This document shows positions 1 to 64,000 of a stretch of DNA of 64,000 bases, one piece after another; position 1 is the first letter of the stretch; the number at the start of each line of letters is the position of its first letter. A program made the translations under genes and the position numbers. Under the pieces are notes generated by a model that was not told where the DNA came from, searched no databases, and saw nothing but the letters and a program-made list of their open reading frames with translations. The stretch lies in contig NZ_VTLB01000001.1 of the NCBI RefSeq assembly GCF_020514235.1, forward strand, positions 372,001-436,000. The letters are read 5' to 3'. This DNA comes from Synechococcus sp. MU1617 (lineage in GTDB: Bacteria; Cyanobacteriota; Cyanobacteriia; PCC-6307; Cyanobiaceae).

Positions 1-96
1 GTCGTGATCTTCATGGGCAATTCTGTAGGTGGGGGAATTCAGAATTGCATCCAGGTTGGCTTGCTCAGGTGTTGAAGGTTCTGGAAATTGAGTCAT
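1..96 (-). CDS. N-terminus of a truncated gene, possibly LOG/TIGR00730 family
   Basis: An ATG at base 96 opens a frame that stays open to the window edge (32 codons). The stretch around PTYRIAHEDHD resembles the N-terminal region of TIGR00730 (LOG, cytokinin-riboside-monophosphate hydrolase-like) proteins as I remember them from marine picocyanobacteria. The nucleotide-binding motifs of that family lie outside the window, so the assignment is weak. It lies 39 bases downstream of the PhoH gene on the same strand and could be cotranscribed with it. Confidence 0.35.
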   Translation of the reverse strand, partial: MTQFPEPSTPEQANLDAILNSPTYRIAHEDHD

Positions 97-135
97 GTGT
101 TCAACAGTCATTGGTGTCGGCTGTGTTGTCTCGCG

Positions 136-1524
136 TCAGAGGATGTTGGCCGCCAGTTCAGCCAGTTCACTGCGCTCGCCCTTGGTGAGAGTCATGTGCC
201 CAACCAGGGGCTGACCTTTGAGTTTTTCCACCAGCCAGGTGAGTCCGTTGCTTTCGGCATCGACATAGGGATTGTCGATTTGATAAGGATCACCGGTGAA
301 AACAACCTTGGTCCCTTCACCCACCCGCGTCACGATCGTCTTCACTTCCAGGGGCGTCAGGTTCTGCGCCTCATCCACCACCAGGAACTGATGGGGAATC
401 GATCGGCCGCGGATGGTGTTAATCGCTTCAACCTCCAACAAGCCCATCCCTTGCAGATCGGCCCAGGCATTCCGTGGTTCGCGGTGCCGCTGTTTCTTCG
501 TCTGCTCAGGATTCTCACCAGAGGAGGAACCGGTGATGAAGTCGATGTTGTCGATGATCGGCTTCATCCAGGGGCCGAGTTTCTCCTCAAGCGTGCCGGG
601 CAGATAGCCAATGTCCTTACCAAGGGAGATCGGCGGACGCGTCACCAACAGGCGCGCGTATTGGTGGGTATCGGCCACCTGGTGCAACCCAGCAGCGATG
701 GCCAGCAGCGTTTTGCCTGTGCCCGCCTTGCCCACCAGAGTCACTAGAGCGACGGATGGATCGAGCAGCAAATCCAGCGCGAAGCTCTGTTCCCGGTTTC
801 TCGCCTTGATCCGTCCCAAATGGGCGCGATTCAGCCAGTGCAGCGGTTTGATGGCGTTGCTATTGCCTTGATGCCGAGCAAGCAGGGTGTGGCTGTCGTT
901 GCGCTGATCCACCAGCACAACGCCTTCATTGGCCTGGAGATGCTGCCCGTCGGGATCGGTGACAGCCTCCAAAGGCAGCTGATCCTCGTCATGCAGGGTC
1001 TTGATCGTCTCCGCATCGGTGCTGAGTTCACGGAACCCTGAGTAGAGATCGTCGATCGAGACGTTGTCGTTGACGTAGTCCTCGGCTTGCAGGCCCACCG
1101 CATCAGCCTTGATTCGCAGGTTGATGTCTTTGCTGATCAGCACAACCTCGGGCGCCTGCTTCAGCCCACTGCATCGCATCTGCTGGAGAGCCACGGCGAG
1201 GATGTTGTTGTCGCCGCCGCCCCCCTGCAACTCTGCCGGTAATTCCTGAAGGGCTCGGGCCTGACAGAAGATCACCTGCAGCAAGCCGTGATTGGTGCCC
1301 TCGATGGGAACACCATCAGCAAGACTTCCGCGGGCTCGATAGGAATCCAGGAGCCTTGAAATCCGCCGAGCATTCCGCCCTTTTTCAGAGTGATCTTTTT
1401 TGAAGCGGTCGATTTCTTCAACCACTTGCATGGGGATCACAACTCTCAAGTCGCCAAAACGATGTGGAGCCTCAGGATCGTGAAGCAGAACATTCGTGTC
1501 GAGAACGACAATTTTGTTTTTCAT
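136..1524 (-). CDS. PIN domain / PhoH-like ATPase
   Basis: A 462-residue cytosolic protein with two domains. Residues about 1-150 are a PIN nuclease fold opening with VVLDTNVLLHDP, whose Asp is the first acidic metal ligand. The C-terminal half is a PhoH-type P-loop ATPase with Walker A GKAGTGKTLL near residue 265 and Walker B-like FLVVDEAQNLTP near 385. The two-domain layout and length match the bacterial PhoH2 (PIN-PhoH) family, linked elsewhere to ATP-dependent RNA unwinding and cleavage. The ATG at 1524 gives a complete PIN N-terminus. All main motifs are intact. Confidence 0.92.
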   Translation of the reverse strand: MKNKIVVLDTNVLLHDPEAPHRFGDLRVVIPMQVVEEIDRFKKDHSEKGRNARRISRLLDSYRARGSLADGVPIEGTNHGLLQVIFCQARALQELPAELQGGGGDNNILAVALQQMRCSGLKQAPEVVLISKDINLRIKADAVGLQAEDYVNDNVSIDDLYSGFRELSTDAETIKTLHDEDQLPLEAVTDPDGQHLQANEGVVLVDQRNDSHTLLARHQGNSNAIKPLHWLNRAHLGRIKARNREQSFALDLLLDPSVALVTLVGKAGTGKTLLAIAAGLHQVADTHQYARLLVTRPPISLGKDIGYLPGTLEEKLGPWMKPIIDNIDFITGSSSGENPEQTKKQRHREPRNAWADLQGMGLLEVEAINTIRGRSIPHQFLVVDEAQNLTPLEVKTIVTRVGEGTKVVFTGDPYQIDNPYVDAESNGLTWLVEKLKGQPLVGHMTLTKGERSELAELAANIL

Positions 1525-1605
1525 TTATTCTCACCATTGAATGATCAATTGGTGTTCAAAATTCAATCAAGTGTGATCCGCAAAAATCGAAGCAAGCGGT
1601 TGCCT

Positions 1606-1632
1606 TCTCCCCGCAGTTAAGAAGCGGGGAGA
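1606..1632. other. Hairpin upstream of the PhoH gene
   Basis: A 9-base perfect stem TCTCCCCGC / GCGGGGAGA closes a 9-base loop. Neither side has a T-run, so it is not a standard intrinsic terminator. It lies about 80 bases upstream of the PhoH start and could sit in its leader. Confidence 0.45.
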
Positions 1633-1739
1633 TCAGCGGATGTGAACAACAAACGCAAGCCGGTTCGCCAGAGCCTCCCAATTCAACAAACGACAATAGC
1701 TTGCATTGCCACAATCACCTCAACTGAGACGTGCTGCGC

Positions 1740-1919
1740 TCAGTCGTCGTAGATCTTGCATCCAGGCGCAGTGGGGGATTTGTCGCAACGTTCCTCCCAG
1801 TACAGATCGTGCTGGGATTTCATCGCTTGCTTGGGCTCATCAGCCTGCTCTGGCTGCGTCTTGTCAAATGCATTGAGGGGAATGCACAGATCGAAAAAAC
1901 CTGAACAAATCGTGACCAT
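1740..1919 (-). CDS. Small CP12-like C-terminal domain protein
   Basis: 59 residues, ending in WEERCDKSPTAPGCKIYDD. The C-terminal block, with two Cys separated by eight residues followed by (K/R)xYDD, is the pattern of the GAPDH-binding end of CP12, the redox-controlled Calvin-cycle scaffold. The N-terminal Cys pair and the PRK-binding AWDxVEEL core of CP12 are absent. The ATG at 1919 is supported by an AGGAGAG ribosome site five bases upstream. A second protein with the same end is at 19572-19814. CP12-like by motif; binding to GAPDH is inferred. Confidence 0.6.
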   Translation of the reverse strand: MVTICSGFFDLCIPLNAFDKTQPEQADEPKQAMKSQHDLYWEERCDKSPTAPGCKIYDD

Positions 1920-2086
1920 CTCTCTCCTTGTCGCTGACTTATCTCTACTCCTCTCCCCTGCAAAATCAATAGGTACTTAACGCATTCCTTTACACAAAAA
2001 AACCGCTCTTCCGTCAGGAAAAACGGTTGCATGATCAAGCTGATGGTTGGTCTAACCTGCGCCCTGATCACTCGTTTGATGGAAGA

Positions 2087-2251
2087 TCATGCAGCCTGCT
2101 GGTTGCCTGTTTCTTCTTCCTTCGACCGAATGAAACGCTTGCGTTGAGCGGATTCATTGCCAGAGAGGTCGATTGGCTGCGAAGACTCATCTGGTTTGCG
2201 GTCGGGCTTGTCCAACCCCATCAAAAGGGGATGAATACCTCTCCTGCTCAT
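2087..2251 (-). CDS. Small basic hypothetical protein
   Basis: 54 residues, charged and probably disordered (N-terminus MSRRGIHPLL, then Asp/Lys/Ser-rich, then KRFIRSKEEE). The start has AGGAAG upstream at good spacing. I do not recognise the family. It lies upstream of, and on the same strand as, the CP12-like gene at 1740-1919, with a 167-base gap. It might instead start at the internal ATG ten codons later. Confidence 0.45.
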   Translation of the reverse strand: MSRRGIHPLLMGLDKPDRKPDESSQPIDLSGNESAQRKRFIRSKEEETGNQQAA

Positions 2252-2306
2252 TGGGACTTCCTGTTATTCAGATCTCGCGTCGTGGTCTCTCGGCCCCTTC
2301 GCGTGG

Positions 2307-2354
2307 CTTAACTATCGCGCAGATCAGTTTCAGACGCGCCCCGCAATAGTTAAG
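2307..2354. repeat. Inverted repeat with 9-bp perfect arms
   Basis: CTTAACTAT at 2307-2315 is repeated in inverse at 2346-2354. The 30-base interior carries two copies of self-complementary CGCG(C) and could extend the fold. It lies between the divergent genes at 2087-2251 and 2451-2762, so a shared operator or an RNA leader structure are both possible. Confidence 0.5.
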
Positions 2355-2450
2355 AGAATCTGACGAGTCAACCGAGAAGGTAAGCCTGGAGGGGGCTGAG
2401 GCAGCACAGTGAGTTCACGAATCGAACGCAACGCACTGCGGAGTGCTCCG

Positions 2451-2762
2451 ATGATTTGCATTCGAACCAGCCTGGCGGCTGCAGTCTTGGCCATCACTTC
2501 AGCAATTCCGGCAGCAGCCGAAATGGTGCCCTCGACCTGTCGACTACTCAGCTACGAGGGCCCATACACCACCGTGGAAACCTTCCGCTGTGACTTCATG
2601 CAGCGCAGTGGCAACGTTCTGGTGAACAGCGCTGAGCACGAGTTCAGCTTTCTGGCTGCCGAGCAGGGCGAGACCTACATCCGCATCAACGCCATCCCAC
2701 TGCGCTTCACCCGAACGGGTGAATACACCCTGGAGGTGACGCAATCGCCGTGGCTGCGATGA
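2451..2762 (+). CDS. Small secreted hypothetical protein
   Basis: 103 residues from the ATG at 2451. Residues 1-23 form a signal peptide (hydrophobic AAAVLAITSAIPAAA, cleavage probably after AAA). The mature protein has two Cys (STCRLL, FRCDF) that could form a disulfide, and a beta-rich pattern. A GTG at 2409 would add 14 residues before the signal peptide; the ATG is preferred because it places the signal at the N-terminus and has GGAG upstream. Probably periplasmic. Family not recognised. Confidence 0.7.
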   Translation: MICIRTSLAAAVLAITSAIPAAAEMVPSTCRLLSYEGPYTTVETFRCDFMQRSGNVLVNSAEHEFSFLAAEQGETYIRINAIPLRFTRTGEYTLEVTQSPWLR

Positions 2763-2776
2763 CCGCTCAGATGCCC

Positions 2777-2791
2777 CCCCCTAATGGGGGT
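2777..2791. promoter_or_regulatory. CCCC-N4-GGGG palindrome, copy 1
   Basis: CCCCTAATGGGGGTA. It shares the CCCC-N4-GGGG(GTA) layout with copies at 17766, 19506, 19531 and 20577. It lies 46 bases before a tiny reading frame (2837-2926) that ends shortly before a terminator. Confidence 0.4.
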
Positions 2792-2836
2792 ATCGAGAAG
2801 CGGATGCATCGGTTTGATTGATCACACCGGCGGCAG

Positions 2837-2926
2837 ATGCTGCAGTCTGTCGGCGGTCGTCGAGTGAATACCCTGAGATCCTCCATGCTCTTGGGGTTTT
2901 CCTCCTCGAATCCGAGAGAGTTTTGA
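2837..2926 (+). CDS. Possible 29-residue peptide gene or small RNA unit
   Basis: The frame starts with MLQSVGGRRVNTLRSSMLL and lies between the palindrome at 2777-2791 and the intrinsic terminator at 2956. This layout (palindrome, about 46 bases, short frame, terminator) matches the other palindrome-preceded small genes. The peptide shows no domain and no clear ribosome site, so the unit may be an untranslated small RNA. Confidence 0.25.
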   Translation: MLQSVGGRRVNTLRSSMLLGFSSSNPREF

Positions 2927-2955
2927 AACTGGCTTTTTCGGCTGAATAAGGGAAG

Positions 2956-2988
2956 CCCTGGAGCCGTCACTCCAGGGTTTTCTGTTTT
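2956..2988 (+). terminator. Intrinsic terminator
   Basis: An 8-bp perfect stem CCCTGGAG / CTCCAGGG with a 6-base loop, followed by TTTTCTGTTTT. It ends a plus-strand transcript from 2451-2762 and/or the palindrome-led unit. Confidence 0.8.
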
Positions 2989-3407
2989 GGAACAGCTTGT
3001 GGTTGAGGTATGTGGCAGAGGAGAAGCCACAAAAAAGGAAGTCACCCTTCCCGATTACCTGCCGCCATGAAGGCAGGATCGTGACTGGATGAAGCCGTGA
3101 CCAACCAATGAGTATCGAGGGGTTACCGAATTCAGGATTTCTTCCGTGAATCTTCGGGGGGCATTGCCCCAGCAGGCATCTCGGTGCTCATAGCTTCCAA
3201 GCAGTATCACGCTCCCGTATGTGCCCACTTGACCTTTCCAGTCTCAAGTGGGGCGATGACGGCGAGTTATCTCCTCATGACACCCTCAGCCTGGTGGAGA
3301 GATTGGCTACAGCGGAACAGGTGACCCAAGGGGCGGACAAATCGACACTCAACTCCAGTTCGATTCCCCACGGGGAACCATCACAAGATCCCTGATCTGA
3401 ACGGGGC
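2989..3407. other. Intergenic stretch without a supported gene
   Basis: About 420 bases after the terminator. Short frames exist on both strands, but none has a start with a ribosome site or a protein-like composition. Small GC-rich inverted pairs (GGGGGGCATTGCCCC near 3160, CCCCACGGGG near 3367) are the only structure I see. Confidence 0.4.
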
Positions 3408-3644
3408 TTATCCAACGAGTCGGTCTTCAGAATTCAAAAGTGCCTTTCCTTTCGAAACTCTCACCACTTCGCCTGCGAGTCCAGGGCTGTGATACATGAC
3501 TCGATACACGTTCGACAAAGCAAGCGATTTGGCTCGTGCATTGATGAACGCCTTGAACTCAGTCTTGAAGCATTGTTCTTGAACCCATTGATCGGGGCCA
3601 TCGCTTCGTTCAACGCAGTACATCGTTTGGAGCAGAGAGGACAC
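3408..3644 (-). CDS. Small hypothetical protein
   Basis: 78 residues from a GTG, or 71 from the ATG at 3623 (MYCVERSDGPDQWV). The composition is protein-like with an even mix of charged and hydrophobic residues (FKTEFKAFINARAKSLALSNVYRVMYH). No membrane helix or signal peptide. I do not recognise the family. It stands alone in a sparse region. Confidence 0.5.
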   Translation of the reverse strand: MSSLLQTMYCVERSDGPDQWVQEQCFKTEFKAFINARAKSLALSNVYRVMYHSPGLAGEVVRVSKGKALLNSEDRLVG

Positions 3645-4103
3645 GCAGCTTGATGAGGCTGCGGCTGGTTGCCCTCGATCTACAAGTCAGCTTCGGGATC
3701 ACGTCTTCAGTTGGTGACGGGAAGCATGGAGCCTTCACGCTCAAAGGTTGCTTTTGCGTCCTAGACGTCGATCACGTTTGGATGCACAAGACGGAATCAC
3801 ATCGCGTCGAGCGATGAGGGATGCGATTCCGCCACCGGTGTGCCCTCGAACGCACAACACGGCACTTCGGTTGTATCCCCACTCGACAGATAGGAATCGA
3901 GTCACTTACTACCGATGACCGTTCTCGCTTGAGTCTTCAGGTTGTGATCGTCACTGCCATCGATGGTTCCAATCCTGTTTCAGGTGGCTGATGTCGAACC
4001 GGCGTCATCAACTGGATCAACGCTGACCTTGCAGCGCACGTCGCTCAGCGGGTCCAATACTGAGACTAATTCGTGTAAAGTTTCGATAAGTAGCGCAAAG
4101 ATC
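3645..4103. other. Intergenic stretch holding a repeat copy
   Basis: No convincing gene. A 54-codon frame at 3653-3817 (+) is open but has no ribosome site and unremarkable composition. The 3' part holds a copy of the GVINW coding remnant (4001-4063) just before the next gene. Confidence 0.4.
4001..4063 (+). repeat. GVINW coding remnant, copy A
   Basis: Translates in one frame as GVINWINADLAAHVAQRVQY and then a stop. No start codon precedes it; the frame is closed by a TGA a few codons upstream. Related copies lie at 4596-4652 (+) and 8967-9023 (-). Confidence 0.5.
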
Positions 4104-4364
4104 ATGCTGAAAGCCTTGTTCTCCCTGGTTTTTGCAGCAGTGATGTGGGTTCAGGTGCCTCAGTGGCAGCCGGACTGGTCTCAGTGCTCTGTTGATACGC
4201 CGGACGTGGATTGTCACTGGTACGTCACTGCACCAGACAACACATTTGGAGAAGGCTTCAGCTGGGAGAACGCACCCTGGTTCAGTGCCGAAGGTCTTCG
4301 GGACGTAGGCGATCTGAACAACACGATGACGACGATTCACGGCCAGGCTCTTGCAGCCAGCTAG
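4104..4364 (+). CDS. Small secreted hypothetical protein
   Basis: 86 residues from the ATG at 4104. The N-terminus MLKALFSLVFAAVMWVQVP is a signal peptide or single membrane helix. The mature part has two Cys close together (WSQCSVDTPDVDCHW) and is Trp-rich. Longer in-frame starts exist upstream, but they would bury the signal peptide. It is followed directly by a very long perfect hairpin at 4374-4424. Family not recognised. Confidence 0.6.
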   Translation: MLKALFSLVFAAVMWVQVPQWQPDWSQCSVDTPDVDCHWYVTAPDNTFGEGFSWENAPWFSAEGLRDVGDLNNTMTTIHGQALAAS

Positions 4365-4373
4365 ACGTTGATT

Positions 4374-4424
4374 GCGTTTATTGCCTGAAAGCCCCTGAAG
4401 CAGGGGCTTTCAGGCAATAAACGC
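4374..4424. repeat. 24-bp perfect inverted repeat with 3-base loop
   Basis: The left arm 4374-4397 and right arm 4401-4424 are exact reverse complements, separated by AAG. The arms begin GCGTTTATTGCC. It starts seven bases after the stop codon of the gene at 4104-4364. There is no T-run, so if it ends or stabilises transcripts it does so without a classical U-tract. Confidence 0.9.
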
Positions 4425-4470
4425 GGAGAGCAAAGCTTCAGCACTAACCTTTCAATTTGAAGAGATCTCA

Positions 4471-4596
4471 GTGACCGATTACTCAGCAGCCATCACAGCT
4501 CTCATCGTGGTCACTGTGGTCATTTCTGCAGCCGTCGTTTACGTGCTGGCTCAGCCGACTGACCTGCCCAGATACAAAGAGAACAAGGATCAATAG
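4471..4596 (+). CDS. 41-residue single-helix membrane protein
   Basis: GTG start. Residues about 6-28 (AAITALIVVTVVISAAVVYVL) form one transmembrane helix, followed by a short polar tail ending KENKDQ. Related in style to the helix-plus-tail protein at 4694-4867. Function unknown. Confidence 0.5.
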   Translation: MTDYSAAITALIVVTVVISAAVVYVLAQPTDLPRYKENKDQ

Positions 4597-4652
4597 ACGT
4601 CATCAGGTGGGTGAACACTGACCTTGCCACCCACATCACCCCCAAGGCCTGA
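4596..4652 (+). repeat. GVINW coding remnant, copy B
   Basis: Reads DVIRWVNTDLATHITPKA and then a stop, aligned along its length with copies A (4001) and C (8967). It overlaps the stop codon of the preceding small gene by one base and has no start codon of its own. Confidence 0.5.
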
Positions 4653-4693
4653 ATCCAGCACTAGGTTCTTCCCACTCTCGGCACACACCTCGC

Positions 4694-4867
4694 ATGAAAG
4701 GTCAGAACCTTGCCTTCTTTGGTGGCTCCGTGATCGTCACGATCATGGCTGTCGTTGTTTTTATCGGCGCCGCCAACGCTGGTGACTGCCCTCGCAGCAA
4801 GTCAGCTGAAGCAACCTCAGTTGAGGCCCATCACAAAGCCGATGACAAGGCTGAAGTCGAAGCCTGA
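4694..4867 (+). CDS. Small membrane protein, paralogue of the pseudogene at 8171
   Basis: 57 residues. An N-terminal hydrophobic helix (about residues 7-27) ends in GAANAGDC, then a charged tail rich in Ala, Glu, Lys and His. The segment NAGDCPRSKSAEA recurs almost exactly in the frameshifted copy at 8171-8313. The helix could be a signal peptide cleaved after ANA, leaving an exported 30-residue peptide with one Cys. Function unknown. Confidence 0.55.
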   Translation: MKGQNLAFFGGSVIVTIMAVVVFIGAANAGDCPRSKSAEATSVEAHHKADDKAEVEA

Positions 4868-4881
4868 TCTGATCAGACGGT

Positions 4882-5070
4882 TCAGCGAAGAGGGTCGACC
4901 TCAACCGGAGCGATGGTCTGGAGCATGCTCAACCCCTCCCCGATGGTCTGCCCAACAAAGATCCCACCGGTGAGCACCGCAGAGAAACAACCCAACCCGA
5001 AGATGAGTCCAGCTGCAATGCGGATGGAGTTCGTGGTTTCTACCTTGCCTTGCTCAGTGCTGAAAGCCAT
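4882..5070 (-). CDS. Small membrane protein
   Basis: 62 residues from the ATG at 5070. A polar N-terminus is followed by one or two hydrophobic segments (AAGLIFGLGCFSAVLTGGIFVG). The frame is open much further upstream, but that part has Cys/His/Pro-rich composition unlike a protein. Convergent with 4694-4867, 14 bases away. No family recognised. Confidence 0.5.
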   Translation of the reverse strand: MAFSTEQGKVETTNSIRIAAGLIFGLGCFSAVLTGGIFVGQTIGEGLSMLQTIAPVEVDPLR

Positions 5071-5189
5071 CTGAATTGCTGCGACAAACCAGTTCTGGCT
5101 CAAGCCGTCACTCGATTCAACTGCGGACAAAATCACCCCCGGGGGCTTGATGCTTTTGAACGGCCAATGGTCATGCAGGTTCCATTGGT

Positions 5190-5354
5190 TCAGTGACGTC
5201 CCAACGAGGCAGTGGCAGTGACCAAATGATCCGCAGCAAGGTTGCGACGCTGCACTCTGACAAGTCGATGAGGAGCCAGGGAGACGCGGGCGAGGGAACC
5301 CGCATCGTTCATCCCCCATTCGCGCAAAAGCAGTGATGCACGCGCGTAGTCCAT
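5190..5354 (-). CDS. Possible small soluble protein
   Basis: 54 residues beginning MDYARASLLLREWG, with an even, protein-like composition and an AGGA immediately before the ATG. It overlaps in another frame the implausible upstream extension of the gene at 4882-5070. Not recognised. Confidence 0.3.
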   Translation of the reverse strand: MDYARASLLLREWGMNDAGSLARVSLAPHRLVRVQRRNLAADHLVTATASLGRH

Positions 5355-5489
5355 TCCTAAACGCCTCGATGACAACTCTCATTAGGAAAAAACGCCTAAT
5401 TCATCTGCAATTCAGTTCGTAGGGCTACACATTGCATACCGACCTGAACCAGACTGATTCATGAGGCAGTGGTGCCTCCGAATGCGTCT

Positions 5490-5523
5490 AGAGGGATGGC
5501 TGAGGGGCCGCCCTCTTTTTTGT
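5490..5523 (+). terminator. Intrinsic terminator with no gene before it on this strand
   Basis: AGAGGG / CCCTCT with a GC-rich interior (GGGGCCGCCC), followed by seven Ts. A second small hairpin (GAGGCA / TGCCTC) lies at about 5463-5478. No plus-strand gene ends here, so a short untranslated RNA starting near 5400-5450 is possible. The interior GGCTGAGGGGCC is also found in the terminator at 15249. Confidence 0.6.
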
Positions 5524-5583
5524 TGTCTCACCGAGTCGTCGAGCGGATTGGGCGTTTCAGGGAATCGCTGCCATCCTTGGATC

Positions 5584-5766
5584 ATGGGCAAGAAATCCAA
5601 AAAAGCGAAAAAGGCCAAAGAGACCAACTCGGTCCTTCTCTGGCATCAGACATTCATCAAGCGGCTCAGGCAGCGGTTTGGTCTGAGCAAGTACCAAATG
5701 CTCTGGCTCACCTTCAGCAAAGGTCTCGTGATCGGGTACGTCCTGGCGCTCCTGGTTCACCGTTGA
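5584..5766 (+). CDS. Lys-rich N-terminus, single-helix membrane protein
   Basis: 60 residues. MGKKSKKAKKAKE is a strongly basic cytosolic tail, and residues about 42-58 (FSKGLVIGYVLALLV) form one C-terminal helix. A tail-anchored topology fits. The frame extends upstream of the ATG at 5584 but would run through the terminator at 5490. Function unknown. Confidence 0.6.
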   Translation: MGKKSKKAKKAKETNSVLLWHQTFIKRLRQRFGLSKYQMLWLTFSKGLVIGYVLALLVHR

Positions 5767-5787
5767 GTTCTAAGCAGCGACGACTGA

Positions 5788-5910
5788 ATGGACTCCACGC
5801 AGAGACTCATCGAAAAGCTTGTAGAGAGACGAATGCAAAACACTGGAGAGTCTCAAGCGGTAGCCACTGCAAATGTGATGGCAGCTTTCGAGAAGCTCAA
5901 AAAAAAATGA
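5788..5910 (+). CDS. 40-residue hypothetical protein
   Basis: Helical and charged, starting MDSTQRLIEKLVERRM and ending FEKLKKK. It begins 21 bases after 5584-5766 and may be cotranscribed with it. No ribosome site is obvious. Not recognised. Confidence 0.5.
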   Translation: MDSTQRLIEKLVERRMQNTGESQAVATANVMAAFEKLKKK

Positions 5911-6039
5911 GACCTAGCCTGAAGCGAATCGTTGAGCATCGTTAAAGACTCGCAAGGCCAGTGGCTGCTGCTTTACAGCTGACCGAACCATAAATCCAAT
6001 CTGCAGACAAAAAAAACCGCCCCTAGATGTGGAGCGGTT

Positions 6040-6268
6040 GTTCGAAGCCGTGCAATCCCCATCACCCGGCCATCTGCACCACTTGTTGATGCAATACTCA
6101 AATAATACTCATAGATCACCTAGATATGGATCCCTCCACAGTCACTTAAGGGCGCGGTGCCTTTAAATCTCGTTTGTTCTTTGGGTTGATGCGACGCTAC
6201 ATGTAGCGGTGACTAGCTTCAGGTTTAAAGCCGCCATCACCCGGCCCACTCTTGAAGTGGGCTTTTTT
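6040..6268 (+). ncRNA. Candidate small RNA locus, copy A
   Basis: It shares order and sequence with 22940-23136: first CAATCCCCATCACCCGGCC (6048-6066), then AATAATACT (a possible -10 element near 6101), then CCATCACCCGGCCC, then a terminator. The terminator GCCCACT / AGTGGGC with TTTTTT is at 6244-6268. No reading frame is conserved between the two copies, which favours an untranslated RNA. The 5' end is uncertain. Confidence 0.4.
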
Positions 6269-6298
6269 GTGGCTCGACACCCAATGATGGGGGCAGTT

Positions 6299-6460
6299 TT
6301 ACTCAGTGATGCGTCTGAGCTTCTTCTTTTTGACCACGCAGCCAGCGACACCACAGATCACCTCGTGGGTCTCGTCGCTCAGTTCGCGGAGAGTGGGTGG
6401 CTCAATTGATGCCAGGCGTTTACCAATCTTGCGAGCTGCCATAAACCACTGAAAGGTCAT
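6299..6460 (-). CDS. Small basic hypothetical protein
   Basis: 53 residues from the ATG at 6460 (MTFQWFMAARKIGKRLAS), with two Cys (VICGVAGCVV) and a basic C-terminus KKKKLRR. Its composition looks genuine, and it resembles small conserved proteins of marine picocyanobacteria as I recall them. An upstream extension to 6541 is open but less protein-like. Function unknown. Confidence 0.55.
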   Translation of the reverse strand: MTFQWFMAARKIGKRLASIEPPTLRELSDETHEVICGVAGCVVKKKKLRRITE

Positions 6461-6540
6461 CTGTCTGGAGGAAAAGCTGGTGAATAAAAAGGCAAGGTCG
6501 TTCCCCTGCCTCCCCTTTTCACGACGCAGGCAAGCCGCCA

Positions 6541-6822
6541 AACTTGCCCCTCAATTAGTTTGTGCCCAAGCGATACAAAAGAAATCGGCCTAATGGCTCA
6601 TTGCCACAGGGGTAGTCGATCACCCCCTGATGGCTCAACCGTTCCTACTGTTCTGGGTCGGGCAGAGTGATTGTCGTCATCCAGTGCTCGAAAGAACATT
6701 CACCGTGTCGCAAGGCAAGTTTTTTAATGCTTGAGCAGAGCGGGGAACACTCAGCTCAATCACGTTTGACTCTTGACTCGCGACGTCCGTTTTGCCTGCG
6801 GAGGCCAAGCCACCGAATTTGA
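6541..6822. other. Intergenic stretch
   Basis: I see no supported gene, strong hairpin or terminator here. It lies between a small gene and the start-less remnant that follows. Confidence 0.4.
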
Positions 6823-7005
6823 TGGAGGCGTGCTCGCGAAATCATCAAGGCTGACTACACAGTCGAACGTTCTGACTTCCTTGGCACATGTCTAGCCCTG
6901 CTCGACCAGATCATTCAGGCCAGCATCGACTCCAAGCAGCATTTAAATGCGGTTGGGGCACTGAAGCTTCAGGCACAGCCAACTCCCGCCATTGCGACGG
7001 AGTGA
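6823..7005 (+). pseudogene. Gene remnant without start codon
   Basis: Sixty codons open from an upstream TGA to a TGA at 7003, with no ATG, GTG or TTG near the 5' end. The translation is strongly protein-like (RRAREIIKADYTVERSDF, then LALLDQIIQASIDSKQHLNA). Its helical pattern loosely recalls small terminase- or phage-type proteins, but I cannot name it. Best read as the 3' end of a decayed gene. Confidence 0.4.
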
Positions 7006-7245
7006 GTGTTGTGTCGGAGGTTTAATCAGGAAGCAGACGTTCAGACAGAACCAAGTTTGAGAAATAAGCCATCTAGGTCGTGGCTTCCGTTGATCTAAAA
7101 GGTGACCAACACTACATCTCATCCCTGACATTGGATGCAATAACAAAAAATATGCATCAACTGCGGTTCGGTCTGCATTCGGTTAACCACCACACAGCTA
7201 GAAGCAGTGATTGGCAAGAGTTAATAGGTTCTCATTCACCTAAAG

Positions 7246-7410
7246 ATGACAACTGAAATTCGTAACTGGGCTGTCGTCGCAGCTGCAATGGAAGCGCAAG
7301 GTGCAACCAACAGCGAGATGTACCGTCGAGCCAAAGCACTTGCAGATGGCAAGGCTGACCCCATGCCTACAAGCTTCCCAGCCGCTCCTATGAGCATTTC
7401 TGCAGCCTGA
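7246..7410 (+). CDS. 54-residue hypothetical protein
   Basis: Starts MTTEIRNWAVVAAAMEAQG, then a charged helix (SEMYRRAKALADGKAD) and an Ala/Ser/Pro tail. The composition is clearly coding. No membrane segment. Not recognised. Confidence 0.6.
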   Translation: MTTEIRNWAVVAAAMEAQGATNSEMYRRAKALADGKADPMPTSFPAAPMSISAA

Positions 7411-7475
7411 GTTGTCACGGACTGAACAGCAGCCTTGCCATAACAGCAGGGCTGTAACTCCTTTACGTATCTCTA

Positions 7476-7700
7476 ATGACCAATCATCACTTGTCAGTTG
7501 AGCAACGGTTTCATTTGGAAGCAGCCTTCAGAGAGATCGATGGCTGCGAGGATATTGAAAAGCTCCGTGCTCTTACGAAGCAGATCATTACTGCACAGGA
7601 GAACGAAAAGGCATTTGCGCGCGAAGCAATGCAGCAGATCCGCAAGGAGATGGAAGCATCTGCCCAGCAGCGGCTCGGATTCAACTGGGGACAGAAGTAA
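7476..7700 (+). CDS. Small helical protein, weakly NblA-like
   Basis: 74 residues, nearly all helical. The opening LSVEQRFHLEAAFREI and the spacing to ITAQENEKAF recall the LSxEQxFxL...EN pattern of NblA phycobilisome-degradation adaptors, but the match is loose and I do not assign that role. Highly charged and cytosolic. It lies 65 bases after 7246-7410 on the same strand. Confidence 0.65.
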   Translation: MTNHHLSVEQRFHLEAAFREIDGCEDIEKLRALTKQIITAQENEKAFAREAMQQIRKEMEASAQQRLGFNWGQK

Positions 7701-7820
7701 AAGCTTGGAGTCGCTTGATCAAGTCAGTGTCTTTCGCCAGCTTCCTTGGTGTTCCATGTAAAAAACCCGCCATTGCTGACGGGGTAGGGATTTATTCGGC
7801 GGGCTTTATCTCCCACCTGG

Positions 7821-8039
7821 TTAGAGGCTCACCCCCAGATGCCAACCCACCAGCCTGACCTTCTCTTCAACCGTCAGGAACGAATAGAGCCAGCCCAGCA
7901 GCAGCTCCTCAACCACTGGCTCCGCTAGGTCTTGCACCCCACCAGAAAGCCAGCACTTGAAGGCATCAGGGCAATGCGTGTGTCTTGAGGCATCGGTCAG
8001 ACGTGGCTGCCTTGAGTTTTCCCCACTCTGCTGAGGCAA
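7821..8039 (-). CDS. Small hypothetical protein
   Basis: 72 residues. The C-terminal two thirds (DLAEPVVEELLLGWLYSF, then EKVRLVGWHLG) are amphipathic and protein-like; the N-terminus is polar. A minus-strand terminator ends just before its start region, so it is probably its own transcript. Not recognised. Confidence 0.55.
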   Translation of the reverse strand: MPQQSGENSRQPRLTDASRHTHCPDAFKCWLSGGVQDLAEPVVEELLLGWLYSFLTVEEKVRLVGWHLGVSL

Positions 8040-8040
8040 G

Positions 8041-8070
8041 AAAAAACCCAGGCGTGAGCGTCACCTGGGT
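8041..8070 (-). terminator. Intrinsic terminator (minus strand)
   Basis: Read on the minus strand: ACCCAGG, an 11-base loop, CCTGGGT, then TTTTTT. It lies 100 bases downstream of the pseudogene at 8171-8313 and just upstream of 7821-8039. Confidence 0.8.
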
Positions 8071-8170
8071 CCCTCGTTGAGCAACCCTCCATTCATAAGA
8101 GCGTTACTCGTGTTTGTTCTGAGGCCTCACTGAGAGTTTTCAGCAGCGGGGAACGATGTGGGGCACAGGC

Positions 8171-8313
8171 TCAGTCATGGCCCTTTGCAGCTGGTGCTTC
8201 AGCTGACTGGCTGCGAGTGCAGTCACCAGCGTTGGCACCGCCAACGAAAACTGCCAGGAACATGACCGCGACGACAACGCCGCCACCTATGTAGGCGATA
8301 GAGAGTTTCATGG
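8171..8313 (-). pseudogene. Frameshifted paralogue of the small membrane protein at 4694
   Basis: The ATG at 8313 opens MKLSIAYIGGG, and a shifted frame then gives VVVAVMFLAVFVGGANAGDC followed by TRSQSAEA and a stop. Joined, these match the protein at 4694-4867 along its length. The break is an extra GC in the run GGCGGCGCGTT (near 8280). A two-base insertion is the simplest reading. Initiation at the internal ATG (MFLAVFVGG) could still give a shortened membrane peptide. Confidence 0.6.
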
Positions 8314-8414
8314 AGAAGACGTTAACGACGTTTAAAGCCCCCATGACACGTCATTTGATACGAGGTCAGCGTTCAAATCCGACCCTTGGAACGCCCAACG
8401 TGATCAACGTCTGA

Positions 8415-8924
8415 TCACAGCTGGTAACTGCAGGTTGTTTGCCACTGATCACGACCGCCATAACCGTCGTTTTCCAAGTAGGTCAAACGAACATCGACAC
8501 CGTTGATTTTGTTGGCGACGTACAGGTGATCTACGAAGGCATAGCTGCCTGGATCCCAGAGAGCAGCTTTGATTGCCTGCTCACAGTTTTGAACCAAGCC
8601 CTGACGCGAAGCGGCCTTCAACCTTTCAACAGGCTGCACATAAGACTTGAGCTCTTCGCATTTGAAATGCTCGTCTCCTGTGCCCGGTTCAGCCTTGTTG
8701 AGCTGGTCACGGGTCCAGTCGCACCTCTTGTAGTCAGAGACGATCCCTGCACTCTTGAAATCAAAGTGGGCTTTGGCCTGCTTGTCGGTTACAGCTGGAG
8801 AAGCAGCGTCATTTCCAGCCGACTCTGATGGGAGAAATGCGTCTGCATGGCTGTAGTAGCCCCGAGCGCCAAGGCCAGCCAGGGTCACAAGCAGAGCAGA
8901 GGGAATCCAGTAACGCCTTCTCAT
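8415..8924 (-). CDS. Membrane-anchored or secreted hypothetical protein
   Basis: 169 residues. Residues about 7-24 form a signal peptide or anchor after a basic MRRRYW. The C-terminal 60 residues (NCEQAIKAALWDPGSYAF, then GGRDQWQTTCSYQL) resemble a small two-Cys extracytoplasmic domain seen in many bacterial hypothetical proteins. Four Cys lie in the mature part. Probably periplasmic. Function unknown. Confidence 0.7.
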   Translation of the reverse strand: MRRRYWIPSALLVTLAGLGARGYYSHADAFLPSESAGNDAASPAVTDKQAKAHFDFKSAGIVSDYKRCDWTRDQLNKAEPGTGDEHFKCEELKSYVQPVERLKAASRQGLVQNCEQAIKAALWDPGSYAFVDHLYVANKINGVDVRLTYLENDGYGGRDQWQTTCSYQL

Positions 8925-8966
8925 TCGCCAATTAAGGCTGAGGTCAAGGATGTCAGCGGTAGCGAT

Positions 8967-9023
8967 TCAGACCCTTGGAACGATGTGAGTCACTAGATCG
9001 GCATTGACCCAGTTGATGACGCC
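8967..9023 (-). repeat. GVINW coding remnant, copy C
   Basis: On the minus strand it reads GVINWVNADLVTHIVPRV and then a stop, preceded in frame by FDA and then a stop, so no start is available. It is the best-preserved of the three copies (see 4001 and 4596). Confidence 0.55.
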
Positions 9024-9109
9024 GGCATCAAATCAACAATTACGCCGCCAACCCGCCTCCGGTGCCCAGCTCGTCAATGGCACATGATGCCTTTGGCTGA
9101 ACATACGCA

Positions 9110-9247
9110 GTGAGCACCCTGACGAAATCGCTGTTCACCTGGAAGACGGCAGGCATCCTGACGGGAGTAAAGCTCGCGACGCTGGCGGTCGTATTTGGCC
9201 TAGCCCGCGCAGGACTTCTACCAGCCTGGTTTCCCCATTGGGGTTAA
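9110..9247 (+). CDS. 45-residue single-helix protein
   Basis: GTG start; one hydrophobic helix (GILTGVKLATLAVVFGLARAG), with a short Trp/Pro/His C-terminus. It overlaps by four bases the stop of the convergent gene at 9244. No ribosome site stands out, so confidence is limited. Confidence 0.4.
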   Translation: MSTLTKSLFTWKTAGILTGVKLATLAVVFGLARAGLLPAWFPHWG

Positions 9248-9474
9248 CCAGCTTCAGGCGCCCAGCCCACTTCCTTCTGCCAGGTGGGTGCCCAGAGCTT
9301 GCACCGCTTTTTTAGGTGCTGTCCTTGTTGCAGCTGCTTCTGCCTGAGGTTGCAGCCCACCATCGTGTGGCAGTGCTGGTCGACGCCATAGATGAAGTGC
9401 TGGCATGTCATGCAGACCACGCCGCCCTTCCAGTTCTGCAGCTCGCATTCATCGACATAGCCCCACTCCTCCAT
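9244..9474 (-). CDS. Small Cys/His-rich protein
   Basis: 76 residues from the ATG at 9474 (MEEWGYVDECELQNWKGG). It carries CMTCQHF, DQHCHTMVGC and KKRC, enough Cys and His for a structural metal site. Conserved-looking, Trp-rich, no membrane segment. A 21-residue upstream extension is open but crosses a palindrome (9491-9506) that looks like a control site, so the shorter form is chosen. I recall similar short proteins in marine cyanobacteria, without known function. Confidence 0.65.
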   Translation of the reverse strand: MEEWGYVDECELQNWKGGVVCMTCQHFIYGVDQHCHTMVGCNLRQKQLQQGQHLKKRCKLWAPTWQKEVGWAPEAG

Positions 9475-9490
9475 AACCTTCCGCAGCAAT

Positions 9491-9506
9491 ACAATTGTAC
9501 TAGTAC
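9491..9506. promoter_or_regulatory. Palindromic element before the Cys/His-rich gene
   Basis: ACAATTGTACTAGTAC contains GTAC-TA-GTAC and an overlapping AGTAC-AATT-GTAT (minus strand). Cyanobacterial LexA boxes have the form RGTACNNNDGTWCB; the fit is imperfect (GTAT instead of GTWC). It lies 17 bases upstream of the chosen start at 9474. Confidence 0.3.
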
Positions 9507-9537
9507 AGTTGGCTGGTGGGGGCGTCACTGCCAACAC

Positions 9538-10002
9538 TTTCTGCAGATCCCCTGCTCCAAAGGGATCTATCCCGGAGTCCGCAAAGGCGGAGTTAAAGCA
9601 AAAAGAGAACGTTAGAGCTGGTTTGCTCTAACCCTTGATCTACTTGGCCTCTCCGCTTTCAGCAGAAACATTGCGGCAACAGGCAATAACGCTGGCCTGA
9701 CTCCCCGCATCGCCAGAAGGGAGTCAGTGCAGTGACCAGCGCCCAATGGTCAACGGAACAACCATTGGGGAGAAGGAGCCTTCGTTTGCACCTTCCGGGT
9801 CCACCATGCCTTCGGTGGGAAAGACATGGGTGTGCCGATGAAGCGTTGAGGCGGCACAAATGACTTACCCCAATGTTGTGGCGCTGCAATCCAAGGCCCA
9901 TCGGCTGCGGATCAAGAGCAGGGGGCTGAATCAAATGAGCGTGATCAGTGTTGTAACGCTGCCAGCACCATTGGTAAACACTAAGGGGGAGTCGGCGGTG
10001 GC
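9538..10002. other. Intergenic stretch with one hairpin
   Basis: No gene that I can support. GTTAGAGC at 9611-9618 pairs with GCTCTAAC at 9625-9632. Short frames on both strands near 9730-9870 are open, but they lack starts with ribosome sites. Confidence 0.4.
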
Positions 10003-10140
10003 TTACTTGACTGGATGGAGATAACGCTCGGAGATGGCACTCCAACGTCGCTTGTTCGCTTCGACTTCTGCTTCCTTTGCTAGATGCAAGAACTGCGCTT
10101 TTGACAAGCGTTTTTGCTGCGATTCCGGGGGGAAATGCAT
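10003..10140 (-). CDS. 45-residue basic helical protein
   Basis: Starts MHFPPESQQKRLSKAQFLHL; charged helix through EAEVEANKRRW. GGAG lies eight bases before the ATG at 10140. The frame continues upstream to a TTG at 10209, which would add a membrane helix; the ATG is better supported by its ribosome site. Not recognised. Confidence 0.45.
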   Translation of the reverse strand: MHFPPESQQKRLSKAQFLHLAKEAEVEANKRRWSAISERYLHPVK

Positions 10141-10452
10141 GATCTGCTCCAATAAGCAAAAAGCTATGACCAGAAAGCGCACCAAAAAAGCGAAATTAAC
10201 CAAACTCAAATGAGCATTAACTGAGAGTTGTTCTCACGGAATAAGAATCATTCTGACCGCCCCGCTGTTCCGATGGCGTCAAAGAGCGTCAAACGAGGGG
10301 CACACACCCCTGCGAGTGGATCACCCACAGAGGTCCTTTCTTGACGCATGCTGAGCCATCCACGCCGAGGGCTTGAAGGCTCAGGCTCAGCTGCACTCAA
10401 TGCCTGAGTGTTGTCTTGTACAGAGCCTGCCAGCCCCTCAAAACACTGAGCG

Positions 10453-10554
10453 TCACTGAGTGTTCTGCATCCACCGAACAGTGCCGTAGACGAGGACCAT
10501 CACGCCAATGATTGCCGCGCAGGCTGCAGCTGTGAGGAACAGGGTGTAAAGCAT
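10453..10554 (-). CDS. 33-residue single-helix membrane protein
   Basis: MLYTLFLTAAACAAIIGVMV and a short polar end: essentially one transmembrane helix. A strong ribosome site AGGGAGG lies five bases before the ATG, which makes it convincing despite its size. Similar in size to small photosystem or regulatory membrane peptides, but no match recognised. Confidence 0.65.
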   Translation of the reverse strand: MLYTLFLTAAACAAIIGVMVLVYGTVRWMQNTQ

Positions 10555-10727
10555 CTGAGCCTCCCTTCGTCTGATCTTTGTCTAGATCTGCCGCACAGAA
10601 ATACAAAGAGGCGAACCGTCCTGTTTCGTTCGTCTTCCCGCCTTGATGAACCGGTCAGTGACTGTTGTTTTCATCACTCACAATATTCACTCTCCCACAC
10701 CCAAACCATTCACCATAACGACCTCGC

Positions 10728-11222
10728 CTAGCGGCGCACGGGCATGACTTCTGATCCACCAAGAGCTCTTCCCTTGGTCGCCAAGTCATACATTTCCTGG
10801 TGAATATTATCTGATTCCTTGTTGAACCAATTAGCCAACTCTGGCTGCATAACTTTTTTGGGGCCCAGATCAACGAATGAATACTCAAGCGTAATGAAGT
10901 CACCTCCAACAGTTCGATAACCAAGCTCAAGAAGCATCTGGCCACTCGCAGATGGAGTATCGATCTGTGCTTGCGTTGCGTTGAGGCTGAGCTCCACCAG
11001 CTTGCTCGCAACGGTGCCATCACCGGATGCATCCCTGATTCTGATCATCAACGCTGATCCTTTGCTTTGCCTCAGCAAGAGCTGAGTTTGCTTTCTCAGA
11101 ACCCATTGACACGCAATGGCATTGGAGCGAATCGAGGTCTTAAAAAACGAGAGATCGTCCTTCCGGTTCTGGAGCTTTTTGACCTGCTTGAGCCAACCGA
11201 GTTTCGAGAGCAGCCATTTCAT
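10728..11222 (-). CDS. Hypothetical protein
   Basis: 164 residues, mixed alpha/beta, with a basic N-terminus (MKWLLSKLGWLKQVKKLQNRK). No signal peptide or clear motif. It is one of the few longer genes in this sparse stretch. Not recognised. Confidence 0.65.
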   Translation of the reverse strand: MKWLLSKLGWLKQVKKLQNRKDDLSFFKTSIRSNAIACQWVLRKQTQLLLRQSKGSALMIRIRDASGDGTVASKLVELSLNATQAQIDTPSASGQMLLELGYRTVGGDFITLEYSFVDLGPKKVMQPELANWFNKESDNIHQEMYDLATKGRALGGSEVMPVRR

Positions 11223-11412
11223 CGCATCGCTGTCAACCGAAACCGTACATAGCCCATATTTAGGCTGGCCAGAGAGATTCTTTTTAACGCTTAACTCGAG
11301 TATCTGTTGTTACCAAAAAGCTTGAATAAATGACATTGTCGAAGTGTGAGCGTTGTAACGCCCAGATGACAACGATGGAAGCCATGACATGGGTGATTTG
11401 CGAGAAAGCTCA

Positions 11413-11634
11413 ATGGCTCAAGCAAACTTGATAGCTCAGACCCCGCGCGGTTCATCCATCCAGAAAATCGAAGCCGGCAAGTTTCTGGTGTGCGATAGCG
11501 AGAACGTTTGCTTCTTCACGCGCAGCCTTTATCTCGCCGAAGAGCAGCTTGAGGAGATGGAGCTTGGCTACCGGTTCCCCTATTCAACCAATTTCCGCAA
11601 ATCGCCAGCCTTACGAGTGGAGCCATTTGAGTAG
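11413..11634 (+). CDS. Small hypothetical protein
   Basis: 73 residues from the ATG at 11413 (MAQANLIAQTPRGSSIQKIE); GAGAAAG precedes it. An ATG at 11389 would add eight residues. The centre (KFLVCDSENVCFFTRSLYLAEEQLEEMELGY) is protein-like. Cytosolic. Not recognised. Confidence 0.6.
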   Translation: MAQANLIAQTPRGSSIQKIEAGKFLVCDSENVCFFTRSLYLAEEQLEEMELGYRFPYSTNFRKSPALRVEPFE

Positions 11635-12385
11635 CGAATTTCGCTGAATCGCCTGACTCTTGTGGCTTAAGTGTGACGAGTCCTGGTTTCATGCACCTAG
11701 CCCGGGACGCGGACCCATGTCAGCGGCAACTGCTGGGTCCGTTTGCCTAGCGAATCCAGCTGTTCTCCCATGCCCCATCGATCACAAGGCCGGGGAGAAC
11801 CTCCTCAAAAGGCGGGTCCAATCGAGCATTGAATGAGTCCGTATCAATTGCAACCATCGCCTGGATCAGCCGAAATTTTTGGCGGATCAAAACATCTTCA
11901 GAAATTCCCGGACAAGCCTGCTGAATGGCCTCATCATTGAATTCTCAGTTGCCGCACACCAGAAGTGGTGCTGAGCAGCATGGGGAGAGCGACCCTAGTG
12001 CTGGCAGAAGATTTTCCCCATCGAGAGCGATCGACGGGGAAATCTCTCTGTGTCTTAAAGCTGTAGAAATTCAGTGCATCAGGCACAAATCAATCTGACT
12101 CAGCGAACTTGTTGATGCGGATATCGCATCGCTCGGGGAGGACCAGTTTCTCCTCGCGGTTCCGTGGCTCCACATCGTTAAGTCGCAGCTTGGTTGAAGG
12201 TCAGCCATCGCGGCAGAGGGAGCTGCTCGAAGATGCCGGTCACGCCACCAGCACCATTCGATCCAATGAGACCTTCATAAGAAAATGATGAAAAAAATAT
12301 AATTACCTATTTGCGATATTTAAAGCTTTGAAATTGAACAAGCAAGCAAGTGCTTAAGTCATCCCGTTATTTCATGGAGGACAGT
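11635..12385. other. Intergenic stretch with gene fragments
   Basis: About 750 bases. It holds the start-less frame at 11747-11944 (-) and a shorter one at 12099-12197 (+) reading ELVDADIASLGEDQFLLAVP to a stop. Both look like decayed gene ends. No complete gene is supported. Confidence 0.45.
11747..11944 (-). pseudogene. Gene remnant without start codon
   Basis: Sixty-five sense codons open from an upstream TGA, with no start near the 5' end. The translation is well-behaved (EFNDEAIQQACPGISEDVLI, then RLIQAMVAIDTDSFNARLDP, then a Trp-rich end). Initiation at the internal ATG (MVAIDTDS) would give about 39 residues. Most likely the 3' part of an inactivated gene. Confidence 0.4.
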
Positions 12386-12619
12386 ATGCACAGTCAGAAG
12401 AACTCCCCGACCTGCTTTTTGCGCTGGTCTGTGAGCAAGGTTGCTGACAGGCTCTATGCGGTTGCGGCGACGGTTGATGGAAAGGAATACGACTTTGTCG
12501 GCAATTTCAAAAGCGTTCGAGAAGCACAACAAGCAGGCCGCCGCTACGCCGAAGACTTGGTTCACAACTCGATGGCTGGCGGTCGCTTATCGCTGAAACA
12601 ACAGCCTTTGGCCGCCTGA
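12386..12619 (+). CDS. Small hypothetical protein
   Basis: 77 residues from the ATG at 12386, chosen because GGAGGA lies seven bases upstream. MHSQKNSPTCFLRWSVSKVA, a beta-like centre (YAVAATVDGKEYDFVGNF), then a helix (SVREAQQAGRRYAEDLVHNS). Cytosolic. Followed by a clean terminator, so probably monocistronic. Not recognised. Confidence 0.65.
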   Translation: MHSQKNSPTCFLRWSVSKVADRLYAVAATVDGKEYDFVGNFKSVREAQQAGRRYAEDLVHNSMAGGRLSLKQQPLAA

Positions 12620-12659
12620 TCGTCACCATTAGAACGTGACTTGACCACAAGCATGGGTT

Positions 12660-12690
12660 CCCCTGGAGAGTGCACCTCCAGGGGTTTTCA
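12660..12690 (+). terminator. Intrinsic terminator
   Basis: CCCCTGGAG / CTCCAGGGG, nine base pairs with a seven-base loop, followed by TTTT. It ends the 12386-12619 transcript. Confidence 0.8.
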
Positions 12691-12730
12691 ACCTGAATCC
12701 GTGGAACACTTGGGCACCGCCTGAAAGCCC

Positions 12731-13120
12731 ATGGCCAGCTTCGACAAGTCCACACCCTTCATGTTGCTGGCGCGAATCCACGTCAAGCCAGGTTGTGTGG
12801 ACCAGTACCTGGAGCTTGCCCGCGTCACCGACGAAGCCGTTCAGGCTTCTGAGCCAGGCATGATTCATCACACCTTTGATCAAGACCCAGACGATCCTCA
12901 GTCGTTCGTGTGGTCAGAGGTCTACGCCAACGACAAGGCGTTCAGCGCCCATGTCTCCAACCCTCCTGTTCAGGAGTATCTGCAAAAGCACGCCGAGCTC
13001 GGCGATGGCTTCAGCATTGAGGTTTACGGCACGGTCGGCAATGAATGCCTGCAGCTCATGGAGTCGTTTGGCCTTCCACTCAAAATCTTTGAAACCAAGC
13101 TCGGATACAGCAGGGTCTGA
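12731..13120 (+). CDS. ABM-type (antibiotic biosynthesis) monooxygenase domain protein
   Basis: 129 residues with the ferredoxin-like layout of the ABM superfamily: LLARIHVKPGCVDQYLELAR at the N-terminus, a central MIHHTFDQDPDDPQSFVWSE strand with a Trp-Glu that is typical in these proteins, and a helix AFSAHVSNPPVQEYLQKH. Such proteins act on small quinone- or haem-like molecules or bind them; the substrate cannot be read here. Cytosolic, complete length. Confidence 0.8.
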   Translation: MASFDKSTPFMLLARIHVKPGCVDQYLELARVTDEAVQASEPGMIHHTFDQDPDDPQSFVWSEVYANDKAFSAHVSNPPVQEYLQKHAELGDGFSIEVYGTVGNECLQLMESFGLPLKIFETKLGYSRV

Positions 13121-13161
13121 GCGACCGATGGTGAAAGTGCCAGGGGTTTTGGCAGCGATGC

Positions 13162-13416
13162 CTATGGATTGCTGTTCAATTCATTCTTGAGCTGGTCGAG
13201 ACGATTCTTAAGTTGCTTGGCGCGACGGGTTGTGGGTTTGTCGTTAGGGCCCTTCAACGCTGTTTTAATCACAGCGATCTCTTGCTCAAGCTTCCGTCTC
13301 CTGGTGAAGGAAAGCGCTTCTTGAGCAAGACCGATCAGAAAGTCGCCCCGCGGGGCGTAACAAGGAGCATCTTCAGCTGTCTCGTTATGCGCGGGCGCGT
13401 CCTCAGGATTAATCAT
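13162..13416 (-). CDS. Small coiled-coil-like hypothetical protein
   Basis: 84 residues from the ATG at 13416, which overlaps the stop of the upstream gene 13409-13696. The C-terminal half (RRRKLEQEIAVIKTALKG, then RRAKQLKNRLDQLKNEL) is a basic coiled coil. The pair is probably translationally coupled. Function unknown. Confidence 0.6.
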   Translation of the reverse strand: MINPEDAPAHNETAEDAPCYAPRGDFLIGLAQEALSFTRRRKLEQEIAVIKTALKGPNDKPTTRRAKQLKNRLDQLKNELNSNP

Positions 13417-13696
13417 GATCCAAGGCTTTCTCGGCAACATCGGCCGACACAAGAAACACATAGGAGAGTGCATTCATATGACTGGCTAGATCTTTAATCG
13501 ATGCAACGATCTCCTTTCGCGACAAACCACTCTCCCGCTGAAGTCGAATGATCTCGTGCGTCAGACGGGTCACATGATCGCGACCGTAGTTGTAAGCAGT
13601 CCCAAAACAATCATCACTCTCCTCATCACTTCTGCAGGCTGCGGCAAAGTCTGAGGCAATTTTCTGGGAAAAATCTTCAACCTGACGGCAGGGCAT
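13409..13696 (-). CDS. Small hypothetical protein, first gene of a coupled pair
   Basis: 95 residues, helical, with Cys in the first half (CRQVEDF, AACRSDEES, DDCFGTAYN). The C-terminal helices (HEIIRLQRESGLSRKEIVAS) look protein-like. It overlaps the next gene by eight bases (13409-13416). Not recognised. Confidence 0.6.
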   Translation of the reverse strand: MPCRQVEDFSQKIASDFAAACRSDEESDDCFGTAYNYGRDHVTRLTHEIIRLQRESGLSRKEIVASIKDLASHMNALSYVFLVSADVAEKALDHD

Positions 13697-13833
13697 CGTT
13701 TTCTGGATTTGCCGGAATGTATGCGAGGAAACGATGAAGCACCAATAACTTTTTGAACCAATGATTTAAACTTCGAATCCTTGCTTATCACGCAAAAACA
13801 AAACTTTATATTTTTTCTTGGAGAAACAAAAAG

Positions 13834-13959
13834 ATGCTCGACATCTTTTTTCAGGAGCTCGACCCAGGCATTAACCGGTGCAAAGGTGTCATGCCTTGGT
13901 TGGACCGTGGTCGCAAGCCAAGGCCACCAGAAGCTTCTCTCAAGCCTCGTTTTGACTGA
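13834..13959 (+). CDS. 41-residue basic hypothetical protein
   Basis: MLDIFFQELDPGINRCKGVM, then PWLDRGRKPRPPEASL. Compact and basic with a Pro-rich end. A GGAGAA ribosome site lies about ten bases upstream. Not recognised. Confidence 0.5.
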   Translation: MLDIFFQELDPGINRCKGVMPWLDRGRKPRPPEASLKPRFD

Positions 13960-14126
13960 GACAAGCTTCTTTCTCTGGAGAACAACAACTCATCCATCCA
14001 CATTGTTCCCGCTGGAATTGGCAGCGTCCTCCAAGCCATGCAGCTGAACGGCTTTCTGCTCGAACCGGTCCACAGTCCAAGTTGTGAACTTGCCATCGTG
14101 ACGTTGAGGCATCGCTACGGCAGCAG

Positions 14127-14438
14127 GTGCTTTGCGGATCTGTCATCTGTTGCCGTCTACCGATCACATTGCCCCGTTACCGCGCCACCCACGAACCACC
14201 GGAACAGCCCGGCGGAGAAGGCTGGCTGGTGAGCCCAGAGCAGCAGAAGGTGGTGGAGTTCAAGCCAGATGCATCCACCGTTCATGCCCAGTGGGTAGTA
14301 ATACGCACCTACAGCTGGATCCCGCCCAATCCGCCGGTGCCCCAGACCCGGCGGCGGATGCTGCGGCACAACGCCATCGAAGCCTGGAACAGGATGCTCA
14401 AAACAGGCTGGCGGCGCTGTCCACCACCGGTGCGCTGA
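14127..14438 (+). CDS. DUF1651 family protein
   Basis: 103 residues. The core GWLVSPEQQKVVEFKPD, a central W-rich strand, then TRRRMLRHNAIEAWNRMLKT and GWRRC match the pattern of DUF1651, a family restricted largely to marine picocyanobacteria and of unknown function. The start (GTG at 14127) is uncertain; the first 25 residues are less typical. Its TGA shares one base with the ATG of the next gene. Confidence 0.75.
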   Translation: MLCGSVICCRLPITLPRYRATHEPPEQPGGEGWLVSPEQQKVVEFKPDASTVHAQWVVIRTYSWIPPNPPVPQTRRRMLRHNAIEAWNRMLKTGWRRCPPPVR

Positions 14439-14560
14439 TGGCATCAAAAACCTCTCCCCCACGGGACCGGTATGACTCAATCAGAGAAACACTTGGCTTG
14501 GCCTTAGCCCTTTCCGTTGGACTCCTCAGTTATGGCTCGGGTGCACGAGGGGAACCATGA
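14438..14560 (+). CDS. 40-residue single-helix protein, coupled to DUF1651 gene
   Basis: A polar N-terminus (MASKTSPPRDRYDSIRETLG) and a hydrophobic end (LALALSVGLLSYGSG). The ATG overlaps the DUF1651 stop (TGATG), implying translational coupling. Membrane association is likely; function unknown. Confidence 0.5.
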   Translation: MASKTSPPRDRYDSIRETLGLALALSVGLLSYGSGARGEP

Positions 14561-14613
14561 GCGCCATAGCGCATTGAAGAAAGGGCGATCAGACATGGAG
14601 AAAGAAGAGTGAA

Positions 14614-14799
14614 TCACTTTCCATCCATCTCTGCATCGAGCTCGAGGCCGACATCATCGATACAGGCTTGTTTGTCCACTTGGCACAACAGCTGCATCAG
14701 GTTCTTTCGATCAAGAGCTGACAACTCACCGTTGATTTCCCACTTCAGACAGGTTCTGCGCTGGCAGCTGCCGGTATGACCCTTGAGGACCTCAAACAT
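14614..14799 (-). CDS. Small hypothetical protein
   Basis: 61 residues with four Cys (SCQRRTCLKW, LCQV, ACIDD) and an acidic C-terminus. An AGGAGG ribosome site seven bases before the ATG supports the start strongly. Not recognised; the Cys pattern could serve redox or metal binding. Confidence 0.65.
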   Translation of the reverse strand: MFEVLKGHTGSCQRRTCLKWEINGELSALDRKNLMQLLCQVDKQACIDDVGLELDAEMDGK

Positions 14800-14984
14800 G
14801 GCAGCCTCCTTTGGGCTGATGATTTGATCCCTACGACGGATTGATGGAGTAATTCCAGAGCAGCAATACCTAACGTGTCTTGGCGCTCACCAAGGCCCTC
14901 CAACCTTGAGCTGATGAATGTCAGTGACGACTGCTGGACCCCTGCGAACTCTTTCGCCAACTTGATCGAAGTTGCGATCAACCA

Positions 14985-15164
14985 ATGACCAACGGATCCG
15001 GCACCTGGGCCAACAATCAGCCCCCAGCAGCAGCCGAAAAACTCTGGAGAGGCCTGGCTCTGGTGGGAGCCTTCCACATCGGAGGAATGCTGATCAACGT
15101 CATCTTCCAGATGATGGGCAATAACAGCCTGGATGGCATTCCCGCCAAATTCCTCGGCCTCTGA
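14985..15164 (+). CDS. Small membrane protein
   Basis: 59 residues: polar N-terminus, one helix (LWRGLALVGAFHIGGMLINVIF), short tail. Two intrinsic terminators follow at 15196 and 15249. Function unknown. Confidence 0.6.
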   Translation: MTNGSGTWANNQPPAAAEKLWRGLALVGAFHIGGMLINVIFQMMGNNSLDGIPAKFLGL

Positions 15165-15195
15165 ACCGATCAGCCAAAACAATCAATTTCTTCAA

Positions 15196-15224
15196 CCCTT
15201 CGCCCATGGCAGGGGTTTTTTATT
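15196..15224 (+). terminator. Intrinsic terminator after 14985-15164
   Basis: CCCTT...AAGGGG-type stem around CGCCCATGGC, ending AGGGG and six Ts. Confidence 0.6.
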
Positions 15225-15248
15225 GGCTACCTGAGACGCGCCAAGCAG

Positions 15249-15277
15249 GAGCGGGCTGAGGGGCCGGCTCTTTTTTT
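15249..15277 (+). terminator. Second intrinsic terminator
   Basis: GAGCGGGC / GCCGGCTC (one mismatch), then seven Ts. It isolates the gamma-glutamyltransferase gene from the small genes before it. Confidence 0.7.
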
Positions 15278-15338
15278 GATCGGAAGGCCAGCAGTCCGCC
15301 TCACCAGCCACAAGACTGCAACCAGCTGATCCACCGCC

Positions 15339-17102
15339 GTGCTCCCCCAGCTCAAAGCGTTGTTGCTGGCGCTGAGCCTTTGGAGCAGCCTCCCCGCAGC
15401 GGCAGCCCCGATCAGCCGCGACGATCCGGAATCCAGCATCCCCAACAGCAGAGGCATCTCCACCGCCCGCGGATCCGCCGTGGTGGTCACCGCCAATCCT
15501 CTCGCCAGCGCGGCGGCGCTGGTTGCGCTGAAGAACGGCGGCAGCGCCATCGATGCTCTGATCACAGCCCAGGCGGTGCTGGGAGTAGTGGAACCCCAGA
15601 GCTCCGGCCTGGCGGGTGGCGGTTTTCTGCTGCACTGGGATGCCAAGCAACGCCAGCTTGCAGCGCTGGATGGCCGTGAAGTGGCCCCCGAACGCAGCCG
15701 CCCCGGCGACCTGCTCGATGCTGAGGGGAATCCCATCCCCTGGCGACAGGCCACCAGCCAAGCCAACGCCATCGGCATTCCCGGCACCGTGGCCCTGCTC
15801 TGGCAGGCCCATCAAAACCACGGCCGGCTGCCCTGGGCACAAACCCTGCAACCGGCGATCCGCCTTGCCAGCGATGGCTTCCTGCCGAGCCCACGGCTGT
15901 TGCGCTCCATTCGCCTGGCCAAGCGTTTTGGCGTGGCCCACAGCCCTGACTTTCAAGCGCTCTACCTGCCCGGCGGCCAGCCACCCGCAGCAGATCAACC
16001 CTTTCGCAACCCAGCCCTGGCACGCACCATGAGTCTGCTGGCCAAGGAAGGTGGCCAGGCCTTTTATCAAGGGCCTGTGGCGCAGCAGATCCTGGGCGGG
16101 ATCAACGCCCTGCAGGCCAGCGAGCCGAACTTCCGGGGATGGAGCTCCACTGATCTGAGCAGCTATGCCGTAGTCCGGCGCACCCCCCTCTGCAGCGAGC
16201 AGCTGCAGCACCGGATCTGCACGATGCCACCCCCCAGCAGCGGTGGCTTGGCGCTGCTGCAAACCCTGGCACTGCTGAACCAAACCACCAACCTGGCCAG
16301 CTCCAGCGCTGGGGAGCCGCAGGTGTGGCGGCAGCTGGCCCGCGCCCAGGCCTGGGCCGATGCCGACCGCCTGTACTGGGTGCATGACCCGATCGATAGA
16401 GCGGTGCCCAGCACAGACCTGCTGGATCCGGCCTACATCGCCAGCCGGGCCAGAGCCATGCAGCGCGCCAACGGCGCAAGGCCAACGCCGGGGTTGCCCC
16501 CAGGCATCGATCGCTATCCCTACGGCCGGCCGGATCGGGGCATCGAACAGGGCACCAGCCAGATCACGATCGTGGATGCCCGCGGCAACATCGCCTCCTA
16601 CACCTCCTCGGTGGAGACGATCTTCGGGAGTCGGCACCTGGTGGGAGGCATGGTGATGAACAATCAGCTCACCGATTTCGCCTTCAAGCCCAGCCTTGGC
16701 GACAAACCGGTCGCTAACCGCCGCCTGCCGGGACGGCGGCCGATGTCGTCGATGGCACCGACGCTGGTGTTCCGCAACGGCGAGCCGGTTCTCGCCCTAG
16801 GGAGCCCCGGCGGCCGCAGCATTCCCCATCTACTCAGCCGGGTGCTGCTGGCGTCCTTGGTCTGGAACGAACCGCCGGCGCGGGCGGTGGGCCTTCCCCA
16901 TCTCTCACGCCGGAGCACAACGCTGGTGCTGGAAAAGGATCCCCCGCTGCACTGGCCCTTTCCGCTGCAGCAGCTCACAAGCGAGGTAAGCCCGCGGCGT
17001 CAGAGCATCGCCAGCGGCACCGCTCTGCTGCAAAAAATCGGTACTGGCTGGCAGGGGGCCGCTGACCCGCGCCGCGAAGGCACGGCCCTGGCCCTGCCCT
17101 GA
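15339..17102 (+). CDS. ggt: Gamma-glutamyltransferase
   Basis: 587 residues, the usual size of the GGT precursor. A signal peptide (LKALLLALSLWSSLPAAAA) sends it to the periplasm. The N-terminal block GSAVVVTANPLASAAALVAL and LAGGGFLLHWD are GGT signatures. The catalytic Thr of the small subunit is in EQGTSQITIVDARG near residue 405, where the precursor self-cleaves. The C-terminal LGSPGGRSIPHLL is also typical. It transfers or hydrolyses gamma-glutamyl groups, for example from glutathione. GTG start. A 5-oxoprolinase at 40802 could complete gamma-glutamyl recycling. Confidence 0.93.
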   Translation: MLPQLKALLLALSLWSSLPAAAAPISRDDPESSIPNSRGISTARGSAVVVTANPLASAAALVALKNGGSAIDALITAQAVLGVVEPQSSGLAGGGFLLHWDAKQRQLAALDGREVAPERSRPGDLLDAEGNPIPWRQATSQANAIGIPGTVALLWQAHQNHGRLPWAQTLQPAIRLASDGFLPSPRLLRSIRLAKRFGVAHSPDFQALYLPGGQPPAADQPFRNPALARTMSLLAKEGGQAFYQGPVAQQILGGINALQASEPNFRGWSSTDLSSYAVVRRTPLCSEQLQHRICTMPPPSSGGLALLQTLALLNQTTNLASSSAGEPQVWRQLARAQAWADADRLYWVHDPIDRAVPSTDLLDPAYIASRARAMQRANGARPTPGLPPGIDRYPYGRPDRGIEQGTSQITIVDARGNIASYTSSVETIFGSRHLVGGMVMNNQLTDFAFKPSLGDKPVANRRLPGRRPMSSMAPTLVFRNGEPVLALGSPGGRSIPHLLSRVLLASLVWNEPPARAVGLPHLSRRSTTLVLEKDPPLHWPFPLQQLTSEVSPRRQSIASGTALLQKIGTGWQGAADPRREGTALALP

Positions 17103-17118
17103 TCCAGCAAACCAGCGA

Positions 17119-17511
17119 TCAGCCCTTGGAGCGCAGGTGAGTGAAACTCGGAACACCATTGCCCCAGGCACGGGTGATGGCCAGGATCAGCGCCCCGATC
17201 AGCGCCAGGTTCATCGCAAAGCCACTGTCCACCGGAAAGGTGTGGAAGATCAGCGTGGTGGGCACCAGGAAAAGCAGCAGCAGCGAGGCCCCCAGCACCG
17301 TGTTGCTGCCGAACACCAGCAGGATCGATCCAGCGATCAACACCACAATCCCCGCCACCAACAGCACAGAAGCCAGGGGTTCGGGGATGCCCTTGGAAGC
17401 AATGAAGCCTGCGGTTTCAGCGAAGTTGGTGAACTTGGCCGGCAGGGCATTCACAAACACGGCCGCCATCAGCACCCGGCCGAGGAAATCGAACAGCTTC
17501 GAAGCAGTCAT
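17119..17511 (-). CDS. DoxX family membrane protein
   Basis: About 130 residues from the ATG at 17511 (MTASKLFDFLGRVLMAAVFV), with four transmembrane helices. The N-terminal LGRVLMAAVFVNALPAKF, a central glycine-rich helix and a C-terminal NLALIGALILAI fit the DoxX/SURF4 fold. Members are linked to thiosulfate:quinone oxidoreductase or oxidative stress, but most are uncharacterised. An upstream extension to 17586 would cross a terminator. Confidence 0.75.
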   Translation of the reverse strand: MTASKLFDFLGRVLMAAVFVNALPAKFTNFAETAGFIASKGIPEPLASVLLVAGIVVLIAGSILLVFGSNTVLGASLLLLFLVPTTLIFHTFPVDSGFAMNLALIGALILAITRAWGNGVPSFTHLRSKG

Positions 17512-17587
17512 GGGGATCAGAAGCCCGCAGGGCAGAGGAGTCGTGACCAGCACCCTAGAGAGCAACTGTTCACCAAGAACAGCCATG

Positions 17588-17618
17588 AAAAACCCCTGAG
17601 GGGCGAGCCTCAGGGGTT
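17588..17618 (-). terminator. Intrinsic terminator (minus strand)
   Basis: On the minus strand AACCCCTGAGG / CCTCAGGGGTT, an 11-bp stem with six-base loop, then TTT. It ends a minus-strand RNA coming from 17620-17765, where I see no convincing gene, just upstream of the doxX-like gene. Confidence 0.75.
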
Positions 17619-17765
17619 GGTCCCCTCATGAACATCCGTCCGATATCAGCGTCGCCTGGGAGGCTGAAGAGCGGGGAGAGGAGAACCGGCCGCAACGGTT
17701 CGGATCTCCTACGCGCTGTTTCATGCACTGATTGGATGCACCGATTGATGCGCAGAACGAATTGT

Positions 17766-17778
17766 CCCCAGATGGGGG
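17766..17778. promoter_or_regulatory. CCCC-N4-GGGG palindrome, copy 2
   Basis: CCCCAGATGGGGG, 51 bases before the ATG at 17830. A minus-strand RNA ending at the 17588 terminator might start on its other side, so it may serve both directions. Confidence 0.5.
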
Positions 17779-17829
17779 ATGGATCAGCGCGTTGAGACGC
17801 AGTAAGACAGTTCCATTCGAGGCAAAGCC

Positions 17830-17964
17830 ATGAAGCTCGACCTTGCTCAAGCACAACCCATGGGAAGCCTCATTGTTGAGGGAACCCACCGCCCATTCCA
17901 CGCCCTTGCCTGCGCCCTGCGGCCAGCAACTGTGCGCATCGGACGAAAGGTTTCAGCGCAATGA
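17830..17964 (+). CDS. 44-residue hypothetical protein
   Basis: MKLDLAQAQPMGSLIVEGTH, then a basic C-terminus (RPATVRIGRKVSAQ). Its stop overlaps the start of the next gene (ATGA), so the two are translationally coupled. Preceded by the palindrome at 17766. Not recognised. Confidence 0.6.
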   Translation: MKLDLAQAQPMGSLIVEGTHRPFHALACALRPATVRIGRKVSAQ

Positions 17965-18134
17965 CAAACACTCCTCAACTTTTTCTGGTTCGAATCAAGA
18001 AAAACGACGGCAGCCAACACACACTGCAACTCAAGGCGGCCAATCGCCATGAGGCGCGCATCGTCGCCATGGAAACCGATGCCTATGTGCGCCGTTACCC
18101 AACCAGTGTGGATTCGATTCTTCAGGCCGCCTGA
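17961..18134 (+). CDS. 57-residue hypothetical protein
   Basis: Starts MTNTPQLFLVRIKKNDGSQH; a beta strand then a helix (AANRHEARIVAMETDAYVRR). Second gene of the coupled pair. Soluble. I recall similarly sized proteins in marine Synechococcus, without known function. Confidence 0.65.
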   Translation: MTNTPQLFLVRIKKNDGSQHTLQLKAANRHEARIVAMETDAYVRRYPTSVDSILQAA

Positions 18135-18189
18135 CGTCGCCTGACCATTGATCGAACGCTCAGGTTGCAGATCCCTCGCCTGACTATTG

Positions 18190-19071
18190 ATGCTGGAGAT
18201 CAAACCGTTCACGCCATCTGACCTCGACGTGGTCACAGGGATGGCCCGTGAACAGGATTTCGCTCCAGGGGTTGGGGATATCGAGATCTATGCCAACACC
18301 GACCGTCAGGGAATCTGGCTTGCCTGGCAAGACAATGCGCCGGTGGGCTGCATCGCCGCAGTCACCTACAACCCCAGTTACGCCTTCATCGGCCTGTTCG
18401 TGGTGAAGCCGCAGCATCGGGGGCAGGGAATCGGCCGTCGCCTCTGGCAACACGCCTTGAAAACCCTCAGCAGCGTGGAGTGCATCGGCCTGGAAGCCGC
18501 AGTCCAGATGGTGGGCTTTTACGAGAAAGCCGGATTTCAGAAGGACTGCGTCACCACACGCCGGCAGATGCTCTGCCGCAGTGATCAACCACAACACCCG
18601 AACACCACCCTGCTCCACCGCAGCGACATCACCGTTGTGCCACTGCGTGAAATCTCAATCGAGGCGATTCAGCTCTACGACGAACGCCACGAAATCAGCC
18701 CGCGTCCCCATTTCCTTGAACTGTGGTTACGCCACCGGGCAGGAGACGTCTTTGTGGCCAGGGATCCTCAGGGAGAGTGCCATGGCTACGTGCGCATTCG
18801 GCCCTGCCTGCTCCCGATCGGTGCAGGTTGGCGGGTGGGGCCCTGGCTGGCGGAAGATCCCGCCATGGCATCGCTGTTGCTGAACAACGCCATCGACCGA
18901 CATAAGGGAGTCGTTCTGATCGACACCCCGGGGCATAACCCGTCTGCCAAAACGATCACGACAGCGAAGGGCTTCAAACCAATGGGCTCGACTGTGCGCA
19001 TGTACAAGGGCCTGATGCCGGAGGGCCACGACCGCAACGTTTATGGCTTGGCCTGCCTCGAGCTCGGTTGA
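18190..19071 (+). CDS. GNAT-family N-acetyltransferase
   Basis: About 293 residues. The N-terminal domain (residues 1-125) has the GNAT acetyl-CoA motif VVKPQHRGQGIGRRLWQHAL (Q/RxxGxG/A) and a preceding FIGLFVV strand. The C-terminal half (from about 150) resembles the second, degenerate domain of YitH/acetyltransferase-18 type proteins. The acceptor is unknown. The ATG at 18190 is preferred over the TTG three bases earlier. Its 3' end overlaps the convergent gene at 19041. Confidence 0.85.
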   Translation: MLEIKPFTPSDLDVVTGMAREQDFAPGVGDIEIYANTDRQGIWLAWQDNAPVGCIAAVTYNPSYAFIGLFVVKPQHRGQGIGRRLWQHALKTLSSVECIGLEAAVQMVGFYEKAGFQKDCVTTRRQMLCRSDQPQHPNTTLLHRSDITVVPLREISIEAIQLYDERHEISPRPHFLELWLRHRAGDVFVARDPQGECHGYVRIRPCLLPIGAGWRVGPWLAEDPAMASLLLNNAIDRHKGVVLIDTPGHNPSAKTITTAKGFKPMGSTVRMYKGLMPEGHDRNVYGLACLELG

Positions 19072-19214
19072 ATCCGAGGGTCGAGCAACCACTCCCTGAA
19101 TTCCTGAGTCAGCGCGTAGCTGTCTTCATAGCGTTGCGCTTGATCAAGGGCTGTAATCCTCTGCATCACCTCGGTCACGACTTGGGCCTTGATGGAATCA
19201 GCTTCGATTGACAT
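19041..19214 (-). CDS. 57-residue hypothetical protein overlapping the GNAT gene tail to tail
   Basis: MSIEADSIKAQVVTEVMQRI, then ALDQAQRYEDSYALTQEFRE; helical and acidic. A GGAGGG ribosome site precedes two adjacent ATGs (19217 and 19214). Its last 31 bases overlap the end of the GNAT gene on the other strand. It follows the small gene at 19224 on the same strand, ten bases away. Confidence 0.55.
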   Translation of the reverse strand: MSIEADSIKAQVVTEVMQRITALDQAQRYEDSYALTQEFREWLLDPRIQPSSRQAKP

Positions 19215-19223
19215 CATCCCTCC

Positions 19224-19451
19224 TTAGGCATCGGTCTCTGACAAAAATTCGGCCTGGATCATCAACATCAACCGCTCAGGAGATTTGTATTGCCTTGGCA
19301 AGGAGCGGTGCAACAATCGCAAACGATCCCAACAGAGTGTTCGCTCAAGTTCAGCACTTGTTTTCCTCTGCTTGATCAGCATCTTCAAGGCCTTGCAGTA
19401 CAGCGGATACTTGGCCTCGAGCTCTCCGATGCTGAGGTTGGATGTGCTCAT
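19224..19451 (-). CDS. Small hypothetical protein, paralogue of 20648-20887
   Basis: 75 residues from the ATG at 19451. The C-terminal part CWDRLRLLHRSLPRQYKSPE aligns with CWQRLNRLHQALPDRYGNPR in the protein at 20648-20887, as do the following L(x)L(x)xQA residues. Both genes have a CCCC-N4-GGGG palindrome about 55 bases before the start. Soluble and helical; function unknown. An ATG at 19466 would add five residues. Confidence 0.65.
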   Translation of the reverse strand: MSTSNLSIGELEAKYPLYCKALKMLIKQRKTSAELERTLCWDRLRLLHRSLPRQYKSPERLMLMIQAEFLSETDA

Positions 19452-19505
19452 TGATTCTTCGCGCTCCATAGAGAACTCTGCAGCGCATGAGGCCATTGCA
19501 TCGCC

Positions 19506-19518
19506 TCCCATATGGGGA
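19506..19518. promoter_or_regulatory. CCC-N4-GGGG palindrome, copy 3 (facing minus)
   Basis: On the plus strand TCCCATATGGGGA, 55 bases from the start of the minus-strand gene at 19451. It lies 12 bases from copy 4, between two divergent genes, so each copy may serve one direction. Confidence 0.5.
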
Positions 19519-19530
19519 CAATCGCTCTGT

Positions 19531-19545
19531 CCCCGGATGGGGGTA
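19531..19545. promoter_or_regulatory. CCCC-N4-GGGG palindrome, copy 4 (facing plus)
   Basis: CCCCGGATGGGGGTA. It is 27 bases before the ATG at 19572 and 51 bases before the GTG at 19596; the second spacing matches the other copies. Confidence 0.55.
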
Positions 19546-19571
19546 GCTGAACGATCCAGTAAGTGCGTTAG

Positions 19572-19814
19572 ATGCCTTTGATTGCAATTTTGAGCGTGGA
19601 ATCAATCGAAACCCACATCGCCAAAGACCGTGAGGAACTAGCCAAGGCGGAAGCGAGCGGAGACCAGGCCAAGGCGCGTCACTACGCCACCGAACTCGAA
19701 GGGCTCGAGACCTATCGAAGCCACCATCCCGATGAGCACAAGGACCCCACCTCCCTCGAGGTCCATTGCGACCTGAATCCCGAGGCTCCGGAATGCCGGG
19801 TCTATGACGACTGA
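19572..19814 (+). CDS. CP12-like protein
   Basis: 80 residues. The C-terminus VHCDLNPEAPECRVYDD is a near-perfect CP12 C-terminal module: two Cys (66 and 75) eight residues apart and RxYDD, which in CP12 forms a redox disulfide and docks into GAPDH. The N-terminal Cys pair is missing and the AWDxVEEL element is replaced by ATELEGLETY, so PRK binding is doubtful. The real start may be the GTG at 19596, giving (V)ESIETHIAKDREEL, closer to CP12 N-termini. Followed by a LuxR-type regulator. Confidence 0.78.
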   Translation: MPLIAILSVESIETHIAKDREELAKAEASGDQAKARHYATELEGLETYRSHHPDEHKDPTSLEVHCDLNPEAPECRVYDD

Positions 19815-19877
19815 CGACGGTCGAAACCATATGGGCCGGGTGGCCCGCAAAGATGGATAAAAGATGCAGGGAATCCC

Positions 19878-20564
19878 ATGGATCTGACCCCATACCTGCA
19901 GAGCGAACCCTCATCTCCCGACGAAGAGCCCCTGCTTTCCGTTGCCATCAACGGAAGCATTGCCTTAGCAATGAAGGGGAGATTCTTCCTGCGCTGTTTC
20001 TGCGAAAGTTTCAGCGAAAGATCTCGCATCGGATGTGCTGTCACTGATGAAGAGTCCTGCCTGAGTTATCTCAAAAGGAATTCATTTGAGCTGCTTCTCT
20101 GCACGGATCTGCTTGAAAAAGGCAATGGCTTTGAGCTGGCACGCAAAGCCCGAGAACATCAACCCGGCCTGAAAGTTGTGGTGCTGGCGTTGAGCGATGC
20201 CATTCCGGTGGAGTACGACAATGCACCCTGGCTGGAAGCCGTGGTTGCCGAAGCCGACATCATCGAAGACCGCAAACCCCTTGAGGCAGCAGTGCTTGCG
20301 GTAATGGGGCATCACTCCTACCGCAGCCCATCCCTGCGCTCGGATGAACTTCCCTATCTCAGCTGCCCGCGACTAACACCACGGGAATACGAAGTTCTCG
20401 ACCGCCTCGCCCGCGGCATGTCCGACCGGGAAATTGCCGAAGATCTCATCGTCACCGAAGAGACCGCGCGTACCTACACCAAGCGGCTGTTGCGCACCCT
20501 TGAAGTGAACAACCGGGTTCAGGCGGTGTTGAAGGGAATGCGCTGCGGGATGGTTCAAATCTGA
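19878..20564 (+). CDS. LuxR/NarL-type response regulator
   Basis: 228 residues. The first 130 have a receiver-like layout with an Asp after a hydrophobic strand (LLLCTDLLEKGNGFELARKA) at the phospho-acceptor place; the later VLALS strand also fits, but the conserved Lys region is degenerate (ADIIEDRK). The C-terminal 70 residues are a clear LuxR HTH: LTPREYEVLDRLARGMSDRE and IAEDLIVTEETARTYTKRLL. No histidine kinase is nearby. It is a candidate to bind the palindromes on either side (19506, 19531, 20577). Confidence 0.85.
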   Translation: MDLTPYLQSEPSSPDEEPLLSVAINGSIALAMKGRFFLRCFCESFSERSRIGCAVTDEESCLSYLKRNSFELLLCTDLLEKGNGFELARKAREHQPGLKVVVLALSDAIPVEYDNAPWLEAVVAEADIIEDRKPLEAAVLAVMGHHSYRSPSLRSDELPYLSCPRLTPREYEVLDRLARGMSDREIAEDLIVTEETARTYTKRLLRTLEVNNRVQAVLKGMRCGMVQI

Positions 20565-20576
20565 GCGAACGATTCA

Positions 20577-20591
20577 CCCCAGATGGGGGTA
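20577..20591. promoter_or_regulatory. CCCC-N4-GGGG palindrome, copy 5
   Basis: CCCCAGATGGGGGTA, 57 bases before the ATG at 20648. It starts 13 bases after the stop of the LuxR-type gene. Confidence 0.55.
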
Positions 20592-20647
20592 GAGGTCAAG
20601 ACCCTGCCCAGGCGTCAATGGGTAGCGATCAGTGATATCGCGACGAG

Positions 20648-20887
20648 ATGGCAGTAGTCACCTTCACCCAAGAACCGTCCCTGGCAGAACTGCGGGAAAC
20701 TGAAGCGCTGTACACCCGCGCCATGGAATACCTGGTGGCGGATGGCGTGAAAGAAGGAGAGGCCAGAGAGAGCGTCTGCTGGCAACGACTGAACCGACTG
20801 CATCAGGCCCTCCCTGACCGTTACGGCAATCCCCGCGCGCTTTTCCTTGCGCTTCAGGCCCATCAGCGAAGCCAGAAGGCTGCGTAG
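20648..20887 (+). CDS. Small hypothetical protein, paralogue of 19224-19451
   Basis: 79 residues, helical, soluble. Shares the CWxRLxRLHxxLPxxYxxP block with the protein at 19224. Its promoter region carries palindrome copy 5. It may be cotranscribed with 20911-21174. Function unknown. Confidence 0.7.
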   Translation: MAVVTFTQEPSLAELRETEALYTRAMEYLVADGVKEGEARESVCWQRLNRLHQALPDRYGNPRALFLALQAHQRSQKAA

Positions 20888-20910
20888 GTGTCTCGGCACT
20901 GAATCAGCCC

Positions 20911-21174
20911 ATGGACAGTGAATATCAGCCGATCAGCCGGGTGGAACGGTTACTGGCAGCTCACCCCTGGTTGCTCGAGGCCCAGGCCTGGAAACTGCTC
21001 AGCATCAAATACGTGCTGATGGGCCCGGAGCTCACCATCCACAATCCTGATCACCTCCAACTGATCATGCAGGAGTGGGCCGATCATCTGGTGGAGATGG
21101 ATGAAGCTGCACTTCGGCAAATGTGTGCCTGGATCGATCGAAGCCGTGTGGAGGGTGAGCAGGACGAGCTCTGA
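20911..21174 (+). CDS. Small hypothetical protein
   Basis: 87 residues, helical, acidic (MDSEYQPISRVERLLAAHPW; LIMQEWADHLVEMDEAALRQ). It starts 23 bases after the gene before it. No domain recognised. Confidence 0.7.
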   Translation: MDSEYQPISRVERLLAAHPWLLEAQAWKLLSIKYVLMGPELTIHNPDHLQLIMQEWADHLVEMDEAALRQMCAWIDRSRVEGEQDEL

Positions 21175-21202
21175 CGCTCACCCAAGCAGCACGCGATCAA
21201 CA

Positions 21203-21367
21203 TCACTCCACCAGAAATTCATTTCGCAGGGCACGCGCATCCTGAATCCGCTGCCCCACCGCGAGCTGGCGGAGACGAGTGTTCAACCAAGCGCGAAGTC
21301 GGGTGGAAGACACCGACTTGTTCAGCAGACCATCCGAAGGCTCAGGCGTGCCGAAGGGAATGGTCAT
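21203..21367 (-). CDS. 54-residue hypothetical protein
   Basis: MTIPFGTPEPSDGLLNKSVS, then a basic helix (TRLRAWLNTRLRQLAVGQRI). Convergent with 20911-21174, 28 bases apart. The composition is protein-like; not recognised. Confidence 0.5.
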   Translation of the reverse strand: MTIPFGTPEPSDGLLNKSVSSTRLRAWLNTRLRQLAVGQRIQDARALRNEFLVE

Positions 21368-21852
21368 CAGCCTCGCACGGTGGTTAAGGCTAATGAGATG
21401 TCTGCCACGCCACCCCCACTTTCAGCTATTTCTCCCCTGAAAGGCAATGCGTGTTCGTGCGGATTGTCAGGGCCTGGCCCAGCCCCAAGACTGTGTGCAT
21501 CGAGATCGGAGGCGTCCATGCGAGACGACGGTCCAACCGAGCAGACATCAGAAGCAAGCTGACTTTCAGGCCCCTGCTCCAACAGTTTTCACACCTCTTG
21601 TTGGGTGAGCCCTTCGACAGGCCTTGTGCGAAAGGCCAGGCCGATCGGCACTCCATCTGCACCGTGCCAGGTGCCCTAAGGAGCTCCCATCACCCGACCC
21701 CTTGGAACATGGCCCCAGGCGCCATAAGCCAGACGCTTCGACCTTCCTTCAGCGATACCTGATGGATTGCGTCATGCACAAACGAGCGAGTTAGGCCGCC
21801 TGTTCATCGGAACGGGACGGCCACGTCAACCCTGAACAACACTGTTCAGACA
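21368..21852. other. Intergenic stretch with a possible decayed gene
   Basis: No intact gene. On the minus strand near 21600-21760, one frame reads GIAEGRSKRLAYGAWGHVPR, a stop, then GTWHGADGVPIGLAFRTRPV. This could be a gene with a nonsense codon, but a second frame is equally plausible, so I do not call it. Confidence 0.35.
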
Positions 21853-21892
21853 CAGACCCCCGGCCCCTTCCGTCACAGGGACCGGGGGTCTG
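21853..21892 (-). terminator. Strong GC hairpin after the 21901 gene
   Basis: CAGACCCCCGG / CCGGGGGTCTG, an 11-bp perfect stem lying directly after the stop of the minus-strand gene at 21901. No T-run follows, but the position suggests termination or 3'-end stabilisation. Confidence 0.6.
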
Positions 21893-21900
21893 CTGCTGAA

Positions 21901-22320
21901 TCAGGCCTTGCGCTTTTGATCAGCCTGCCGAAGTTGCTCCCGCAGGATGATCGGATCATCACAGTGAGATCTGCGGTAGAGCGCTTTGATCTTGCGTGAC
22001 TCCTCATCGAGTAATTCCAGCTCAACCGCGTCCGCCATTCCTACGGTGAAATCTTCGATCTGGCGGTCTTCAAACTGATTCTCCAGAGCCATCAACTCCT
22101 TCAACGAATCACTCATATACAGACAACTCGACGCCATCAATTTGAGATTTTCCCGAATCTTGAGGTCTGCCTGCTCGCGCACATCCCGAGCCTTTTCCAG
22201 CGTGGCAATCAGATCAACACTGGCCGACTCCTCAATCGTTGCAGCAGACACCGTTGAGGTTGCTGCACAACCCAGCACCAGCACCAAGAGCACCGCCAGA
22301 ACGGATTGCAGAACCTTCAT
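21901..22320 (-). CDS. Exported hypothetical protein
   Basis: 139 residues from the ATG at 22320. MKVLQSVLAVLLVLVLGCAA is a signal peptide with a lipobox-like VLGC, so it may be a lipoprotein. The mature part is a long charged helix (KARDVREQADLKIRENLKLM; ALENQFEDRQIEDF) with Cys at both ends (SSCLYM, SHCDD). Function unknown. Confidence 0.7.
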   Translation of the reverse strand: MKVLQSVLAVLLVLVLGCAATSTVSAATIEESASVDLIATLEKARDVREQADLKIRENLKLMASSCLYMSDSLKELMALENQFEDRQIEDFTVGMADAVELELLDEESRKIKALYRRSHCDDPIILREQLRQADQKRKA

Positions 22321-22378
22321 CGGAACCCCAGAAGACATGTCACGTTAAGGGGAGTGGTGAGACGACGTCCCCTCAAAA

Positions 22379-22585
22379 GTGGGAGACATCTCCTTGGATC
22401 CGCGCCCACAACCCCTCGAGTGGGTGATGTGTGGACAACTCGATCTGCTGATTGAACCGCTCAAGGGGTGCAAAGGGGTCTACGCCCATCGGCAGAACCT
22501 GCTGCAACGGGTGATGCGCATGCCGGATCTGGAGGTGCGCGATCACCTCAATCGCCTTAAGACAAGCGATTTTCCAGGCACCTAA
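22379..22585 (+). CDS. Small hypothetical protein
   Basis: 68 residues from a GTG, or 52 from the ATG at 22427 (MCGQLDLLIEPLKGCKGVYA). Contains CGQ and GCKG. The C-terminal helix (LQRVMRMPDLEVRDHLNRLK) is convincing. Cytosolic. Not recognised. Confidence 0.5.
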   Translation: MGDISLDPRPQPLEWVMCGQLDLLIEPLKGCKGVYAHRQNLLQRVMRMPDLEVRDHLNRLKTSDFPGT

Positions 22586-22716
22586 GGCACCACCAGTCCC
22601 GGAAGTCGATTCTTAAGGAATGCTGAGAGACGCGAAGAAAATCAAACCCGTATCGGTTGTCGCAGTCAGGTCCAATCGCGGATCCGTAGGACGACTCCAG
22701 TTTCAAGCGTGATCCC

Positions 22717-22899
22717 ATGGCCGAAACCCTGCGCCTGCCCTACTCCGTTCAAGGCAACGGAACAGTGGAATCGATCGGCAATCATCTGTATCGGGTCTGC
22801 GGACCGGCCGGGTGCACCGTTGTGATGGGGCTCAGCAACGCCCTTTACCTGAGCCGCAACGTGCCTGAAGTGGAGCAACACAACCGCTCACATCGATAA
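22717..22899 (+). CDS. 60-residue hypothetical protein
   Basis: MAETLRLPYSVQGNGTVESI, beta-rich, with VCGPAGCTVVMG (two Cys). Protein-like and short. A candidate small RNA follows. Not recognised. Confidence 0.6.
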   Translation: MAETLRLPYSVQGNGTVESIGNHLYRVCGPAGCTVVMGLSNALYLSRNVPEVEQHNRSHR

Positions 22900-22939
22900 C
22901 AAAAAAATTCTCCCCAGCCATGGAGCGAATCATCAAGCC

Positions 22940-23136
22940 GGAGCAATCCCCATCACCCGGCCAACTGCACCAGATCTTGATCCGATGGCTCGATAATACT
23001 CTTGAAGCCCCAGATCTAGGGGGAGCAATATCACTTATGCATCGCCCTTGATCACAAACAGACGCTGCATATGGTGGCCATGGTCGTTATATTGGGGTCC
23101 CCCATCACCCGGCCCGCCACTTCGGCGGGCTTTTTT
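22940..23136 (+). ncRNA. Candidate small RNA locus, copy B
   Basis: Same element order as 6040-6268: CAATCCCCATCACCCGGCC (22944-22962), a possible -10 GATAATACT near 22992-23000, CCATCACCCGGCCC, and a terminator GCCCGCC / GGCGGGC with six Ts (23112-23136). Between the shared blocks the two loci have diverged, with no conserved frame. A transcript of about 130-150 bases is inferred. Confidence 0.4.
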
Positions 23137-23319
23137 GTGGCCAGACCCCAGATCTAGCGCCGGACCAACACACTGCAGGCAGGGCACAAAAAAGGGAGGG
23201 TTCCCTAATCCCCCCCTGTTCGACGCAGTTTCCCCCTGTTCTGAGCTGGGGGTTACTCATTCATTGTGTATTCCCAGGAACTTAACGGCATCAGTGATTG
23301 CACCTAGCCAGTGGTCAGT

Positions 23320-23508
23320 TCACCGATCCAATAGGCCGGCATCAATCTTGGCGTCGGGATTGAGCTTGATCAGCATCCAAAGCAACATGGCCGAACAATC
23401 TCGGTCACTCACGCCGTAGTCATATTTCCAGTCAGCCACCATCCCCTTGAGCTCGTGCTGAGCCTGGGTAATGAACTCATCGTTCCATTCCTGCACCAAA
23501 CCATTCAC
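23320..23508 (-). CDS. 62-residue hypothetical protein
   Basis: MNGLVQEWNDEFITQAQHEL, then KGMVADWKYDYGVSDRDCSA; acidic, helical. The start overlaps the stop of 23505-23774 by four bases (ATGA), forming a coupled pair. Function unknown. Confidence 0.7.
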   Translation of the reverse strand: MNGLVQEWNDEFITQAQHELKGMVADWKYDYGVSDRDCSAMLLWMLIKLNPDAKIDAGLLDR

Positions 23509-23774
23509 TCCTCTTCGAGATCCTCTTCTCTGACGTAGAAGGGCTCATCAGCACCGGGCTGATCGTTCTCCAGCACAAGCACCTTTAGCGAATCATCGCT
23601 CTCAAACACAAAGAGACCATCCTCATCGGGATGCACCCCGTTCATTTCAGGATGCTGGTTGACAAGGCGCTTCAGGCGGCGCTGCTCCTTCCAGAACTTG
23701 GTCCCCTTTTCAACCAGATAAACCGTCAGAGCCAAGTTCACCAGCACGAGGGCGAGGAACTCCAAGGCCTGCAT
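23505..23774 (-). CDS. Single-helix membrane protein with acidic tail
   Basis: 89 residues. The N-terminal helix (LEFLALVLVNLALTVYLV) is followed by a basic stretch and an acidic C-terminal domain (FYVREEDLEEE). Upstream gene of a coupled pair. Divergent from the Zur-box gene at 23925. Not recognised. Confidence 0.7.
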   Translation of the reverse strand: MQALEFLALVLVNLALTVYLVEKGTKFWKEQRRLKRLVNQHPEMNGVHPDEDGLFVFESDDSLKVLVLENDQPGADEPFYVREEDLEEE

Positions 23775-23892
23775 AGATCAAAACCGGGTTCTGACGACCT
23801 TAGCGAGAGAAGCAGGGAGCGCCACAGCAAGCGATACCAAGCGTCCAACAACAAGAAGAGGACGGGACAAGGCGGCGACAACGGCTCATAAT

Positions 23893-23905
23893 GAGAATGA
23901 TTCTC
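23893..23905. promoter_or_regulatory. Zur-like box
   Basis: GAGAATGATTCTC, a perfect palindrome inside ATAATGAGAATGATTCTC, 20 bases before the ATG at 23925. It matches the shape of Fur-family boxes and closely resembles the box before znuA at 50176 (TGAGAATGATTATCA). Zur is favoured over Fur because of the zinc-related genes on both sides. Confidence 0.7.
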
Positions 23906-23924
23906 GAATTTCGAGGGGGTTGCG

Positions 23925-24704
23925 ATGGGTCAGGTGTGCCTGATTTCAGGCCCTCCGGGGTGCGGGAAAACAACCTGGGCGCTCCAAAGGCTTCAGCAGC
24001 ATCAAGGCCCCTGCGCCTACCTGCGGCTGAAGGGAGACAAGAAAGCAGGTCTCGAGCAGGGGGCAGACAGCGGAATCGACCTGGCCTGGCTTAAAGACCA
24101 AGTGCCCAGACTTGAAGAGCCGACGCCGTCCAATGGTGCGGAACTGAAGCAGGACAACGATGGGCTGACCCTGATCGAAGTGCAGCAGTTTCATCACCCC
24201 AGCCAGAAGGGCATTGAAGGTCTCGGAGACGACGTTCGCTCCAAGCTGGAGGCCTTGCAGCTGCACCCCGACCAACTGCTGCACTTCGGGCGAGACCCTG
24301 AATTGCCCGCTAAGGACACCTTGGAGTTCAGCAAGCTCGAGGCCTGGCACACCTCCCTTGCCCGTTCTGTCTGGGATCCCAACAGCCTGAGCAGCTTCTG
24401 GTTTGAACTCGTCAACGGTGCCTACGGCGATGTGTACCGAGCCAAAGGCCTGATGAATCTTCCTGACGGGCGGGCATTCTTCTGCAATTGGATGGTTTCC
24501 CAGGAGTCATCCCAGTTCCTGCCCCTGGACACCACAGCACCGCCGCAAGGTCGCCCCAGTCGAACCTCAGAGCTCGTTGTTCAGGGAAAGGCACTCAACC
24601 CTGAAGGCATGCAAGCCACCATCAACGACTGTCTGCTCGCGGATGACGTGCTCGCCATACAGCAACAACAGCTCCAGCAACAACAACCCACATCGCAAGG
24701 CTGA
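23925..24704 (+). CDS. COG0523-like (CobW family) GTPase, divergent
   Basis: 259 residues. Walker A GPPGCGKTTW at residues about 9-18. The C-terminal FWFELVNGAYGDVYRAKGLM resembles the CobW C-terminal domain (GDVxRAKG). The CxCC metal motif and a clear NKxD are absent, and the middle is short and Gln-rich at the end. COG0523 proteins are zinc-related metallochaperones when behind a Zur box, as here. It is the first of three tightly spaced genes (next start six bases on). Role in zinc allocation is inferred. Confidence 0.65.
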   Translation: MGQVCLISGPPGCGKTTWALQRLQQHQGPCAYLRLKGDKKAGLEQGADSGIDLAWLKDQVPRLEEPTPSNGAELKQDNDGLTLIEVQQFHHPSQKGIEGLGDDVRSKLEALQLHPDQLLHFGRDPELPAKDTLEFSKLEAWHTSLARSVWDPNSLSSFWFELVNGAYGDVYRAKGLMNLPDGRAFFCNWMVSQESSQFLPLDTTAPPQGRPSRTSELVVQGKALNPEGMQATINDCLLADDVLAIQQQQLQQQQPTSQG

Positions 24705-24709
24705 TTGAC

Positions 24710-25525
24710 ATGAACCACGCCGTCATCTCCTGTTTGCATGCCAACCTTGCGGCCGTGGAGGCCGTGCTCGACGACATCGACTCCCAGGGCATCCAAACCA
24801 TCACCTGCCTTGGCGACCTTGTCGGCTATGGACCCCAACCCAATGAAGTGGTGGAACTGGTGCGTCAGCGCGAAATTCCCAGCTGCCAGGGGTGCTGGGA
24901 CGAAGACATCATTGACGGTCTGAATGCCTGTGAATGCAGCTATCCCTCCCAGCTGGCGGAACGACGAGGCCATCGCGCCCATCACTGGACAGCCGAGCTG
25001 CTGACGGACGAGAACAAGGCCTTTCTGGCTGAACTTCCAATGACACTGCGGCGCGACAAGCTGCTGTTTGTGCATGGCAGTCCGAACAGTCAGCACGAAT
25101 ATCTGTTGCCTGACATGAATGCTTTTGCGGCCCTTGAGCGGGTGGAAACTGCAGGGGCGGAAACCTTGTTCTGCGGCCACACCCACCAGCCCTATGTGCG
25201 CGAGCTACGGCAGGGGTCCATTCGGGTGAAGGTGCAACAACGCGCTCAAGGCGCACCAACAGAGCAGGAGCTGGAACTGCCGATGCGGCAAATCGTTAAC
25301 GCAGGTTCCGTTGGGGAACCGCGTCATGGCAGCACCAAAGCGACTTATGTCATCCATAACGACAACACCGGAGAGGTGACGATTCGAGAGGTCGACTACG
25401 ACGTCGCCAAAACCTGTCGAGCGATCGTTGATGCGGGCTTACCTGAGGTGTTTGCCTGGAGGCTCAGCCACGGCTTCGAATACGCCGAGCGGGCTGAAGA
25501 CGCCAGCCACGTGTGTGAGCGCTGA
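24710..25525 (+). CDS. Metallophosphoesterase-fold protein with Cys at metal-ligand positions
   Basis: 271 residues with the calcineurin-like motif order: ISCLHAN (6-12), GDLVGYGP (35-42), GCWDED (61-66), VHGSP (121-125) and CGHTH (155-159). In the family these read ISDxHGN, GD, GNHD, HGS and GHTH. Here the first Asp is Cys8 and the bridging Asn is Cys62, with Trp63 replacing the catalytic His. The fold is clear, but ordinary phosphoesterase activity is doubtful; a Cys-containing zinc site is possible. It overlaps the next gene by one base. Confidence 0.8.
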   Translation: MNHAVISCLHANLAAVEAVLDDIDSQGIQTITCLGDLVGYGPQPNEVVELVRQREIPSCQGCWDEDIIDGLNACECSYPSQLAERRGHRAHHWTAELLTDENKAFLAELPMTLRRDKLLFVHGSPNSQHEYLLPDMNAFAALERVETAGAETLFCGHTHQPYVRELRQGSIRVKVQQRAQGAPTEQELELPMRQIVNAGSVGEPRHGSTKATYVIHNDNTGEVTIREVDYDVAKTCRAIVDAGLPEVFAWRLSHGFEYAERAEDASHVCER

Positions 25526-26235
25526 TGGAACGCTGGGCCCTGGTGAGTGGTCTCCAAGGAGACCTCGATCTGTACGAGCAGATTCAGAAGGAGTTAAAGC
25601 AACAGCGGGGTGTTGCCAATCTCTTCGTTCTCGGTGATCTGATCGGATCACAACGCAAGTGCAATGCACTGCTCGAGCGCCTGAGGCAGCCGAAGCGCGC
25701 TGATCTTCAGCCCGACTGCATCTACGGCTGGTGGGAAGAGCAACTTCTGGCGGAGTGTGGTTACCGCGGCGAACGCAAGGCTGAAGCCCTCAGAGCAGAG
25801 CAAGGCGAGGCTGCGGTCGGCGAGCTTCTTGCTGCGGTAGACGCCGACCATCTCAACTGGCTGGCATCGCTGCAATTCGGCTTCATCGAACTCGACTGCG
25901 CTCTGATTCATGGCAGCTCCGCTGATGTCGGCGACCGGCTGACGGAAGACACCTCAGCCCTGGTACTGCTGGATCGGCTGACGCGGCTGGATGTGAACCG
26001 ACTGTTTACGGCGCGCTGTCAGCGTCAGTTCCGACTGGAGCTTTCCGGTGGATCGATCCAATCCCACGTCAAAGACCATGCCGGTGAACAGCAGAGCGAA
26101 CAGGCTGTGCCCAAACGAAGCGTGATCGGCATCGGCGGGGGGAGGCATTACACCCTCTACGACCCCGCCACCGATCACATCGAGTTTCGAATTGCGGGAG
26201 AACCCTCCCATGTTGCGGGTCGAGGTTTTGGCTGA
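25525..26235 (+). CDS. Degenerate metallophosphoesterase paralogue
   Basis: 236 residues following the same layout as 24710-25525 but with most ligands lost: VSGLQGD (8-13) for SDxHGN, GDL (37-39) retained, GWWEE (68-72) for GNHD, HGS (129-131) retained and ARCQ (163-166) for GHTH. Probably a non-catalytic partner of the neighbouring protein. Third gene of the Zur-box-led set. Confidence 0.65.
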   Translation: MERWALVSGLQGDLDLYEQIQKELKQQRGVANLFVLGDLIGSQRKCNALLERLRQPKRADLQPDCIYGWWEEQLLAECGYRGERKAEALRAEQGEAAVGELLAAVDADHLNWLASLQFGFIELDCALIHGSSADVGDRLTEDTSALVLLDRLTRLDVNRLFTARCQRQFRLELSGGSIQSHVKDHAGEQQSEQAVPKRSVIGIGGGRHYTLYDPATDHIEFRIAGEPSHVAGRGFG

Positions 26236-26302
26236 AAGCCACGTTGCTCGATGCCAATCAACGCGTAAGGCTGTCCATACGCTGGAAACCAAAAAGCGAC
26301 GC

Positions 26303-26560
26303 ATGGGCGATCACAACCAACAACAGCTCACGGCTCGCGAGATGGTGCGAGCCCACGCCTACCCCGTACTGGCGGCCGTCAGCAGCCTCAGCCTGCTCAG
26401 CATCGCTGTTCTGCTGATCCCGCAAGCCGTCCAAACCCATCGCTACAACCGCTGCATCGATGCACAGATCGCCATGCGGGCCAGCATCAATCCCAAGGGA
26501 GGAACAAATCCCGGCAAGATGAATTACCTCAAAGCCGTCGAACACTGCGAAGGCTTCTGA
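26303..26560 (+). CDS. Small single-helix membrane protein
   Basis: 85 residues from the ATG at 26303 (MGDHNQQQLTAREMVRAHAY). One helix (VLAAVSSLSLLSIAVLLIP), then a domain with two Cys (RCIDAQIAM; EHCEGF) on the far side. It follows the phosphoesterase pair by 67 bases and precedes the DUF3721 gene by four. Function unknown. Confidence 0.6.
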   Translation: MGDHNQQQLTAREMVRAHAYPVLAAVSSLSLLSIAVLLIPQAVQTHRYNRCIDAQIAMRASINPKGGTNPGKMNYLKAVEHCEGF

Positions 26561-26564
26561 ACCG

Positions 26565-26786
26565 ATGCGCGCCATCCAACCGTTATCGGCTCTCAGCTTC
26601 GGCGTTTTGGCCCTGTTGGTGAACCCAACGCCAGGAATGGCCCACGGCAAGGGGCTCTATGGCACCGAAGCCGAAGCCAGGCAGCGGGCGGCTGAAATCG
26701 GTTGCAGCAGCGTTCACGAGAACAACGGTCGCTGGATGCCTTGCAGTGATGAACGGGAACTCCACCAACATCTGCGCAAGCAATGA
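26565..26786 (+). CDS. DUF3721 family exported protein
   Basis: 73 residues. Signal peptide to about residue 26 (LSFGVLALLVNPTPGMA). The mature part HGKGLYGTEAEARQRAAEIG, GCSSVHENNGRWMPC and the helical end match DUF3721, a short marine-cyanobacterial family of unknown role. Two Cys and several His could bind metal. It overlaps the next gene by four bases (ATGA). Confidence 0.8.
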   Translation: MRAIQPLSALSFGVLALLVNPTPGMAHGKGLYGTEAEARQRAAEIGCSSVHENNGRWMPCSDERELHQHLRKQ

Positions 26787-27067
26787 AAGGGTCCAGAACA
26801 ACCAGTCGACAGGCGCGGCGCATCCATCGCTGGCTGGTGCCGATCGCCGCAGCACCGCTGCTGATCACCGCTGGAACCGGCACCCTCTACAGCCTGCTGC
26901 TGGAGAAAAACATTGATGCTTTCTGGCTGCTCAAGCTGCACACAGGACAGTTCGGCTGGCTCAACCTTCAGCCCTTGTACCCAATCCTGCTAGGGGGTCT
27001 CACCATTGTTGTGACTGTGTCTGGGCTGACGATGCTGCTCAGGCCAGCCCGTACGAAAGGGGGGTGA
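26783..27067 (+). CDS. PepSY-associated transmembrane protein
   Basis: 94 residues. RRIHRWLVPIAAAPLLITAG resembles the first helix of PepSY-TM proteins (RxxHRxLG), a second helix follows at about 62-82, and HTGQFGWLN lies between. PepSY-TM proteins often accompany iron or other metal reductases and transporters; this one is a minimal two-helix version. Coupled to DUF3721. It converges on the metallothionein gene. Confidence 0.7.
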   Translation: MKGSRTTSRQARRIHRWLVPIAAAPLLITAGTGTLYSLLLEKNIDAFWLLKLHTGQFGWLNLQPLYPILLGGLTIVVTVSGLTMLLRPARTKGG

Positions 27068-27083
27068 AATCACCCCGACGTCC

Positions 27084-27254
27084 TCACTCCGCGCAACTGC
27101 AGCCGCAGGAACCACTGCCATGACAGGGCTCGTGGTTGGGATGACCGGTGGCACAGGCATCTGAACAGAAACTCTGGCCATCGCGAACGACTGCTTGGGA
27201 CGCCTGCACCTCACAGGTGCAACTCGGACAGGCACAGGGCGTAGCGGAAACCAT
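27084..27254 (-). CDS. bmtA: Bacterial metallothionein
   Basis: 56 residues with ten Cys (7, 9, 12, 14, 30, 34, 44, 50, 52, 54) and three His, in the SmtA/BmtA pattern: CACPSCTC at the N-terminus, FCSDACATGHPNHEPC in the zinc-finger-like middle and GSCGCSC at the end. It binds and stores zinc in the cytosol. It lies 17 bases from the convergent PepSY gene, next to the Zur-box-led set. No clear Zur box was seen in its own upstream region. Confidence 0.93.
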   Translation of the reverse strand: MVSATPCACPSCTCEVQASQAVVRDGQSFCSDACATGHPNHEPCHGSGSCGCSCAE

Positions 27255-27539
27255 CACAAGCAATCAACTCGCTGTTGTATAGGTCAAAAAACAGAAGATC
27301 CCAGGAAGAACACACCATTCCCACACACGATTTATGCAGAAATAGCGACAACGGTTCTCATCACATCCAGACATTTAGCAGTAAAGGGTTGACCCAAGCA
27401 ACAAGAACAGGCAAAAAGAACAAAACAAAGAAAGGTCAATAATCACGGCGCAACAAACCATATAACACAAGCAGAAGCAATTAAATCCACGGGAATCAAT
27501 CGGGGAATAGAAAATAATCAGAGGAGCGCCTCAAAGCCA
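27255..27539. other. AT-rich intergenic stretch
   Basis: Upstream of the metallothionein (minus) and of 27540 (plus), so it should hold both promoters. Noticeably richer in A and T than the flanks; this continues to about 28900. I see no strong hairpin or clear operator. Confidence 0.4.
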
Positions 27540-27719
27540 ATGAACAACATTAATCAACTCAGATACAAGACGCTTCAAGAAATCAATGCATGGTGCTACC
27601 AACGAGCATCACACCTTTCCATCAATGGTCACAACAAGGCAGCTCAAGCCCTGACGGAAGAGCACATGGAATCACTCCAGAACGTTAACGCCGAAAATAT
27701 ACTGTGGATAAAAAATTAA
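27540..27719 (+). CDS. 59-residue hypothetical protein
   Basis: MNNINQLRYKTLQEINAWCY, then QRASHLSINGHNKAAQALTE; helical and polar. Codon use is AT-rich compared with genes outside 27.3-28.9 kb. Not recognised. Confidence 0.55.
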   Translation: MNNINQLRYKTLQEINAWCYQRASHLSINGHNKAAQALTEEHMESLQNVNAENILWIKN

Positions 27720-27937
27720 CAGACACAGCACCCTTATCGCGCCGACGCATTGTGTCGTACCTGACCTCAAAGAAAGCAAATATCACAAGGAAAGACAAAA
27801 CCAAAAAGCCACATCGTGCTATAAAAGGCATCAAATACGCACAAAATCTTGCAACACTTTTTCATACATAGCAAACGGATTCTAACAACAAAATTAAGCA
27901 CAAGCCGGTGTAGCAAAAAGAACAAGTCGGCACATCA

Positions 27938-28513
27938 ATGAACACTAAGCACAACTATCGAGACAAGGAAGGGAGGCCAATATTCCTGAATTCGTCCGAG
28001 ACATTCCCCCTAGACAGACCTCACGCCGGAGAAGAAATAGAAATAATAGTAAAGGGTGGGGCCATAAGGATTGCGGCCAACCAATACAAGAATGCAGAAG
28101 ATATGACTTTAGCCTTTGCATGTAGAGCAGACATTTTCAAATTCCAATATCCAAGAGATCTAGAAATCACGATAGAGGCAGTAGCAGACACAACTTGTTT
28201 TGTTAAATCAAGAAGTAAAACAAAATCCAACACCAGCGACTCCATCATGGACTGGATAATTCAATTGCATATCGTGAGGCATGAGGCAAACCTGGAAAGA
28301 CGACTGATGAAATTTTTTGAGTTACTTATGCACAGACTAGGTAAGCGAACATCAGAGGGGTTGCTACTGGAGCACACACTGCCTCATGCACGCATTGCCG
28401 AAATCGTTGGATCGACTAGATCAACAGTATCAAGAACGATTAGCAAGCTCAGAAAGAATCAACAGATTTATATTGATGAATTAAAAAATCAGATGATTTT
28501 GCCGCCAGATTAA
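27938..28513 (+). CDS. Crp/Fnr-type transcription regulator
   Basis: 191 residues. The N-terminal part is a reduced cyclic-nucleotide-type beta roll; the C-terminal part has the helix linker (RHEANLERRLMKFFELLMHR) and a Crp HTH: LPHARIAEIVGSTRSTVSRT and ISKLRKN. Shorter than Crp (about 210), with no cAMP-binding residues visible. AT-rich codon use suggests acquisition from outside or relaxed selection. It stands near the porin at 28903; a second Crp-type regulator (33754) stands near the other porin. Confidence 0.8.
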   Translation: MNTKHNYRDKEGRPIFLNSSETFPLDRPHAGEEIEIIVKGGAIRIAANQYKNAEDMTLAFACRADIFKFQYPRDLEITIEAVADTTCFVKSRSKTKSNTSDSIMDWIIQLHIVRHEANLERRLMKFFELLMHRLGKRTSEGLLLEHTLPHARIAEIVGSTRSTVSRTISKLRKNQQIYIDELKNQMILPPD

Positions 28514-28618
28514 TTAACGTCCACACCGACATGCTCCACCCTTCCACTTAGAACATTTGGATTTCTTGCAACCCTTTTTTTTACTTGCTGAAAGACGCTT
28601 TTCGGAAGACTCGGCCAA
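28514..28618 (-). CDS. Possible tiny Lys/Cys-rich protein
   Basis: 34 residues from a TTG: MAESSEKRLSASKKKGCKKS, then KCSKWKGGACRCGR. Four Cys and ten Lys in a short basic chain. No ATG exists in the frame and the start is weak. It converges on the Crp-type gene with no gap. Could be a metal- or nucleic-acid-binding peptide, or chance. Confidence 0.3.
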   Translation of the reverse strand: MAESSEKRLSASKKKGCKKSKCSKWKGGACRCGR

Positions 28619-28902
28619 GATTCCAGGAAATCATTCCACAACAATACTGCTCTTCTCAAGGCTGCGAACAACGTGCAGAGTAACAAAAGACACAAATTAT
28701 CAAGTCATCTAATCCAAGCCAAGTGAGACCTATAAGGGTTTAGAACGCTTGCCTACATCCGAAGAATCAGCAAAGACTCGAATCAAAAGCACTTGTAGAT
28801 GTATAGAAAGCTACTTGAGGATGAAGTAAACGAGTAGCAGGCGACACATCAGAAGAGCAAAATAGAACTGCCCGTATTGGGCTTTCCTGTGTGAGGAATT
28901 CA

Positions 28903-30462
28903 ATGAAGCTTTTCCAGCAACTGCTGGTGGCTCCTGCTGCCCTTGGCCTTCTGGCCACCGGCGCTAATGCCGCCGAGCTGAACATCAACGGCGTTTCTGA
29001 TTACGCGGCCACATCCAGTGGCAACAGCCTTGATCAGGTCACCAGCGTCACCCAATTCTCCGACGTCTACCCCACCGACTGGGCCTATCAGGCTCTGGCC
29101 AACCTGGTGGAGACCTACGGCTGCGTCGCCGGCTACCCCAACGGCACCTTCCGTGGCAACCGGGCCATGACCCGCTACGAAGCGGCTGCCCTGCTGAACG
29201 CCTGCCTCGACCGGATCACTGAAGTGACCGACGAGCTGCGTCGTCTGCTCAAGGAATTCGAAACCGAGCTGGCCATCCTCAAGGGTCGCGTTGACGGCCT
29301 CGAGGCCCGCGTTGGCGAACTGGAAGCAACCCAGTTCTCCACCACCACCAAACTGCGTGGTCAAGCGGACTTCTTTATGGGCGCCGTTAAGTACGACGAC
29401 CGAGATGAGTGCAACGAGGAAGTAGCCGGAGCTTGCGAGAGCGACGGATTCAACTTCTCGTACCGCTACACCCTGAATCTGGACACATCCTTCACGGGTA
29501 AGGATCGGCTGTACACCCGTCTGCGCACGGGCAACATGAAGAACGTCTGGACGGAATCAGATTCCTATCTGTCCGATGCCAAGAGCGGTGATAACACCCT
29601 GAAGGTGGACAAGCTCTGGTACAGCTTCCCAATTGGGGATGAGTTCAAGGTCACCGTTGGTGCGTTGATCGAGAACTACTACATGATCGAAACGCCCACC
29701 CGTTACAAGCCAATCCTCAAGGCCTTCAAACTGGGTGGATACGGTGCAGTTCTGGGTGCCAGCACCGGTCAAGGCTTTGGTGTGCAGTGGCGTCAGGATG
29801 TTGATCCTGGTGATGCAGCCTTCAACATTGCTGTCAACTACGTTGCCGACGGTGGTGACGGTGCCACGAGCAATTCAGAAAAAGGCATGTTTGGTGAAAA
29901 CACCGATGCTTATCTGCTGAGCCAAATTGGCTACGGCAACCGTAAGTGGTACCTCTCAGCGCTCTATGCCCTGAAGAATGCACGCCAGCCTGATGGGTCA
30001 TCGACCGCCAAAGCAGCCATGGGTTACTCAACCCCAACTGCTAAGAACTTGGCTCACCCCCTGCACGCCGTCGGCCTACGCGGCTACTGGTCACCTGAAG
30101 ACAGCGGCTTCATTCCCACCATCAGTGCGGGTCTGGACTTCGGCTGGGCTGATAGTGAGTACTACGGCAATGCAGAAGCCGTGAAGGGCTGGATGGTTGG
30201 CCTGAACTGGAATGATGCCTTCATGGAGGGCAACAAACTGGGACTGGGCTTCGGTTCCTATTCCAGCTACGCCACCGAGATTCGTGACCGGCCCAATGGC
30301 GGCGACCAAAACTTCGCCATCGAGGCTTACTACGATTTCGCTGTAACCGACAACATCACCGTTACTCCCGCAGTGTTCTGGGTTGATGATGCCAAGGGCA
30401 AGGATCAGATTGATGGTGCCAACAAGTTTGGCGGTCTTGTAAAAACGACCTTCAAGTTCTGA
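28903..30462 (+). CDS. Outer-membrane porin with SLH domain
   Basis: About 519 residues. Signal peptide (LLVAPAALGLLATGANAA), then an SLH domain (FSDVYPTDWAYQALANLVET; YPNGTFRGNRAMTRYEAAAL) that binds the cell wall, a coiled coil (DELRRLLKEFETELAILKGR), and a C-terminal OprB-like beta barrel ending in KTTFKF (terminal Phe). The ATG at 28903 has GAGGAA five bases upstream. The first 437 bases are nearly identical to the porin at 34623, but the barrels differ. Located among iron genes. Confidence 0.92.
   Translation: MKLFQQLLVAPAALGLLATGANAAELNINGVSDYAATSSGNSLDQVTSVTQFSDVYPTDWAYQALANLVETYGCVAGYPNGTFRGNRAMTRYEAAALLNACLDRITEVTDELRRLLKEFETELAILKGRVDGLEARVGELEATQFSTTTKLRGQADFFMGAVKYDDRDECNEEVAGACESDGFNFSYRYTLNLDTSFTGKDRLYTRLRTGNMKNVWTESDSYLSDAKSGDNTLKVDKLWYSFPIGDEFKVTVGALIENYYMIETPTRYKPILKAFKLGGYGAVLGASTGQGFGVQWRQDVDPGDAAFNIAVNYVADGGDGATSNSEKGMFGENTDAYLLSQIGYGNRKWYLSALYALKNARQPDGSSTAKAAMGYSTPTAKNLAHPLHAVGLRGYWSPEDSGFIPTISAGLDFGWADSEYYGNAEAVKGWMVGLNWNDAFMEGNKLGLGFGSYSSYATEIRDRPNGGDQNFAIEAYYDFAVTDNITVTPAVFWVDDAKGKDQIDGANKFGGLVKTTFKF
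28918..29354 (+). repeat. Near-identical porin 5' segment (plus copy)
   Basis: About 437 bases matching 35737-36173 on the other strand with only a few differences by eye. It covers signal peptide, SLH domain and coiled coil. Identity stops abruptly at the start of the barrel (after TTKL). Confidence 0.85.
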
Positions 30463-30484
30463 TCCTTCGTTGATCGAGACCAAA

Positions 30485-30510
30485 GCGCCCCTAGGGGCGC
30501 TTTTTTTTAT
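30485..30510 (+). terminator. Intrinsic terminator of the porin gene
   Basis: GCGCCCCTAGGGGCGC, a perfect palindromic stem, followed by eight Ts. Confidence 0.9.
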
Positions 30511-30518
30511 GCAAAAAA

Positions 30519-30530
30519 GGGGGGGGGGGG
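30519..30530. repeat. Poly-G tract (12 G)
   Basis: Twelve consecutive G after AAAAAA, followed by TAAATCCCCC. It lies between the porin terminator and the minus-strand gene at 30564. Such tracts are slippage-prone. Confidence 0.85.
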
Positions 30531-30563
30531 TAAATCCCCCCTGAAATCAATAGCGGATAAGAA

Positions 30564-30794
30564 TCACCAGCAGTTCTCGCCCTCTCCAATAGGAACGCAG
30601 ATATCTTCTTGCTCGGCTTTTTTGAGAAGAGCCTCAGCCTCATCATTCATCACACTGTCGTCATCGACAGCTTGATCTGTAGACCACTCCTTTAAGCCGC
30701 CGCCATCCTCGGCCTGCACCACCGGTAAATCAACTGAAGCCAGCAGCAGAGATGAAGCGGCTAAAAACACAGTGACTGCAGAGGGTTTGGCCAT
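30564..30794 (-). CDS. Small exported hypothetical protein
   Basis: 76 residues from the ATG at 30794. Signal peptide to about residue 28 (AVTVFLAASSLLLASVDLPVVQA), then an acidic mature chain (STDQAVDDDSVMNDEAEALL) with two Cys near the end (DICVPIGEGENCW). Divergence of the region suggests a link to the iron/porin genes, but the function is unknown. Confidence 0.6.
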   Translation of the reverse strand: MAKPSAVTVFLAASSLLLASVDLPVVQAEDGGGLKEWSTDQAVDDDSVMNDEAEALLKKAEQEDICVPIGEGENCW

Positions 30795-30880
30795 GATCCA
30801 ACGCCAAAAAGTCATTCTGTTCAACGCTAGCGCCCAAGCCTCCACGAATGAGTCAGGTCAACGCATCATTTGAAACACCG

Positions 30881-31561
30881 TCAGTCAGAGAGCCGCCGCA
30901 CAGCATTGGTATAGGCCTGAAAAATGAGATCAAGCTCATCCGAACGTCCATGCTTGGCCAGCAATCCGCGTGCCCCAGCATCCAGGTTGAACAGCAAGGA
31001 ACGATCCTCAGCGGATTTCACATAGCTTTCGATCCAGCCAACACAGGCATAGCGCGTCCCCTGCGTCACTGGCGCAACGCAGTGCAATAAAGAGCTGGGG
31101 TACACAACAATCTCACCAGCGCAACAACAAAATTCCTCACCATGCTGCCCCGTCTGCAATTGCAAAACTCCACCTTGATAGGAAGACGGCTCACTTAAAA
31201 AAGCGGTGAAAGATAGATCACGCCGGCCATAACGGGAAAACGGATTATCCACATGCCATCCATATCCATCGCCAGACGAACAGCGGGAGATCAAGACACT
31301 GTGCACCTTGCGGATCAAAGCGAAACTCTTGATCAAAGGATCTGCTTTCAATGCGTTCGACACCAAGTTGGCCACCCGAATCGCCAAAGGGGATTCAGGA
31401 TCGAGTTGGTGATTCTTTTTAACCGAGGCCGCTTGCTCTCCCGCCGTGAGTCGCCCATCCAGCCAAGGCAGATCGGCAGCACTCAGTTGCTGGTAAATGG
31501 AATCAACATCAGCCTGTGAAAGCAGTGGACGCACAAGATGATCCATCCGCAATGAGGGCAA
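30881..31561 (-). CDS. PiuC-type Fe(II)/2-oxoglutarate hydroxylase
   Basis: 226 residues. Double-stranded beta-helix dioxygenase with the iron triad H-x-D in YGWHVDNPFSRY and a distal His in SLLHCVAPV, plus the 2-oxoglutarate Arg in TRYACVGW. Length and motifs match PKHD-type hydroxylases of the PiuC/Sll-type family, iron-regulated in many bacteria and linked to siderophore or iron uptake. It starts 94 bases from the divergent iron-binding protein gene. Confidence 0.85.
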   Translation of the reverse strand: MPSLRMDHLVRPLLSQADVDSIYQQLSAADLPWLDGRLTAGEQAASVKKNHQLDPESPLAIRVANLVSNALKADPLIKSFALIRKVHSVLISRCSSGDGYGWHVDNPFSRYGRRDLSFTAFLSEPSSYQGGVLQLQTGQHGEEFCCCAGEIVVYPSSLLHCVAPVTQGTRYACVGWIESYVKSAEDRSLLFNLDAGARGLLAKHGRSDELDLIFQAYTNAVRRLSD

Positions 31562-31655
31562 AAACTTTAGACCACCCTAGAGAGTCGACCAAATGATACG
31601 AAACCATCGCACAAACTGGCTATATCAGATGACATCCAAGACCTATGATGATGGG

Positions 31656-32675
31656 ATGAAGAATGAAGCCATGCTGAAGGTCCTCGCTGGGCTCTGCGTC
31701 GTTACTCCCCTGGTTGGATGCGCTGCTGTTGGTGCGCAGGAAGTGCGTGTTTATTCGGGTCGCCACTACAACACTGACCGACAGGTTTTCAAACGTTTTA
31801 GCGAAAAAACAGGGATCAAAGTTCGACTGATTGAAGCCACCGGAATCTCGCTGGTGGAACGGCTCAAACGAGAGGGAAGCAACTCCAAGGCAGACGTGAT
31901 CCTCTTGGTGGATGCTGCGCGTATCAATGATGCAGCCAATGCAGGATTGCTGCAGCCGGTTCAGAGCAACACACTGAAAAAGAACATCCCAGCGCGATAT
32001 CGGGACCCATCCAACCGCTGGTTTGGCTTAACAAGACGCGTGCGCTCGATCATTGTCAATCCCAAGCTTGTTAATACCTCCACGATCAACAGCTACGACG
32101 ATCTCGGCAAGCAGGAATTAAAAGGAAAGCTTTGCCTGCGCAAGAGAAAAAATGTCTACAATCAATCCCTTGTTGCTGACCAAATTGTTCTCAAGGGTCA
32201 AGCCGGAGCAACAGCCTGGGTCAGGTCAATGGTGGGCAATGTCAAGCAGCCCTTCTTCTCAGGAGATACATCCCTCATACGTGCCGTTGCCCAGGAAAAA
32301 TGTGGCGTGGGCGTCGTTAATCACTACTACCTGGCACGCATGCAAGCCGGAGACAATGGCAATGGTGATCAGGAGCTGGCAAAAAATGTGAAATTGATCA
32401 TGCCCAATCCAGCACACGTGAACATCAGTGCAGCGGGCATTGCCACCTCAGCCCAAAACAAACGGGAAGCGCTGAAGTTGATTGAATTTCTCTCATCTCC
32501 GAAGGGGAGCCAGACACTTGCTGGACCAACCCACGAATATCCTCTGAAAAGTCAGGGAACCTCAAGCGTGCTGAAACAGTACGGACGATTTACCCCCGAC
32601 AACGCCTCCATCAGCGCGATCGGTGCAAATCAGAAGAAAGCGGTTCAAGTGATGGCGCAGGCTGGCTGGCGTTAA
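31656..32675 (+). CDS. Iron ABC transporter substrate-binding lipoprotein (IdiA/FutA type)
   Basis: About 340 residues. A signal peptide with lipobox PLVGC suggests a lipoprotein. EVRVYSGRHYNTDRQVFKRF and GIKVRLIEATG are hallmarks of FutA/IdiA ferric-binding proteins; Tyr residues late in the chain (VNHYYLAR) are the expected ferric ligands. No permease or ATPase genes are adjacent. The start is uncertain: ATGs at 31656 and 31671 both keep the signal peptide. Its expression is expected to rise under iron limitation. Confidence 0.9.
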   Translation: MKNEAMLKVLAGLCVVTPLVGCAAVGAQEVRVYSGRHYNTDRQVFKRFSEKTGIKVRLIEATGISLVERLKREGSNSKADVILLVDAARINDAANAGLLQPVQSNTLKKNIPARYRDPSNRWFGLTRRVRSIIVNPKLVNTSTINSYDDLGKQELKGKLCLRKRKNVYNQSLVADQIVLKGQAGATAWVRSMVGNVKQPFFSGDTSLIRAVAQEKCGVGVVNHYYLARMQAGDNGNGDQELAKNVKLIMPNPAHVNISAAGIATSAQNKREALKLIEFLSSPKGSQTLAGPTHEYPLKSQGTSSVLKQYGRFTPDNASISAIGANQKKAVQVMAQAGWR

Positions 32676-32724
32676 AAATAACTTTTATGTTAGTTGCAGG
32701 AGAAAATTCTGAGATTGATTACCT

Positions 32725-32743
32725 ATTGATAATGAGTCTCATT
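32725..32743. promoter_or_regulatory. Fur-like box before ferritin
   Basis: AATGAGTCTCATT (32731-32743), a perfect palindrome within ATTGATAATGAGTCTCATT. It resembles a Fur box and lies 78 bases before the ferritin start, after the end of the iron-binding protein gene. Confidence 0.55.
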
Positions 32744-32820
32744 TAACTTGGTGCAAATGACACGCCAAGCGTGCATTTAAATTCGCCGGTATGTATCGTT
32801 TAAATATCAGCGGGTAAAAA

Positions 32821-33405
32821 TTGCTTTCAACATCTAGTTCAAGCCCCTCATCTTCGATCGTTTGCGGACCAGCAGGCAGGGCAATTGCTGAAGCAATTGA
32901 CACTGATCTGCTAAACGCCATCCAAGCCCATCTCAATATGGAGAGGCAAGCCCACGCCTCCTATTTCGCGGCAGCAATCTGGTTTGCCGAACGCGAATTA
33001 CGGGGATTCTCAAGATTCTTCCGCGACGAGTCCAATAGTGAACATCAACACGCTGCAAAGGTTGCCGAATACATCATCGCGCGAGGACAAAGCGTTGAGT
33101 TGACAGCAGTTGAAGCTCCCTTTCAAGGGTGGGCATCTCCAGCTGATGTCATGGCGTCGGCATTCCAAATGGAAATTGACGTTACAGCCTCTTTGCAACA
33201 GCTGTATTCCACGGCGGAGCGTACAAACGACACAAGAACAACTGTGTTTCTCGACCCCATGGTGGAGATGCAGACACAGTCAGAACATGAGTTTGCCCAC
33301 CTACTGGGAAGAGTGAAGTTTGCAGACAATCAAGCAGCAGCCCTATTAATCATCGACAACGAGCTTGATCAAAGCAACAATAAACCTGCATCTCTCCAAG
33401 GATAG
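32821..33405 (+). CDS. Ferritin
   Basis: 194 residues. Four-helix iron-storage fold: LNMERQAHASYFAAAIWFAE, ESNSEHQHAAKVAEYI, MEIDVTASLQ and QSEHEFAHLLGRV carry the ferroxidase Glu/His set (ERxxH, ExxH, ExxxxxE). Length is close to cyanobacterial ferritins, with about 20 extra Ser-rich N-terminal residues. No ATG is available at the 5' end; the frame begins at TTG 32821. It stores iron in the cytosol, fitting the uptake gene before it. Confidence 0.9.
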   Translation: MLSTSSSSPSSSIVCGPAGRAIAEAIDTDLLNAIQAHLNMERQAHASYFAAAIWFAERELRGFSRFFRDESNSEHQHAAKVAEYIIARGQSVELTAVEAPFQGWASPADVMASAFQMEIDVTASLQQLYSTAERTNDTRTTVFLDPMVEMQTQSEHEFAHLLGRVKFADNQAAALLIIDNELDQSNNKPASLQG

Positions 33406-33466
33406 AAGGCACCCACAAACAAGCCCGATTGATGGCCAACAAATCGTAGTGTTTTTCCAACTTTAT

Positions 33467-33748
33467 TTAGCGCGGCCAACAAGCTTTTTGAGCTGCCGAC
33501 AAACATCTACAAAGCAACTCTTCAAGCAAAATTTCTTGAATCGAATTAGACTCAAAATAATATTTAATTTCAGGCAACAGAGATTTTATTGACGTACACC
33601 GGTAACGATAAATAGACATCTCTACGAGAAGCCGCTCTTCTAATCGCCGATCCTGGCATCGTTGAATGGAATGAGAGGCGCACTGTATACGCCGCCAAAT
33701 CCATTCAACTTCCCTGCAAAGGTCACCAAGTAAACCGAGAGAGTTCAC
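33467..33748 (-). CDS. Hypothetical protein cotranscribed with a Crp-type regulator
   Basis: 93 residues, helical, with six Cys (DLCREVEW, QCASHSIQRCQD, RYRCTS, LLCRCLSA, KACW). The GTG at 33748 has AAGG just upstream and begins five bases after the stop of 33754-34356. Not recognised. Cys content suggests redox or metal sensing, but this is a guess. Confidence 0.55.
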   Translation of the reverse strand: MNSLGLLGDLCREVEWIWRRIQCASHSIQRCQDRRLEERLLVEMSIYRYRCTSIKSLLPEIKYYFESNSIQEILLEELLCRCLSAAQKACWPR

Positions 33749-33753
33749 GACCT

Positions 33754-34356
33754 TCAGAACTGGAGTGGTGAAGAATTGATAAGCTCAGGTGAAATCCGCA
33801 TGGTGACATCCCCAGGTGCCATAGCCACCAGATCCGCTTGGCGCCATTTGGAGAGGAGACGTGTTGTGGTTACCCGTGTAGCACCAATCAGCTCACCAAA
33901 GCGATCATGAGTGAGACGAAAAGGAAGCTGATAACAATCGCTGCAACGGACGCCTAGACGATTCACCAAAAGAGCCAAAAGAGCATGAAGACGCTGCTCG
34001 GCCTGACCGAGATGGCGGACTCGCAGCAGCTGGAGCGTCCATTCATTCACCGCATCAAGGCCCAGCTCGTCGGTTGAGACAGCATCACGCCGAAATTTCA
34101 AAGCGGTGAGCGCCTCGATGCAAACGCCTTCGCTGCAAAGACGATCGGTGCGCAAACGATCACCCGACTGCAGAAACGCCAGAGTCATTCCTTCCGTTTC
34201 TTCGCAGGGGCAGTACACGCGGCACACCCCTTCAATCACTTCAAGAACAGAGGCTTGATCACGCCCTGCCGGATCAATCAGCACCGTCTGTAGACGGGGC
34301 ATGCTCAACGGAGCTGTCGGATTGTCCGGCAGGAAGCGGTAAGCGGACGCGGTCAC
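33754..34356 (-). CDS. Crp/Fnr-type transcription regulator
   Basis: 200 residues. A beta-roll sensor domain (residues about 20-110, with CRVYCPCEETEG holding three Cys), the linker helix (LGQAEQRLHALLALLVNRLG) and a Crp HTH (LTHDRFGELIGATRVTTTRL; LSKWRQADL). No cAMP-binding motif. The Cys cluster CRVYCPC could allow redox or metal sensing. It is transcribed with 33467-33748 and preceded by an 18-bp inverted repeat (34368-34425). Confidence 0.8.
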   Translation of the reverse strand: MTASAYRFLPDNPTAPLSMPRLQTVLIDPAGRDQASVLEVIEGVCRVYCPCEETEGMTLAFLQSGDRLRTDRLCSEGVCIEALTALKFRRDAVSTDELGLDAVNEWTLQLLRVRHLGQAEQRLHALLALLVNRLGVRCSDCYQLPFRLTHDRFGELIGATRVTTTRLLSKWRQADLVAMAPGDVTMRISPELINSSPLQF

Positions 34357-34367
34357 GGGCTATCGCG

Positions 34368-34425
34368 ATTGAGAATTACTCGCAACAGTACAGATCTCTT
34401 GTCGATATTGCAAGTCATTCTCAAT
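34368..34425. promoter_or_regulatory. 18-bp inverted repeat upstream of the Crp-type gene
   Basis: ATTGAGAATTACTCGCAA at 34368-34385 is repeated in inverse at 34408-34425 with two mismatches and a 22-base spacer. It starts 12 bases upstream of the regulator start codon. The GAGAAT cores are like half-sites of Fur-family boxes. Autoregulation or control by a Fur-family protein is plausible. Confidence 0.55.
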
Positions 34426-34622
34426 AAGCCCTCCAAATTGAGATCTTTTCTCAACTGCAGCCAACACCTGCTCGTTGACGTGCAGCAGCAGGGCGCGGAG
34501 CAACTGGGCATCCCCTTGAATCCGAAGCATGGGCGAGGTGACGGGCTGCCACCACGTTCAACGGGGCCTTCAACAACAGGTGGATCCGTTGCAACCGCGC
34601 GACGTCTCTATTGATTCACAGC

Positions 34623-36188
34623 TCAGAAAACAAATGTCGTTTTGATCAAACCGCCCAGTTGCCGGAAGGTTGAACCGTCCGGTGTGAGCTCACCCATCGG
34701 TCGCGACAGATAGAACAGCGCCGGGGTGACACTGATGTTGTCGGTGACCTGGAACTGGTACCACCACTCCCAGATGAACTGGCCATCAGCAGGGGTGTCG
34801 CCACCTCGCAGATCGGTCGCAAAAACAGGCTGGCCCACAGCCATTCCGGCGTTGTTCCCCGCCATCAACACATCGTTCCACTGCAGCCCAGCCCTCCAGG
34901 ACTGACTGGTCCTCACCTGGCCCTTGCGCTGGGTGTCGGATTGATTGATGCCCCAACCGAGCGACAGCGAAGGAAGCCAGCCGCTCTCCAATGGCTGCCA
35001 GAAACCCCCAAGGGCATAGGCGTGGGTCACGCCCCGATCACTGAAGCGATCCCTGACGAAGGGCGTGGCGTACACGATCAGGTCTTGACCGTTCTGAACC
35101 TTGGAATAGAGGGCAGCAACGCCCCAGTTGTCACCCTCCCAACCCAGCTGCAGCGTGCCGGTGCCCCCCGCCTCGTCGGTGGCGAAACCACCGGAGCGGG
35201 TGTCGCTTGAGGCACCATTGGCCGCCACATAGTTGGCCGACGCGCGGGCTCCGCTTTCCGCGGCCCAGCTGATGCCCACGCCCGCACCTTTGTTTTTGTT
35301 GTAGGCCCCCGGAGCTCCATTCACCGTGAGCACATCGAGAATCGGATCACTGGGATAGACGCTCGGCCAGATCGCGAGCATGTCTTCCTGGCCAACAACC
35401 GGGCCAGTGGTGATGGTGATCTCATCCCCCAACGGGAAGGAATAGAAGAGTTTGTCGATTGCCACCAGATTGGGGCGATCACCCTCCTGAAACGCAGTTT
35501 CCAGAGTGGCGAGGCCAGAGGGCCCTCCACTGCCGAAGACGTTTCCGTCTCCGTCGAAGTTGCCGCCACGCAACACCGTGGTCAATTGATCCTTGCCGGT
35601 GAAGGAGGTCTCCAACCCCAGCTGAAGGTCGTAATTGAACGTGGTGCCGCCCAACGCTTCATTGCTCTCCGAACGCAACCGGGATGCGGAGCCCTTGAAG
35701 CGGCTGGCTCCGAACACCCAGGTGGCTTGGCCCTTGAGTTTGGTGGTGGTGGAGAACTGGGTTGCTTCCAGTTCGCCAACGCGGGCCTCGAGGCCGTCAA
35801 CGCGACCCTTGAGGATGGCCAGCTCGGTTTCGAATTCCTTGAGCAGACGACGCAGCTCGTCGGTCACTTCAGTGATCCGGTCGAGGCAGGCGTTCAGCAG
35901 GGCAGCCGCTTCGTAGCGGGTCATGGCCCGGTTGCCACGGAAGGTGCCGTTGGGGTAACCGGCGACGCAGCCGTAGGTCTCCACCAGGTTGGCCAGAGCC
36001 TGATAGGCCCAGTCGGTGGGGTAGACGTCGGAGAATTGGGTGACGCTGGTGACCTGATCAAGGCTGTTGCCACTGGATGTGGCCGCGTAATCAGAAACGC
36101 CGTTGATGTTCAACTCGGCGGCATTAGCGCCGGTGGCCAGAAGGCCAAGGGCAGCAGGAGCCATCAGCAGTTGCCGAACAAGCGTCAT
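34623..36188 (-). CDS. Outer-membrane porin with SLH domain
   Basis: 521 residues. Same signal peptide, SLH domain and coiled coil as the porin at 28903, then a different OprB-type barrel (for example LGLETSFTGKDQLTTVLRGG) ending KTTFVF. The shared part is nearly identical at base level; the barrels share only the general pattern. Located beyond the Crp-type regulator and on the opposite strand from its sister, so the two form the arms of a 7-kb inverted arrangement. Confidence 0.92.
   Translation of the reverse strand: MTLVRQLLMAPAALGLLATGANAAELNINGVSDYAATSSGNSLDQVTSVTQFSDVYPTDWAYQALANLVETYGCVAGYPNGTFRGNRAMTRYEAAALLNACLDRITEVTDELRRLLKEFETELAILKGRVDGLEARVGELEATQFSTTTKLKGQATWVFGASRFKGSASRLRSESNEALGGTTFNYDLQLGLETSFTGKDQLTTVLRGGNFDGDGNVFGSGGPSGLATLETAFQEGDRPNLVAIDKLFYSFPLGDEITITTGPVVGQEDMLAIWPSVYPSDPILDVLTVNGAPGAYNKNKGAGVGISWAAESGARASANYVAANGASSDTRSGGFATDEAGGTGTLQLGWEGDNWGVAALYSKVQNGQDLIVYATPFVRDRFSDRGVTHAYALGGFWQPLESGWLPSLSLGWGINQSDTQRKGQVRTSQSWRAGLQWNDVLMAGNNAGMAVGQPVFATDLRGGDTPADGQFIWEWWYQFQVTDNISVTPALFYLSRPMGELTPDGSTFRQLGGLIKTTFVF
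35737..36173 (-). repeat. Near-identical porin 5' segment (minus copy)
   Basis: Partner of 28918-29354 in inverted orientation, about 437 bases with only a few differences seen. Confidence 0.85.
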
Positions 36189-36266
36189 GGGTCATGGGCG
36201 ATGTGCCCATGACGCAACATCCCTCTCTTGGCGTCAAGCCATTTGGGCAGGACGCAACAAGGGGTT

Positions 36267-36899
36267 TCAGTCGATCAGAGCCACCCAGGCAAAGGCCATG
36301 CCGATGCCCATCCAGATGCCTGCACCAAGCCGTTGCCCCTGAGAGCCGAGGCGCTCAACCAGAGACTTGGACCAGTTGCTCACCACCAGCAGCAGCGCGC
36401 CTTGACCAATCAGCAGGCCCAGGAAATAGGTGAACAGCGGGGTGGGTTCTGCTCCAACGATGGTGCTGCCCAGCAGAAAACCATGCAGGGCCACCAGCGG
36501 CAGCAACCAACGGGTGGAGGCCACGGTGAGAGCCATCAAACCCTCCACCACAAGGCTGAGGGAGACCATGGCCTCCGCCCAGGGAGCCACGGCATCCGGC
36601 AGGGGGATGAACTGCGACAGAACACTGCCGCCCAGGCCTGCAGCCAGCAGAGGAATCACCCAGGCGCGGGGACGTTGCAGGCCGATGAAGGCGATGGCCA
36701 GCAGAAACAGGAGATGGTCAGGACCCAGCAGCGGATGACCAACGCCACTGAGCAATCCCTGCAGGGGGGTGAGGGCAGCGCTGTCGCCCATGCCAAAGGG
36801 GTGGTGGGCGAACGCCGGACTGGCCAGGAGAAGAACCGCCAGAAGCGAAGGGCCGGCGATCTGCAGCGGCCTGCGCAGGGCCAGTGGCAAAGAATTCAA
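36267..36899 (-). CDS. hupE: HupE/UreJ-type nickel/cobalt transporter, probably cobalt
   Basis: 210 residues. Signal peptide (SLLAVLLLASPAFA), then about six membrane helices. The motif HHPFGMGD at the mature N-terminus and GHPLLGPDHLLFLLAIA are HupE/UreJ signatures with metal-binding His and Asp. Family members move nickel or cobalt. The cobalamin riboswitch directly upstream points to cobalt for B12 synthesis. No hydrogenase or urease genes are in the window. Confidence 0.88.
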   Translation of the reverse strand: MNSLPLALRRPLQIAGPSLLAVLLLASPAFAHHPFGMGDSAALTPLQGLLSGVGHPLLGPDHLLFLLAIAFIGLQRPRAWVIPLLAAGLGGSVLSQFIPLPDAVAPWAEAMVSLSLVVEGLMALTVASTRWLLPLVALHGFLLGSTIVGAEPTPLFTYFLGLLIGQGALLLVVSNWSKSLVERLGSQGQRLGAGIWMGIGMAFAWVALID

Positions 36900-36909
36900 A
36901 AGTCGATCC

Positions 36910-37065
36910 TCGTCGGTTTGATCTGGCGGGCGTTCTGACTGACGTGGGCGGAGAGCCGACGTTTCACAGCTGCGGGACAGCGGCAGATTTTCACTGCTCT
37001 TTCCCCGTTTCCTTCAGCGGCTGTTCCCCGCTGAAACCAGCACCCCACCCTACCGGCGCCACCAC
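36910..37065 (-). ncRNA. Cobalamin riboswitch
   Basis: On the minus strand the conserved core reads GGGAAAGAGCAGTGAAAATC, CTGCCGCTGTCCCGCAGCTG (B12 box), TGA, then AGTCAGAACGCCCGCC. This is the usual order of the B12 aptamer (GGGAA, GTGAAAATC, GCTGTCCCGCA, CTGTGA, AGTCAGA, GCCCGCC). It ends close to the hupE start at 36899, so binding of cobalamin probably blocks translation or transcription of hupE. Confidence 0.88.
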
Positions 37066-37084
37066 AGAGCGTCAGTTCCACATC

Positions 37085-37117
37085 AAAAAGCCCCTGACCG
37101 GTGCACCAGCCAGGGGA
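37085..37117 (-). terminator. Intrinsic terminator after cytochrome c6
   Basis: Minus strand: CCCCTG...CAGGGGC with a GGTGCACC centre, then TTTTT. It lies 51 bases past the petJ stop and just upstream of the riboswitch. Confidence 0.8.
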
Positions 37118-37167
37118 CGGTTGGAGAGCGTTGGGCTCAGATTTGCGATGTGGTCAAGACAGTTGAA

Positions 37168-37509
37168 TCAAGACCAGCCTTTGACCGATTGGGATTCGAC
37201 GTAAGCAGCAACATCAGCAATATCTGCATCGCTCAGTTTTGGGCCGAAAGCAGGCATACCGTTCTTGCCATTGGTCACCTGATACGCAATGGCTTCTTCA
37301 TGGCCGTCGTTGTAGTTGGCGAGATACGCCTTGAGATCGTCCTGTTGGAGCGTGCGCTGACCGTTCACAACGTTGCCGCCTCCGATGTGGCAGGCCGCGC
37401 AATTGGACGAGAACACCTGCTCACCATGGGCCACATCTGCAGCGGAAACCATGGAAGGCGCAAACAACGCGATCAAAGCGGCAAGCGCGAGAGAAAGAAG
37501 GTGACGCAT
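37168..37509 (-). CDS. petJ: Cytochrome c6
   Basis: 113-residue precursor. Signal peptide to the thylakoid lumen ([20 protein letters not shown]). Haem motif CAACH at 37-41, and axial Met in [13 protein letters not shown]. Class I c-type cytochrome of standard length that carries electrons from cytochrome b6f to photosystem I or an oxidase. Monocistronic by its terminator. Confidence 0.95.
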
Positions 37510-37650
37510 GGATAGGTGTTTTGACCCACGAAGCTTGGTCTTGAAGCCCCAGCAATCGATTCAAAGCACATGATTCTTCAGTTGTCTTTAGGGAAAGAAA
37601 AAGACAGGCTCTGCAGAATGGGCACAACGCATCACGGGGCATAACCAACA

Positions 37651-38124
37651 GTGAGATCACTCCTGATTGCCCTGATGGCAGTGGTTGTGGTGTTCCTTCA
37701 TGGGACCCCGGCTTCAGCCTGTGTGGAAGGTTTGGCTTGGGGAATGCCGCTGGAGCAGGTGGATGCCCATCTGGGGCCAGTTCAATCGACCGGAGATCGG
37801 GCTCAGGAGCGATTTGAAGCCCACGACGTGCTGTTGGACCGGTTGCCGGTCTCCCGGGTCACCTTTGAATTGAGCCAGACCCAGGGCCTGAAATCGCTGG
37901 CCTACGAGTTCGCCATCGACGACATGACAGAGGTGCTGGCCGGATTGCGGGCCCGTCACGGCTCACCGCTCAGCACGAGCATTGAAGAGGCAGACAGCAG
38001 CGATCAGATCTGGGTCTGGAACACCGGGGAAGACCTGATCACGGCCGTCAAACGCAAGGCCAAGGACGAGCAGAAATTCCTGCTCTCCTATCGCCCCAGT
38101 CGCCTGCATCCGCAGACGCTGTAG
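37651..38124 (+). CDS. Exported hypothetical protein
   Basis: 157 residues from a GTG. Signal peptide MRSLLIALMAVVVVFLHGTP with cleavage near ASA. The mature chain starts CVEGLAWGMPLEQVDAHLG, like small periplasmic proteins with a GMPLEQV helix, and is alpha/beta. Function unknown. Convergent with 38134. Confidence 0.7.
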   Translation: MRSLLIALMAVVVVFLHGTPASACVEGLAWGMPLEQVDAHLGPVQSTGDRAQERFEAHDVLLDRLPVSRVTFELSQTQGLKSLAYEFAIDDMTEVLAGLRARHGSPLSTSIEEADSSDQIWVWNTGEDLITAVKRKAKDEQKFLLSYRPSRLHPQTL

Positions 38125-38133
38125 CGAGTCGGC

Positions 38134-38367
38134 TTACTCGGCCAGGTCGGCTGCATGGAAGTTCCAAGAGTCACCGTCTTCCAGCCAAAGCTCCCAGGCC
38201 AGGCGGCGGCCGCTGCGTTGCAGTCGCAGCTGGCCGCCAAAACCCGCCGGAGAGGGCTGATAGAGCTCGGTGATGTCATCAACAGGGGCTCCATCGCGGG
38301 TGAAGACCTGCTCCACCTGCTCACCAAGCCGGGCCGTCAGGTCGCTGCGCAGCTCATCAACCGTCAC
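38134..38367 (-). CDS. Small hypothetical protein
   Basis: 77 residues (MTVDELRSDLTARLGEQVEQ; ELWLEDGDSWNFHAADLAE). Its start overlaps the stop of the next upstream gene by four bases (ATGA). Acidic and soluble. Not recognised. Confidence 0.7.
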   Translation of the reverse strand: MTVDELRSDLTARLGEQVEQVFTRDGAPVDDITELYQPSPAGFGGQLRLQRSGRRLAWELWLEDGDSWNFHAADLAE

Positions 38368-38672
38368 GCCTGCTGGCTCGAGAAATCGAGGACAAGATCG
38401 CCGACGTCATCACGACTGATCCGAAACCCGAAGCCATCAACGGTTCCGGTCCACAGGCCTGCATCAAGATCCGCCTCGATTCCCTCCAGCTGCTCCACCT
38501 TGTGATCGAAGAGCAGGCCGAAGCAATGGGCGGCGACCTGCGCGGCCTGGGACGCATCCATTTCATCCAGTTCGTGGGCTTCCACCGGACACCCATCGAG
38601 CAGTTCGGCATCGATGACGTTGCCGGACCCGACGTCCTCCACAAGAGCTTGCAATCCAGCCAGATCGTTCAT
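38364..38672 (-). CDS. Hypothetical protein, coupled to 38134
   Basis: 102 residues, very acidic (VEDVGSGNVIDAELLDGCPV). Helical, soluble, one domain. It lies 34 bases downstream of rsmE on the same strand, so rsmE and the two small genes may form one transcript. Not recognised. Confidence 0.7.
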   Translation of the reverse strand: MNDLAGLQALVEDVGSGNVIDAELLDGCPVEAHELDEMDASQAAQVAAHCFGLLFDHKVEQLEGIEADLDAGLWTGTVDGFGFRISRDDVGDLVLDFSSQQA

Positions 38673-38706
38673 TGCCGTCGCCGTTGAAGCAACACACGCA
38701 TCACCA

Positions 38707-39411
38707 TCATCCCTGGGCCAGCGCGGTGGTGAGGGCCGTGTCCACGCTCAAGGTGCGCGATCCCAGATGCACAGGCTGCGCGATCACCGCCTGAGCCAAC
38801 TCCAGTTCAAACGGCACAAAACCACCCTCCGACCCCACCATCACCACGGCAGCCCCCGGTGGGGTGTCGCGTAACGGAAGAGAGGCCCCCATCTGGGCCA
38901 TCCAGCAGGGGCGTCCGGCACAAAGCTCCTTGAGCTGGTCTTCAACAAAGGGGCGAAAGCGCCTGTGCTGATGCACCCGGGGCGCCACCGTGTCGCTGGC
39001 GCGCTCCATCCCAGCAAGCAGGGCATCGTGAATCTTCTCGGGTGCAAGCAAAGGCGACTGCCAATAGCTCTTTTCAACCCGGGCACTGTTGATCAGATGC
39101 AGGTTGGCCACCCCGTATTCGGCCACAGTGCGGAACAGGCGGCGCAGCACCTTGGGCCTCGGCAGGGCCAGAACAATGTCGAACCGATGGCGGGGCGGCG
39201 GTGGCTTGTTGAGGTCCACCTCCAGCACCACTGCATCTGCATCCAGCGCACAGATTCGGCCCTGGCCCAGATCGCCATTCAGCTCACCAACCCGGATGCT
39301 GTCGCCCACTGCGGCCCGAAGCACCGAACGGATGTGATCCGCCCGCCGATCCACAAGACGAACATTCCGTTCATCCAGCCAATCCGAACGGTTGAGGACA
39401 ACGATGTTCAT
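38707..39411 (-). CDS. rsmE: 16S rRNA m3U1498 methyltransferase
   Basis: 234 residues. N-terminal PUA-like domain (RADHIRSVLRAAVGDSIRVG) and a SPOUT domain with the trefoil-knot SAM motifs MVGSEGGFVPFELELA and LGSRTLSVDTAL. LALPRPKVLRRLFRTVAEYG is also typical. It methylates U1498 in the decoding region of 16S rRNA. Complete, with all motifs intact. Confidence 0.93.
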   Translation of the reverse strand: MNIVVLNRSDWLDERNVRLVDRRADHIRSVLRAAVGDSIRVGELNGDLGQGRICALDADAVVLEVDLNKPPPPRHRFDIVLALPRPKVLRRLFRTVAEYGVANLHLINSARVEKSYWQSPLLAPEKIHDALLAGMERASDTVAPRVHQHRRFRPFVEDQLKELCAGRPCWMAQMGASLPLRDTPPGAAVVMVGSEGGFVPFELELAQAVIAQPVHLGSRTLSVDTALTTALAQG

Positions 39412-39492
39412 GGCTGGATCTCTGGGATCAACAGCACGCCGCCACCAATGGATCCGTCAGTTCAGCACAACAATTTCCCAGGCCCAAAATCT

Positions 39493-39798
39493 TCAGCAGT
39501 GTTCGAACACCCCTGGGATCAACTCCCGCTCGCGGCGCGACTGAAACGCAGCGTCGGCAGCACGCAGCGCCGCGGGATCATCCTGGAACCAGCAGCCATA
39601 GAGAAGATTCAGGATCCGATCAACATCGAGATCACGATCAGCCACGTCCTGCCAAAGGCGTTGGCTTAATTCGGCATCAGCCAGCTGAAATTGAGCCTGC
39701 GCCAGGCGTCGGGCTGCGTCGAAATGGTCCTGTTGCAACTGCCGCGACGGTGAGTCGTACTGAAGCAACCGTCCCTGGATTGTTTGAAGCAAACCCAT
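39493..39798 (-). CDS. Hypothetical protein
   Basis: 101 residues, helical (LQQDHFDAARRLAQAQFQLA). No motif or membrane segment. Located 81 bases upstream of rsmE on the same strand. Not recognised. Confidence 0.65.
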   Translation of the reverse strand: MGLLQTIQGRLLQYDSPSRQLQQDHFDAARRLAQAQFQLADAELSQRLWQDVADRDLDVDRILNLLYGCWFQDDPAALRAADAAFQSRRERELIPGVFEHC

Positions 39799-39908
39799 GC
39801 CATCAGCTTTGCTGCATTCAGATTGAATCCGCAGATGCCGATCGACAATGGGTCGTCATGCTGATTCTAAAAAAACGGGCCTAAATTCGATTTAGATGGC
39901 TTGCCGTT

Positions 39909-40412
39909 ATGTCCCCTGAGCTTCAGAGGCAAGTTGCAGCAGCCCTGCTGATTTTGGGTGCCGTGGCTGCGATCCTTCTGCCGTTCATTTCGGCGACGCT
40001 GCTCACCCTTGCCCTTGGTGGAATTGCCTTCTCCGCAGGGGTGAGTCAACTGCTGCGGCTCGGCCAAGACCAGGCCAGCGGCAAGTTGTTCCGTCTGCTT
40101 TCCGCCCTGCTTTACATCGGTGGGGCACTGTTCATCCTGATTGACCCCATCGAAGGAGAAATCAGCCTGACCCTCTTCGCCGGGGTTGTGGTGTTGGTGG
40201 AGGGGATTATGGAACTGGCGGCGGGGGCAAGTTCAAAAGCGCCGATGGCCGGGCTTGTGCTGCTCGATGGCTTGCTCTCGGCAGGCATCGGCCTGCTCTT
40301 GGTGCTCGAGTGGCCCAGTGACAGCGTCTGGGCTCTGGGAACACTCTTCGGCATCACCCTGTTCTCATCAGCCCTGAAACTTCTGCAAAAGCCCAGTGGA
40401 GCAATGATCTGA
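39909..40412 (+). CDS. HdeD/DUF308 family membrane protein
   Basis: 167 residues with six membrane helices in three pairs, each with the LLxLGAVAAILLPF or YIGGALFILIDP type turn of the DUF308 (HdeD) repeat. HdeD is linked to acid stress in E. coli; here the role is unknown. Full length, ATG start. Confidence 0.8.
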   Translation: MSPELQRQVAAALLILGAVAAILLPFISATLLTLALGGIAFSAGVSQLLRLGQDQASGKLFRLLSALLYIGGALFILIDPIEGEISLTLFAGVVVLVEGIMELAAGASSKAPMAGLVLLDGLLSAGIGLLLVLEWPSDSVWALGTLFGITLFSSALKLLQKPSGAMI

Positions 40413-40492
40413 ATCAGGCTTTTGATCTCCGCAACAGGGAAACTTGAACCTTGGAGTCAGGTTGATCCAAACCAAACAACGGTCAAAGAGCC

Positions 40493-40795
40493 TTAACAGT
40501 CTTCGAATCCCAACAGGATCCTGTCTTGCAAGGCAGCGTGATTGAGGCCCGGACGATGTAACTGCAGGGCCGGAAGAAGATCGAGCACAAGGTTGTTGGC
40601 CCGGCGGGATTCAACGCAAACGCCAACACGATCCCCCATAGACCGCGCCAGACGGATCTGATCCATCACCAGCTGCAACTGGAACACCTGCTGATCGAGG
40701 CTTTTGGCATGGGCAGCACCGCTGAGGCTGCAGCCCAGCAGCACTCCGAACCACCAACCCTGTGATCGCATCGGCATCACACCACCAGAAGGCAT
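40493..40795 (-). CDS. Small exported hypothetical protein
   Basis: 100 residues. Signal peptide within the first 30 (WWFGVLLGCSLSGAAHA). The mature chain is helical (DQQVFQLQLVMDQIRLARSM) with two Cys. It lies six bases after the 5-oxoprolinase stop, so it probably shares its transcript. Start at 40795, or at ATGs at 40777 or 40771. Function unknown. Confidence 0.6.
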   Translation of the reverse strand: MPSGGVMPMRSQGWWFGVLLGCSLSGAAHAKSLDQQVFQLQLVMDQIRLARSMGDRVGVCVESRRANNLVLDLLPALQLHRPGLNHAALQDRILLGFEDC

Positions 40796-40801
40796 CCCCC
40801 C

Positions 40802-43800
40802 TCAACGTCCCATGCCGCCTCCCCCTGGGGTAAGCATGCGGATGGCCTCACCCGCCTGGAGCTCCAGCTGCACGGCACCGGGCAGAGGGTGGGCGACACC
40901 GTCGCGGTCCAGCCGCAGGTTCTCGCCACAGGCACCACTGGCCCCACCATTGAGCCCGAACGGGGGCACCTGCCGCGAGCCACTGATCAGCGACACATTC
41001 ATCGGCTCAAGGAAACGGATCGTGCGCTCCAACCCGGCGCCCCCGGGCCAACGGCCCTGACCGCCACTGCCGGAGCGCACCGCGAAGGATTCCAAGCGCA
41101 CCGGATAACGGCTCTCGAGCACCTCGGGATCCGTCAGCCTCGAGTTGGTCATGTGCGACTGCAGGCCCACTGATCCGGCAAAGCCCTCACCAGCGCCGCC
41201 ACCACCAGCCACCGTTTCGTAGTACTGGCAGCGGCCATTGCCGAAGCTGAAGTTGTTCATCGTTCCCTGGCCGGCAGCCTGGGCACCGAAGGCCGCAAAC
41301 AACAGATTGCAGAGGGCCTGAGACACCTCGACGTTGCCGGCCACTACAGCTGCAGGGGAGCAGGGATTCAACAGACAGCCCGCCGGCACCACCAGATCGA
41401 GCGGTGCGAAACAGCCCTCGTTCAAGGGGATATCGCTGTCGAGGAGACAACGGATCACGTACAGCACGGCCGCCCGCGTCACCGCCAGAGGGGCATTGAA
41501 ATTGCCCGGCCGTTGGTGCGATGTTCCGCTGAAATCCAAACGCAACCGTTGCCGTTTGGGATCAAGGCTCACCTGCACCACCAGAGAGGAGCCGTCATCG
41601 AGGGCCAACTGATGCCGGGTGTCCGTTAGGCGCAAGAGCAACCGCTGAACACTGCGGGCTGCCTCCTGCTGCAGCAGGGTCATCTGCCGTTGCACCAGGG
41701 TCTTACCCTCCCGCTCAACGAGGGATTGCAGCGCCACAATCCCAGCCTGATTGGCCGCCACCTGCGCCTGCAGATCGGCCAACAGTTCCGGAGGGTTGCG
41801 GGGCGGCGTCGCCATGCCGCTCCACACCGCTTCCAAATCACCGGCGAGAACCCGGCCCTGACGCACGAACAGCTGGTTGCGGAGCAGCAGGCCCTCATCG
41901 GTAATGGTGCGACTGAAGGACGGCATCGACCCGGGAGCGATGCCACCCACATCGGCGTGATGGCCACGGCTGGCCACAAAGAAGCTGGGTTGATCCCCGT
42001 TGCAGAACACCGGCGAGATGGCGGTGATGTCGGGCAAGTGGGTTCCGCCATGGAAAGGATCGTTGCTGAGCAGCGTGTCGCCGGGCTGCAGCGGTGCGAC
42101 ATCACCGGTCGCCACCTGGGCCAGCAGGTCGCGAACGCTGTCGCCCATCGATCCAAGGTGCACCGGAATGTGGGGGGCATTGGCCACCAGAGCACCCGTG
42201 GCATCGAACAACGCACAGGAAAAATCCAGACGCTCGCGGATGTTCACGGAGCGACTGCTTTGCCGCAGCTGTTCCCCCATCTGTTCAGCGATCGCCATGA
42301 AGCGGTGGCGAAACAGTTCCGCCTGCAACGGGTCGTGGCCATCGGCCTGTGCCAGCACCGGTGATCCGTCTGCGGGATACGAGCGCTCCAGCAACAGCGT
42401 GCCCCCCTCCGCCACCCGGGCCTGCCAGCCTGGCTCCAGCACCGTGCAGCCAGTGGCTTCGGCGATCAAGGCCGGGCCTTCAATCCGCTGATTCAGCGGC
42501 AGAGCACTGCGGTTCAGCAACGGAGCCTGCGTCCAGCCGCTCAGCTCCAGGTGCATCGACACCTGCGGGGATGTCTCCACCCCTGGTCTTGGTTCGGCCA
42601 TCTCAGCTGTGGCTGTGGCATCGAACTGTTGGGGTGCTGTGACCTCAACATTGAGCTGTTCGACGATTAGGGCCTGATCGGCATCAATGCAGTAGCCGTA
42701 GCGTTGCTGATGGCTCGCCTGGAAAGCCGAGATCACGGCATCAACGCCTTGCTCGGCGTACCAGGTGAGCACCAGGGTCTGCTCGGCAGAGGGATAACGC
42801 AGGGCCAGGTTGACCCAGACCTCTGGCTCCCCCGCATCGGCATCAGCGCGATCCCCCTGGCGACTCAAGGTCTCCTGCGCTTCACCCATCAGCCGCTCCA
42901 CCTGATCCGGCAGGGCCGCCAACAGATCAGAGGAAAGGGCAACGCCGAGATGCACCTGCCGCCGGCAGCGCTGGCGGGCCTGACCCATACCGAAGGCGGA
43001 GAGAACACCGGCCATGGGATGCAACAGCACTGTGCTCAGACCCAGTTCATCCGCCAGGCGACAGGCGTGCTGACCACCAGCGCCTCCGTAGGCCACCAAC
43101 ACCCCGCCGCGAATGTCCTCACCGCGATGCAGCGACACCCTGCGGATCGCAGCGGCCATGGTTTCCACCGCCAGTTGCAACGCCCCAGATGCCACCCGCT
43201 CCGAGGTCTGCCCCAGCGCTGCCGCGAGCTCCGCGAAGTGATGCCGCACCACCTCCACATCCGGTGGCAGATCCCCGGACGGGCCGAACACCGCCGGGAA
43301 GCGGTCCACCTGAAGCCTCCCCAGCAGCAGGTTGGCGTCGGTGATGGTGAGCGGTCCGCCGGCGCGATAACAGGCCGGGCCCGGTTGGGCTCCAGCGGAG
43401 CGGGGCCCAACCCGCAGCCGCTCCCCTTGTAGCTCCAGCACCGATCCACCTCCGGCCGCCACGGTTTCAATCGGGAGACGTGGGGCCAGCAACTGCAAGC
43501 CGGCGATCTCGGTCTGTTCTTTCACTTGCCGCAAGGCCTGCGCATCGGCAGAAGCCACGCAGAACACATCTGTGGACGTGCCCCCCATGTCGAAGCCCAG
43601 CACCGGCACTCCGTCAAAGCCGGCCATCCGTGCCGCGGCGATCGCCCCGACCATCCCGGCCGCCGGCCCCGAAAGGATGGTGTCTTTGGCCTTCAGCTTG
43701 TCTGGAGCCTGCAACGCTCCGCTGGAGGTCATCACCCGCAGTGGTGTGGCGGCGCCCAACGCCCCTTGCACCTGCTGCAGGTAGCCATCCAGCACCGGAT

Positions 43801-44437
43801 GCACCGCCCCCTCCACCAACGCCGTCTGCCCCCGCGGCACCAGGCGGGGCATCACGCTCACCTGGTGGGAACAAACCACGGTGCGAAAGCCAAGCTCCCG
43901 CAGCAATGCGGCGCAGCGCTGCTCATGGACTGGGTTGCGTTGGGCATGCAGTAACGCCACCACGGCGACGTCCAGGCCGGAACGGCGCAACTCCTCAAGA
44001 CGCCGCCGCAAAAGTTGATCCAGCACCAGGGGCTCCACCTCCTCACCCCGGGCATCGAGTCGACCGGCCAGCTCCAGCACCGTTTGCGCCAGGAAGGGGC
44101 GCTGGGGCTGCTCAAGCGCGAACAAATCGTCGCGATGTTGATCGCCGATCCAAAGCTGATCCCTCAGCCCGGCATTGGTGAGCAACAGCAACGATGCACC
44201 AGCCCCCTCCAGCAGCGCATTGGTGGCCACGGTGGTGCCGAGGCGCACGTCGTCGACATCCCCCAAATCCACGGGCGGTGAAGCCGACGTCAACATCGCT
44301 TCCATGGCCGACACCGCAGGGTCTGCGGCACCGGCCTGCTCCGAGAGCACCTTGCGCACGTGCAGCTGGCCTTCTGGATCGCGACCGATCAGATCGGTGA
44401 AGGTGCCACCGCGATCAATCCAGAAGCACCACCCCAT
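40802..44437 (-). CDS. 5-oxoprolinase (ATP-hydrolysing), fused HyuA-HyuB
   Basis: 1211 residues. The N-terminal half (about 1-680) is hydantoinase-A-like with the ATP-binding DRGGTFTDLIGRD and GFDMGGTSTDVFCV; the C-terminal half (about 690-1211) is hydantoinase-B-like (DPFHGGTHLPDITAISPVF; GRCQYYETVAGGGGAGEGF). The fused order and length match OPLAH-type oxoprolinases that open 5-oxoproline to glutamate with ATP. It may salvage 5-oxoproline from gamma-glutamyl turnover by the ggt product at 15339. No frameshift seen. Confidence 0.93.
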   Translation of the reverse strand: MGWCFWIDRGGTFTDLIGRDPEGQLHVRKVLSEQAGAADPAVSAMEAMLTSASPPVDLGDVDDVRLGTTVATNALLEGAGASLLLLTNAGLRDQLWIGDQHRDDLFALEQPQRPFLAQTVLELAGRLDARGEEVEPLVLDQLLRRRLEELRRSGLDVAVVALLHAQRNPVHEQRCAALLRELGFRTVVCSHQVSVMPRLVPRGQTALVEGAVHPVLDGYLQQVQGALGAATPLRVMTSSGALQAPDKLKAKDTILSGPAAGMVGAIAAARMAGFDGVPVLGFDMGGTSTDVFCVASADAQALRQVKEQTEIAGLQLLAPRLPIETVAAGGGSVLELQGERLRVGPRSAGAQPGPACYRAGGPLTITDANLLLGRLQVDRFPAVFGPSGDLPPDVEVVRHHFAELAAALGQTSERVASGALQLAVETMAAAIRRVSLHRGEDIRGGVLVAYGGAGGQHACRLADELGLSTVLLHPMAGVLSAFGMGQARQRCRRQVHLGVALSSDLLAALPDQVERLMGEAQETLSRQGDRADADAGEPEVWVNLALRYPSAEQTLVLTWYAEQGVDAVISAFQASHQQRYGYCIDADQALIVEQLNVEVTAPQQFDATATAEMAEPRPGVETSPQVSMHLELSGWTQAPLLNRSALPLNQRIEGPALIAEATGCTVLEPGWQARVAEGGTLLLERSYPADGSPVLAQADGHDPLQAELFRHRFMAIAEQMGEQLRQSSRSVNIRERLDFSCALFDATGALVANAPHIPVHLGSMGDSVRDLLAQVATGDVAPLQPGDTLLSNDPFHGGTHLPDITAISPVFCNGDQPSFFVASRGHHADVGGIAPGSMPSFSRTITDEGLLLRNQLFVRQGRVLAGDLEAVWSGMATPPRNPPELLADLQAQVAANQAGIVALQSLVEREGKTLVQRQMTLLQQEAARSVQRLLLRLTDTRHQLALDDGSSLVVQVSLDPKRQRLRLDFSGTSHQRPGNFNAPLAVTRAAVLYVIRCLLDSDIPLNEGCFAPLDLVVPAGCLLNPCSPAAVVAGNVEVSQALCNLLFAAFGAQAAGQGTMNNFSFGNGRCQYYETVAGGGGAGEGFAGSVGLQSHMTNSRLTDPEVLESRYPVRLESFAVRSGSGGQGRWPGGAGLERTIRFLEPMNVSLISGSRQVPPFGLNGGASGACGENLRLDRDGVAHPLPGAVQLELQAGEAIRMLTPGGGGMGR

Positions 44438-44479
44438 CGCAAGGCGACTGACAACTGGAATCCACCTTGCCGCGCCGAC

Positions 44480-44983
44480 TCAACGACGGGCTACGGCGTA
44501 CTGATCCCTCCACAGAATCGCCTCCAGAGGGACCACATCCCAGGGCTGAGGAAGCTGAAGGCCAGCATGAACCGCACGGTGCCGGTGCTCACTGATCCAA
44601 AGCAGAGAGCCCACAACCCAGTTGGGGAGGTTGGCCAGGAGCCGAGCCTCGAACTCCTGGTCCGTCTCGTGCTCGTCGTAAAGCAGCACCGTCATCACCT
44701 CGCGGTCATCCATGGTCCAGCGGACCAGCCAGGTGAGCAGTGGCTCAGGGATCAGCGACTCCCGAAGATCGAAATTTTCCTGAATGGCATGCACCATCTC
44801 GTGGCGCAGCACCCGTTCAAGGTCCTGATCAGCACGATGAACGTTGGCATGACAAAGCTCAATCAGATTCGTGCCAGTGATGTAGCCACCCATTAGGCCC
44901 GGTTGATCACGGCAGTCACGGGGACTTTCGACAACACTCACACCGGACAGCGCGAGAAAGACAGATAAACCGAGGTCCCACAT
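44480..44983 (-). CDS. Exported HExxH-motif putative metallopeptidase
   Basis: 167 residues. An N-terminal signal peptide (LGLSVFLALSGVSVVES) and the zinc-peptidase motif RHEMVHAIQ near residue 61. No third zinc ligand is obvious, though Glu and His are frequent downstream. Similar small proteins of picocyanobacteria are uncharacterised. Located 42 bases upstream of the oxoprolinase gene on the same strand. Confidence 0.65.
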   Translation of the reverse strand: MWDLGLSVFLALSGVSVVESPRDCRDQPGLMGGYITGTNLIELCHANVHRADQDLERVLRHEMVHAIQENFDLRESLIPEPLLTWLVRWTMDDREVMTVLLYDEHETDQEFEARLLANLPNWVVGSLLWISEHRHRAVHAGLQLPQPWDVVPLEAILWRDQYAVARR

Positions 44984-45120
44984 CCTGCACCTCCTTAAAC
45001 ATCCCTTAAGGATCCAAGCACTGATCTCGCGCGTCTCAACATCTGCTCAACAAAGCGTCTCCTGTCTTTCCTTTCAGGACACAACCTGAGAACGTTGAGT
45101 AGCAACTGCCGCCCGAACGC

Positions 45121-46077
45121 TTGGACAAGCTCGCCACGGCCTGGGCGATCTTTCAGGGGTTGCTGCTGGAAGCCGTTCCGTTTCTGCTGCTCGGCGTTGC
45201 CATCGCAGGGCTGGCCCGATGGGCGGTGCCCCCGGGTGCCTGGATCGAACGGCTCCCCAAGAACCCTGTGCTGGCTCCGATCATCGGGGCCCTGATGGGT
45301 TTTGCCCTCCCGGCCTGCGAATGCGGCAACGTTCCCGTCGCCCGCCGTCTGCTGGCCAGCGGGGCACCGATGGGCACGGCCTTCGGCTTTCTGTTTGCAG
45401 CCCCGGTGCTGAATCCCATCGTGCTGGCCAGCACCTGGGCCGCGTTTCCTGATCAGCCCTGGCTGCTGGTGGCCCGGCCATTGGGGGCCTTTCTGCTGGC
45501 GATCCTGCTGAGTCTGTTGCTGGTGCAACTGCCCGAGACGCAGCTCCTGGCAACCGCACTTCTGGAGGAACGCCGCATGAGCCAACCCCTCAGCAATCTG
45601 GGGCTGCTCCAGCGCAGCAGTGGTGTGATCGGCGGATCACCCAGCCCCCCCCGATCCATGAGCGGCCGGCGCCTCCAGGCCTGGCAGGTGCTGGACCAGA
45701 GCTGCCGCGAATTTCTCGATCTTTTGGCACTACTGGTGCTGGGTTGCGTGATTGCGGCCCTGGTGCAGACCTGGCTGCCACGCAGTTGGCTGTTGGCCGT
45801 GGGGGGCGCGCCGACGGCATCGATCCTGGCCTTGATGCTGCTGGCGGTGGTGGTGTCGGTCTGCTCCAGCGTGGATGCCTTTCTTGCCCTGGGGTTTGCG
45901 GCTCAGATCACCCCAGGAGCCCTGCTGGCCTTCCTCTTGCTGGGCCCCGTTGTGGATCTCAAACTCGCAGGCCTGTTCACCGTGCTGATGCGGCCAAAGG
46001 CGATCCTGATCACGGCGATCAGTGCCAGTCTTGGGGTGCTGCTGATCGGTCAGTGGATCAACCTGTGGCTGCTGTGA
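45121..46077 (+). CDS. COG0701 (UPF0718/DUF318) permease
   Basis: 318 residues, about eight helices in two halves. GFALPACECGNVPVARRLLA and FLFAAPVLNPIVLAST in the first half and VCSSVDAFLALGFAA in the second are the paired signatures of this permease family (ArsP/YcgR-like). The Cys in PACECG and VCSS could handle a metal or metalloid. TTG start. It is paired with the TIGR03943 gene 11 bases on, as in other bacteria. Substrate unknown; zinc is suggested only by nearby genes. Confidence 0.85.
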   Translation: MDKLATAWAIFQGLLLEAVPFLLLGVAIAGLARWAVPPGAWIERLPKNPVLAPIIGALMGFALPACECGNVPVARRLLASGAPMGTAFGFLFAAPVLNPIVLASTWAAFPDQPWLLVARPLGAFLLAILLSLLLVQLPETQLLATALLEERRMSQPLSNLGLLQRSSGVIGGSPSPPRSMSGRRLQAWQVLDQSCREFLDLLALLVLGCVIAALVQTWLPRSWLLAVGGAPTASILALMLLAVVVSVCSSVDAFLALGFAAQITPGALLAFLLLGPVVDLKLAGLFTVLMRPKAILITAISASLGVLLIGQWINLWLL

Positions 46078-46087
46078 GGGGCCGGTT

Positions 46088-46744
46088 GTGTTGAAGCGCG
46101 GAACCCTGCTGCTGCTCTGGGGCCTGACGCTGTTGTGGAGCTTCCACAGCGGTCGGCTCGATCTGCTGCTGCGGGGGGTCTTCCATGGCCTGGTGGGGGT
46201 CACCGGCCTGATCTTGCTGATGCTGGGCGTGGCCCTTCTGCTGAAAAAAGAGAAGCAAAACGAACGCTGGCGCTTGCCTTGGCTGCTCAGCGGCGTGATG
46301 GCTGCGCTGGTGCTGATCCTTCCGCCGAGTCCCTCCTTCAGCGATCTGGCCAGCAACCGCCCCCAGGGCCTGCCCGATCCACCGGAGTTGGCCTTCGTTC
46401 TGCCCCCCGAACAACGCAGCCTCACGGAATGGGTGCGCTTGCTGCGCAGCCAGCCCGACCCGGATCTTGTGGCGGGCAATCCTGTGCGCATCAGCGGTTT
46501 TGTCTGGAGGCAGCCCGAGGGCCCACCGCTGATCGCCAGGCTCACGGTGCGCTGTTGCCTGGCTGACGCCACGCCCGCTGGTCTGGCGGTGGAATGGCCG
46601 GAGTCGTTCACACCAAAAACCAACCAGTGGTTGGCCATCGAGGGAACGATGAGCGTGCAAACCCGAAGCGAACGGCGCCTCCCCGTCGTGATTCCCCAAA
46701 ACATCACGCTGATTGCGAGGCCCGAGCGGCCCCTGGAACCATGA
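46088..46744 (+). CDS. TIGR03943 (DUF1980, YcgQ-like) protein
   Basis: 218 residues. Two or three N-terminal helices, then an extracytoplasmic domain with VRISGFVWRQ and RLTVRCCLADATPAGLAVEW, the conserved CC-AD block of TIGR03943. Always a partner of COG0701 permeases. Its stop overlaps the next gene by four bases (ATGA). Confidence 0.85.
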   Translation: MLKRGTLLLLWGLTLLWSFHSGRLDLLLRGVFHGLVGVTGLILLMLGVALLLKKEKQNERWRLPWLLSGVMAALVLILPPSPSFSDLASNRPQGLPDPPELAFVLPPEQRSLTEWVRLLRSQPDPDLVAGNPVRISGFVWRQPEGPPLIARLTVRCCLADATPAGLAVEWPESFTPKTNQWLAIEGTMSVQTRSERRLPVVIPQNITLIARPERPLEP

Positions 46745-48063
46745 CGCGGCGGCCCTTGCTGCTGATGCTCATGGCCTGTGCTGCGGTTCTGGCGCAGCAA
46801 CAGCTGCTCTTGCGACAGCCTCCCCGGCTGCTGCGCCTGGTGCCGCAACAGGTGCAAAGCGGCAGCGCAGCTCTGGATCTGCAGTTCAGTCGCCCGATGA
46901 ATCGGCCCCGTGTCAACGAGGCCACCCGAATCACTCCAACCGTGCCCCATCAATGGCTGGGGGAGACGACACCGCTGCGGATGGTGATCGATGCGGAGGT
47001 CGTGCTCACGGCTCCGCTCGAGCTATCGATCGCAGGGGCGGACCAACGCGGCCTGCCGCTGGGAGAACAGCAATGGTGGTGGGACCCGAGACCCTGGCTG
47101 ATCGCGACGCGGCCTGTTCCGGGAGGCGAGCAGGTTCAACTGCAGACGCGATCGGGAGAGTGGATGCCGATCAGTCGGGTCTGGCCCGCCATCCCCAGCG
47201 TCGTCCCCCTTGGGAATGGCCGGGGTATTGCGCTGGTGGGACGCGATCAGAACGGCACCGAACAGGTGTGGTGGGACCAGCTAAAGCCCCGCAGCACGGC
47301 CAACCGTCTGGCGGCCTTGGGGCCGCCGACGCTCAGCCGCACGGAACCGCTGTTGAAAGGGGAGGTGCTCTTCGCCCATCTCAGCAGCAATCTCAATGGC
47401 GATCTGCTGGTGCAGAGCGGTGGGTTCCAGCCGGGCAGCGACCAAGCCCTGTTGCTGCAGGCCGATGGCAAACGGAAGGCTCTGGCACTGAAACCCTCCG
47501 GGCCGATGCAGTTGCTGCCGGCTGGAGGGGGCGTAGTGATGCCCACCTATGACGGTCTGAGCCTTCGGCCCCTGCAAGCAACCGAGCAAAAGCCGCAGAT
47601 GCTGCCGGGGAGCCGGGAGCTGGGGGCCTTCTGCGGTGCCTCAGGACGGGCCGTGCTGGTCCGGCACTGGCCGGATTACAGGCGCTCGATTGAGCTGGTG
47701 GTTCCAGGGCAAGCGCCGAAGCAACTGCACCTCGGTGATCAAGCGGTGCTGGGGGTGGCCTGCGACAACCGCGGCAAACGGATCTGGGCTGTTCTGGGGC
47801 GATGGGAACAGCAACGGGGCAATCACGAACTGGTGCTGATCAGCGACGCGGGAGAGGTGACACAACGCATGGCCATGGAGCCATGGACGCTCAAGGCGGG
47901 CAGCCCCATCCAGTGGAACCCGGTGACGAACCAGCTGTTGATGACGCTGACGCGACCGAACCAAAGCCATGCCCGTGCCGGCCTGATCGATAGCGACAGC
48001 TTGAAGCTCATCAAGGTGATCAACACGCCCATCAGCGAAGCCCAGTGGCTGCATGCAGGCTGA
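46741..48063 (+). CDS. Exported beta-rich protein with Ig-like N-terminal domain
   Basis: 440 residues from the ATG at 46741. Signal anchor (LLLMLMACAAVLAQQQ), then a SbsA-type Ig-like domain (LRLVPQQVQSGSAALDLQFS; RPMNRPRVNEATRITP), then a long stretch of repeated beta strands like a propeller. Coupled to the TIGR03943 gene (ATGA overlap), so it probably works with the permease at the cell surface. Exact role unknown. Confidence 0.7.
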   Translation: MTRRPLLLMLMACAAVLAQQQLLLRQPPRLLRLVPQQVQSGSAALDLQFSRPMNRPRVNEATRITPTVPHQWLGETTPLRMVIDAEVVLTAPLELSIAGADQRGLPLGEQQWWWDPRPWLIATRPVPGGEQVQLQTRSGEWMPISRVWPAIPSVVPLGNGRGIALVGRDQNGTEQVWWDQLKPRSTANRLAALGPPTLSRTEPLLKGEVLFAHLSSNLNGDLLVQSGGFQPGSDQALLLQADGKRKALALKPSGPMQLLPAGGGVVMPTYDGLSLRPLQATEQKPQMLPGSRELGAFCGASGRAVLVRHWPDYRRSIELVVPGQAPKQLHLGDQAVLGVACDNRGKRIWAVLGRWEQQRGNHELVLISDAGEVTQRMAMEPWTLKAGSPIQWNPVTNQLLMTLTRPNQSHARAGLIDSDSLKLIKVINTPISEAQWLHAG

Positions 48064-48066
48064 GCA

Positions 48067-48093
48067 ATAAAAAAAGAGGGCAAAACTGCCCTC
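48067..48093 (-). terminator. Intrinsic terminator of the 48127 gene
   Basis: Minus strand: GAGGGC AGTTTT GCCCTC then TTTTTTT. It lies 34 bases past the stop of the His/Asp-repeat gene. Confidence 0.85.
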
Positions 48094-48126
48094 CTGATCA
48101 AACAAATTTCAACCGACTGTTCAGAC

Positions 48127-49194
48127 TTAGAAGGTGAATGTCACGCCAGTGCCGACATGGTGCTGCCAGCCTTCACCCCAGCCCGGCGCATCTTCCCAGC
48201 TGTAGGTCTGCTGCCAGTGGACAAACAGCGTTGCATCACCGACGGGAACCGAAAGTTCGATTTCACCAGCCAAGTCTGTGCGCGGATCCAATCCTGCGTA
48301 GCTGCCGGGGACATAGAAACGAGGGCCAGCCTCAATCATCAAGGAGATTTCATCACCGCCGAATGTGAATCCCAAGCCCACACGAGGATCGGTGTAGTTG
48401 CCCACATACATTCCATCAGACTCCCAACCCTGACGGTGATCAACTGATAGGTAAACACCATTCACCAGATCCTCGATACCATCGCCGAGGGCAAAGTTCA
48501 CATCTCCATCACCAAGAGCCCAAGTCACTTTTGCCCCAAGCTCATTCTTCAAGCCCTGAATATCCTCACCTTGATCCTTAGTGACGTAATAAGGATTCCA
48601 AGAAAGAGCAATGCTTAAGCGGTCATTGGGTGCATAACGGGCCTGAAGAAAGCCCTTGATATCGGTACGTTTGAAGTCGGTGTCATGGCTGTGGTCATGA
48701 CCATGATCATGACCTTCGTGATCATCATGATCGTCTTCGTGATCATCGTGATCCTCTTCATGGTCATCATGATCTTCTTCATGGTCGTCATGATCTTCTT
48801 CATGGTCATCATGATCTTCTTCATGGTCATCGTCGTGATCTTCTTCATGGTCATCGTCGTGATCATCGATATGAACCTTGCCGTAAAAGTGTTCAGCCTC
48901 TCCCCAAACCAAAGCAGGCCCAATGGCAGCTTCGATCGCGAAAGAGCCGCCATTATCGAGGCCCCACTCAAAAACGCCACCAAACATGCCATCAATGGCG
49001 TAATGCTTGGGATCTCCCTCAAGGTTGATGTCAAAACCACCATGCCCTTCGATGGTGATGATGGGAGTGAAGTCGAATTCACCGGCCTCAAGAGACTCTC
49101 CACCACCACCATGGGAGCCATGGGCCTCGGCAGGTGACATCGAGGCGAACGGGCTCAACAGAAGAGCCAGAAGAGCAAGACGTGAACGGAACAT
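48127..49194 (-). CDS. Outer-membrane-type barrel protein with His/Asp/Glu repeats
   Basis: About 355 residues from the ATG at 49194. Signal peptide (RLALLALLLSPFASMSPAEA), a His/Gly start of the mature chain (HGSHGGGG), a beta-rich middle, then about 60 residues of repeats built on HDDHEED and ending GHDHGHDHSHD. More beta strands follow, ending GVTFTF with a terminal Phe as in outer-membrane barrels. The repeats would bind many Zn ions. It lies 52 bases after znuA on the same strand and so is expected to be Zur-controlled. A zinc-capturing outer-membrane role is inferred. Confidence 0.75.
   Translation of the reverse strand: MFRSRLALLALLLSPFASMSPAEAHGSHGGGGESLEAGEFDFTPIITIEGHGGFDINLEGDPKHYAIDGMFGGVFEWGLDNGGSFAIEAAIGPALVWGEAEHFYGKVHIDDHDDDHEEDHDDDHEEDHDDHEEDHDDHEEDHDDHEEDHDDHEDDHDDHEGHDHGHDHSHDTDFKRTDIKGFLQARYAPNDRLSIALSWNPYYVTKDQGEDIQGLKNELGAKVTWALGDGDVNFALGDGIEDLVNGVYLSVDHRQGWESDGMYVGNYTDPRVGLGFTFGGDEISLMIEAGPRFYVPGSYAGLDPRTDLAGEIELSVPVGDATLFVHWQQTYSWEDAPGWGEGWQHHVGTGVTFTF
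48690..48880 (-). repeat. In-frame tandem repeat coding HDDHEED units
   Basis: Imperfect direct repeats of about 21 bases (ATCTTCTTCATGGTC on the plus strand), four to seven in a row. They encode the metal-binding insert of the barrel protein. Copy number could change by slippage without loss of frame. Confidence 0.85.
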
Positions 49195-49246
49195 GAGACG
49201 AGAAGAGATGGAAGAGAAAAAGATCAGAGAGGAAAGCGGCGTTATG

Positions 49247-50164
49247 TCACCGGATCGATGACCACTGCGCATTCAATGCATTGGCTCCAGCGGTGTCGCA
49301 GGAACCGCCTTGGCCATTGACGATCGTGCAGACGTTGAGGGTCGCCGTCGAAACAGCATTGCGACCGGCAGCAATGCCTTCCCCGTAGAGCGGTGTTGCC
49401 GCAATAGGCAAGCCGGTGCTCTTGCTGATGCGCCTCAGAGTTTTGTTCGGGGTAGCCGCAGGGGAAAAGATGGTTTTGGCACCAGAAGCCTTCACCTCTT
49501 GGGTGATTCTTTTGAGACTGGAGGGCCGCAACACGCCACCGGTGGTGTGGCTGTCCAACATCGCGATCTCAACCAGTCCAAAGCGATCCGCAAGATGGCT
49601 GTAGGTCTTGTGATCGGTCACCATGACCCTCTGCGCTGAGGGCAAAGAACCAAACTGATTGGCCTCCCAGCTCTGCAGAGCCTGAAAGACAGCCACAGCC
49701 TGGGCGGTGCGTTGCTGCAAGGCCGCACGATCACTGGCCGGCAGAACGGGGGCCAGAGAGCGGGAGATGACCCGCACCATCGCAGCGGAATTGGCCGGAT
49801 CATGCCAAACGTGGGGGTCGCTGCCTTCGTAGGACGGCAGGGCGACTTCACCGACGGCCACTACTGCTCCCGGTGAGTTGAGTTTTTTGGCGGAAGGAGT
49901 CAGTCCGAAACCGATGTGCAGAACCAGATCACTCTTGGCGATCTGGCTGCGATCACTGGGCTTCAAGCGATAGGAATGGGGGTCACCACCAGGAGGGATC
50001 AGGCACGTGACCGAGGCGGCACCGGCAGCCAGGGTCTTGGTGAGATCGCACAGCGTGCCATCGACGGCCACCACCACAGGTTGAGCCGCATGGGCCGGAA
50101 CAACTGCAGCTCCAATGGCCAGAGCAAGACTGACCCCCGCCGATCGAGCCAAAACAGGACGCAT
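49247..50164 (-). CDS. znuA: Zinc ABC transporter, substrate-binding protein
   Basis: 305 residues from the ATG at 50164. Signal peptide (SAGVSLALAIGAAVVPAHAA), then PPGGDPHSYRLKPSD, DPHVWHDP and VTDHKTYSHLADRFGL, which carry the His ligands of ZnuA proteins. The His-rich loop found in many ZnuA is missing; the next gene supplies a His-rich protein instead. The Zur box lies just before the start. It delivers zinc to ZnuB in the periplasm. Confidence 0.9.
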   Translation of the reverse strand: MRPVLARSAGVSLALAIGAAVVPAHAAQPVVVAVDGTLCDLTKTLAAGAASVTCLIPPGGDPHSYRLKPSDRSQIAKSDLVLHIGFGLTPSAKKLNSPGAVVAVGEVALPSYEGSDPHVWHDPANSAAMVRVISRSLAPVLPASDRAALQQRTAQAVAVFQALQSWEANQFGSLPSAQRVMVTDHKTYSHLADRFGLVEIAMLDSHTTGGVLRPSSLKRITQEVKASGAKTIFSPAATPNKTLRRISKSTGLPIAATPLYGEGIAAGRNAVSTATLNVCTIVNGQGGSCDTAGANALNAQWSSIR

Positions 50165-50175
50165 GGACGGCCCAG

Positions 50176-50194
50176 TGAGAATGATTATCATTTT
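50176..50194. promoter_or_regulatory. Zur box between znuA and znuC
   Basis: TGAGAATGATTATCATTTT, a near-perfect palindrome about GATAATCATTCTC, 12 bases from the znuA start. Typical cyanobacterial Zur site. It can control both divergent units. Confidence 0.85.
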
Positions 50195-50269
50195 GCCCAG
50201 TGCCTGATCCCTCGCCAACATGGGGTGTGCAAAACATCAAGAGGCCCAAGTCCGGCCAGCGAAGAGTTG

Positions 50270-50959
50270 ATGAGCCATTCGTCGTGCGTGCTGAGCACAA
50301 CAGAGCTGTGCTTCAGCTACGGAGGTCGCAACACCGTCGACCGCGTCAACCTGCAACTCCAAGCAGGAACACTGACGGCGCTGGTGGGGCCCAACGGAGC
50401 CGGCAAGTCAACGCTGTTGCATCTGATCGAAGGGCGATTGAAACCCAGCCAAGGAACGGTCAACACCAGCAAGCCAATCGGCCTAATGCCTCAACGGGCA
50501 GCCATTGATTGGTCGTTTCCGATCACCGCCCGCGACATGGTGCAGCTGGGGACGCCCAAAAAAGGCGAAGCCGCTGCAGCGGACCACTGCGAAAAGCTGC
50601 TGGAACGCGTCGGCATGGGAGCCATGGGATCACGACGCCTCAACCAGCTCTCCGGCGGACAGCAACAACGCGTCCTGCTGGCCAGAGGATTAATGCAGCA
50701 AACCGACATCCTGCTGCTGGACGAACCCTGCAGCGCCATCGATCCGCCGACGCGAGACCATCTACTCAAGGTGATGCGGGATCAGGCGGAAGCCGGTCAG
50801 ACGCTGCTGGTTAGCAGCCACGATTGGGGCAGCGCCCTCGACAGTTACGACCAGGTTGTTGTGATGGACGGCCAAATCCTGGCCAACGGATCACCCAACA
50901 CGGTTCGAGAAAAACTGAGCGACCTGACTTGCATGATGGGGAGCCACTGCTGTGGTTGA
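50270..50959 (+). CDS. znuC: Zinc ABC transporter, ATP-binding protein
   Basis: 229 residues from the ATG at 50270. Walker A GPNGAGKST, signature LSGGQQQRVLLARGL, Walker B ILLLDEPCSA and the switch His in VSSHD. Divergent from znuA and overlapping znuB. Length is normal. A longer open frame upstream is not coding (it would cover the Zur box). Confidence 0.93.
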   Translation: MSHSSCVLSTTELCFSYGGRNTVDRVNLQLQAGTLTALVGPNGAGKSTLLHLIEGRLKPSQGTVNTSKPIGLMPQRAAIDWSFPITARDMVQLGTPKKGEAAAADHCEKLLERVGMGAMGSRRLNQLSGGQQQRVLLARGLMQQTDILLLDEPCSAIDPPTRDHLLKVMRDQAEAGQTLLVSSHDWGSALDSYDQVVVMDGQILANGSPNTVREKLSDLTCMMGSHCCG

Positions 50960-51746
50960 ACCCGACATCTGGTGGCTTCTGCCTCTGACGATCTCGCTGT
51001 TGATCGGAGCCATCTGTCCAGCAACTGGAGCGTTGCTGATCACCCAACGCCGGGTGCTGCTGGCCAACCTGATGGCCCATTCCGTTCTGCCCGGTTTGGT
51101 GATCGCTCTGGCGATCGGCATCGACCCAAGCATCGGCGGCCTGATCAGTGGCCTGCTGGGCGCCCTTGTGGCTGAACGCTTGAACCGACGCTTCAAGGGC
51201 AGGGAAGAGGGCGCAATGAACACCGTTCTGGCCGGCTTCACCGCCCTGGGCGTGCTGTTGGTGCCCCTGCTGGAGGCACGGGTGGACCTGGAGACAATTC
51301 TGTTCGGCGATCTACTGGCTGCCACCACAACAGATCTGCTGCGGACAACCATCTCAGCCGGTGCCCTGTTGGCGATGTTGCTGTGGGGCTACCGAGACCT
51401 GGTGTTCGTTGGCATCGACCCCGAGGGAGCAGCCATTGCCAAACGACCGGTTCTCTTGATTCGGCTGATCTGCAGCCTGATCACTGCCCTCGTGGTGATC
51501 AGCGCCATCACTGCCGTGGGCGTAATTCTGGTGATCGGCCTGCTTTGCGCTCCGGTGCTGATGCACGTGGAGCGCAGCCGAAGCCTGAAAGAGCTCATGC
51601 TGCGCAGCGCGAGCACCGGGCTGCTTCTGTGTGGCGGCGGGATGATGCTGGCGATTGCTGTTGACCTACCCCCGGGTCCACTGATCGGAACGCTGTGCTT
51701 GGCACTTCTGTTCACCTACAAAGCCAATACCGCAGAGCAAAAGTGA
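50952..51746 (+). CDS. znuB: Zinc ABC transporter, permease
   Basis: 264 residues with about eight helices. ABC-3 family features: ATGALLITQRRVLLANLMAH, an EEGAMNTVLAGFTALGV-type loop, and AVGVILVIGLLCAPVLMH. GTG start overlapping the znuC stop by eight bases. Forms the membrane channel of ZnuABC. Confidence 0.92.
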   Translation: MVEPDIWWLLPLTISLLIGAICPATGALLITQRRVLLANLMAHSVLPGLVIALAIGIDPSIGGLISGLLGALVAERLNRRFKGREEGAMNTVLAGFTALGVLLVPLLEARVDLETILFGDLLAATTTDLLRTTISAGALLAMLLWGYRDLVFVGIDPEGAAIAKRPVLLIRLICSLITALVVISAITAVGVILVIGLLCAPVLMHVERSRSLKELMLRSASTGLLLCGGGMMLAIAVDLPPGPLIGTLCLALLFTYKANTAEQK

Positions 51747-51760
51747 TTGAGAGACCTGAT

Positions 51761-51925
51761 TTATGGCTTTTGCTTTAAGAACATCTGATCAAGGCGACGC
51801 CTCATTCTCCGCATCAATGTGCGCTCTTGCTCTAGGCGGTAGGTACGCCGAAAGCCCAGGAACAAAACTGTTGATGTCGACGCCATCCCCACGCTGAACA
51901 GGGCGATCAAGCTTGCGTCGCTCAT
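51761..51925 (-). CDS. 54-residue single-helix membrane protein
   Basis: MSDASLIALFSVGMASTSTV then a basic tail (FRRTYRLEQERTLMRRMRRR). GGAG precedes the ATG at 51925. The topology resembles small photosystem-associated peptides, but no family is recognised. Convergent with znuB. Confidence 0.6.
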   Translation of the reverse strand: MSDASLIALFSVGMASTSTVLFLGFRRTYRLEQERTLMRRMRRRLDQMFLKQKP

Positions 51926-51941
51926 GGCTCCATACACTCCG

Positions 51942-52178
51942 CTACTGAACAACGGCCAACCAACCACCAGCCAGGGCTGCAATCAATCCGCAGGCGAGTA
52001 CTTGGAGAACAAATTGACCTGAATCCTTCTTATCCCAACGGTCAATGGACTTCGATGCCGTAACAAACGGTTCTTTGTTCCTGATTAGCTTATCGATGTA
52101 TTTCTCGACAAACTGATCATCGAGGTCGAGCCTGCGAAGCTTGGAGCGAATCTGGTTGAGTTCAAACTGATTCATCAT
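51942..52178 (-). CDS. Small tail-anchored protein
   Basis: 78 residues. A polar helical N-terminus (MMNQFELNQIRSKLRRLDLD) and one C-terminal helix (FVLQVLACGLIAALAGGWLA). It lies 16 bases upstream of 51761 on the same strand. Function unknown. Confidence 0.65.
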   Translation of the reverse strand: MMNQFELNQIRSKLRRLDLDDQFVEKYIDKLIRNKEPFVTASKSIDRWDKKDSGQFVLQVLACGLIAALAGGWLAVVQ

Positions 52179-52401
52179 TCATAAATCCCAAAGCTTCACG
52201 GCTATTGAACTCCGAAGAGCTGTTCCAAAAAATCAATGCGGAACACATCAATTACGAGCCAAAAGAGTCAAGCAAAAATTACACAATAAACATCGTAGCG
52301 AGATTGCAGTTTTAACGCGGATCATCTTGGGGAAAACAGCTCACTGCAGCCAAGTGAATCGATCGAAACTTGATTGATTAATAGCAAGTTCACCAAAATC
52401 A

Positions 52402-52593
52402 CTAAAAACCTTTAGCACTCTTGCGTCCCTTCGGTTGCATCACTTCTATCGTCCTTGGCCTTGTCTTACTGGAATACCAAATGCGTTGCGCTTCGTCGTA
52501 GCTCTCAACATCCTTGAACGACCCATCACACAACCACACGCGGTAGTGGTGACGGTCATAGGGTTCGGAACTGGTTTCGGTGAACTGTTTCAT
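52402..52593 (-). CDS. 63-residue hypothetical protein
   Basis: MKQFTETSSEPYDRHHYRVW, CDGSFKDVESYDEAQRIWYS, and a basic end. Reads as a small beta-alpha protein. Isolated. I recall related short proteins in marine Synechococcus without known function. Confidence 0.65.
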   Translation of the reverse strand: MKQFTETSSEPYDRHHYRVWLCDGSFKDVESYDEAQRIWYSSKTRPRTIEVMQPKGRKSAKGF

Positions 52594-52716
52594 GCAGCTA
52601 AATAGGACTTCGGAGCATCGCTTTTCAGAGAGTCAAGAAATTATTTTATCGAAGGAAATTTTTGATCGCAGTCGACCTCGACCCGAACAACGCTCATGTC
52701 AAGCAGGATCTGCTGT

Positions 52717-53892
52717 TCAGTCAGATCCAAGTCTGGTGAATGCCGCGCGACGAGGATCTCGATACCGCTCCGCCACATGCTTGCCCCATAGCCCTTCCCA
52801 GTAGAAGAAGATCACGCCATGACCGCGCTGGCGGGCCAGGCGGACTTTTTGCTCCAGAACGGCCATCGAGGTGGTGCGTTTGCCGAATCCCGCCAACACG
52901 CCAATCTGCGAAGGGATGCCCCAGCTGCGGGCTTTGCGCAGCGCCGGCTGATCCAAGTCCTTGGCGAATCCTCGAACGGAATAGGCATAGTTCTGCACCA
53001 CCAACTCTTCGATCAGCCCGCCCAAAGCCCAGAGCTCCCAGTCCTGCAGCCAGAGGTTGTAGGCCGAACGGAAGGGACCTGGAGAAAGGCTAATTCTGGT
53101 GGAGAGGCGCTCCTGCTTGAGACGTTGCCGCAACTCACGCAAGAGAGAGGTGAGTTGATTACGGCGCCATTTCATCCACTGTCGATTGCTGTGATCCCTT
53201 GGGGGGGCCACTCCCATCTCCTTCTGGTACAGCGCCACGGTGGTGGGGTCATAACCGAACTGAACCGGCCAGGCGAAGTGATCGTCCAGTTGCAGACCGT
53301 CCATTGGACAGCGCTTCAAGGTTTCCACCACCAACCCGATGAAGCGGGCACGAACCTCCGGATGGGCCGGATTGAGCCAGGCCATTCGATGGTTGCCGTG
53401 CATCTTCATCCAACGCTGGCCATTGGCTTTGGCCAAGACCCAGCTGGGGTTATCGCGCACAACGGATGAATCGGCCGGCTCCATCAGGCCGTACTCAAAC
53501 CAGGGCATCACCTTGATGCCGCGGCGCCGACCTTCTGCGGCAAGGGTGCAGATGGGGTCAAGACCGATCCCAGCCTTCTGCAGCGGTGGCTCCACTGGAG
53601 CGAAGCGGCTGCGATGAAACGTGGTGCCTCTGCTCCAGACGTTGGGCACCACGCGATTGAACCCCGCATCCTGCAGCTGCTGCATCGCAGCGCTGATGCG
53701 CTTCCGGTCGTAATAGAGCGGACTGGGGCTGTTGGTCAGCCACACCCCCATGGTGCTGCGGTTGCGGAGCAGACGATCCAATCGAGACTCGGCCATCAGA
53801 GGGGCCGGAAGCCCCGCCATCAGGCTGGCCAGAGCAACACCAACTAGAGGCCTCCACCGCTGAACCAACGCCGTTGAAGCACCGGGCCTCAA
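52717..53892 (-). CDS. Family-10-like glycosyl hydrolase (DUF187/GHL10)
   Basis: 391 residues. Signal peptide (LVGVALASLMAGLPAPLMAE), then a TIM-barrel with MGVWLTNSPSPLYYDRKRIS, GIKVMPWFEYGLMEP, AWLNPAHPEVRARFIG and GLQLDDHFAWPVQFGYD, matching the GHL10/DUF187 pattern with its acidic pair. Exported. Its sugar is unknown; such proteins act on cell-surface polysaccharide. Confidence 0.85.
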   Translation of the reverse strand: MRPGASTALVQRWRPLVGVALASLMAGLPAPLMAESRLDRLLRNRSTMGVWLTNSPSPLYYDRKRISAAMQQLQDAGFNRVVPNVWSRGTTFHRSRFAPVEPPLQKAGIGLDPICTLAAEGRRRGIKVMPWFEYGLMEPADSSVVRDNPSWVLAKANGQRWMKMHGNHRMAWLNPAHPEVRARFIGLVVETLKRCPMDGLQLDDHFAWPVQFGYDPTTVALYQKEMGVAPPRDHSNRQWMKWRRNQLTSLLRELRQRLKQERLSTRISLSPGPFRSAYNLWLQDWELWALGGLIEELVVQNYAYSVRGFAKDLDQPALRKARSWGIPSQIGVLAGFGKRTTSMAVLEQKVRLARQRGHGVIFFYWEGLWGKHVAERYRDPRRAAFTRLGSD

Positions 53893-53966
53893 GGATGGCT
53901 TGGATTAACCGTGATCAAGCCGAACCAAGCCCGCTCATTCAACAGTCCATGGTCCCAAGGCAACGA

Positions 53967-54962
53967 TCAGCGGAACATCGAGCTCACGGAGCTCTCTTCA
54001 TGGATGCGCCAAATGGCTTCCCCCAGCATGTTGGCCACGGAGAGCACCTTCAGCTGAGGGAAGACCCGATCCTGCGGGATTGGAATGCTGTTGGTCACCA
54101 CCACCTGCTCAAACAGCCCCTCGGAGGACAGACGTTCGCTGGCGGGGGGAGAGAAAACGGCATGGGTGGCGCAGGCCAGAACCCGTTTGGCCCCTTGCTC
54201 CCGCAGCAACCGTGCACCCGCACAGATCGTGCCGCCGGTGTCGATCATGTCGTCGATCAGGATCGCCGTCCGCCCCGTCACATCACCAATCACCGTGAGG
54301 CTTTCGGCCATGTTGTGACCGGTGCGGCGCTTGTCGATGATGGCCAGAGGAGCATCGTTCATCTGCTTGGCAAACGCCCGGGCCCGCGCCACACCCCCCA
54401 CGTCCGGAGACACCACCACCACATCTCCAAGGTCCTGCGTCGAGAGGTAGTCCACCAGCACGGGAGATCCGTAGATGTGATCGCAGGGGATATCGAAGTA
54501 GCCCTGAATCTGGGCGGAGTGCAGGTCCATCGCCAGCACGCGGTCAACACCGGATTTCACCAGCAGGTTGGCCGTGAGTTTGGCGGTGATGGATTCACGA
54601 CCGGCGGTCTTGCGATCCGCTCTGGCGTAGCCGTAATAGGGCACCACAGCGGTGATCTGCCGTGCGGAGGCCCGTCTGCAGGCATCCACCATGATCAGCA
54701 GCTCCATCAGGTGGTCGTTCACCGGCGCGCAGGTGGGCTGGATCAGGAACACATCACAACCCCGGATCGACTCCTGGATCTGCACATAGAGCTCACCGTC
54801 CGCAAAACGCTTGCAGACGCGGGGACCATCAGGCACCCCGAGATAGGCGGAGATCTCCTTGGCCAGAGCAGGGTTCGAAGTGCCGCTGAAAAGACGCAGG
54901 CGGCGGCTGTCAGGGGCCAACTGCTCCTGATCGGAACGGGCTGCTGTCAGGAAACTGGTCAC
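53967..54962 (-). CDS. prs: Ribose-phosphate pyrophosphokinase
   Basis: 331 residues from a GTG at 54962 (VTSFLTAARSDQEQ). RLRLFSGTSNPALAKEI, FADGELYVQIQESIRG, the catalytic loop VVPYYGYARADRK, DLHSAQIQGYFDIP, and the PRPP loop AILIDDMIDTGGT. It makes PRPP from ribose 5-phosphate and ATP. Full length and intact. It diverges from 54995. Confidence 0.95.
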   Translation of the reverse strand: MTSFLTAARSDQEQLAPDSRRLRLFSGTSNPALAKEISAYLGVPDGPRVCKRFADGELYVQIQESIRGCDVFLIQPTCAPVNDHLMELLIMVDACRRASARQITAVVPYYGYARADRKTAGRESITAKLTANLLVKSGVDRVLAMDLHSAQIQGYFDIPCDHIYGSPVLVDYLSTQDLGDVVVVSPDVGGVARARAFAKQMNDAPLAIIDKRRTGHNMAESLTVIGDVTGRTAILIDDMIDTGGTICAGARLLREQGAKRVLACATHAVFSPPASERLSSEGLFEQVVVTNSIPIPQDRVFPQLKVLSVANMLGEAIWRIHEESSVSSMFR

Positions 54963-54994
54963 GGCGCCCGCGGAACGAATTCTGCTGTAATCCG

Positions 54995-55519
54995 ATGGTA
55001 GAGGTGAGCAGTGCCCCCATGTCCACAGGTTTCCCACTGTTGGTGGGTGCGGGCCCCCTTCCAGAACTCAAAATGCGTCAGGCCTGCGAAGCCCTGGCCC
55101 GGGCTTGCCGATGCCCTCTCTCCACAGTGGCCAGTGGTGCATCACCCGCTGAAATCCTGCAGACCAACCCGGCGGCCACAGGGCTGGTGCGGCTCAGCGG
55201 TGACGCAGCCAGAACGTCCGCAAAGGGTGATGCCAGCTGGCTGCAGGCGCTTGCAGACTGGCGCCAACCGGTGCTGCTGTTAACCAGTGCAGAACCCGAC
55301 GGCGCCATCCCTGGTGCAGCCGCGGCCTACGCCGCCCTCTGCCGGGAACTGCAAGTGCCGCTGCTCGGTCTCGTGCAGCTCCAAGGGCGCTGGAACGGCC
55401 CAGCGCGGCGCCGGGACGGTCTCAGCTGGCTGGGCTGGATTCCCGATGAGAAGCATCCGGATCAGGCCGAATGCGTCGACGCCCTGGCCCTGAGACTGCA
55501 GCTGCGGAACCCCGCTTAA
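54995..55519 (+). CDS. Hypothetical protein
   Basis: 174 residues (166 if started at ATG 55019, MSTGFPLLVGAGPLPELK). Ala-rich alpha/beta fold with LLLTSAEPDGAIPGAAAAYA. It lies 32 bases from prs in the other direction and overlaps the end of the LCP gene by four bases. Not recognised. Confidence 0.65.
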   Translation: MVEVSSAPMSTGFPLLVGAGPLPELKMRQACEALARACRCPLSTVASGASPAEILQTNPAATGLVRLSGDAARTSAKGDASWLQALADWRQPVLLLTSAEPDGAIPGAAAAYAALCRELQVPLLGLVQLQGRWNGPARRRDGLSWLGWIPDEKHPDQAECVDALALRLQLRNPA

Positions 55520-56448
55520 GGCTGGGGCCAGAGGGGACGGCGGGCACCGGCTTTGATCTGGCGCAAAGTCTGCTCACCGGCCCTGTCGGCCAAGGGAAGG
55601 CGGCTGATCCGTGCAGGTTCAGGGCTCGCAATGATCGCCGCGGCCAGGCTCAGCTGTTCCGAACGACTGAGGTTGGTCTCAACCTCGGTGTTCAGTTGGT
55701 TCACCAAGACAGGAATCACCGCGATGCCACTGGGGTCCTTGACCTGTTCGATCAGCCCCTCCACCAGGATGTCCTGGCGCTGGCGACGCTGGGAGACAGC
55801 CTTGGGGTCGGGCAGGTGGCGCACCAGCTGTTCCGCCTGGGCGCCATTGAGACGCTGTCGCCCGGCCTGGAGCAGGACGGTGTAGCCCTGCGTCTTGTCC
55901 TGGCGCTTGTAGGAGTCGCTCAACACCACCTCTACCTCGCCCAGTCCATCCACAAGGCGGCGTAGGGCGGCTCTGGGCATCAGCACATAGCGCTTGGGAT
56001 CACCCTCCTGGAGGCCAACAATGTCGCGGATGACATCGCTGAGAAGGCCGACGCCACCCCGTCGCCACAACTGGGCAAGGCTGCCCGGATCCTTCTCGTC
56101 AGGAAGCTGAACCCCGAGCTCCGTGGGGATCTGGAGCACCTGAAGCGGCTCCTGAGCCGCAATGCGAAGCAACAGCAGCGCATCAGCATTGGCAGGCCCT
56201 TTGGGTGCAGCCTGATTGGAGGCCGCGCCCAGCCGATCCGCATCAACACCAATCACCAACACCGTGACGGGGACCTCGGGGAAGGGGGCCAGAGTTTCAG
56301 GTTGATCCCCACTCAGCGGAGCGCTCGCGGCAACACGATCGGGTTCAGGCCAAAGCGTCGCCAGCAACCACCCGGTGACACCAATTCCCAGCACGGCGGA
56401 ACCGACACGCAGCGCACCGCGAACTCGGGGTGGCGAGAACCAGTTCAT
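55516..56448 (-). CDS. LytR-CpsA-Psr (LCP) family protein
   Basis: 310 residues. One N-terminal helix ([19 protein letters not shown]), then [34 protein letters not shown] and the later [20 protein letters not shown] block with Arg residues for pyrophosphate binding. LCP enzymes attach glycopolymers to the cell envelope. The usual GxxRxD region is partly degenerate. Confidence 0.8.
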
Positions 56449-56527
56449 TTCGCTGGACCAACCGCAATGGCGCTTAGTTTCGCCCAGATCTCCAGTTCCT
56501 AGCCTGGACCCCGTGAAGCCGTCATCG

Positions 56528-57556
56528 ATGTCCCTCCGCCACGACTACCGCAGCCGACCACCCGAACAGGTGCGCGTGGTCGTGTTCGGAGCCACGGGCT
56601 ACATCGGCCGTTTTGTGGTGAAGGAGCTGGTGGAACGGGGCTACCAGGTGATCGCCTTCGCCCGCGACCGCAGCGGCATCGGTGGTCGCCAAAGCAAGGA
56701 CGAGGTCATCGCCGATTTCCCCGGAGCTGAGGTGCGCTTCGGGGATGTCACCGATCCAGCCTCGATCGCGGCCGAGGCCTTCGATCAACCCACGGATGTG
56801 GTGGTGAGTTGCCTGGCCTCCCGCACCGGCGGCCGCAAGGATTCCTGGGCGATTGACCATGCAGCAACCCTCAACACCTATGAGCAGGGACGAGCGGCCG
56901 GGGTGGCCCATTTCGTGCTGCTCTCAGCCATCTGCGTGCAGAAACCACTGCTGGAATTTCAGAAGGCGAAGCTGGCCTTCGAAGCCGTGTTGCAGGCGGA
57001 CGAGGACATGACCCACTCCATCGTTCGCCCCACCGCCTTCTTCAAAAGCCTGGGCGGTCAGGTGGAAAGCTGCCGCAAGGGTGGCCCCTATGTGATGTTC
57101 GGAGGCGGAACCATGGCCAGCTGCAAGCCGATCAGCGAAGGCGATCTGGCCCGTTTCATGGCGGACTGCATCCATGACGAGTCCAAACGCAACCAGGTGC
57201 TGCCCATCGGGGGGCCGGGTCCGGCGCTGAGCGCCCGGGAGCAGGGAGAGATGCTCTTCCGTGCGCTGAACAAGCCCGAGCGGATGCTGTCGGTGCCGAT
57301 TGCCTTGATGGATGCACCGATCGCCCTTCTGGACGCCCTGGCTCGGCTGTTCCCGGGCATCAACGACACGGCGGAGTTTGGACGAATCGGCCGCTACTAC
57401 GCCAGCGAATCGATGCTCGTCTGGGACGAGAAGAAGCAGTGCTACGACGCGGCCGCCACTCCGTCCTATGGGACCGACACGCTGGAGCAGTTCTTCGAGC
57501 GTGTGGCACGGGAGGGCATGGCCGGGCAGGACCTGGGGGATGCCGCACTTTTCTGA
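56528..57556 (+). CDS. bciA: 3,8-divinyl (proto)chlorophyllide a 8-vinyl reductase, BciA/DVR type
   Basis: 342 residues. NAD(P)-binding Rossmann motif [20 protein letters not shown] at residues 16-35, a short-chain-type body ([20 protein letters not shown]) and the [20 protein letters not shown] block found in BciA/DVR enzymes. It reduces the 8-vinyl group in chlorophyll synthesis. Its presence suggests monovinyl chlorophyll, in line with Synechococcus rather than Prochlorococcus. Confidence 0.88.
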
Positions 57557-57588
57557 AGCAGCCATCCTTGGGAGACGAAGAGGCCCCC

Positions 57589-59157
57589 ATGGATCAGTCC
57601 ACTGTTGACCAGGCCAAGGCTGAACCTGGGCGCAGTACCGGGGTGTTGCTGCATCCCACCGCCCTGCCGGGCAGCCCCATCTGCGGCAGCTTTGGAGAGC
57701 CCTGTCGCCGTTGGCTCCAGCTGCTGGCCGACCATGACATCGGCGTCTGGCAGATGCTGCCCTTGGCCCCGCCGGATCCCACCGGCTCGCCCTACAGCTC
57801 TCCCTCTTGCAATGCCCTGAACCCCTGGTTTCTCGACGGCCAGGACCTGGCCAAGGAGGGATACATCAGCGATGAAGCCCTCAGGGCTGCTCCAGGAGCT
57901 GATGCACCGCTGGAGGGAGCTGAGAGTGTGGACTTCAGCCTCGCCCAGCAACGGGCCGATGCCCTGGGGGAGGCACTACTTGCAGCCTGGCCTGATCAAG
58001 CCCCAGAGCGACATGCCGACTTCAAGCGCTGGACGCACCAGCAACGCTCCTGGCTGGTCGACCATTCCCGTTTCCAGGTCCTGCACGATCAACACGGAAC
58101 CGCTTGGTGGGAGTGGCCGCTCCCCCTGGCCCGGCATGACAACAAGGCCCTACGGGCTTGGGCGGAGCAACACCATGACGCGCTGCTGCGCGAAAAACTG
58201 ATCCAGTGGCACCTCGATCGGCAGTGGCAGGCGATCCGCCATCAAGCGGCCAACCTGGGCATCCAGCTGTTTGGCGATCTGCCCTTCTATGTGAGTAGTG
58301 ACAGCGCCGATGTCTGGAGCAACCGTTCCTTATTCACCGTCAAAGAGAACGGACAACTCACCACCCAAAGCGGTGTGCCACCCGATTACTTCTCGGAAAC
58401 CGGACAGCTGTGGGGCTCACCGGTGTACCGCTGGGGACAGCATCGGATCACGCGGTTCCGCTGGTGGCGGCAAAGAATTGCGCGCCAGCGGGAGTTTGTG
58501 GATCTGCTGCGCCTGGATCACTTCCGGGCCCTCGCGGCCTTCTGGGCCGTCCCCGGTGGTGACAGCACCGCTGAGAATGGTCAGTGGCAGCCCTCCCCAG
58601 GTCATGCCCTGCTGCGCAAACTGCGCAGGGATGCCGGTGGTGCCCTCCCCTTGATTGCCGAGGATCTCGGCGTGATCACACCGGATGTGGAGGAACTCCG
58701 CGATGCCTTCCGGTTGCCGGGAATGAAAGTGCTGCAATTCGCGTTCGACGGCGAGCGCGACAACCCCTATCTGCCGGAAAACACTGATGGGCATCGATGG
58801 GTCGTTTACACCGGCACCCATGACAACCCCACAACCCTGGGCTGGTGGAACGCTTTGGATGCCGACAGCCGTGGTCGCATCGCTGCTCGGGTGAATGGTG
58901 AGATCACGGCTCCGGCCTGGCATCTGCTCGATATGGCCTTTGCTACGACCGCAGGCCTGGTGATCGCCCCACTGCAGGACCTGATGCACCTGGACGACCG
59001 GGCCAGGTTCAACACCCCAGGTACCAGCACAGGCAACTGGAGCTGGAGACTCTGCAGCTTTGACGCCGCGCTGGGGAATGCCCTTGGCGGCTACGGGAGC
59101 AGGGGAGCGGTCTGGGGACGGTCGCTTTCGGGAGCCGGCAATTTGTTGACCCGGTAG
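57589..59157 (+). CDS. malQ: 4-alpha-glucanotransferase
   Basis: 522 residues from the ATG at 57589. GVLLHPTALPGSPICGSFGE, PLAPPDPTGSPYSSPSCNAL, GDLPFYVSSDSADVWSN, the catalytic region LRLDHFRALAAFWAVP, LPLIAEDLGVITPDVEEL and YTGTHDNPTTLGWW are GH77 signatures. It disproportionates glycogen-derived oligosaccharides. It starts 32 bases after bciA. Its last 67 bases overlap the RodZ-like gene on the other strand. Confidence 0.95.
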   Translation: MDQSTVDQAKAEPGRSTGVLLHPTALPGSPICGSFGEPCRRWLQLLADHDIGVWQMLPLAPPDPTGSPYSSPSCNALNPWFLDGQDLAKEGYISDEALRAAPGADAPLEGAESVDFSLAQQRADALGEALLAAWPDQAPERHADFKRWTHQQRSWLVDHSRFQVLHDQHGTAWWEWPLPLARHDNKALRAWAEQHHDALLREKLIQWHLDRQWQAIRHQAANLGIQLFGDLPFYVSSDSADVWSNRSLFTVKENGQLTTQSGVPPDYFSETGQLWGSPVYRWGQHRITRFRWWRQRIARQREFVDLLRLDHFRALAAFWAVPGGDSTAENGQWQPSPGHALLRKLRRDAGGALPLIAEDLGVITPDVEELRDAFRLPGMKVLQFAFDGERDNPYLPENTDGHRWVVYTGTHDNPTTLGWWNALDADSRGRIAARVNGEITAPAWHLLDMAFATTAGLVIAPLQDLMHLDDRARFNTPGTSTGNWSWRLCSFDAALGNALGGYGSRGAVWGRSLSGAGNLLTR

Positions 59158-60011
59158 ATCCCCGGCCGCTCTTGATCCACAGGCAGAGGCTCTCCGTTCC
59201 AGAGCACCTGATCCACGGCACCAGCCGGGGGATCCAGGCGGACCTCAATCGGGGCAAGCAACTGCAGCGTCAACCTGCCGGCACTCGTCGTGAACTGAAC
59301 CCGATCTCCCCCACCGCTGGAAAGCCGCAGCTCTCTGGGCTCAGCCACCACCACCTCCAGCACCCCCTGGGACTGCGGCAGGGCGCCCCGCACCAGCTCA
59401 AGCCACTGCTGAGGCGTGCGTTTCTGGACCTGTTCCAGGGGTCGCAGGGCCGCGATGCCTTCGTCTGAACTCGCCAGGTTCGGGCCTCGTGTGATCGCCT
59501 CAACGTCGGCACGCACGGGCTCGAGGCTGAGGCTGTTGCGCAGGGCCAGGTCCTGTTGTTGACGGTTGATGGCCAGCAGGCTGAAGGCGATCACCGCCGC
59601 GTAAACGACCGTTCCCTGCCAGGTGGTGAACACATCGATGTTGCCCAGGGTGAAGCGGCCCAAACCCGCTTTAGCGGGTCCGCGGCGGAGCAACACCGGC
59701 GGGGGGAGCAGAGGATCGAGGCATCCACCGGGCAGGGCCAGGCGACGCTCGATCTGAGGGAGCATCGAGGCGAGATAGGCCCGCTCTGGCAGACGATCAC
59801 GCCAGCCCCGCTCCAGGGCCTCGATCACGGGGGTGGTGATCCGGGTTTCATTGGCCAGATCACGAAGCGAGAGGCCAAGTTCCTCACGGCGTCGCCGCAG
59901 CATCAGCCCCAGATCCAGACGCTGCTGCTCCTGGGCCTCAATCGTGCCGGCATCAGGGCTGGCCCCCTTGCGGGGACGTCGCCACCAAAGTCCTGGACGC
60001 TTCAGTCGCAT
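59091..60011 (-). CDS. RodZ-like helix-turn-helix membrane protein
   Basis: 306 residues. HTH_25 domain at about 35-95 (LGLMLRRRREELGLSLRDLA; ITTPVIEALERG), one membrane helix at about 130-155 (VVYAAVIAFSLLAIN), then a periplasmic DUF4115-like end (VLEVVVAEPRELRLSSGGG). The layout matches RodZ, a cell-shape protein tied to MreB. It overlaps rluB by ten bases and the malQ 3' end on the other strand. Confidence 0.8.
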   Translation of the reverse strand: MRLKRPGLWWRRPRKGASPDAGTIEAQEQQRLDLGLMLRRRREELGLSLRDLANETRITTPVIEALERGWRDRLPERAYLASMLPQIERRLALPGGCLDPLLPPPVLLRRGPAKAGLGRFTLGNIDVFTTWQGTVVYAAVIAFSLLAINRQQQDLALRNSLSLEPVRADVEAITRGPNLASSDEGIAALRPLEQVQKRTPQQWLELVRGALPQSQGVLEVVVAEPRELRLSSGGGDRVQFTTSAGRLTLQLLAPIEVRLDPPAGAVDQVLWNGEPLPVDQERPGIYRVNKLPAPESDRPQTAPLLP

Positions 60012-60754
60012 GGGCTGTTGGGCAGATTCATCGAATCAGCCCGCTCGATCAGGGGCTTCCATTCTCCCTCGCTCAACCAGATCCAGCACCCCTCAGCCAG
60101 ATCACCGAGCCGCAACCCGGCAATCGCCGTGCGCTGGAGGTCCAGCACCGGATGGCCCAGGGCTTCCGCGATCCGGCGGATCTGTCGGTTGCGACCTTCC
60201 CGCAGCTCAATCTCCAGAAGTGAACGGTCGCCCCAAGCCCGCAACCGGCGCACCCTGGCGGGGCGGGTCAAGCGCCCATCCAGGGGCAGACCCCGACGCC
60301 AGCGGTCCAGAACCGGCTCCGGTGGTACACCCTTCACCCACACCCGGTAGGTCTTGGCGTGGCTGTAACGCGGGTGAGTGAGTTTCAAGGTGAGCTCACC
60401 CAGATCGGTGAGCAGAAGCACGCCATGGCTGTCGGCATCCAGACGACCAACGGGGTGAAGACCAGCCCGATGCTCCGGAGGAAGCAGGTCAAGAACCGTG
60501 CGGCGACCCTGGGGATCATCACAGCTGCAGATCACACCCACCGGCTTGTTCATCAGCAGCACCCTTGCCACACCACGGCATGGCAAGGGCTGACCATCCA
60601 CACAAATCGTTTGCTGCTGCGGATCGGCCTGGTCGCCAACGCGGGCAACCTGGCCGTCCACCGTCACACGGCCGGCCTGCAGCCATTCCTCAGCCCGGCG
60701 TCTTGAGCAGAGACCGGCAGCAGCGATCAGTTTCTGCAGGCGCTGGCGCGTCAT
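60002..60754 (-). CDS. RsuA/RluB-family rRNA pseudouridine synthase
   Basis: 250 residues. S4 domain (RLQKLIAAAGLCSRRRAEEW), then the catalytic HPVGRLDADSHGVLLLTDLG and the later EGRNRQIRRIAEALGHPV. Converts uridine to pseudouridine in large- or small-subunit rRNA; RluB-type is likelier by length. It overlaps phoR by four bases and the RodZ-like gene by ten. Confidence 0.92.
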   Translation of the reverse strand: MTRQRLQKLIAAAGLCSRRRAEEWLQAGRVTVDGQVARVGDQADPQQQTICVDGQPLPCRGVARVLLMNKPVGVICSCDDPQGRRTVLDLLPPEHRAGLHPVGRLDADSHGVLLLTDLGELTLKLTHPRYSHAKTYRVWVKGVPPEPVLDRWRRGLPLDGRLTRPARVRRLRAWGDRSLLEIELREGRNRQIRRIAEALGHPVLDLQRTAIAGLRLGDLAEGCWIWLSEGEWKPLIERADSMNLPNSPCD

Positions 60755-61881
60755 CCCAGGGGATCTCGGGGCAGCAGCAGCTCCATGCAGGCTCCGCCGA
60801 CGGGATGATTACGGGCTTCGATGCGGCCGCCATGGTTCACGGCGATCTGCTGAACGATCGCCAGTCCAAGGCCACTGCCGCTGCGGTTGGAGCGGGCGCG
60901 GGAAGGATCCCCCCGATAGAAGCGTTGAAACATGCGCGTGAGATCGGTCTCACTCAATCCAGGGCCATGGTCACGAATGCTGAGCGACCACCAACCGCCG
61001 CTCTGGCGCACGCTCACATCAACGCTGCTGTCCTCCGGGGAGTAGCGCAGTGCATTGTCGAGAAGGTTGAGCACCGCACGGTGTAAACGGCGCTGATCAC
61101 CAAGCAGGGGCCCGGATTCGCTGCGGTCCAGCTGCAGCGTCACCCGCCGTTCCTCCGCGATCGGGCCAATGGATCCCCAGGCACTGTCCACCAGATCCTC
61201 CAGGGTGAGGGGCACATGGTCGCTGTCGTCCTGGGGCAGGCTGTTCTCCAACCGCGACAGCTCCAGCAGGTCTTCCACCAGCAGCTGAAGACGCCGGAGT
61301 TCCTTCTGCAGCCGTTGCACCAGAGCCGTGTCTTCTTCCTTGACGGCAAGTTCCAGCCGATCGCTCACCAGCATCAGGGCGGTGAGGGGAGTCTTGAGCT
61401 CATGGGCCACATCACTCACCCAGCGTTCCTGCTGCTGTTGCTGGGCTTCGAGGGACTGACGGCTCTGGATCAGCACCAGCCAGCATTCATCACTGCCCGG
61501 CAGAACAACGGCCTCCAGCGGGGTCCCCTGTTGATCCCATTCACAACGCTGGGGACGCAGTTGATAGCGGCTGCTGAAGATCAACTCCTCCAAGGCAGGA
61601 ATGTCGAGGACATCCCGGAGCTTCATGCCACGAACCAGGCGATTGGAGGGGATATGCAGCAGCCGTTCGGCCCGATCGTTGATGTAGGCAATGGAGTGAT
61701 CCGGGGCCAAAATCACCCAGCCCTGGGTGGCCGCATCAATCCAGGCCAGCAGCTGGGGAGCGTTCAAGACGATGGAGCGGTCCTTGGGCGCACGCTTGGA
61801 CGCCAGGGCACGGCGTCGACGCTGCAACAGAAGCGTGATCCCGATACCAGCTGCAAAGCCGAGTGCGGCAGAGATCACCAC
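60751..61881 (-). CDS. phoR: Phosphate-sensing histidine kinase PhoR
   Basis: 376 residues. One N-terminal helix, a PAS domain (LLAWIDAATQGWVILAPDHS), HisKA with VSDVAHELKTPLTALMLVSD (phospho-His), and HATPase with NLLDNALRYSP (N box), RDHGPGLSETDL (G1) and GSGLGLAIVQQI (G2). The short membrane part fits PhoR/SphS. It starts seven bases after phoB. Senses phosphate limitation with the Pst/PhoU system. Confidence 0.9.
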   Translation of the reverse strand: MVISAALGFAAGIGITLLLQRRRRALASKRAPKDRSIVLNAPQLLAWIDAATQGWVILAPDHSIAYINDRAERLLHIPSNRLVRGMKLRDVLDIPALEELIFSSRYQLRPQRCEWDQQGTPLEAVVLPGSDECWLVLIQSRQSLEAQQQQQERWVSDVAHELKTPLTALMLVSDRLELAVKEEDTALVQRLQKELRRLQLLVEDLLELSRLENSLPQDDSDHVPLTLEDLVDSAWGSIGPIAEERRVTLQLDRSESGPLLGDQRRLHRAVLNLLDNALRYSPEDSSVDVSVRQSGGWWSLSIRDHGPGLSETDLTRMFQRFYRGDPSRARSNRSGSGLGLAIVQQIAVNHGGRIEARNHPVGGACMELLLPRDPLG

Positions 61882-61888
61882 AGGACCC

Positions 61889-62611
61889 TCAGCCGAAGCG
61901 ATACCCGAAGCCGCGGACCGTACGAATCAATTGAGGAGATGAGGGCTCCTGCTCAACCTTTTCCCGCAGCCAGCGGATGTGAACATCCACGGTTTTGGTG
62001 TCACCGATGAAGTCGACACCCCAGATTTTCTCCAGCAGCTGATCGCGACTCCAGACGCGCTTGGGGTTCTGAATGAACAGCTCGAGAATCTTGTATTCCT
62101 TGGGGGAGAGAGTGAGGTCAGTGCCATCCCGGGTGACCCTGCATTCACTGGGAAACAGGCAAAGGTTGGCGTGACTGAGGGATTTCGGTTCGGACGACGA
62201 CGTCTCCGTCTGACGGGATCGCCGCAGCAAGGCCCTGCAGCGTGCCACCAGCTCGCGCAGCCCAAAGGGTTTGACCAGGTAATCGTCGGCACCCACCTCC
62301 AGCCCAAGCACCCGATCGGTCTCGCTGTCACGGGCGCTGATCACCAGGATCGGGGTGGTGTTGTTAATGCGACGGAGCTCACGGCAAAGATCAAGCCCCC
62401 CCAAACCCGGGAGCATCAGATCGAGGACAATCAGATCCAATGGGTCTGAACTGTCAGCCGTGATCAGGTTGAGGGCTGAGGCGCCATCGGCGCAGGTGTG
62501 AACCTCGAAACCCTCCGCACGCAAGGCCTCTCCGACTGTTTCCCGAATACTGTCATCGTCTTCCACAACGAGGAGACGACTTGTGGAGACAGCCGCAGAA
62601 AGGGTTGTCAT
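61889..62611 (-). CDS. phoB: Response regulator PhoB
   Basis: About 240 residues from the ATG at 62611. Receiver with VVEDDDS, phospho-Asp in LIVLDLMLPGLGGL, and Lys in DDYLVKPF; winged-helix OmpR domain with LTLSPKEYKILELFIQNPKR and VDVHIRWLREKVE. It controls phosphate-starvation genes with PhoR. First gene of a tight four-gene run with phoR, the pseudouridine synthase and the RodZ-like gene. Confidence 0.92.
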   Translation of the reverse strand: MTTLSAAVSTSRLLVVEDDDSIRETVGEALRAEGFEVHTCADGASALNLITADSSDPLDLIVLDLMLPGLGGLDLCRELRRINNTTPILVISARDSETDRVLGLEVGADDYLVKPFGLRELVARCRALLRRSRQTETSSSEPKSLSHANLCLFPSECRVTRDGTDLTLSPKEYKILELFIQNPKRVWSRDQLLEKIWGVDFIGDTKTVDVHIRWLREKVEQEPSSPQLIRTVRGFGYRFG

Positions 62612-62727
62612 CTCCAAAAGGAGTGGTTGATAACCATTCTGCTTCGCGGCCACTCTCTTTCAAACAGAACAGCGGCTTCGCTTAAGGGCTCAGATCACGA
62701 ACGAGAAACGACCAGGTCAGACGAAGC

Positions 62728-63147
62728 TCAGAAGAATTCGTCGAAGTTGTCGAAGTCAACCGCTTTGAACTTGCCCGCTTCAACCTGCTGCATCAGGCGC
62801 TCGAGCTGAGAAAACAAAGCTCCACCGGTCAGCAGCGAGAGCAGCAGGGCAACCAGCAGGGCAGCGCCTGAGGCAAACCCGAAGATCTGAAGACAACACC
62901 CAATGAACAGCGTCACCCCGATGAGGGTGCCGGCATAGCTGAGGTTGATCTCTGCTGTCCCCAGTGGCAACAGGGGGAGCCGGTCTTGCTTCCAGCCATC
63001 CAACTTGTTCTGCACCTGACGGCCGAAGGTCAGGCCGCAGAGCACACCCATCAACAGACCAATGCCAGCCAGTAGGTAGGGGGGCTGGGGCAGAGTCATC
63101 ATCTGGAGCAGCTGCTCAAGCTCCTGGGCGCTGATCTCCTCAGGCAT
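62728..63147 (-). CDS. Small membrane protein
   Basis: 139 residues from the ATG at 63147. An acidic N-terminal helix (PEEISAQELEQLLQMMTLPQ), then three or four membrane helices (YLLAGIGLLMGVLCGLTFG; AGTLIGVTLFIGCCLQIFGF; ALLVALLLSLLTGGALF) and an acidic tail. Conserved-looking cyanobacterial protein of unknown role. Confidence 0.7.
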   Translation of the reverse strand: MPEEISAQELEQLLQMMTLPQPPYLLAGIGLLMGVLCGLTFGRQVQNKLDGWKQDRLPLLPLGTAEINLSYAGTLIGVTLFIGCCLQIFGFASGAALLVALLLSLLTGGALFSQLERLMQQVEAGKFKAVDFDNFDEFF

Positions 63148-63218
63148 CGACGCCGATCTCAAAGAGCTGAGACCTTAGCGGTGAGTTCGGCAATCTCGCT
63201 GGAGTCGTGATCTCAGCC

Positions 63219-64000
63219 TCACGCTGCCGCCAGGGGATTGAGAACCCTCAGGAACCCACCGGCCAGACGCCCAGGGCCGAAGGTGCGTCCGAGCAGTCCG
63301 ACAAGGGCACGCACGTCGTCGGTGTGCAGACGATCGTCACGGATCAGCGTCATCAGAAGACGCTTGCGCAGGTCAGCACCATCTCGGCTGAACAGAAGCC
63401 GCAGGCCTGCCCCGGCCACAGGGATCAGTTCCTTCCCTGGAGCGGGAGCGTCCTGACCCACCACGTCCAGCAAACTTTCCAACCGATCCAGGCGCAGGCG
63501 GCCTGACTCATCAAAGATCACCTCCAGCAGCTTCTCTCGCATCTCGCTGGTGTCTCCCGCCAACAGTCGACGGGCCACATAGGGATAGGCCACAGCAATG
63601 ATCCGGAAGTTCGGATCGAGCCGCAGAGCAAGACCTTCCTGGCTAACAACGGCACGGATGATCAGGGCGAAGCGAGCCGGCACCCGGAAGGGGTAATCGA
63701 ACATCAGCTCCGAAAAACGATCGGTGATCGCCTTGAAGTTGAACGATCCAACCGAGTCGCCAAGACTGCCGCCGAGCACCTCTTGGAGAGCAGGAATGAT
63801 CGGTGTGAGATCGGCCGTGGGGCTGAGGAAACCGAGGGATTGGAAGTCCTTGGCCAACTCAGAGAAATCACGGTTGATCAGGTGCACCACAGCACCAGTG
63901 AGGGTGAGCCGGTCGCTGTCGCTGATGGAGTCCATCATTCCGAAGTCGACATACCCCACATGGCCGAGATCGCCGGTGCGACCCGGCAGGGCGAAGAGGT
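63219..64000 (-). CDS. UbiB/AarF (ABC1) kinase-like protein, C-terminal part
   Basis: The frame runs off the window edge; about 260 codons are seen. LFALPGRTGDLGHVGYVDFG contains the ABC1 DFG motif (metal-binding Asp) and continues with the long helical C-terminal extension found in cyanobacterial UbiB-like proteins. ABC1 proteins act in quinone or lipid metabolism at membranes. The N-terminal KxGQ and AAAS motifs lie outside the window. Confidence 0.88.
   Translation of the reverse strand, partial: LFALPGRTGDLGHVGYVDFGMMDSISDSDRLTLTGAVVHLINRDFSELAKDFQSLGFLSPTADLTPIIPALQEVLGGSLGDSVGSFNFKAITDRFSELMFDYPFRVPARFALIIRAVVSQEGLALRLDPNFRIIAVAYPYVARRLLAGDTSEMREKLLEVIFDESGRLRLDRLESLLDVVGQDAPAPGKELIPVAGAGLRLLFSRDGADLRKRLLMTLIRDDRLHTDDVRALVGLLGRTFGPGRLAGGFLRVLNPLAAA

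Follow-up and report, generated by a model that had tools for sequence, protein, structure and literature searches.

The window, a 64,000-nucleotide stretch of the Synechococcus sp. MU1617 genome, contains three consecutive genes on the plus strand, here called g1, g2 and g3. The first (23925..24704) encodes a short P-loop protein with a CobW_C domain, assigned with Pfam, sequence alignment and hhalign; the second (24710..25525) encodes a Cys-substituted protein of the metallophosphoesterase (MPE) fold, assigned by its matches to Pfam Metallophos_2 and PDB 3rqz; and the third (25525..26235), whose nature had previously been overlooked, encodes a degenerate MPE paralogue of g2, as seen with tblastn, hhalign and a residue table. 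The genes are as tightly packed as the initial annotation described, with g2 and g3 overlapping in TGATG, and the palindrome GAGAATGATTCTC that it placed ahead of them is present at 23893..23905 (unstranded). This palindrome, read as a Zur box, abuts the -10 element of a sigma-70-like promoter, GGGACA-17-CATAAT (23864..23892, plus strand), and because it lies directly 3' of that promoter, a bound repressor would cover the transcription start. The promoter is the only promoter-like match in the 3.8 kb between 23700 and 27500, for which 0.8 matches are expected by chance, and a comparable layout of promoter and box is seen upstream in several genomes of the genus. A box that overlaps or abuts its promoter is the arrangement expected of a Zur-controlled operon, and it is found at the g1 promoter. 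Two further boxes lie in the window: a variant, GACAACGGTTCTC (27347..27359, unstranded), upstream of the metallothionein gene bmtA (27084..27251, minus strand; PF02069, 3.6e-14), and a strong one, GAGAATGATTATC (50177..50189, unstranded), located between znuA on the minus strand and znuC-znuB on the plus strand and used as the reference site.

In the whole 2.32-Mb genome, GANAATNATTNTC occurs at two sites, namely the g1 promoter and the znuA/znuC intergenic region. The wider pattern GANAAYNRTTNTC, which is GANAATNATTNTC with a complementary change allowed at positions 6 and 8, occurs at five sites, against one for a reversed control pattern. Three of the five are the promoters of g1-g2-g3, bmtA and znuA/znuC, all within the window; the other two (C3:60284 and C6:6591), with no zinc-related neighbour among the flanking ORFs, were taken as chance matches. 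Among 93 distinct regions upstream of g1 homologues, 67 contain a match to at least nine of the ten fixed positions of the box, compared with 2.8% of dinucleotide shuffles; the palindrome is far from a chance match. The lowest-scoring upstream regions belong mostly to freshwater genomes in which a COG0523 gene comes ahead of g1 and the box stands in front of that gene, at a greater distance from g1. These genomic and upstream counts back the earlier identification of the palindrome as a Zur box. In Synechococcus WH8102, a Zur box has been described in the same znuA/znuC arrangement (synw0971/synw0970), and bmtA is a Zur target (PMC9337993). The genome encodes three FUR-family proteins as candidates for Zur. 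Putative Zur control of g1-g2-g3 is strongly supported, we infer that Zur occupies GAGAATGATTCTC, and the operon is almost certainly part of the zinc regulon.

Published data on a zur deletion in strain PCC 7002 also bear on this operon: hemB-II, folE-II, G0131 and G0132 were up in the mutant, while G0129, annotated as a "phosphoesterase", and G0130 were not raised (PMC4628125). The plasmid pAQ7 (L183, 28717-30488) has no g2. On it, G0131 covers g1 up to residue 147, G0129 encodes a C-terminal remnant of g3, and between the two lies G0130, a foreign ORF of 235 residues without relation to the module, the old tags having been matched to reading frames by gene order and by the annotations quoted in that study (PMC4628125). 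Because G0131 rises in the zur mutant, the g1 promoter is Zur-responsive in PCC 7002, and the lack of response of G0129 and G0130 is explained by their position beyond the disruption of the module. The broken copy accounts for an oddity in the zur transcriptome of this strain and warns against testing the module there.

Within the genus, 18 of 34 genomes have g2 with g1 in front of it, a nineteenth having a g3-type match only. Across the order, 100 of 299 genomes, from 24 of 35 genera, carry g2, Prochlorococcus and Cyanobium being among these genera, and g2 matches at 1e-93 or better were obtained in 44 sampled genomes of the class outside the order, with g1 and g3 beside g2 in most of the class loci that were read. 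The range of g1-g2-g3 is the whole class, including freshwater and filamentous cyanobacteria, and extends beyond marine Synechococcus. Plasmid-borne modules occur in Picosynechococcus PCC 7117, Dolichospermum DET69 and Trichormus variabilis ATCC 29413, and no g2 relatives were found in viral contigs. Neighbours of the module in the class comprise folE, hemB, thrS, hisI, COG0523, znuA and FAD oxidoreductase genes, including the zinc-stress paralogues folE2, hemB2, thrS2 and hisI2; several of these neighbours are known cyanobacterial zinc-stress genes (PMC6103462). Of 19 stretches read from the class, 16 have Zur-like boxes near the module, and in freshwater relatives a full COG0523 gene with CxCC is followed by the module and then by the znu genes. 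The link to zinc initially proposed for the gene set is borne out by the Zur boxes and by the znu and zinc-stress genes around it. The in-frame TAG codons of one locus (L018), which stand at positions with Gln in its relatives, look like sequencing error, not recoding.

The product of g1 matches Pfam CobW_C at 2.4e-7 and aligns by hhalign with a full COG0523 protein over the CobW_C part (E 5.6e-5), where it has the invariant block WDPxSL..FWFELVNGAYGxVYRAK; its P-loop reads GPPGCGKT. It combines the Walker A motif and the CobW_C domain by which COG0523 GTPases are recognized, and shares both P-loop and CobW_C with the COG0523 zinc metallochaperones ZagA/YciC, ZigA and ZNG1; its operon has a Zur box and often adjoins a true COG0523 gene and folE. 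In contrast to these chaperones, g1 is about 80 residues shorter and lacks the His-rich loop, the NKxD guanine motif, which is absent from the g1 alignment, and the metal motif CxCC, expected between the two Walker motifs A and B, which is absent in 19 of 19 aligned g1 sequences and present in the true COG0523 proteins that neighbour g1 homologues. The label "COG0523-like GTPase" given to g1 at the outset therefore holds for the P-loop and CobW_C, but is too strong for a protein without CxCC and NKxD. An AlphaFold2 model of g1 scored 48.6 and was discarded.

Membership of g2 in the MPE (calcineurin-like) superfamily is evident from its fold: it matches Pfam Metallophos_2 (PF12850) at 8.8e-23 and PDB 3rqz at 6.9e-28, and the best Foldseek matches of its model are the MPEs 3rqz, SapH, MJ0936, VPS29 and YfcE. 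The ligand set of catalytic MPEs, DxH, GD, GNH(D/E), H and GHxH, is incomplete in g2, in which D8 is changed to Cys (codon 24731..24733, plus strand) and N62 and H63 of GNH to Cys and Trp (24893..24898, plus strand), with H10, D36, H122, H157 and H159 kept. C8, C62 and W63 are thus present as originally described, but the equation of C62 with a bridging Asn was mistaken: in the MPE fold, the GNH Asn binds the second metal as a terminal ligand, and the two metals are bridged by the GD-motif Asp, which in g2 is D36. Mapped onto g2, the ligands of this fold are C8, H10, D36 and H159 for one metal and D36, C62, H122 and H157 for the other. Two such sites of thiolate, His and Asp would be well suited to zinc. 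By its sequence, g2 is the descendant of a phosphate-cutting enzyme in which one hard ligand per metal has been swapped for a thiolate, and zinc is probably what the rebuilt pocket binds.

Among 109 distinct g2 sequences, 89 of 271 positions are invariant, including C8, H10, D36, C62, W63, D64-E65-D66, C74, C76, H122, C155, H157, H159, C236 and C269. The co-occurrence of C8 and C62, suggested earlier as a check, holds in all 109, and because outgroup relatives have D8 and N62 at these positions, the two cysteines are derived and were fixed together; g2 homologues with the ordinary D and N and a poor Zur box, which would have spoken against the initial proposal, were not encountered within the g2 clade. 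The reading of W63, where a catalytic His would stand, as a sign of lost hydrolysis did not survive the comparison. The outgroups have Y, T or H at position 63 (Tyr in relatives from ars operons), and the Ap4A hydrolase SapH, whose structure is solved, has its own GNWED aligned at the C62-W63 segment, so W63 is no sign of lost catalysis and was dropped as proof of it. A zinc finger formed by C59, C62, C74 and C76 was likewise dropped, C59 being Val or Thr in some genomes. The AlphaFold2 model of g2 has a pLDDT of 65 and a pTM of 0.71; confidence is low at residues 61-85 and 124-143, and the loop that holds the cysteines scores under 50.

The MPEs of the YfcE, MJ0936 and SapH types (PF12850; PDB 3rqz, 3qfm, 1s3l, 1su1) have the same fold as g2 and share with it the GDxVGYG, HGSP, GHTH and NxGSVGxP motifs, and in SapH, as in g2, the last residue of GNx is something other than His. 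They differ from g2 in that its first-ligand Asp and GNx Asn are both invariantly Cys, that C236 and C269 are additional invariant residues of g2, that its C-terminus ends in a conserved tail, FAWRL...HVCxR, and that it belongs to a Zur operon beside a dead paralogue. The nearest non-cyanobacterial relatives found, at 34-37% identity, are MPEs of ars operons in Bacteroidota and Actinomycetota (L179-L182), which have in common with g2 the C74-x-C76 segment (24929..24937, plus strand), invariant in g2, mostly lack the catalytic His and also adjoin a metal-responsive regulator (ArsR); in contrast to g2, they have the ordinary D8 and N62, arsenic and not zinc neighbours, and no g1 was seen with them. 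These relatives stand beside ArsR, ArsM and ACR3 genes, and two occur in tandem in L180.

The relationship of g3 to g2 is seen by tblastn (~1e-12) and hhalign (97.5%, E 5.5e-12); g3 is present across the class and forms a single clade separate from g2 in the tree, one L162 row labelled g3 in the tree and residue table being a g2 duplicate that was disregarded. At the equivalents of C8, H10, C62 and H157, g3 has mostly G, E/K/Q, W and R, respectively. Most metal ligands are lost in every member and only the D36 and H122 equivalents are kept throughout, so the canonical metal pair cannot be held by g3. In L012, L053, L054 and L057, g3 lies 5-8 kb from g2 or is incomplete, and the g2-g3 junction seems to be a place of insertion.

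The reading that we tentatively prefer is that g2 may hold zinc tightly and, together with g1 and g3, keep zinc enzymes or zinc-stress paralogues supplied in zinc deficiency. When zinc is present, Zur would sit on the box beside the -10 element and block transcription; when zinc falls, Zur would leave the box, and g1-g2-g3 would be expressed together with the importer of zinc and with whichever zinc-stress paralogues the genome has. Zinc would be held by g2 in its thiolate-tuned pocket, g1, which has no metal site of its own, would contribute nucleotide-driven switching, and the dead paralogue g3 would serve as a scaffold for a g1-g2-g3 unit, which would keep the zinc enzymes or zinc-stress paralogues charged. 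We count in favour of this reading the Zur-box sites, the zinc-related neighbours, the induction in PCC 7002, the fixed C8 and C62, the absence from g1 of the CxCC of full COG0523 proteins and the loss of most ligands in g3. Counted against it are the retained H10, D36, H122, H157 and H159, which would be compatible with a catalytic centre, the separation of g3 from g2 in several genomes, and the published Zur regulon of WH8102, a strain that may or may not carry the module, in which no gene of the g1, g2 or g3 type is listed (PMC9337993). In addition, a full COG0523 metallochaperone is already encoded in the same genome and may make another unit for zinc delivery superfluous. It is conceivable, if rather doubtful, that the three genes specify a split zinc-transfer machine under Zur control, in which a metal site of the COG0523 type has moved from g1 into the two-thiolate pocket of g2 and is held by the dead g3. 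Zinc is among the scarcest nutrients of surface seawater, and g1-g2-g3 may bear on how picocyanobacteria manage with so little of it; the module is widespread in these organisms and offers a clear case of an MPE metal site that went from hard to soft ligands and was then frozen.

The main rival of the zinc-supply reading is g2 as a phosphodiesterase, a thiol or zinc switch and a stand-in enzyme being weaker. If g2 were still an enzyme, it would be produced under zinc deficiency as a phosphodiesterase that uses zinc in a Cys-tuned dinuclear centre and cuts a nucleotide, for example a dinucleoside polyphosphate or an alarmone of zinc stress, with g1 and g3 as its regulatory subunits, which we regard as possible and, on balance, unlikely. 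Among its closest solved relatives are SapH, with its GNWED segment, and two phosphodiesterases, MJ0936 and YfcE; g2 retains five of seven metal ligands as well as the N197-x-G-S segment, and its share of invariant positions resembles that of an active enzyme. The gene folE is also a frequent neighbour, and in Bacillus, FolE is served by ZagA, a zinc chaperone that takes its name from activation by ZTP (PMC13339975). However, the change of two ligands to Cys is unusual for a hydrolytic MPE centre, and an enzyme that itself requires zinc would be an odd one to induce when zinc is short.

It is improbable that g2 is instead a zinc- or thiol-redox-responsive regulator, in which C8 and C62, both located at a single metal centre of the fold, would bind zinc or form a disulfide and thereby switch the g1 NTPase or another partner, so that g2 would be a sensor and not a carrier. 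The seven invariant cysteines of g2, of which C8, C62, C236 and C269 are absent from the sampled outgroups, agree with such a role, as does the dead paralogue in the same operon, which would fit a signalling complex, and one of the fold matches of g2, VPS29, is a scaffold with the MPE fold. Yet Pfam revealed no DNA-binding or signalling domain in g1, g2 or g3, and transcriptional zinc sensing is already the task of Zur. Still less probable is that g2 takes the place of a housekeeping zinc enzyme when zinc is low, as HemB2 and ThrS2 do in the same regulon, with the cysteines adapting g2 to another metal or to the retention of scarce zinc. Such paralogues do surround g2 in many genomes, and ThrS2 is still zinc-dependent and may receive help in capturing and keeping the metal (PMC4787780). 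But the genome of the window has no close housekeeping paralogue of g2, the sole other match being g3, and stand-ins usually shed their need for zinc, whereas g2 has gained ligands of the zinc type. Fur and Zur boxes of cyanobacteria resemble each other. A Fur box or a chance match, with an operon unrelated to zinc, can nevertheless practically be set aside in view of the three zinc promoters among the five genomic sites of this sequence class, the znu, folE2, hemB2 and thrS2 neighbours and the induction of the g1 fragment in the zur mutant of PCC 7002 (PMC4628125).

A literature search for MPEs in connection with Zur or COG0523 returned no paper that names or studies g1-g2-g3, though a 2012 list of the Anabaena Zur regulon may hold tags of these genes; a search for "phosphoesterase" returned the PCC 7002 paper alone (PMC4628125). 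The WH8102 regulon (znuABC, bmtA) has the same box between znuA and znuC, and here bmtA also adjoins g1-g2-g3; the PCC 7002 regulon (znuABC, hemB-II, folE-II) includes genes that neighbour the module in Picosynechococcus. Neither regulon paper describes g1-g2-g3 as a unit.

Several other features of the window lie near these genes. In WH8102, bmtA is activated by Zur, so that an activation site (27084-27359 region) and a putative repression site would stand 3.5 kb apart. Between g3 and bmtA (26303-27067) are three small genes, one encoding a DUF3721 protein, one a weakly PepSY_TM-like protein and one unassigned. A short Crp-family regulator with a PtrA/NtcA-like C-terminus (27938-28513) adjoins a SomB porin of the iron-uptake type (28891-30462). 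On the 3' side of znuA, a gene on the minus strand (48127-49272) encodes a His/Asp-rich protein with repeats of the HDDHEED type, which is kept beside znuA in L077 and L087 and whose position is like that of synw0972.
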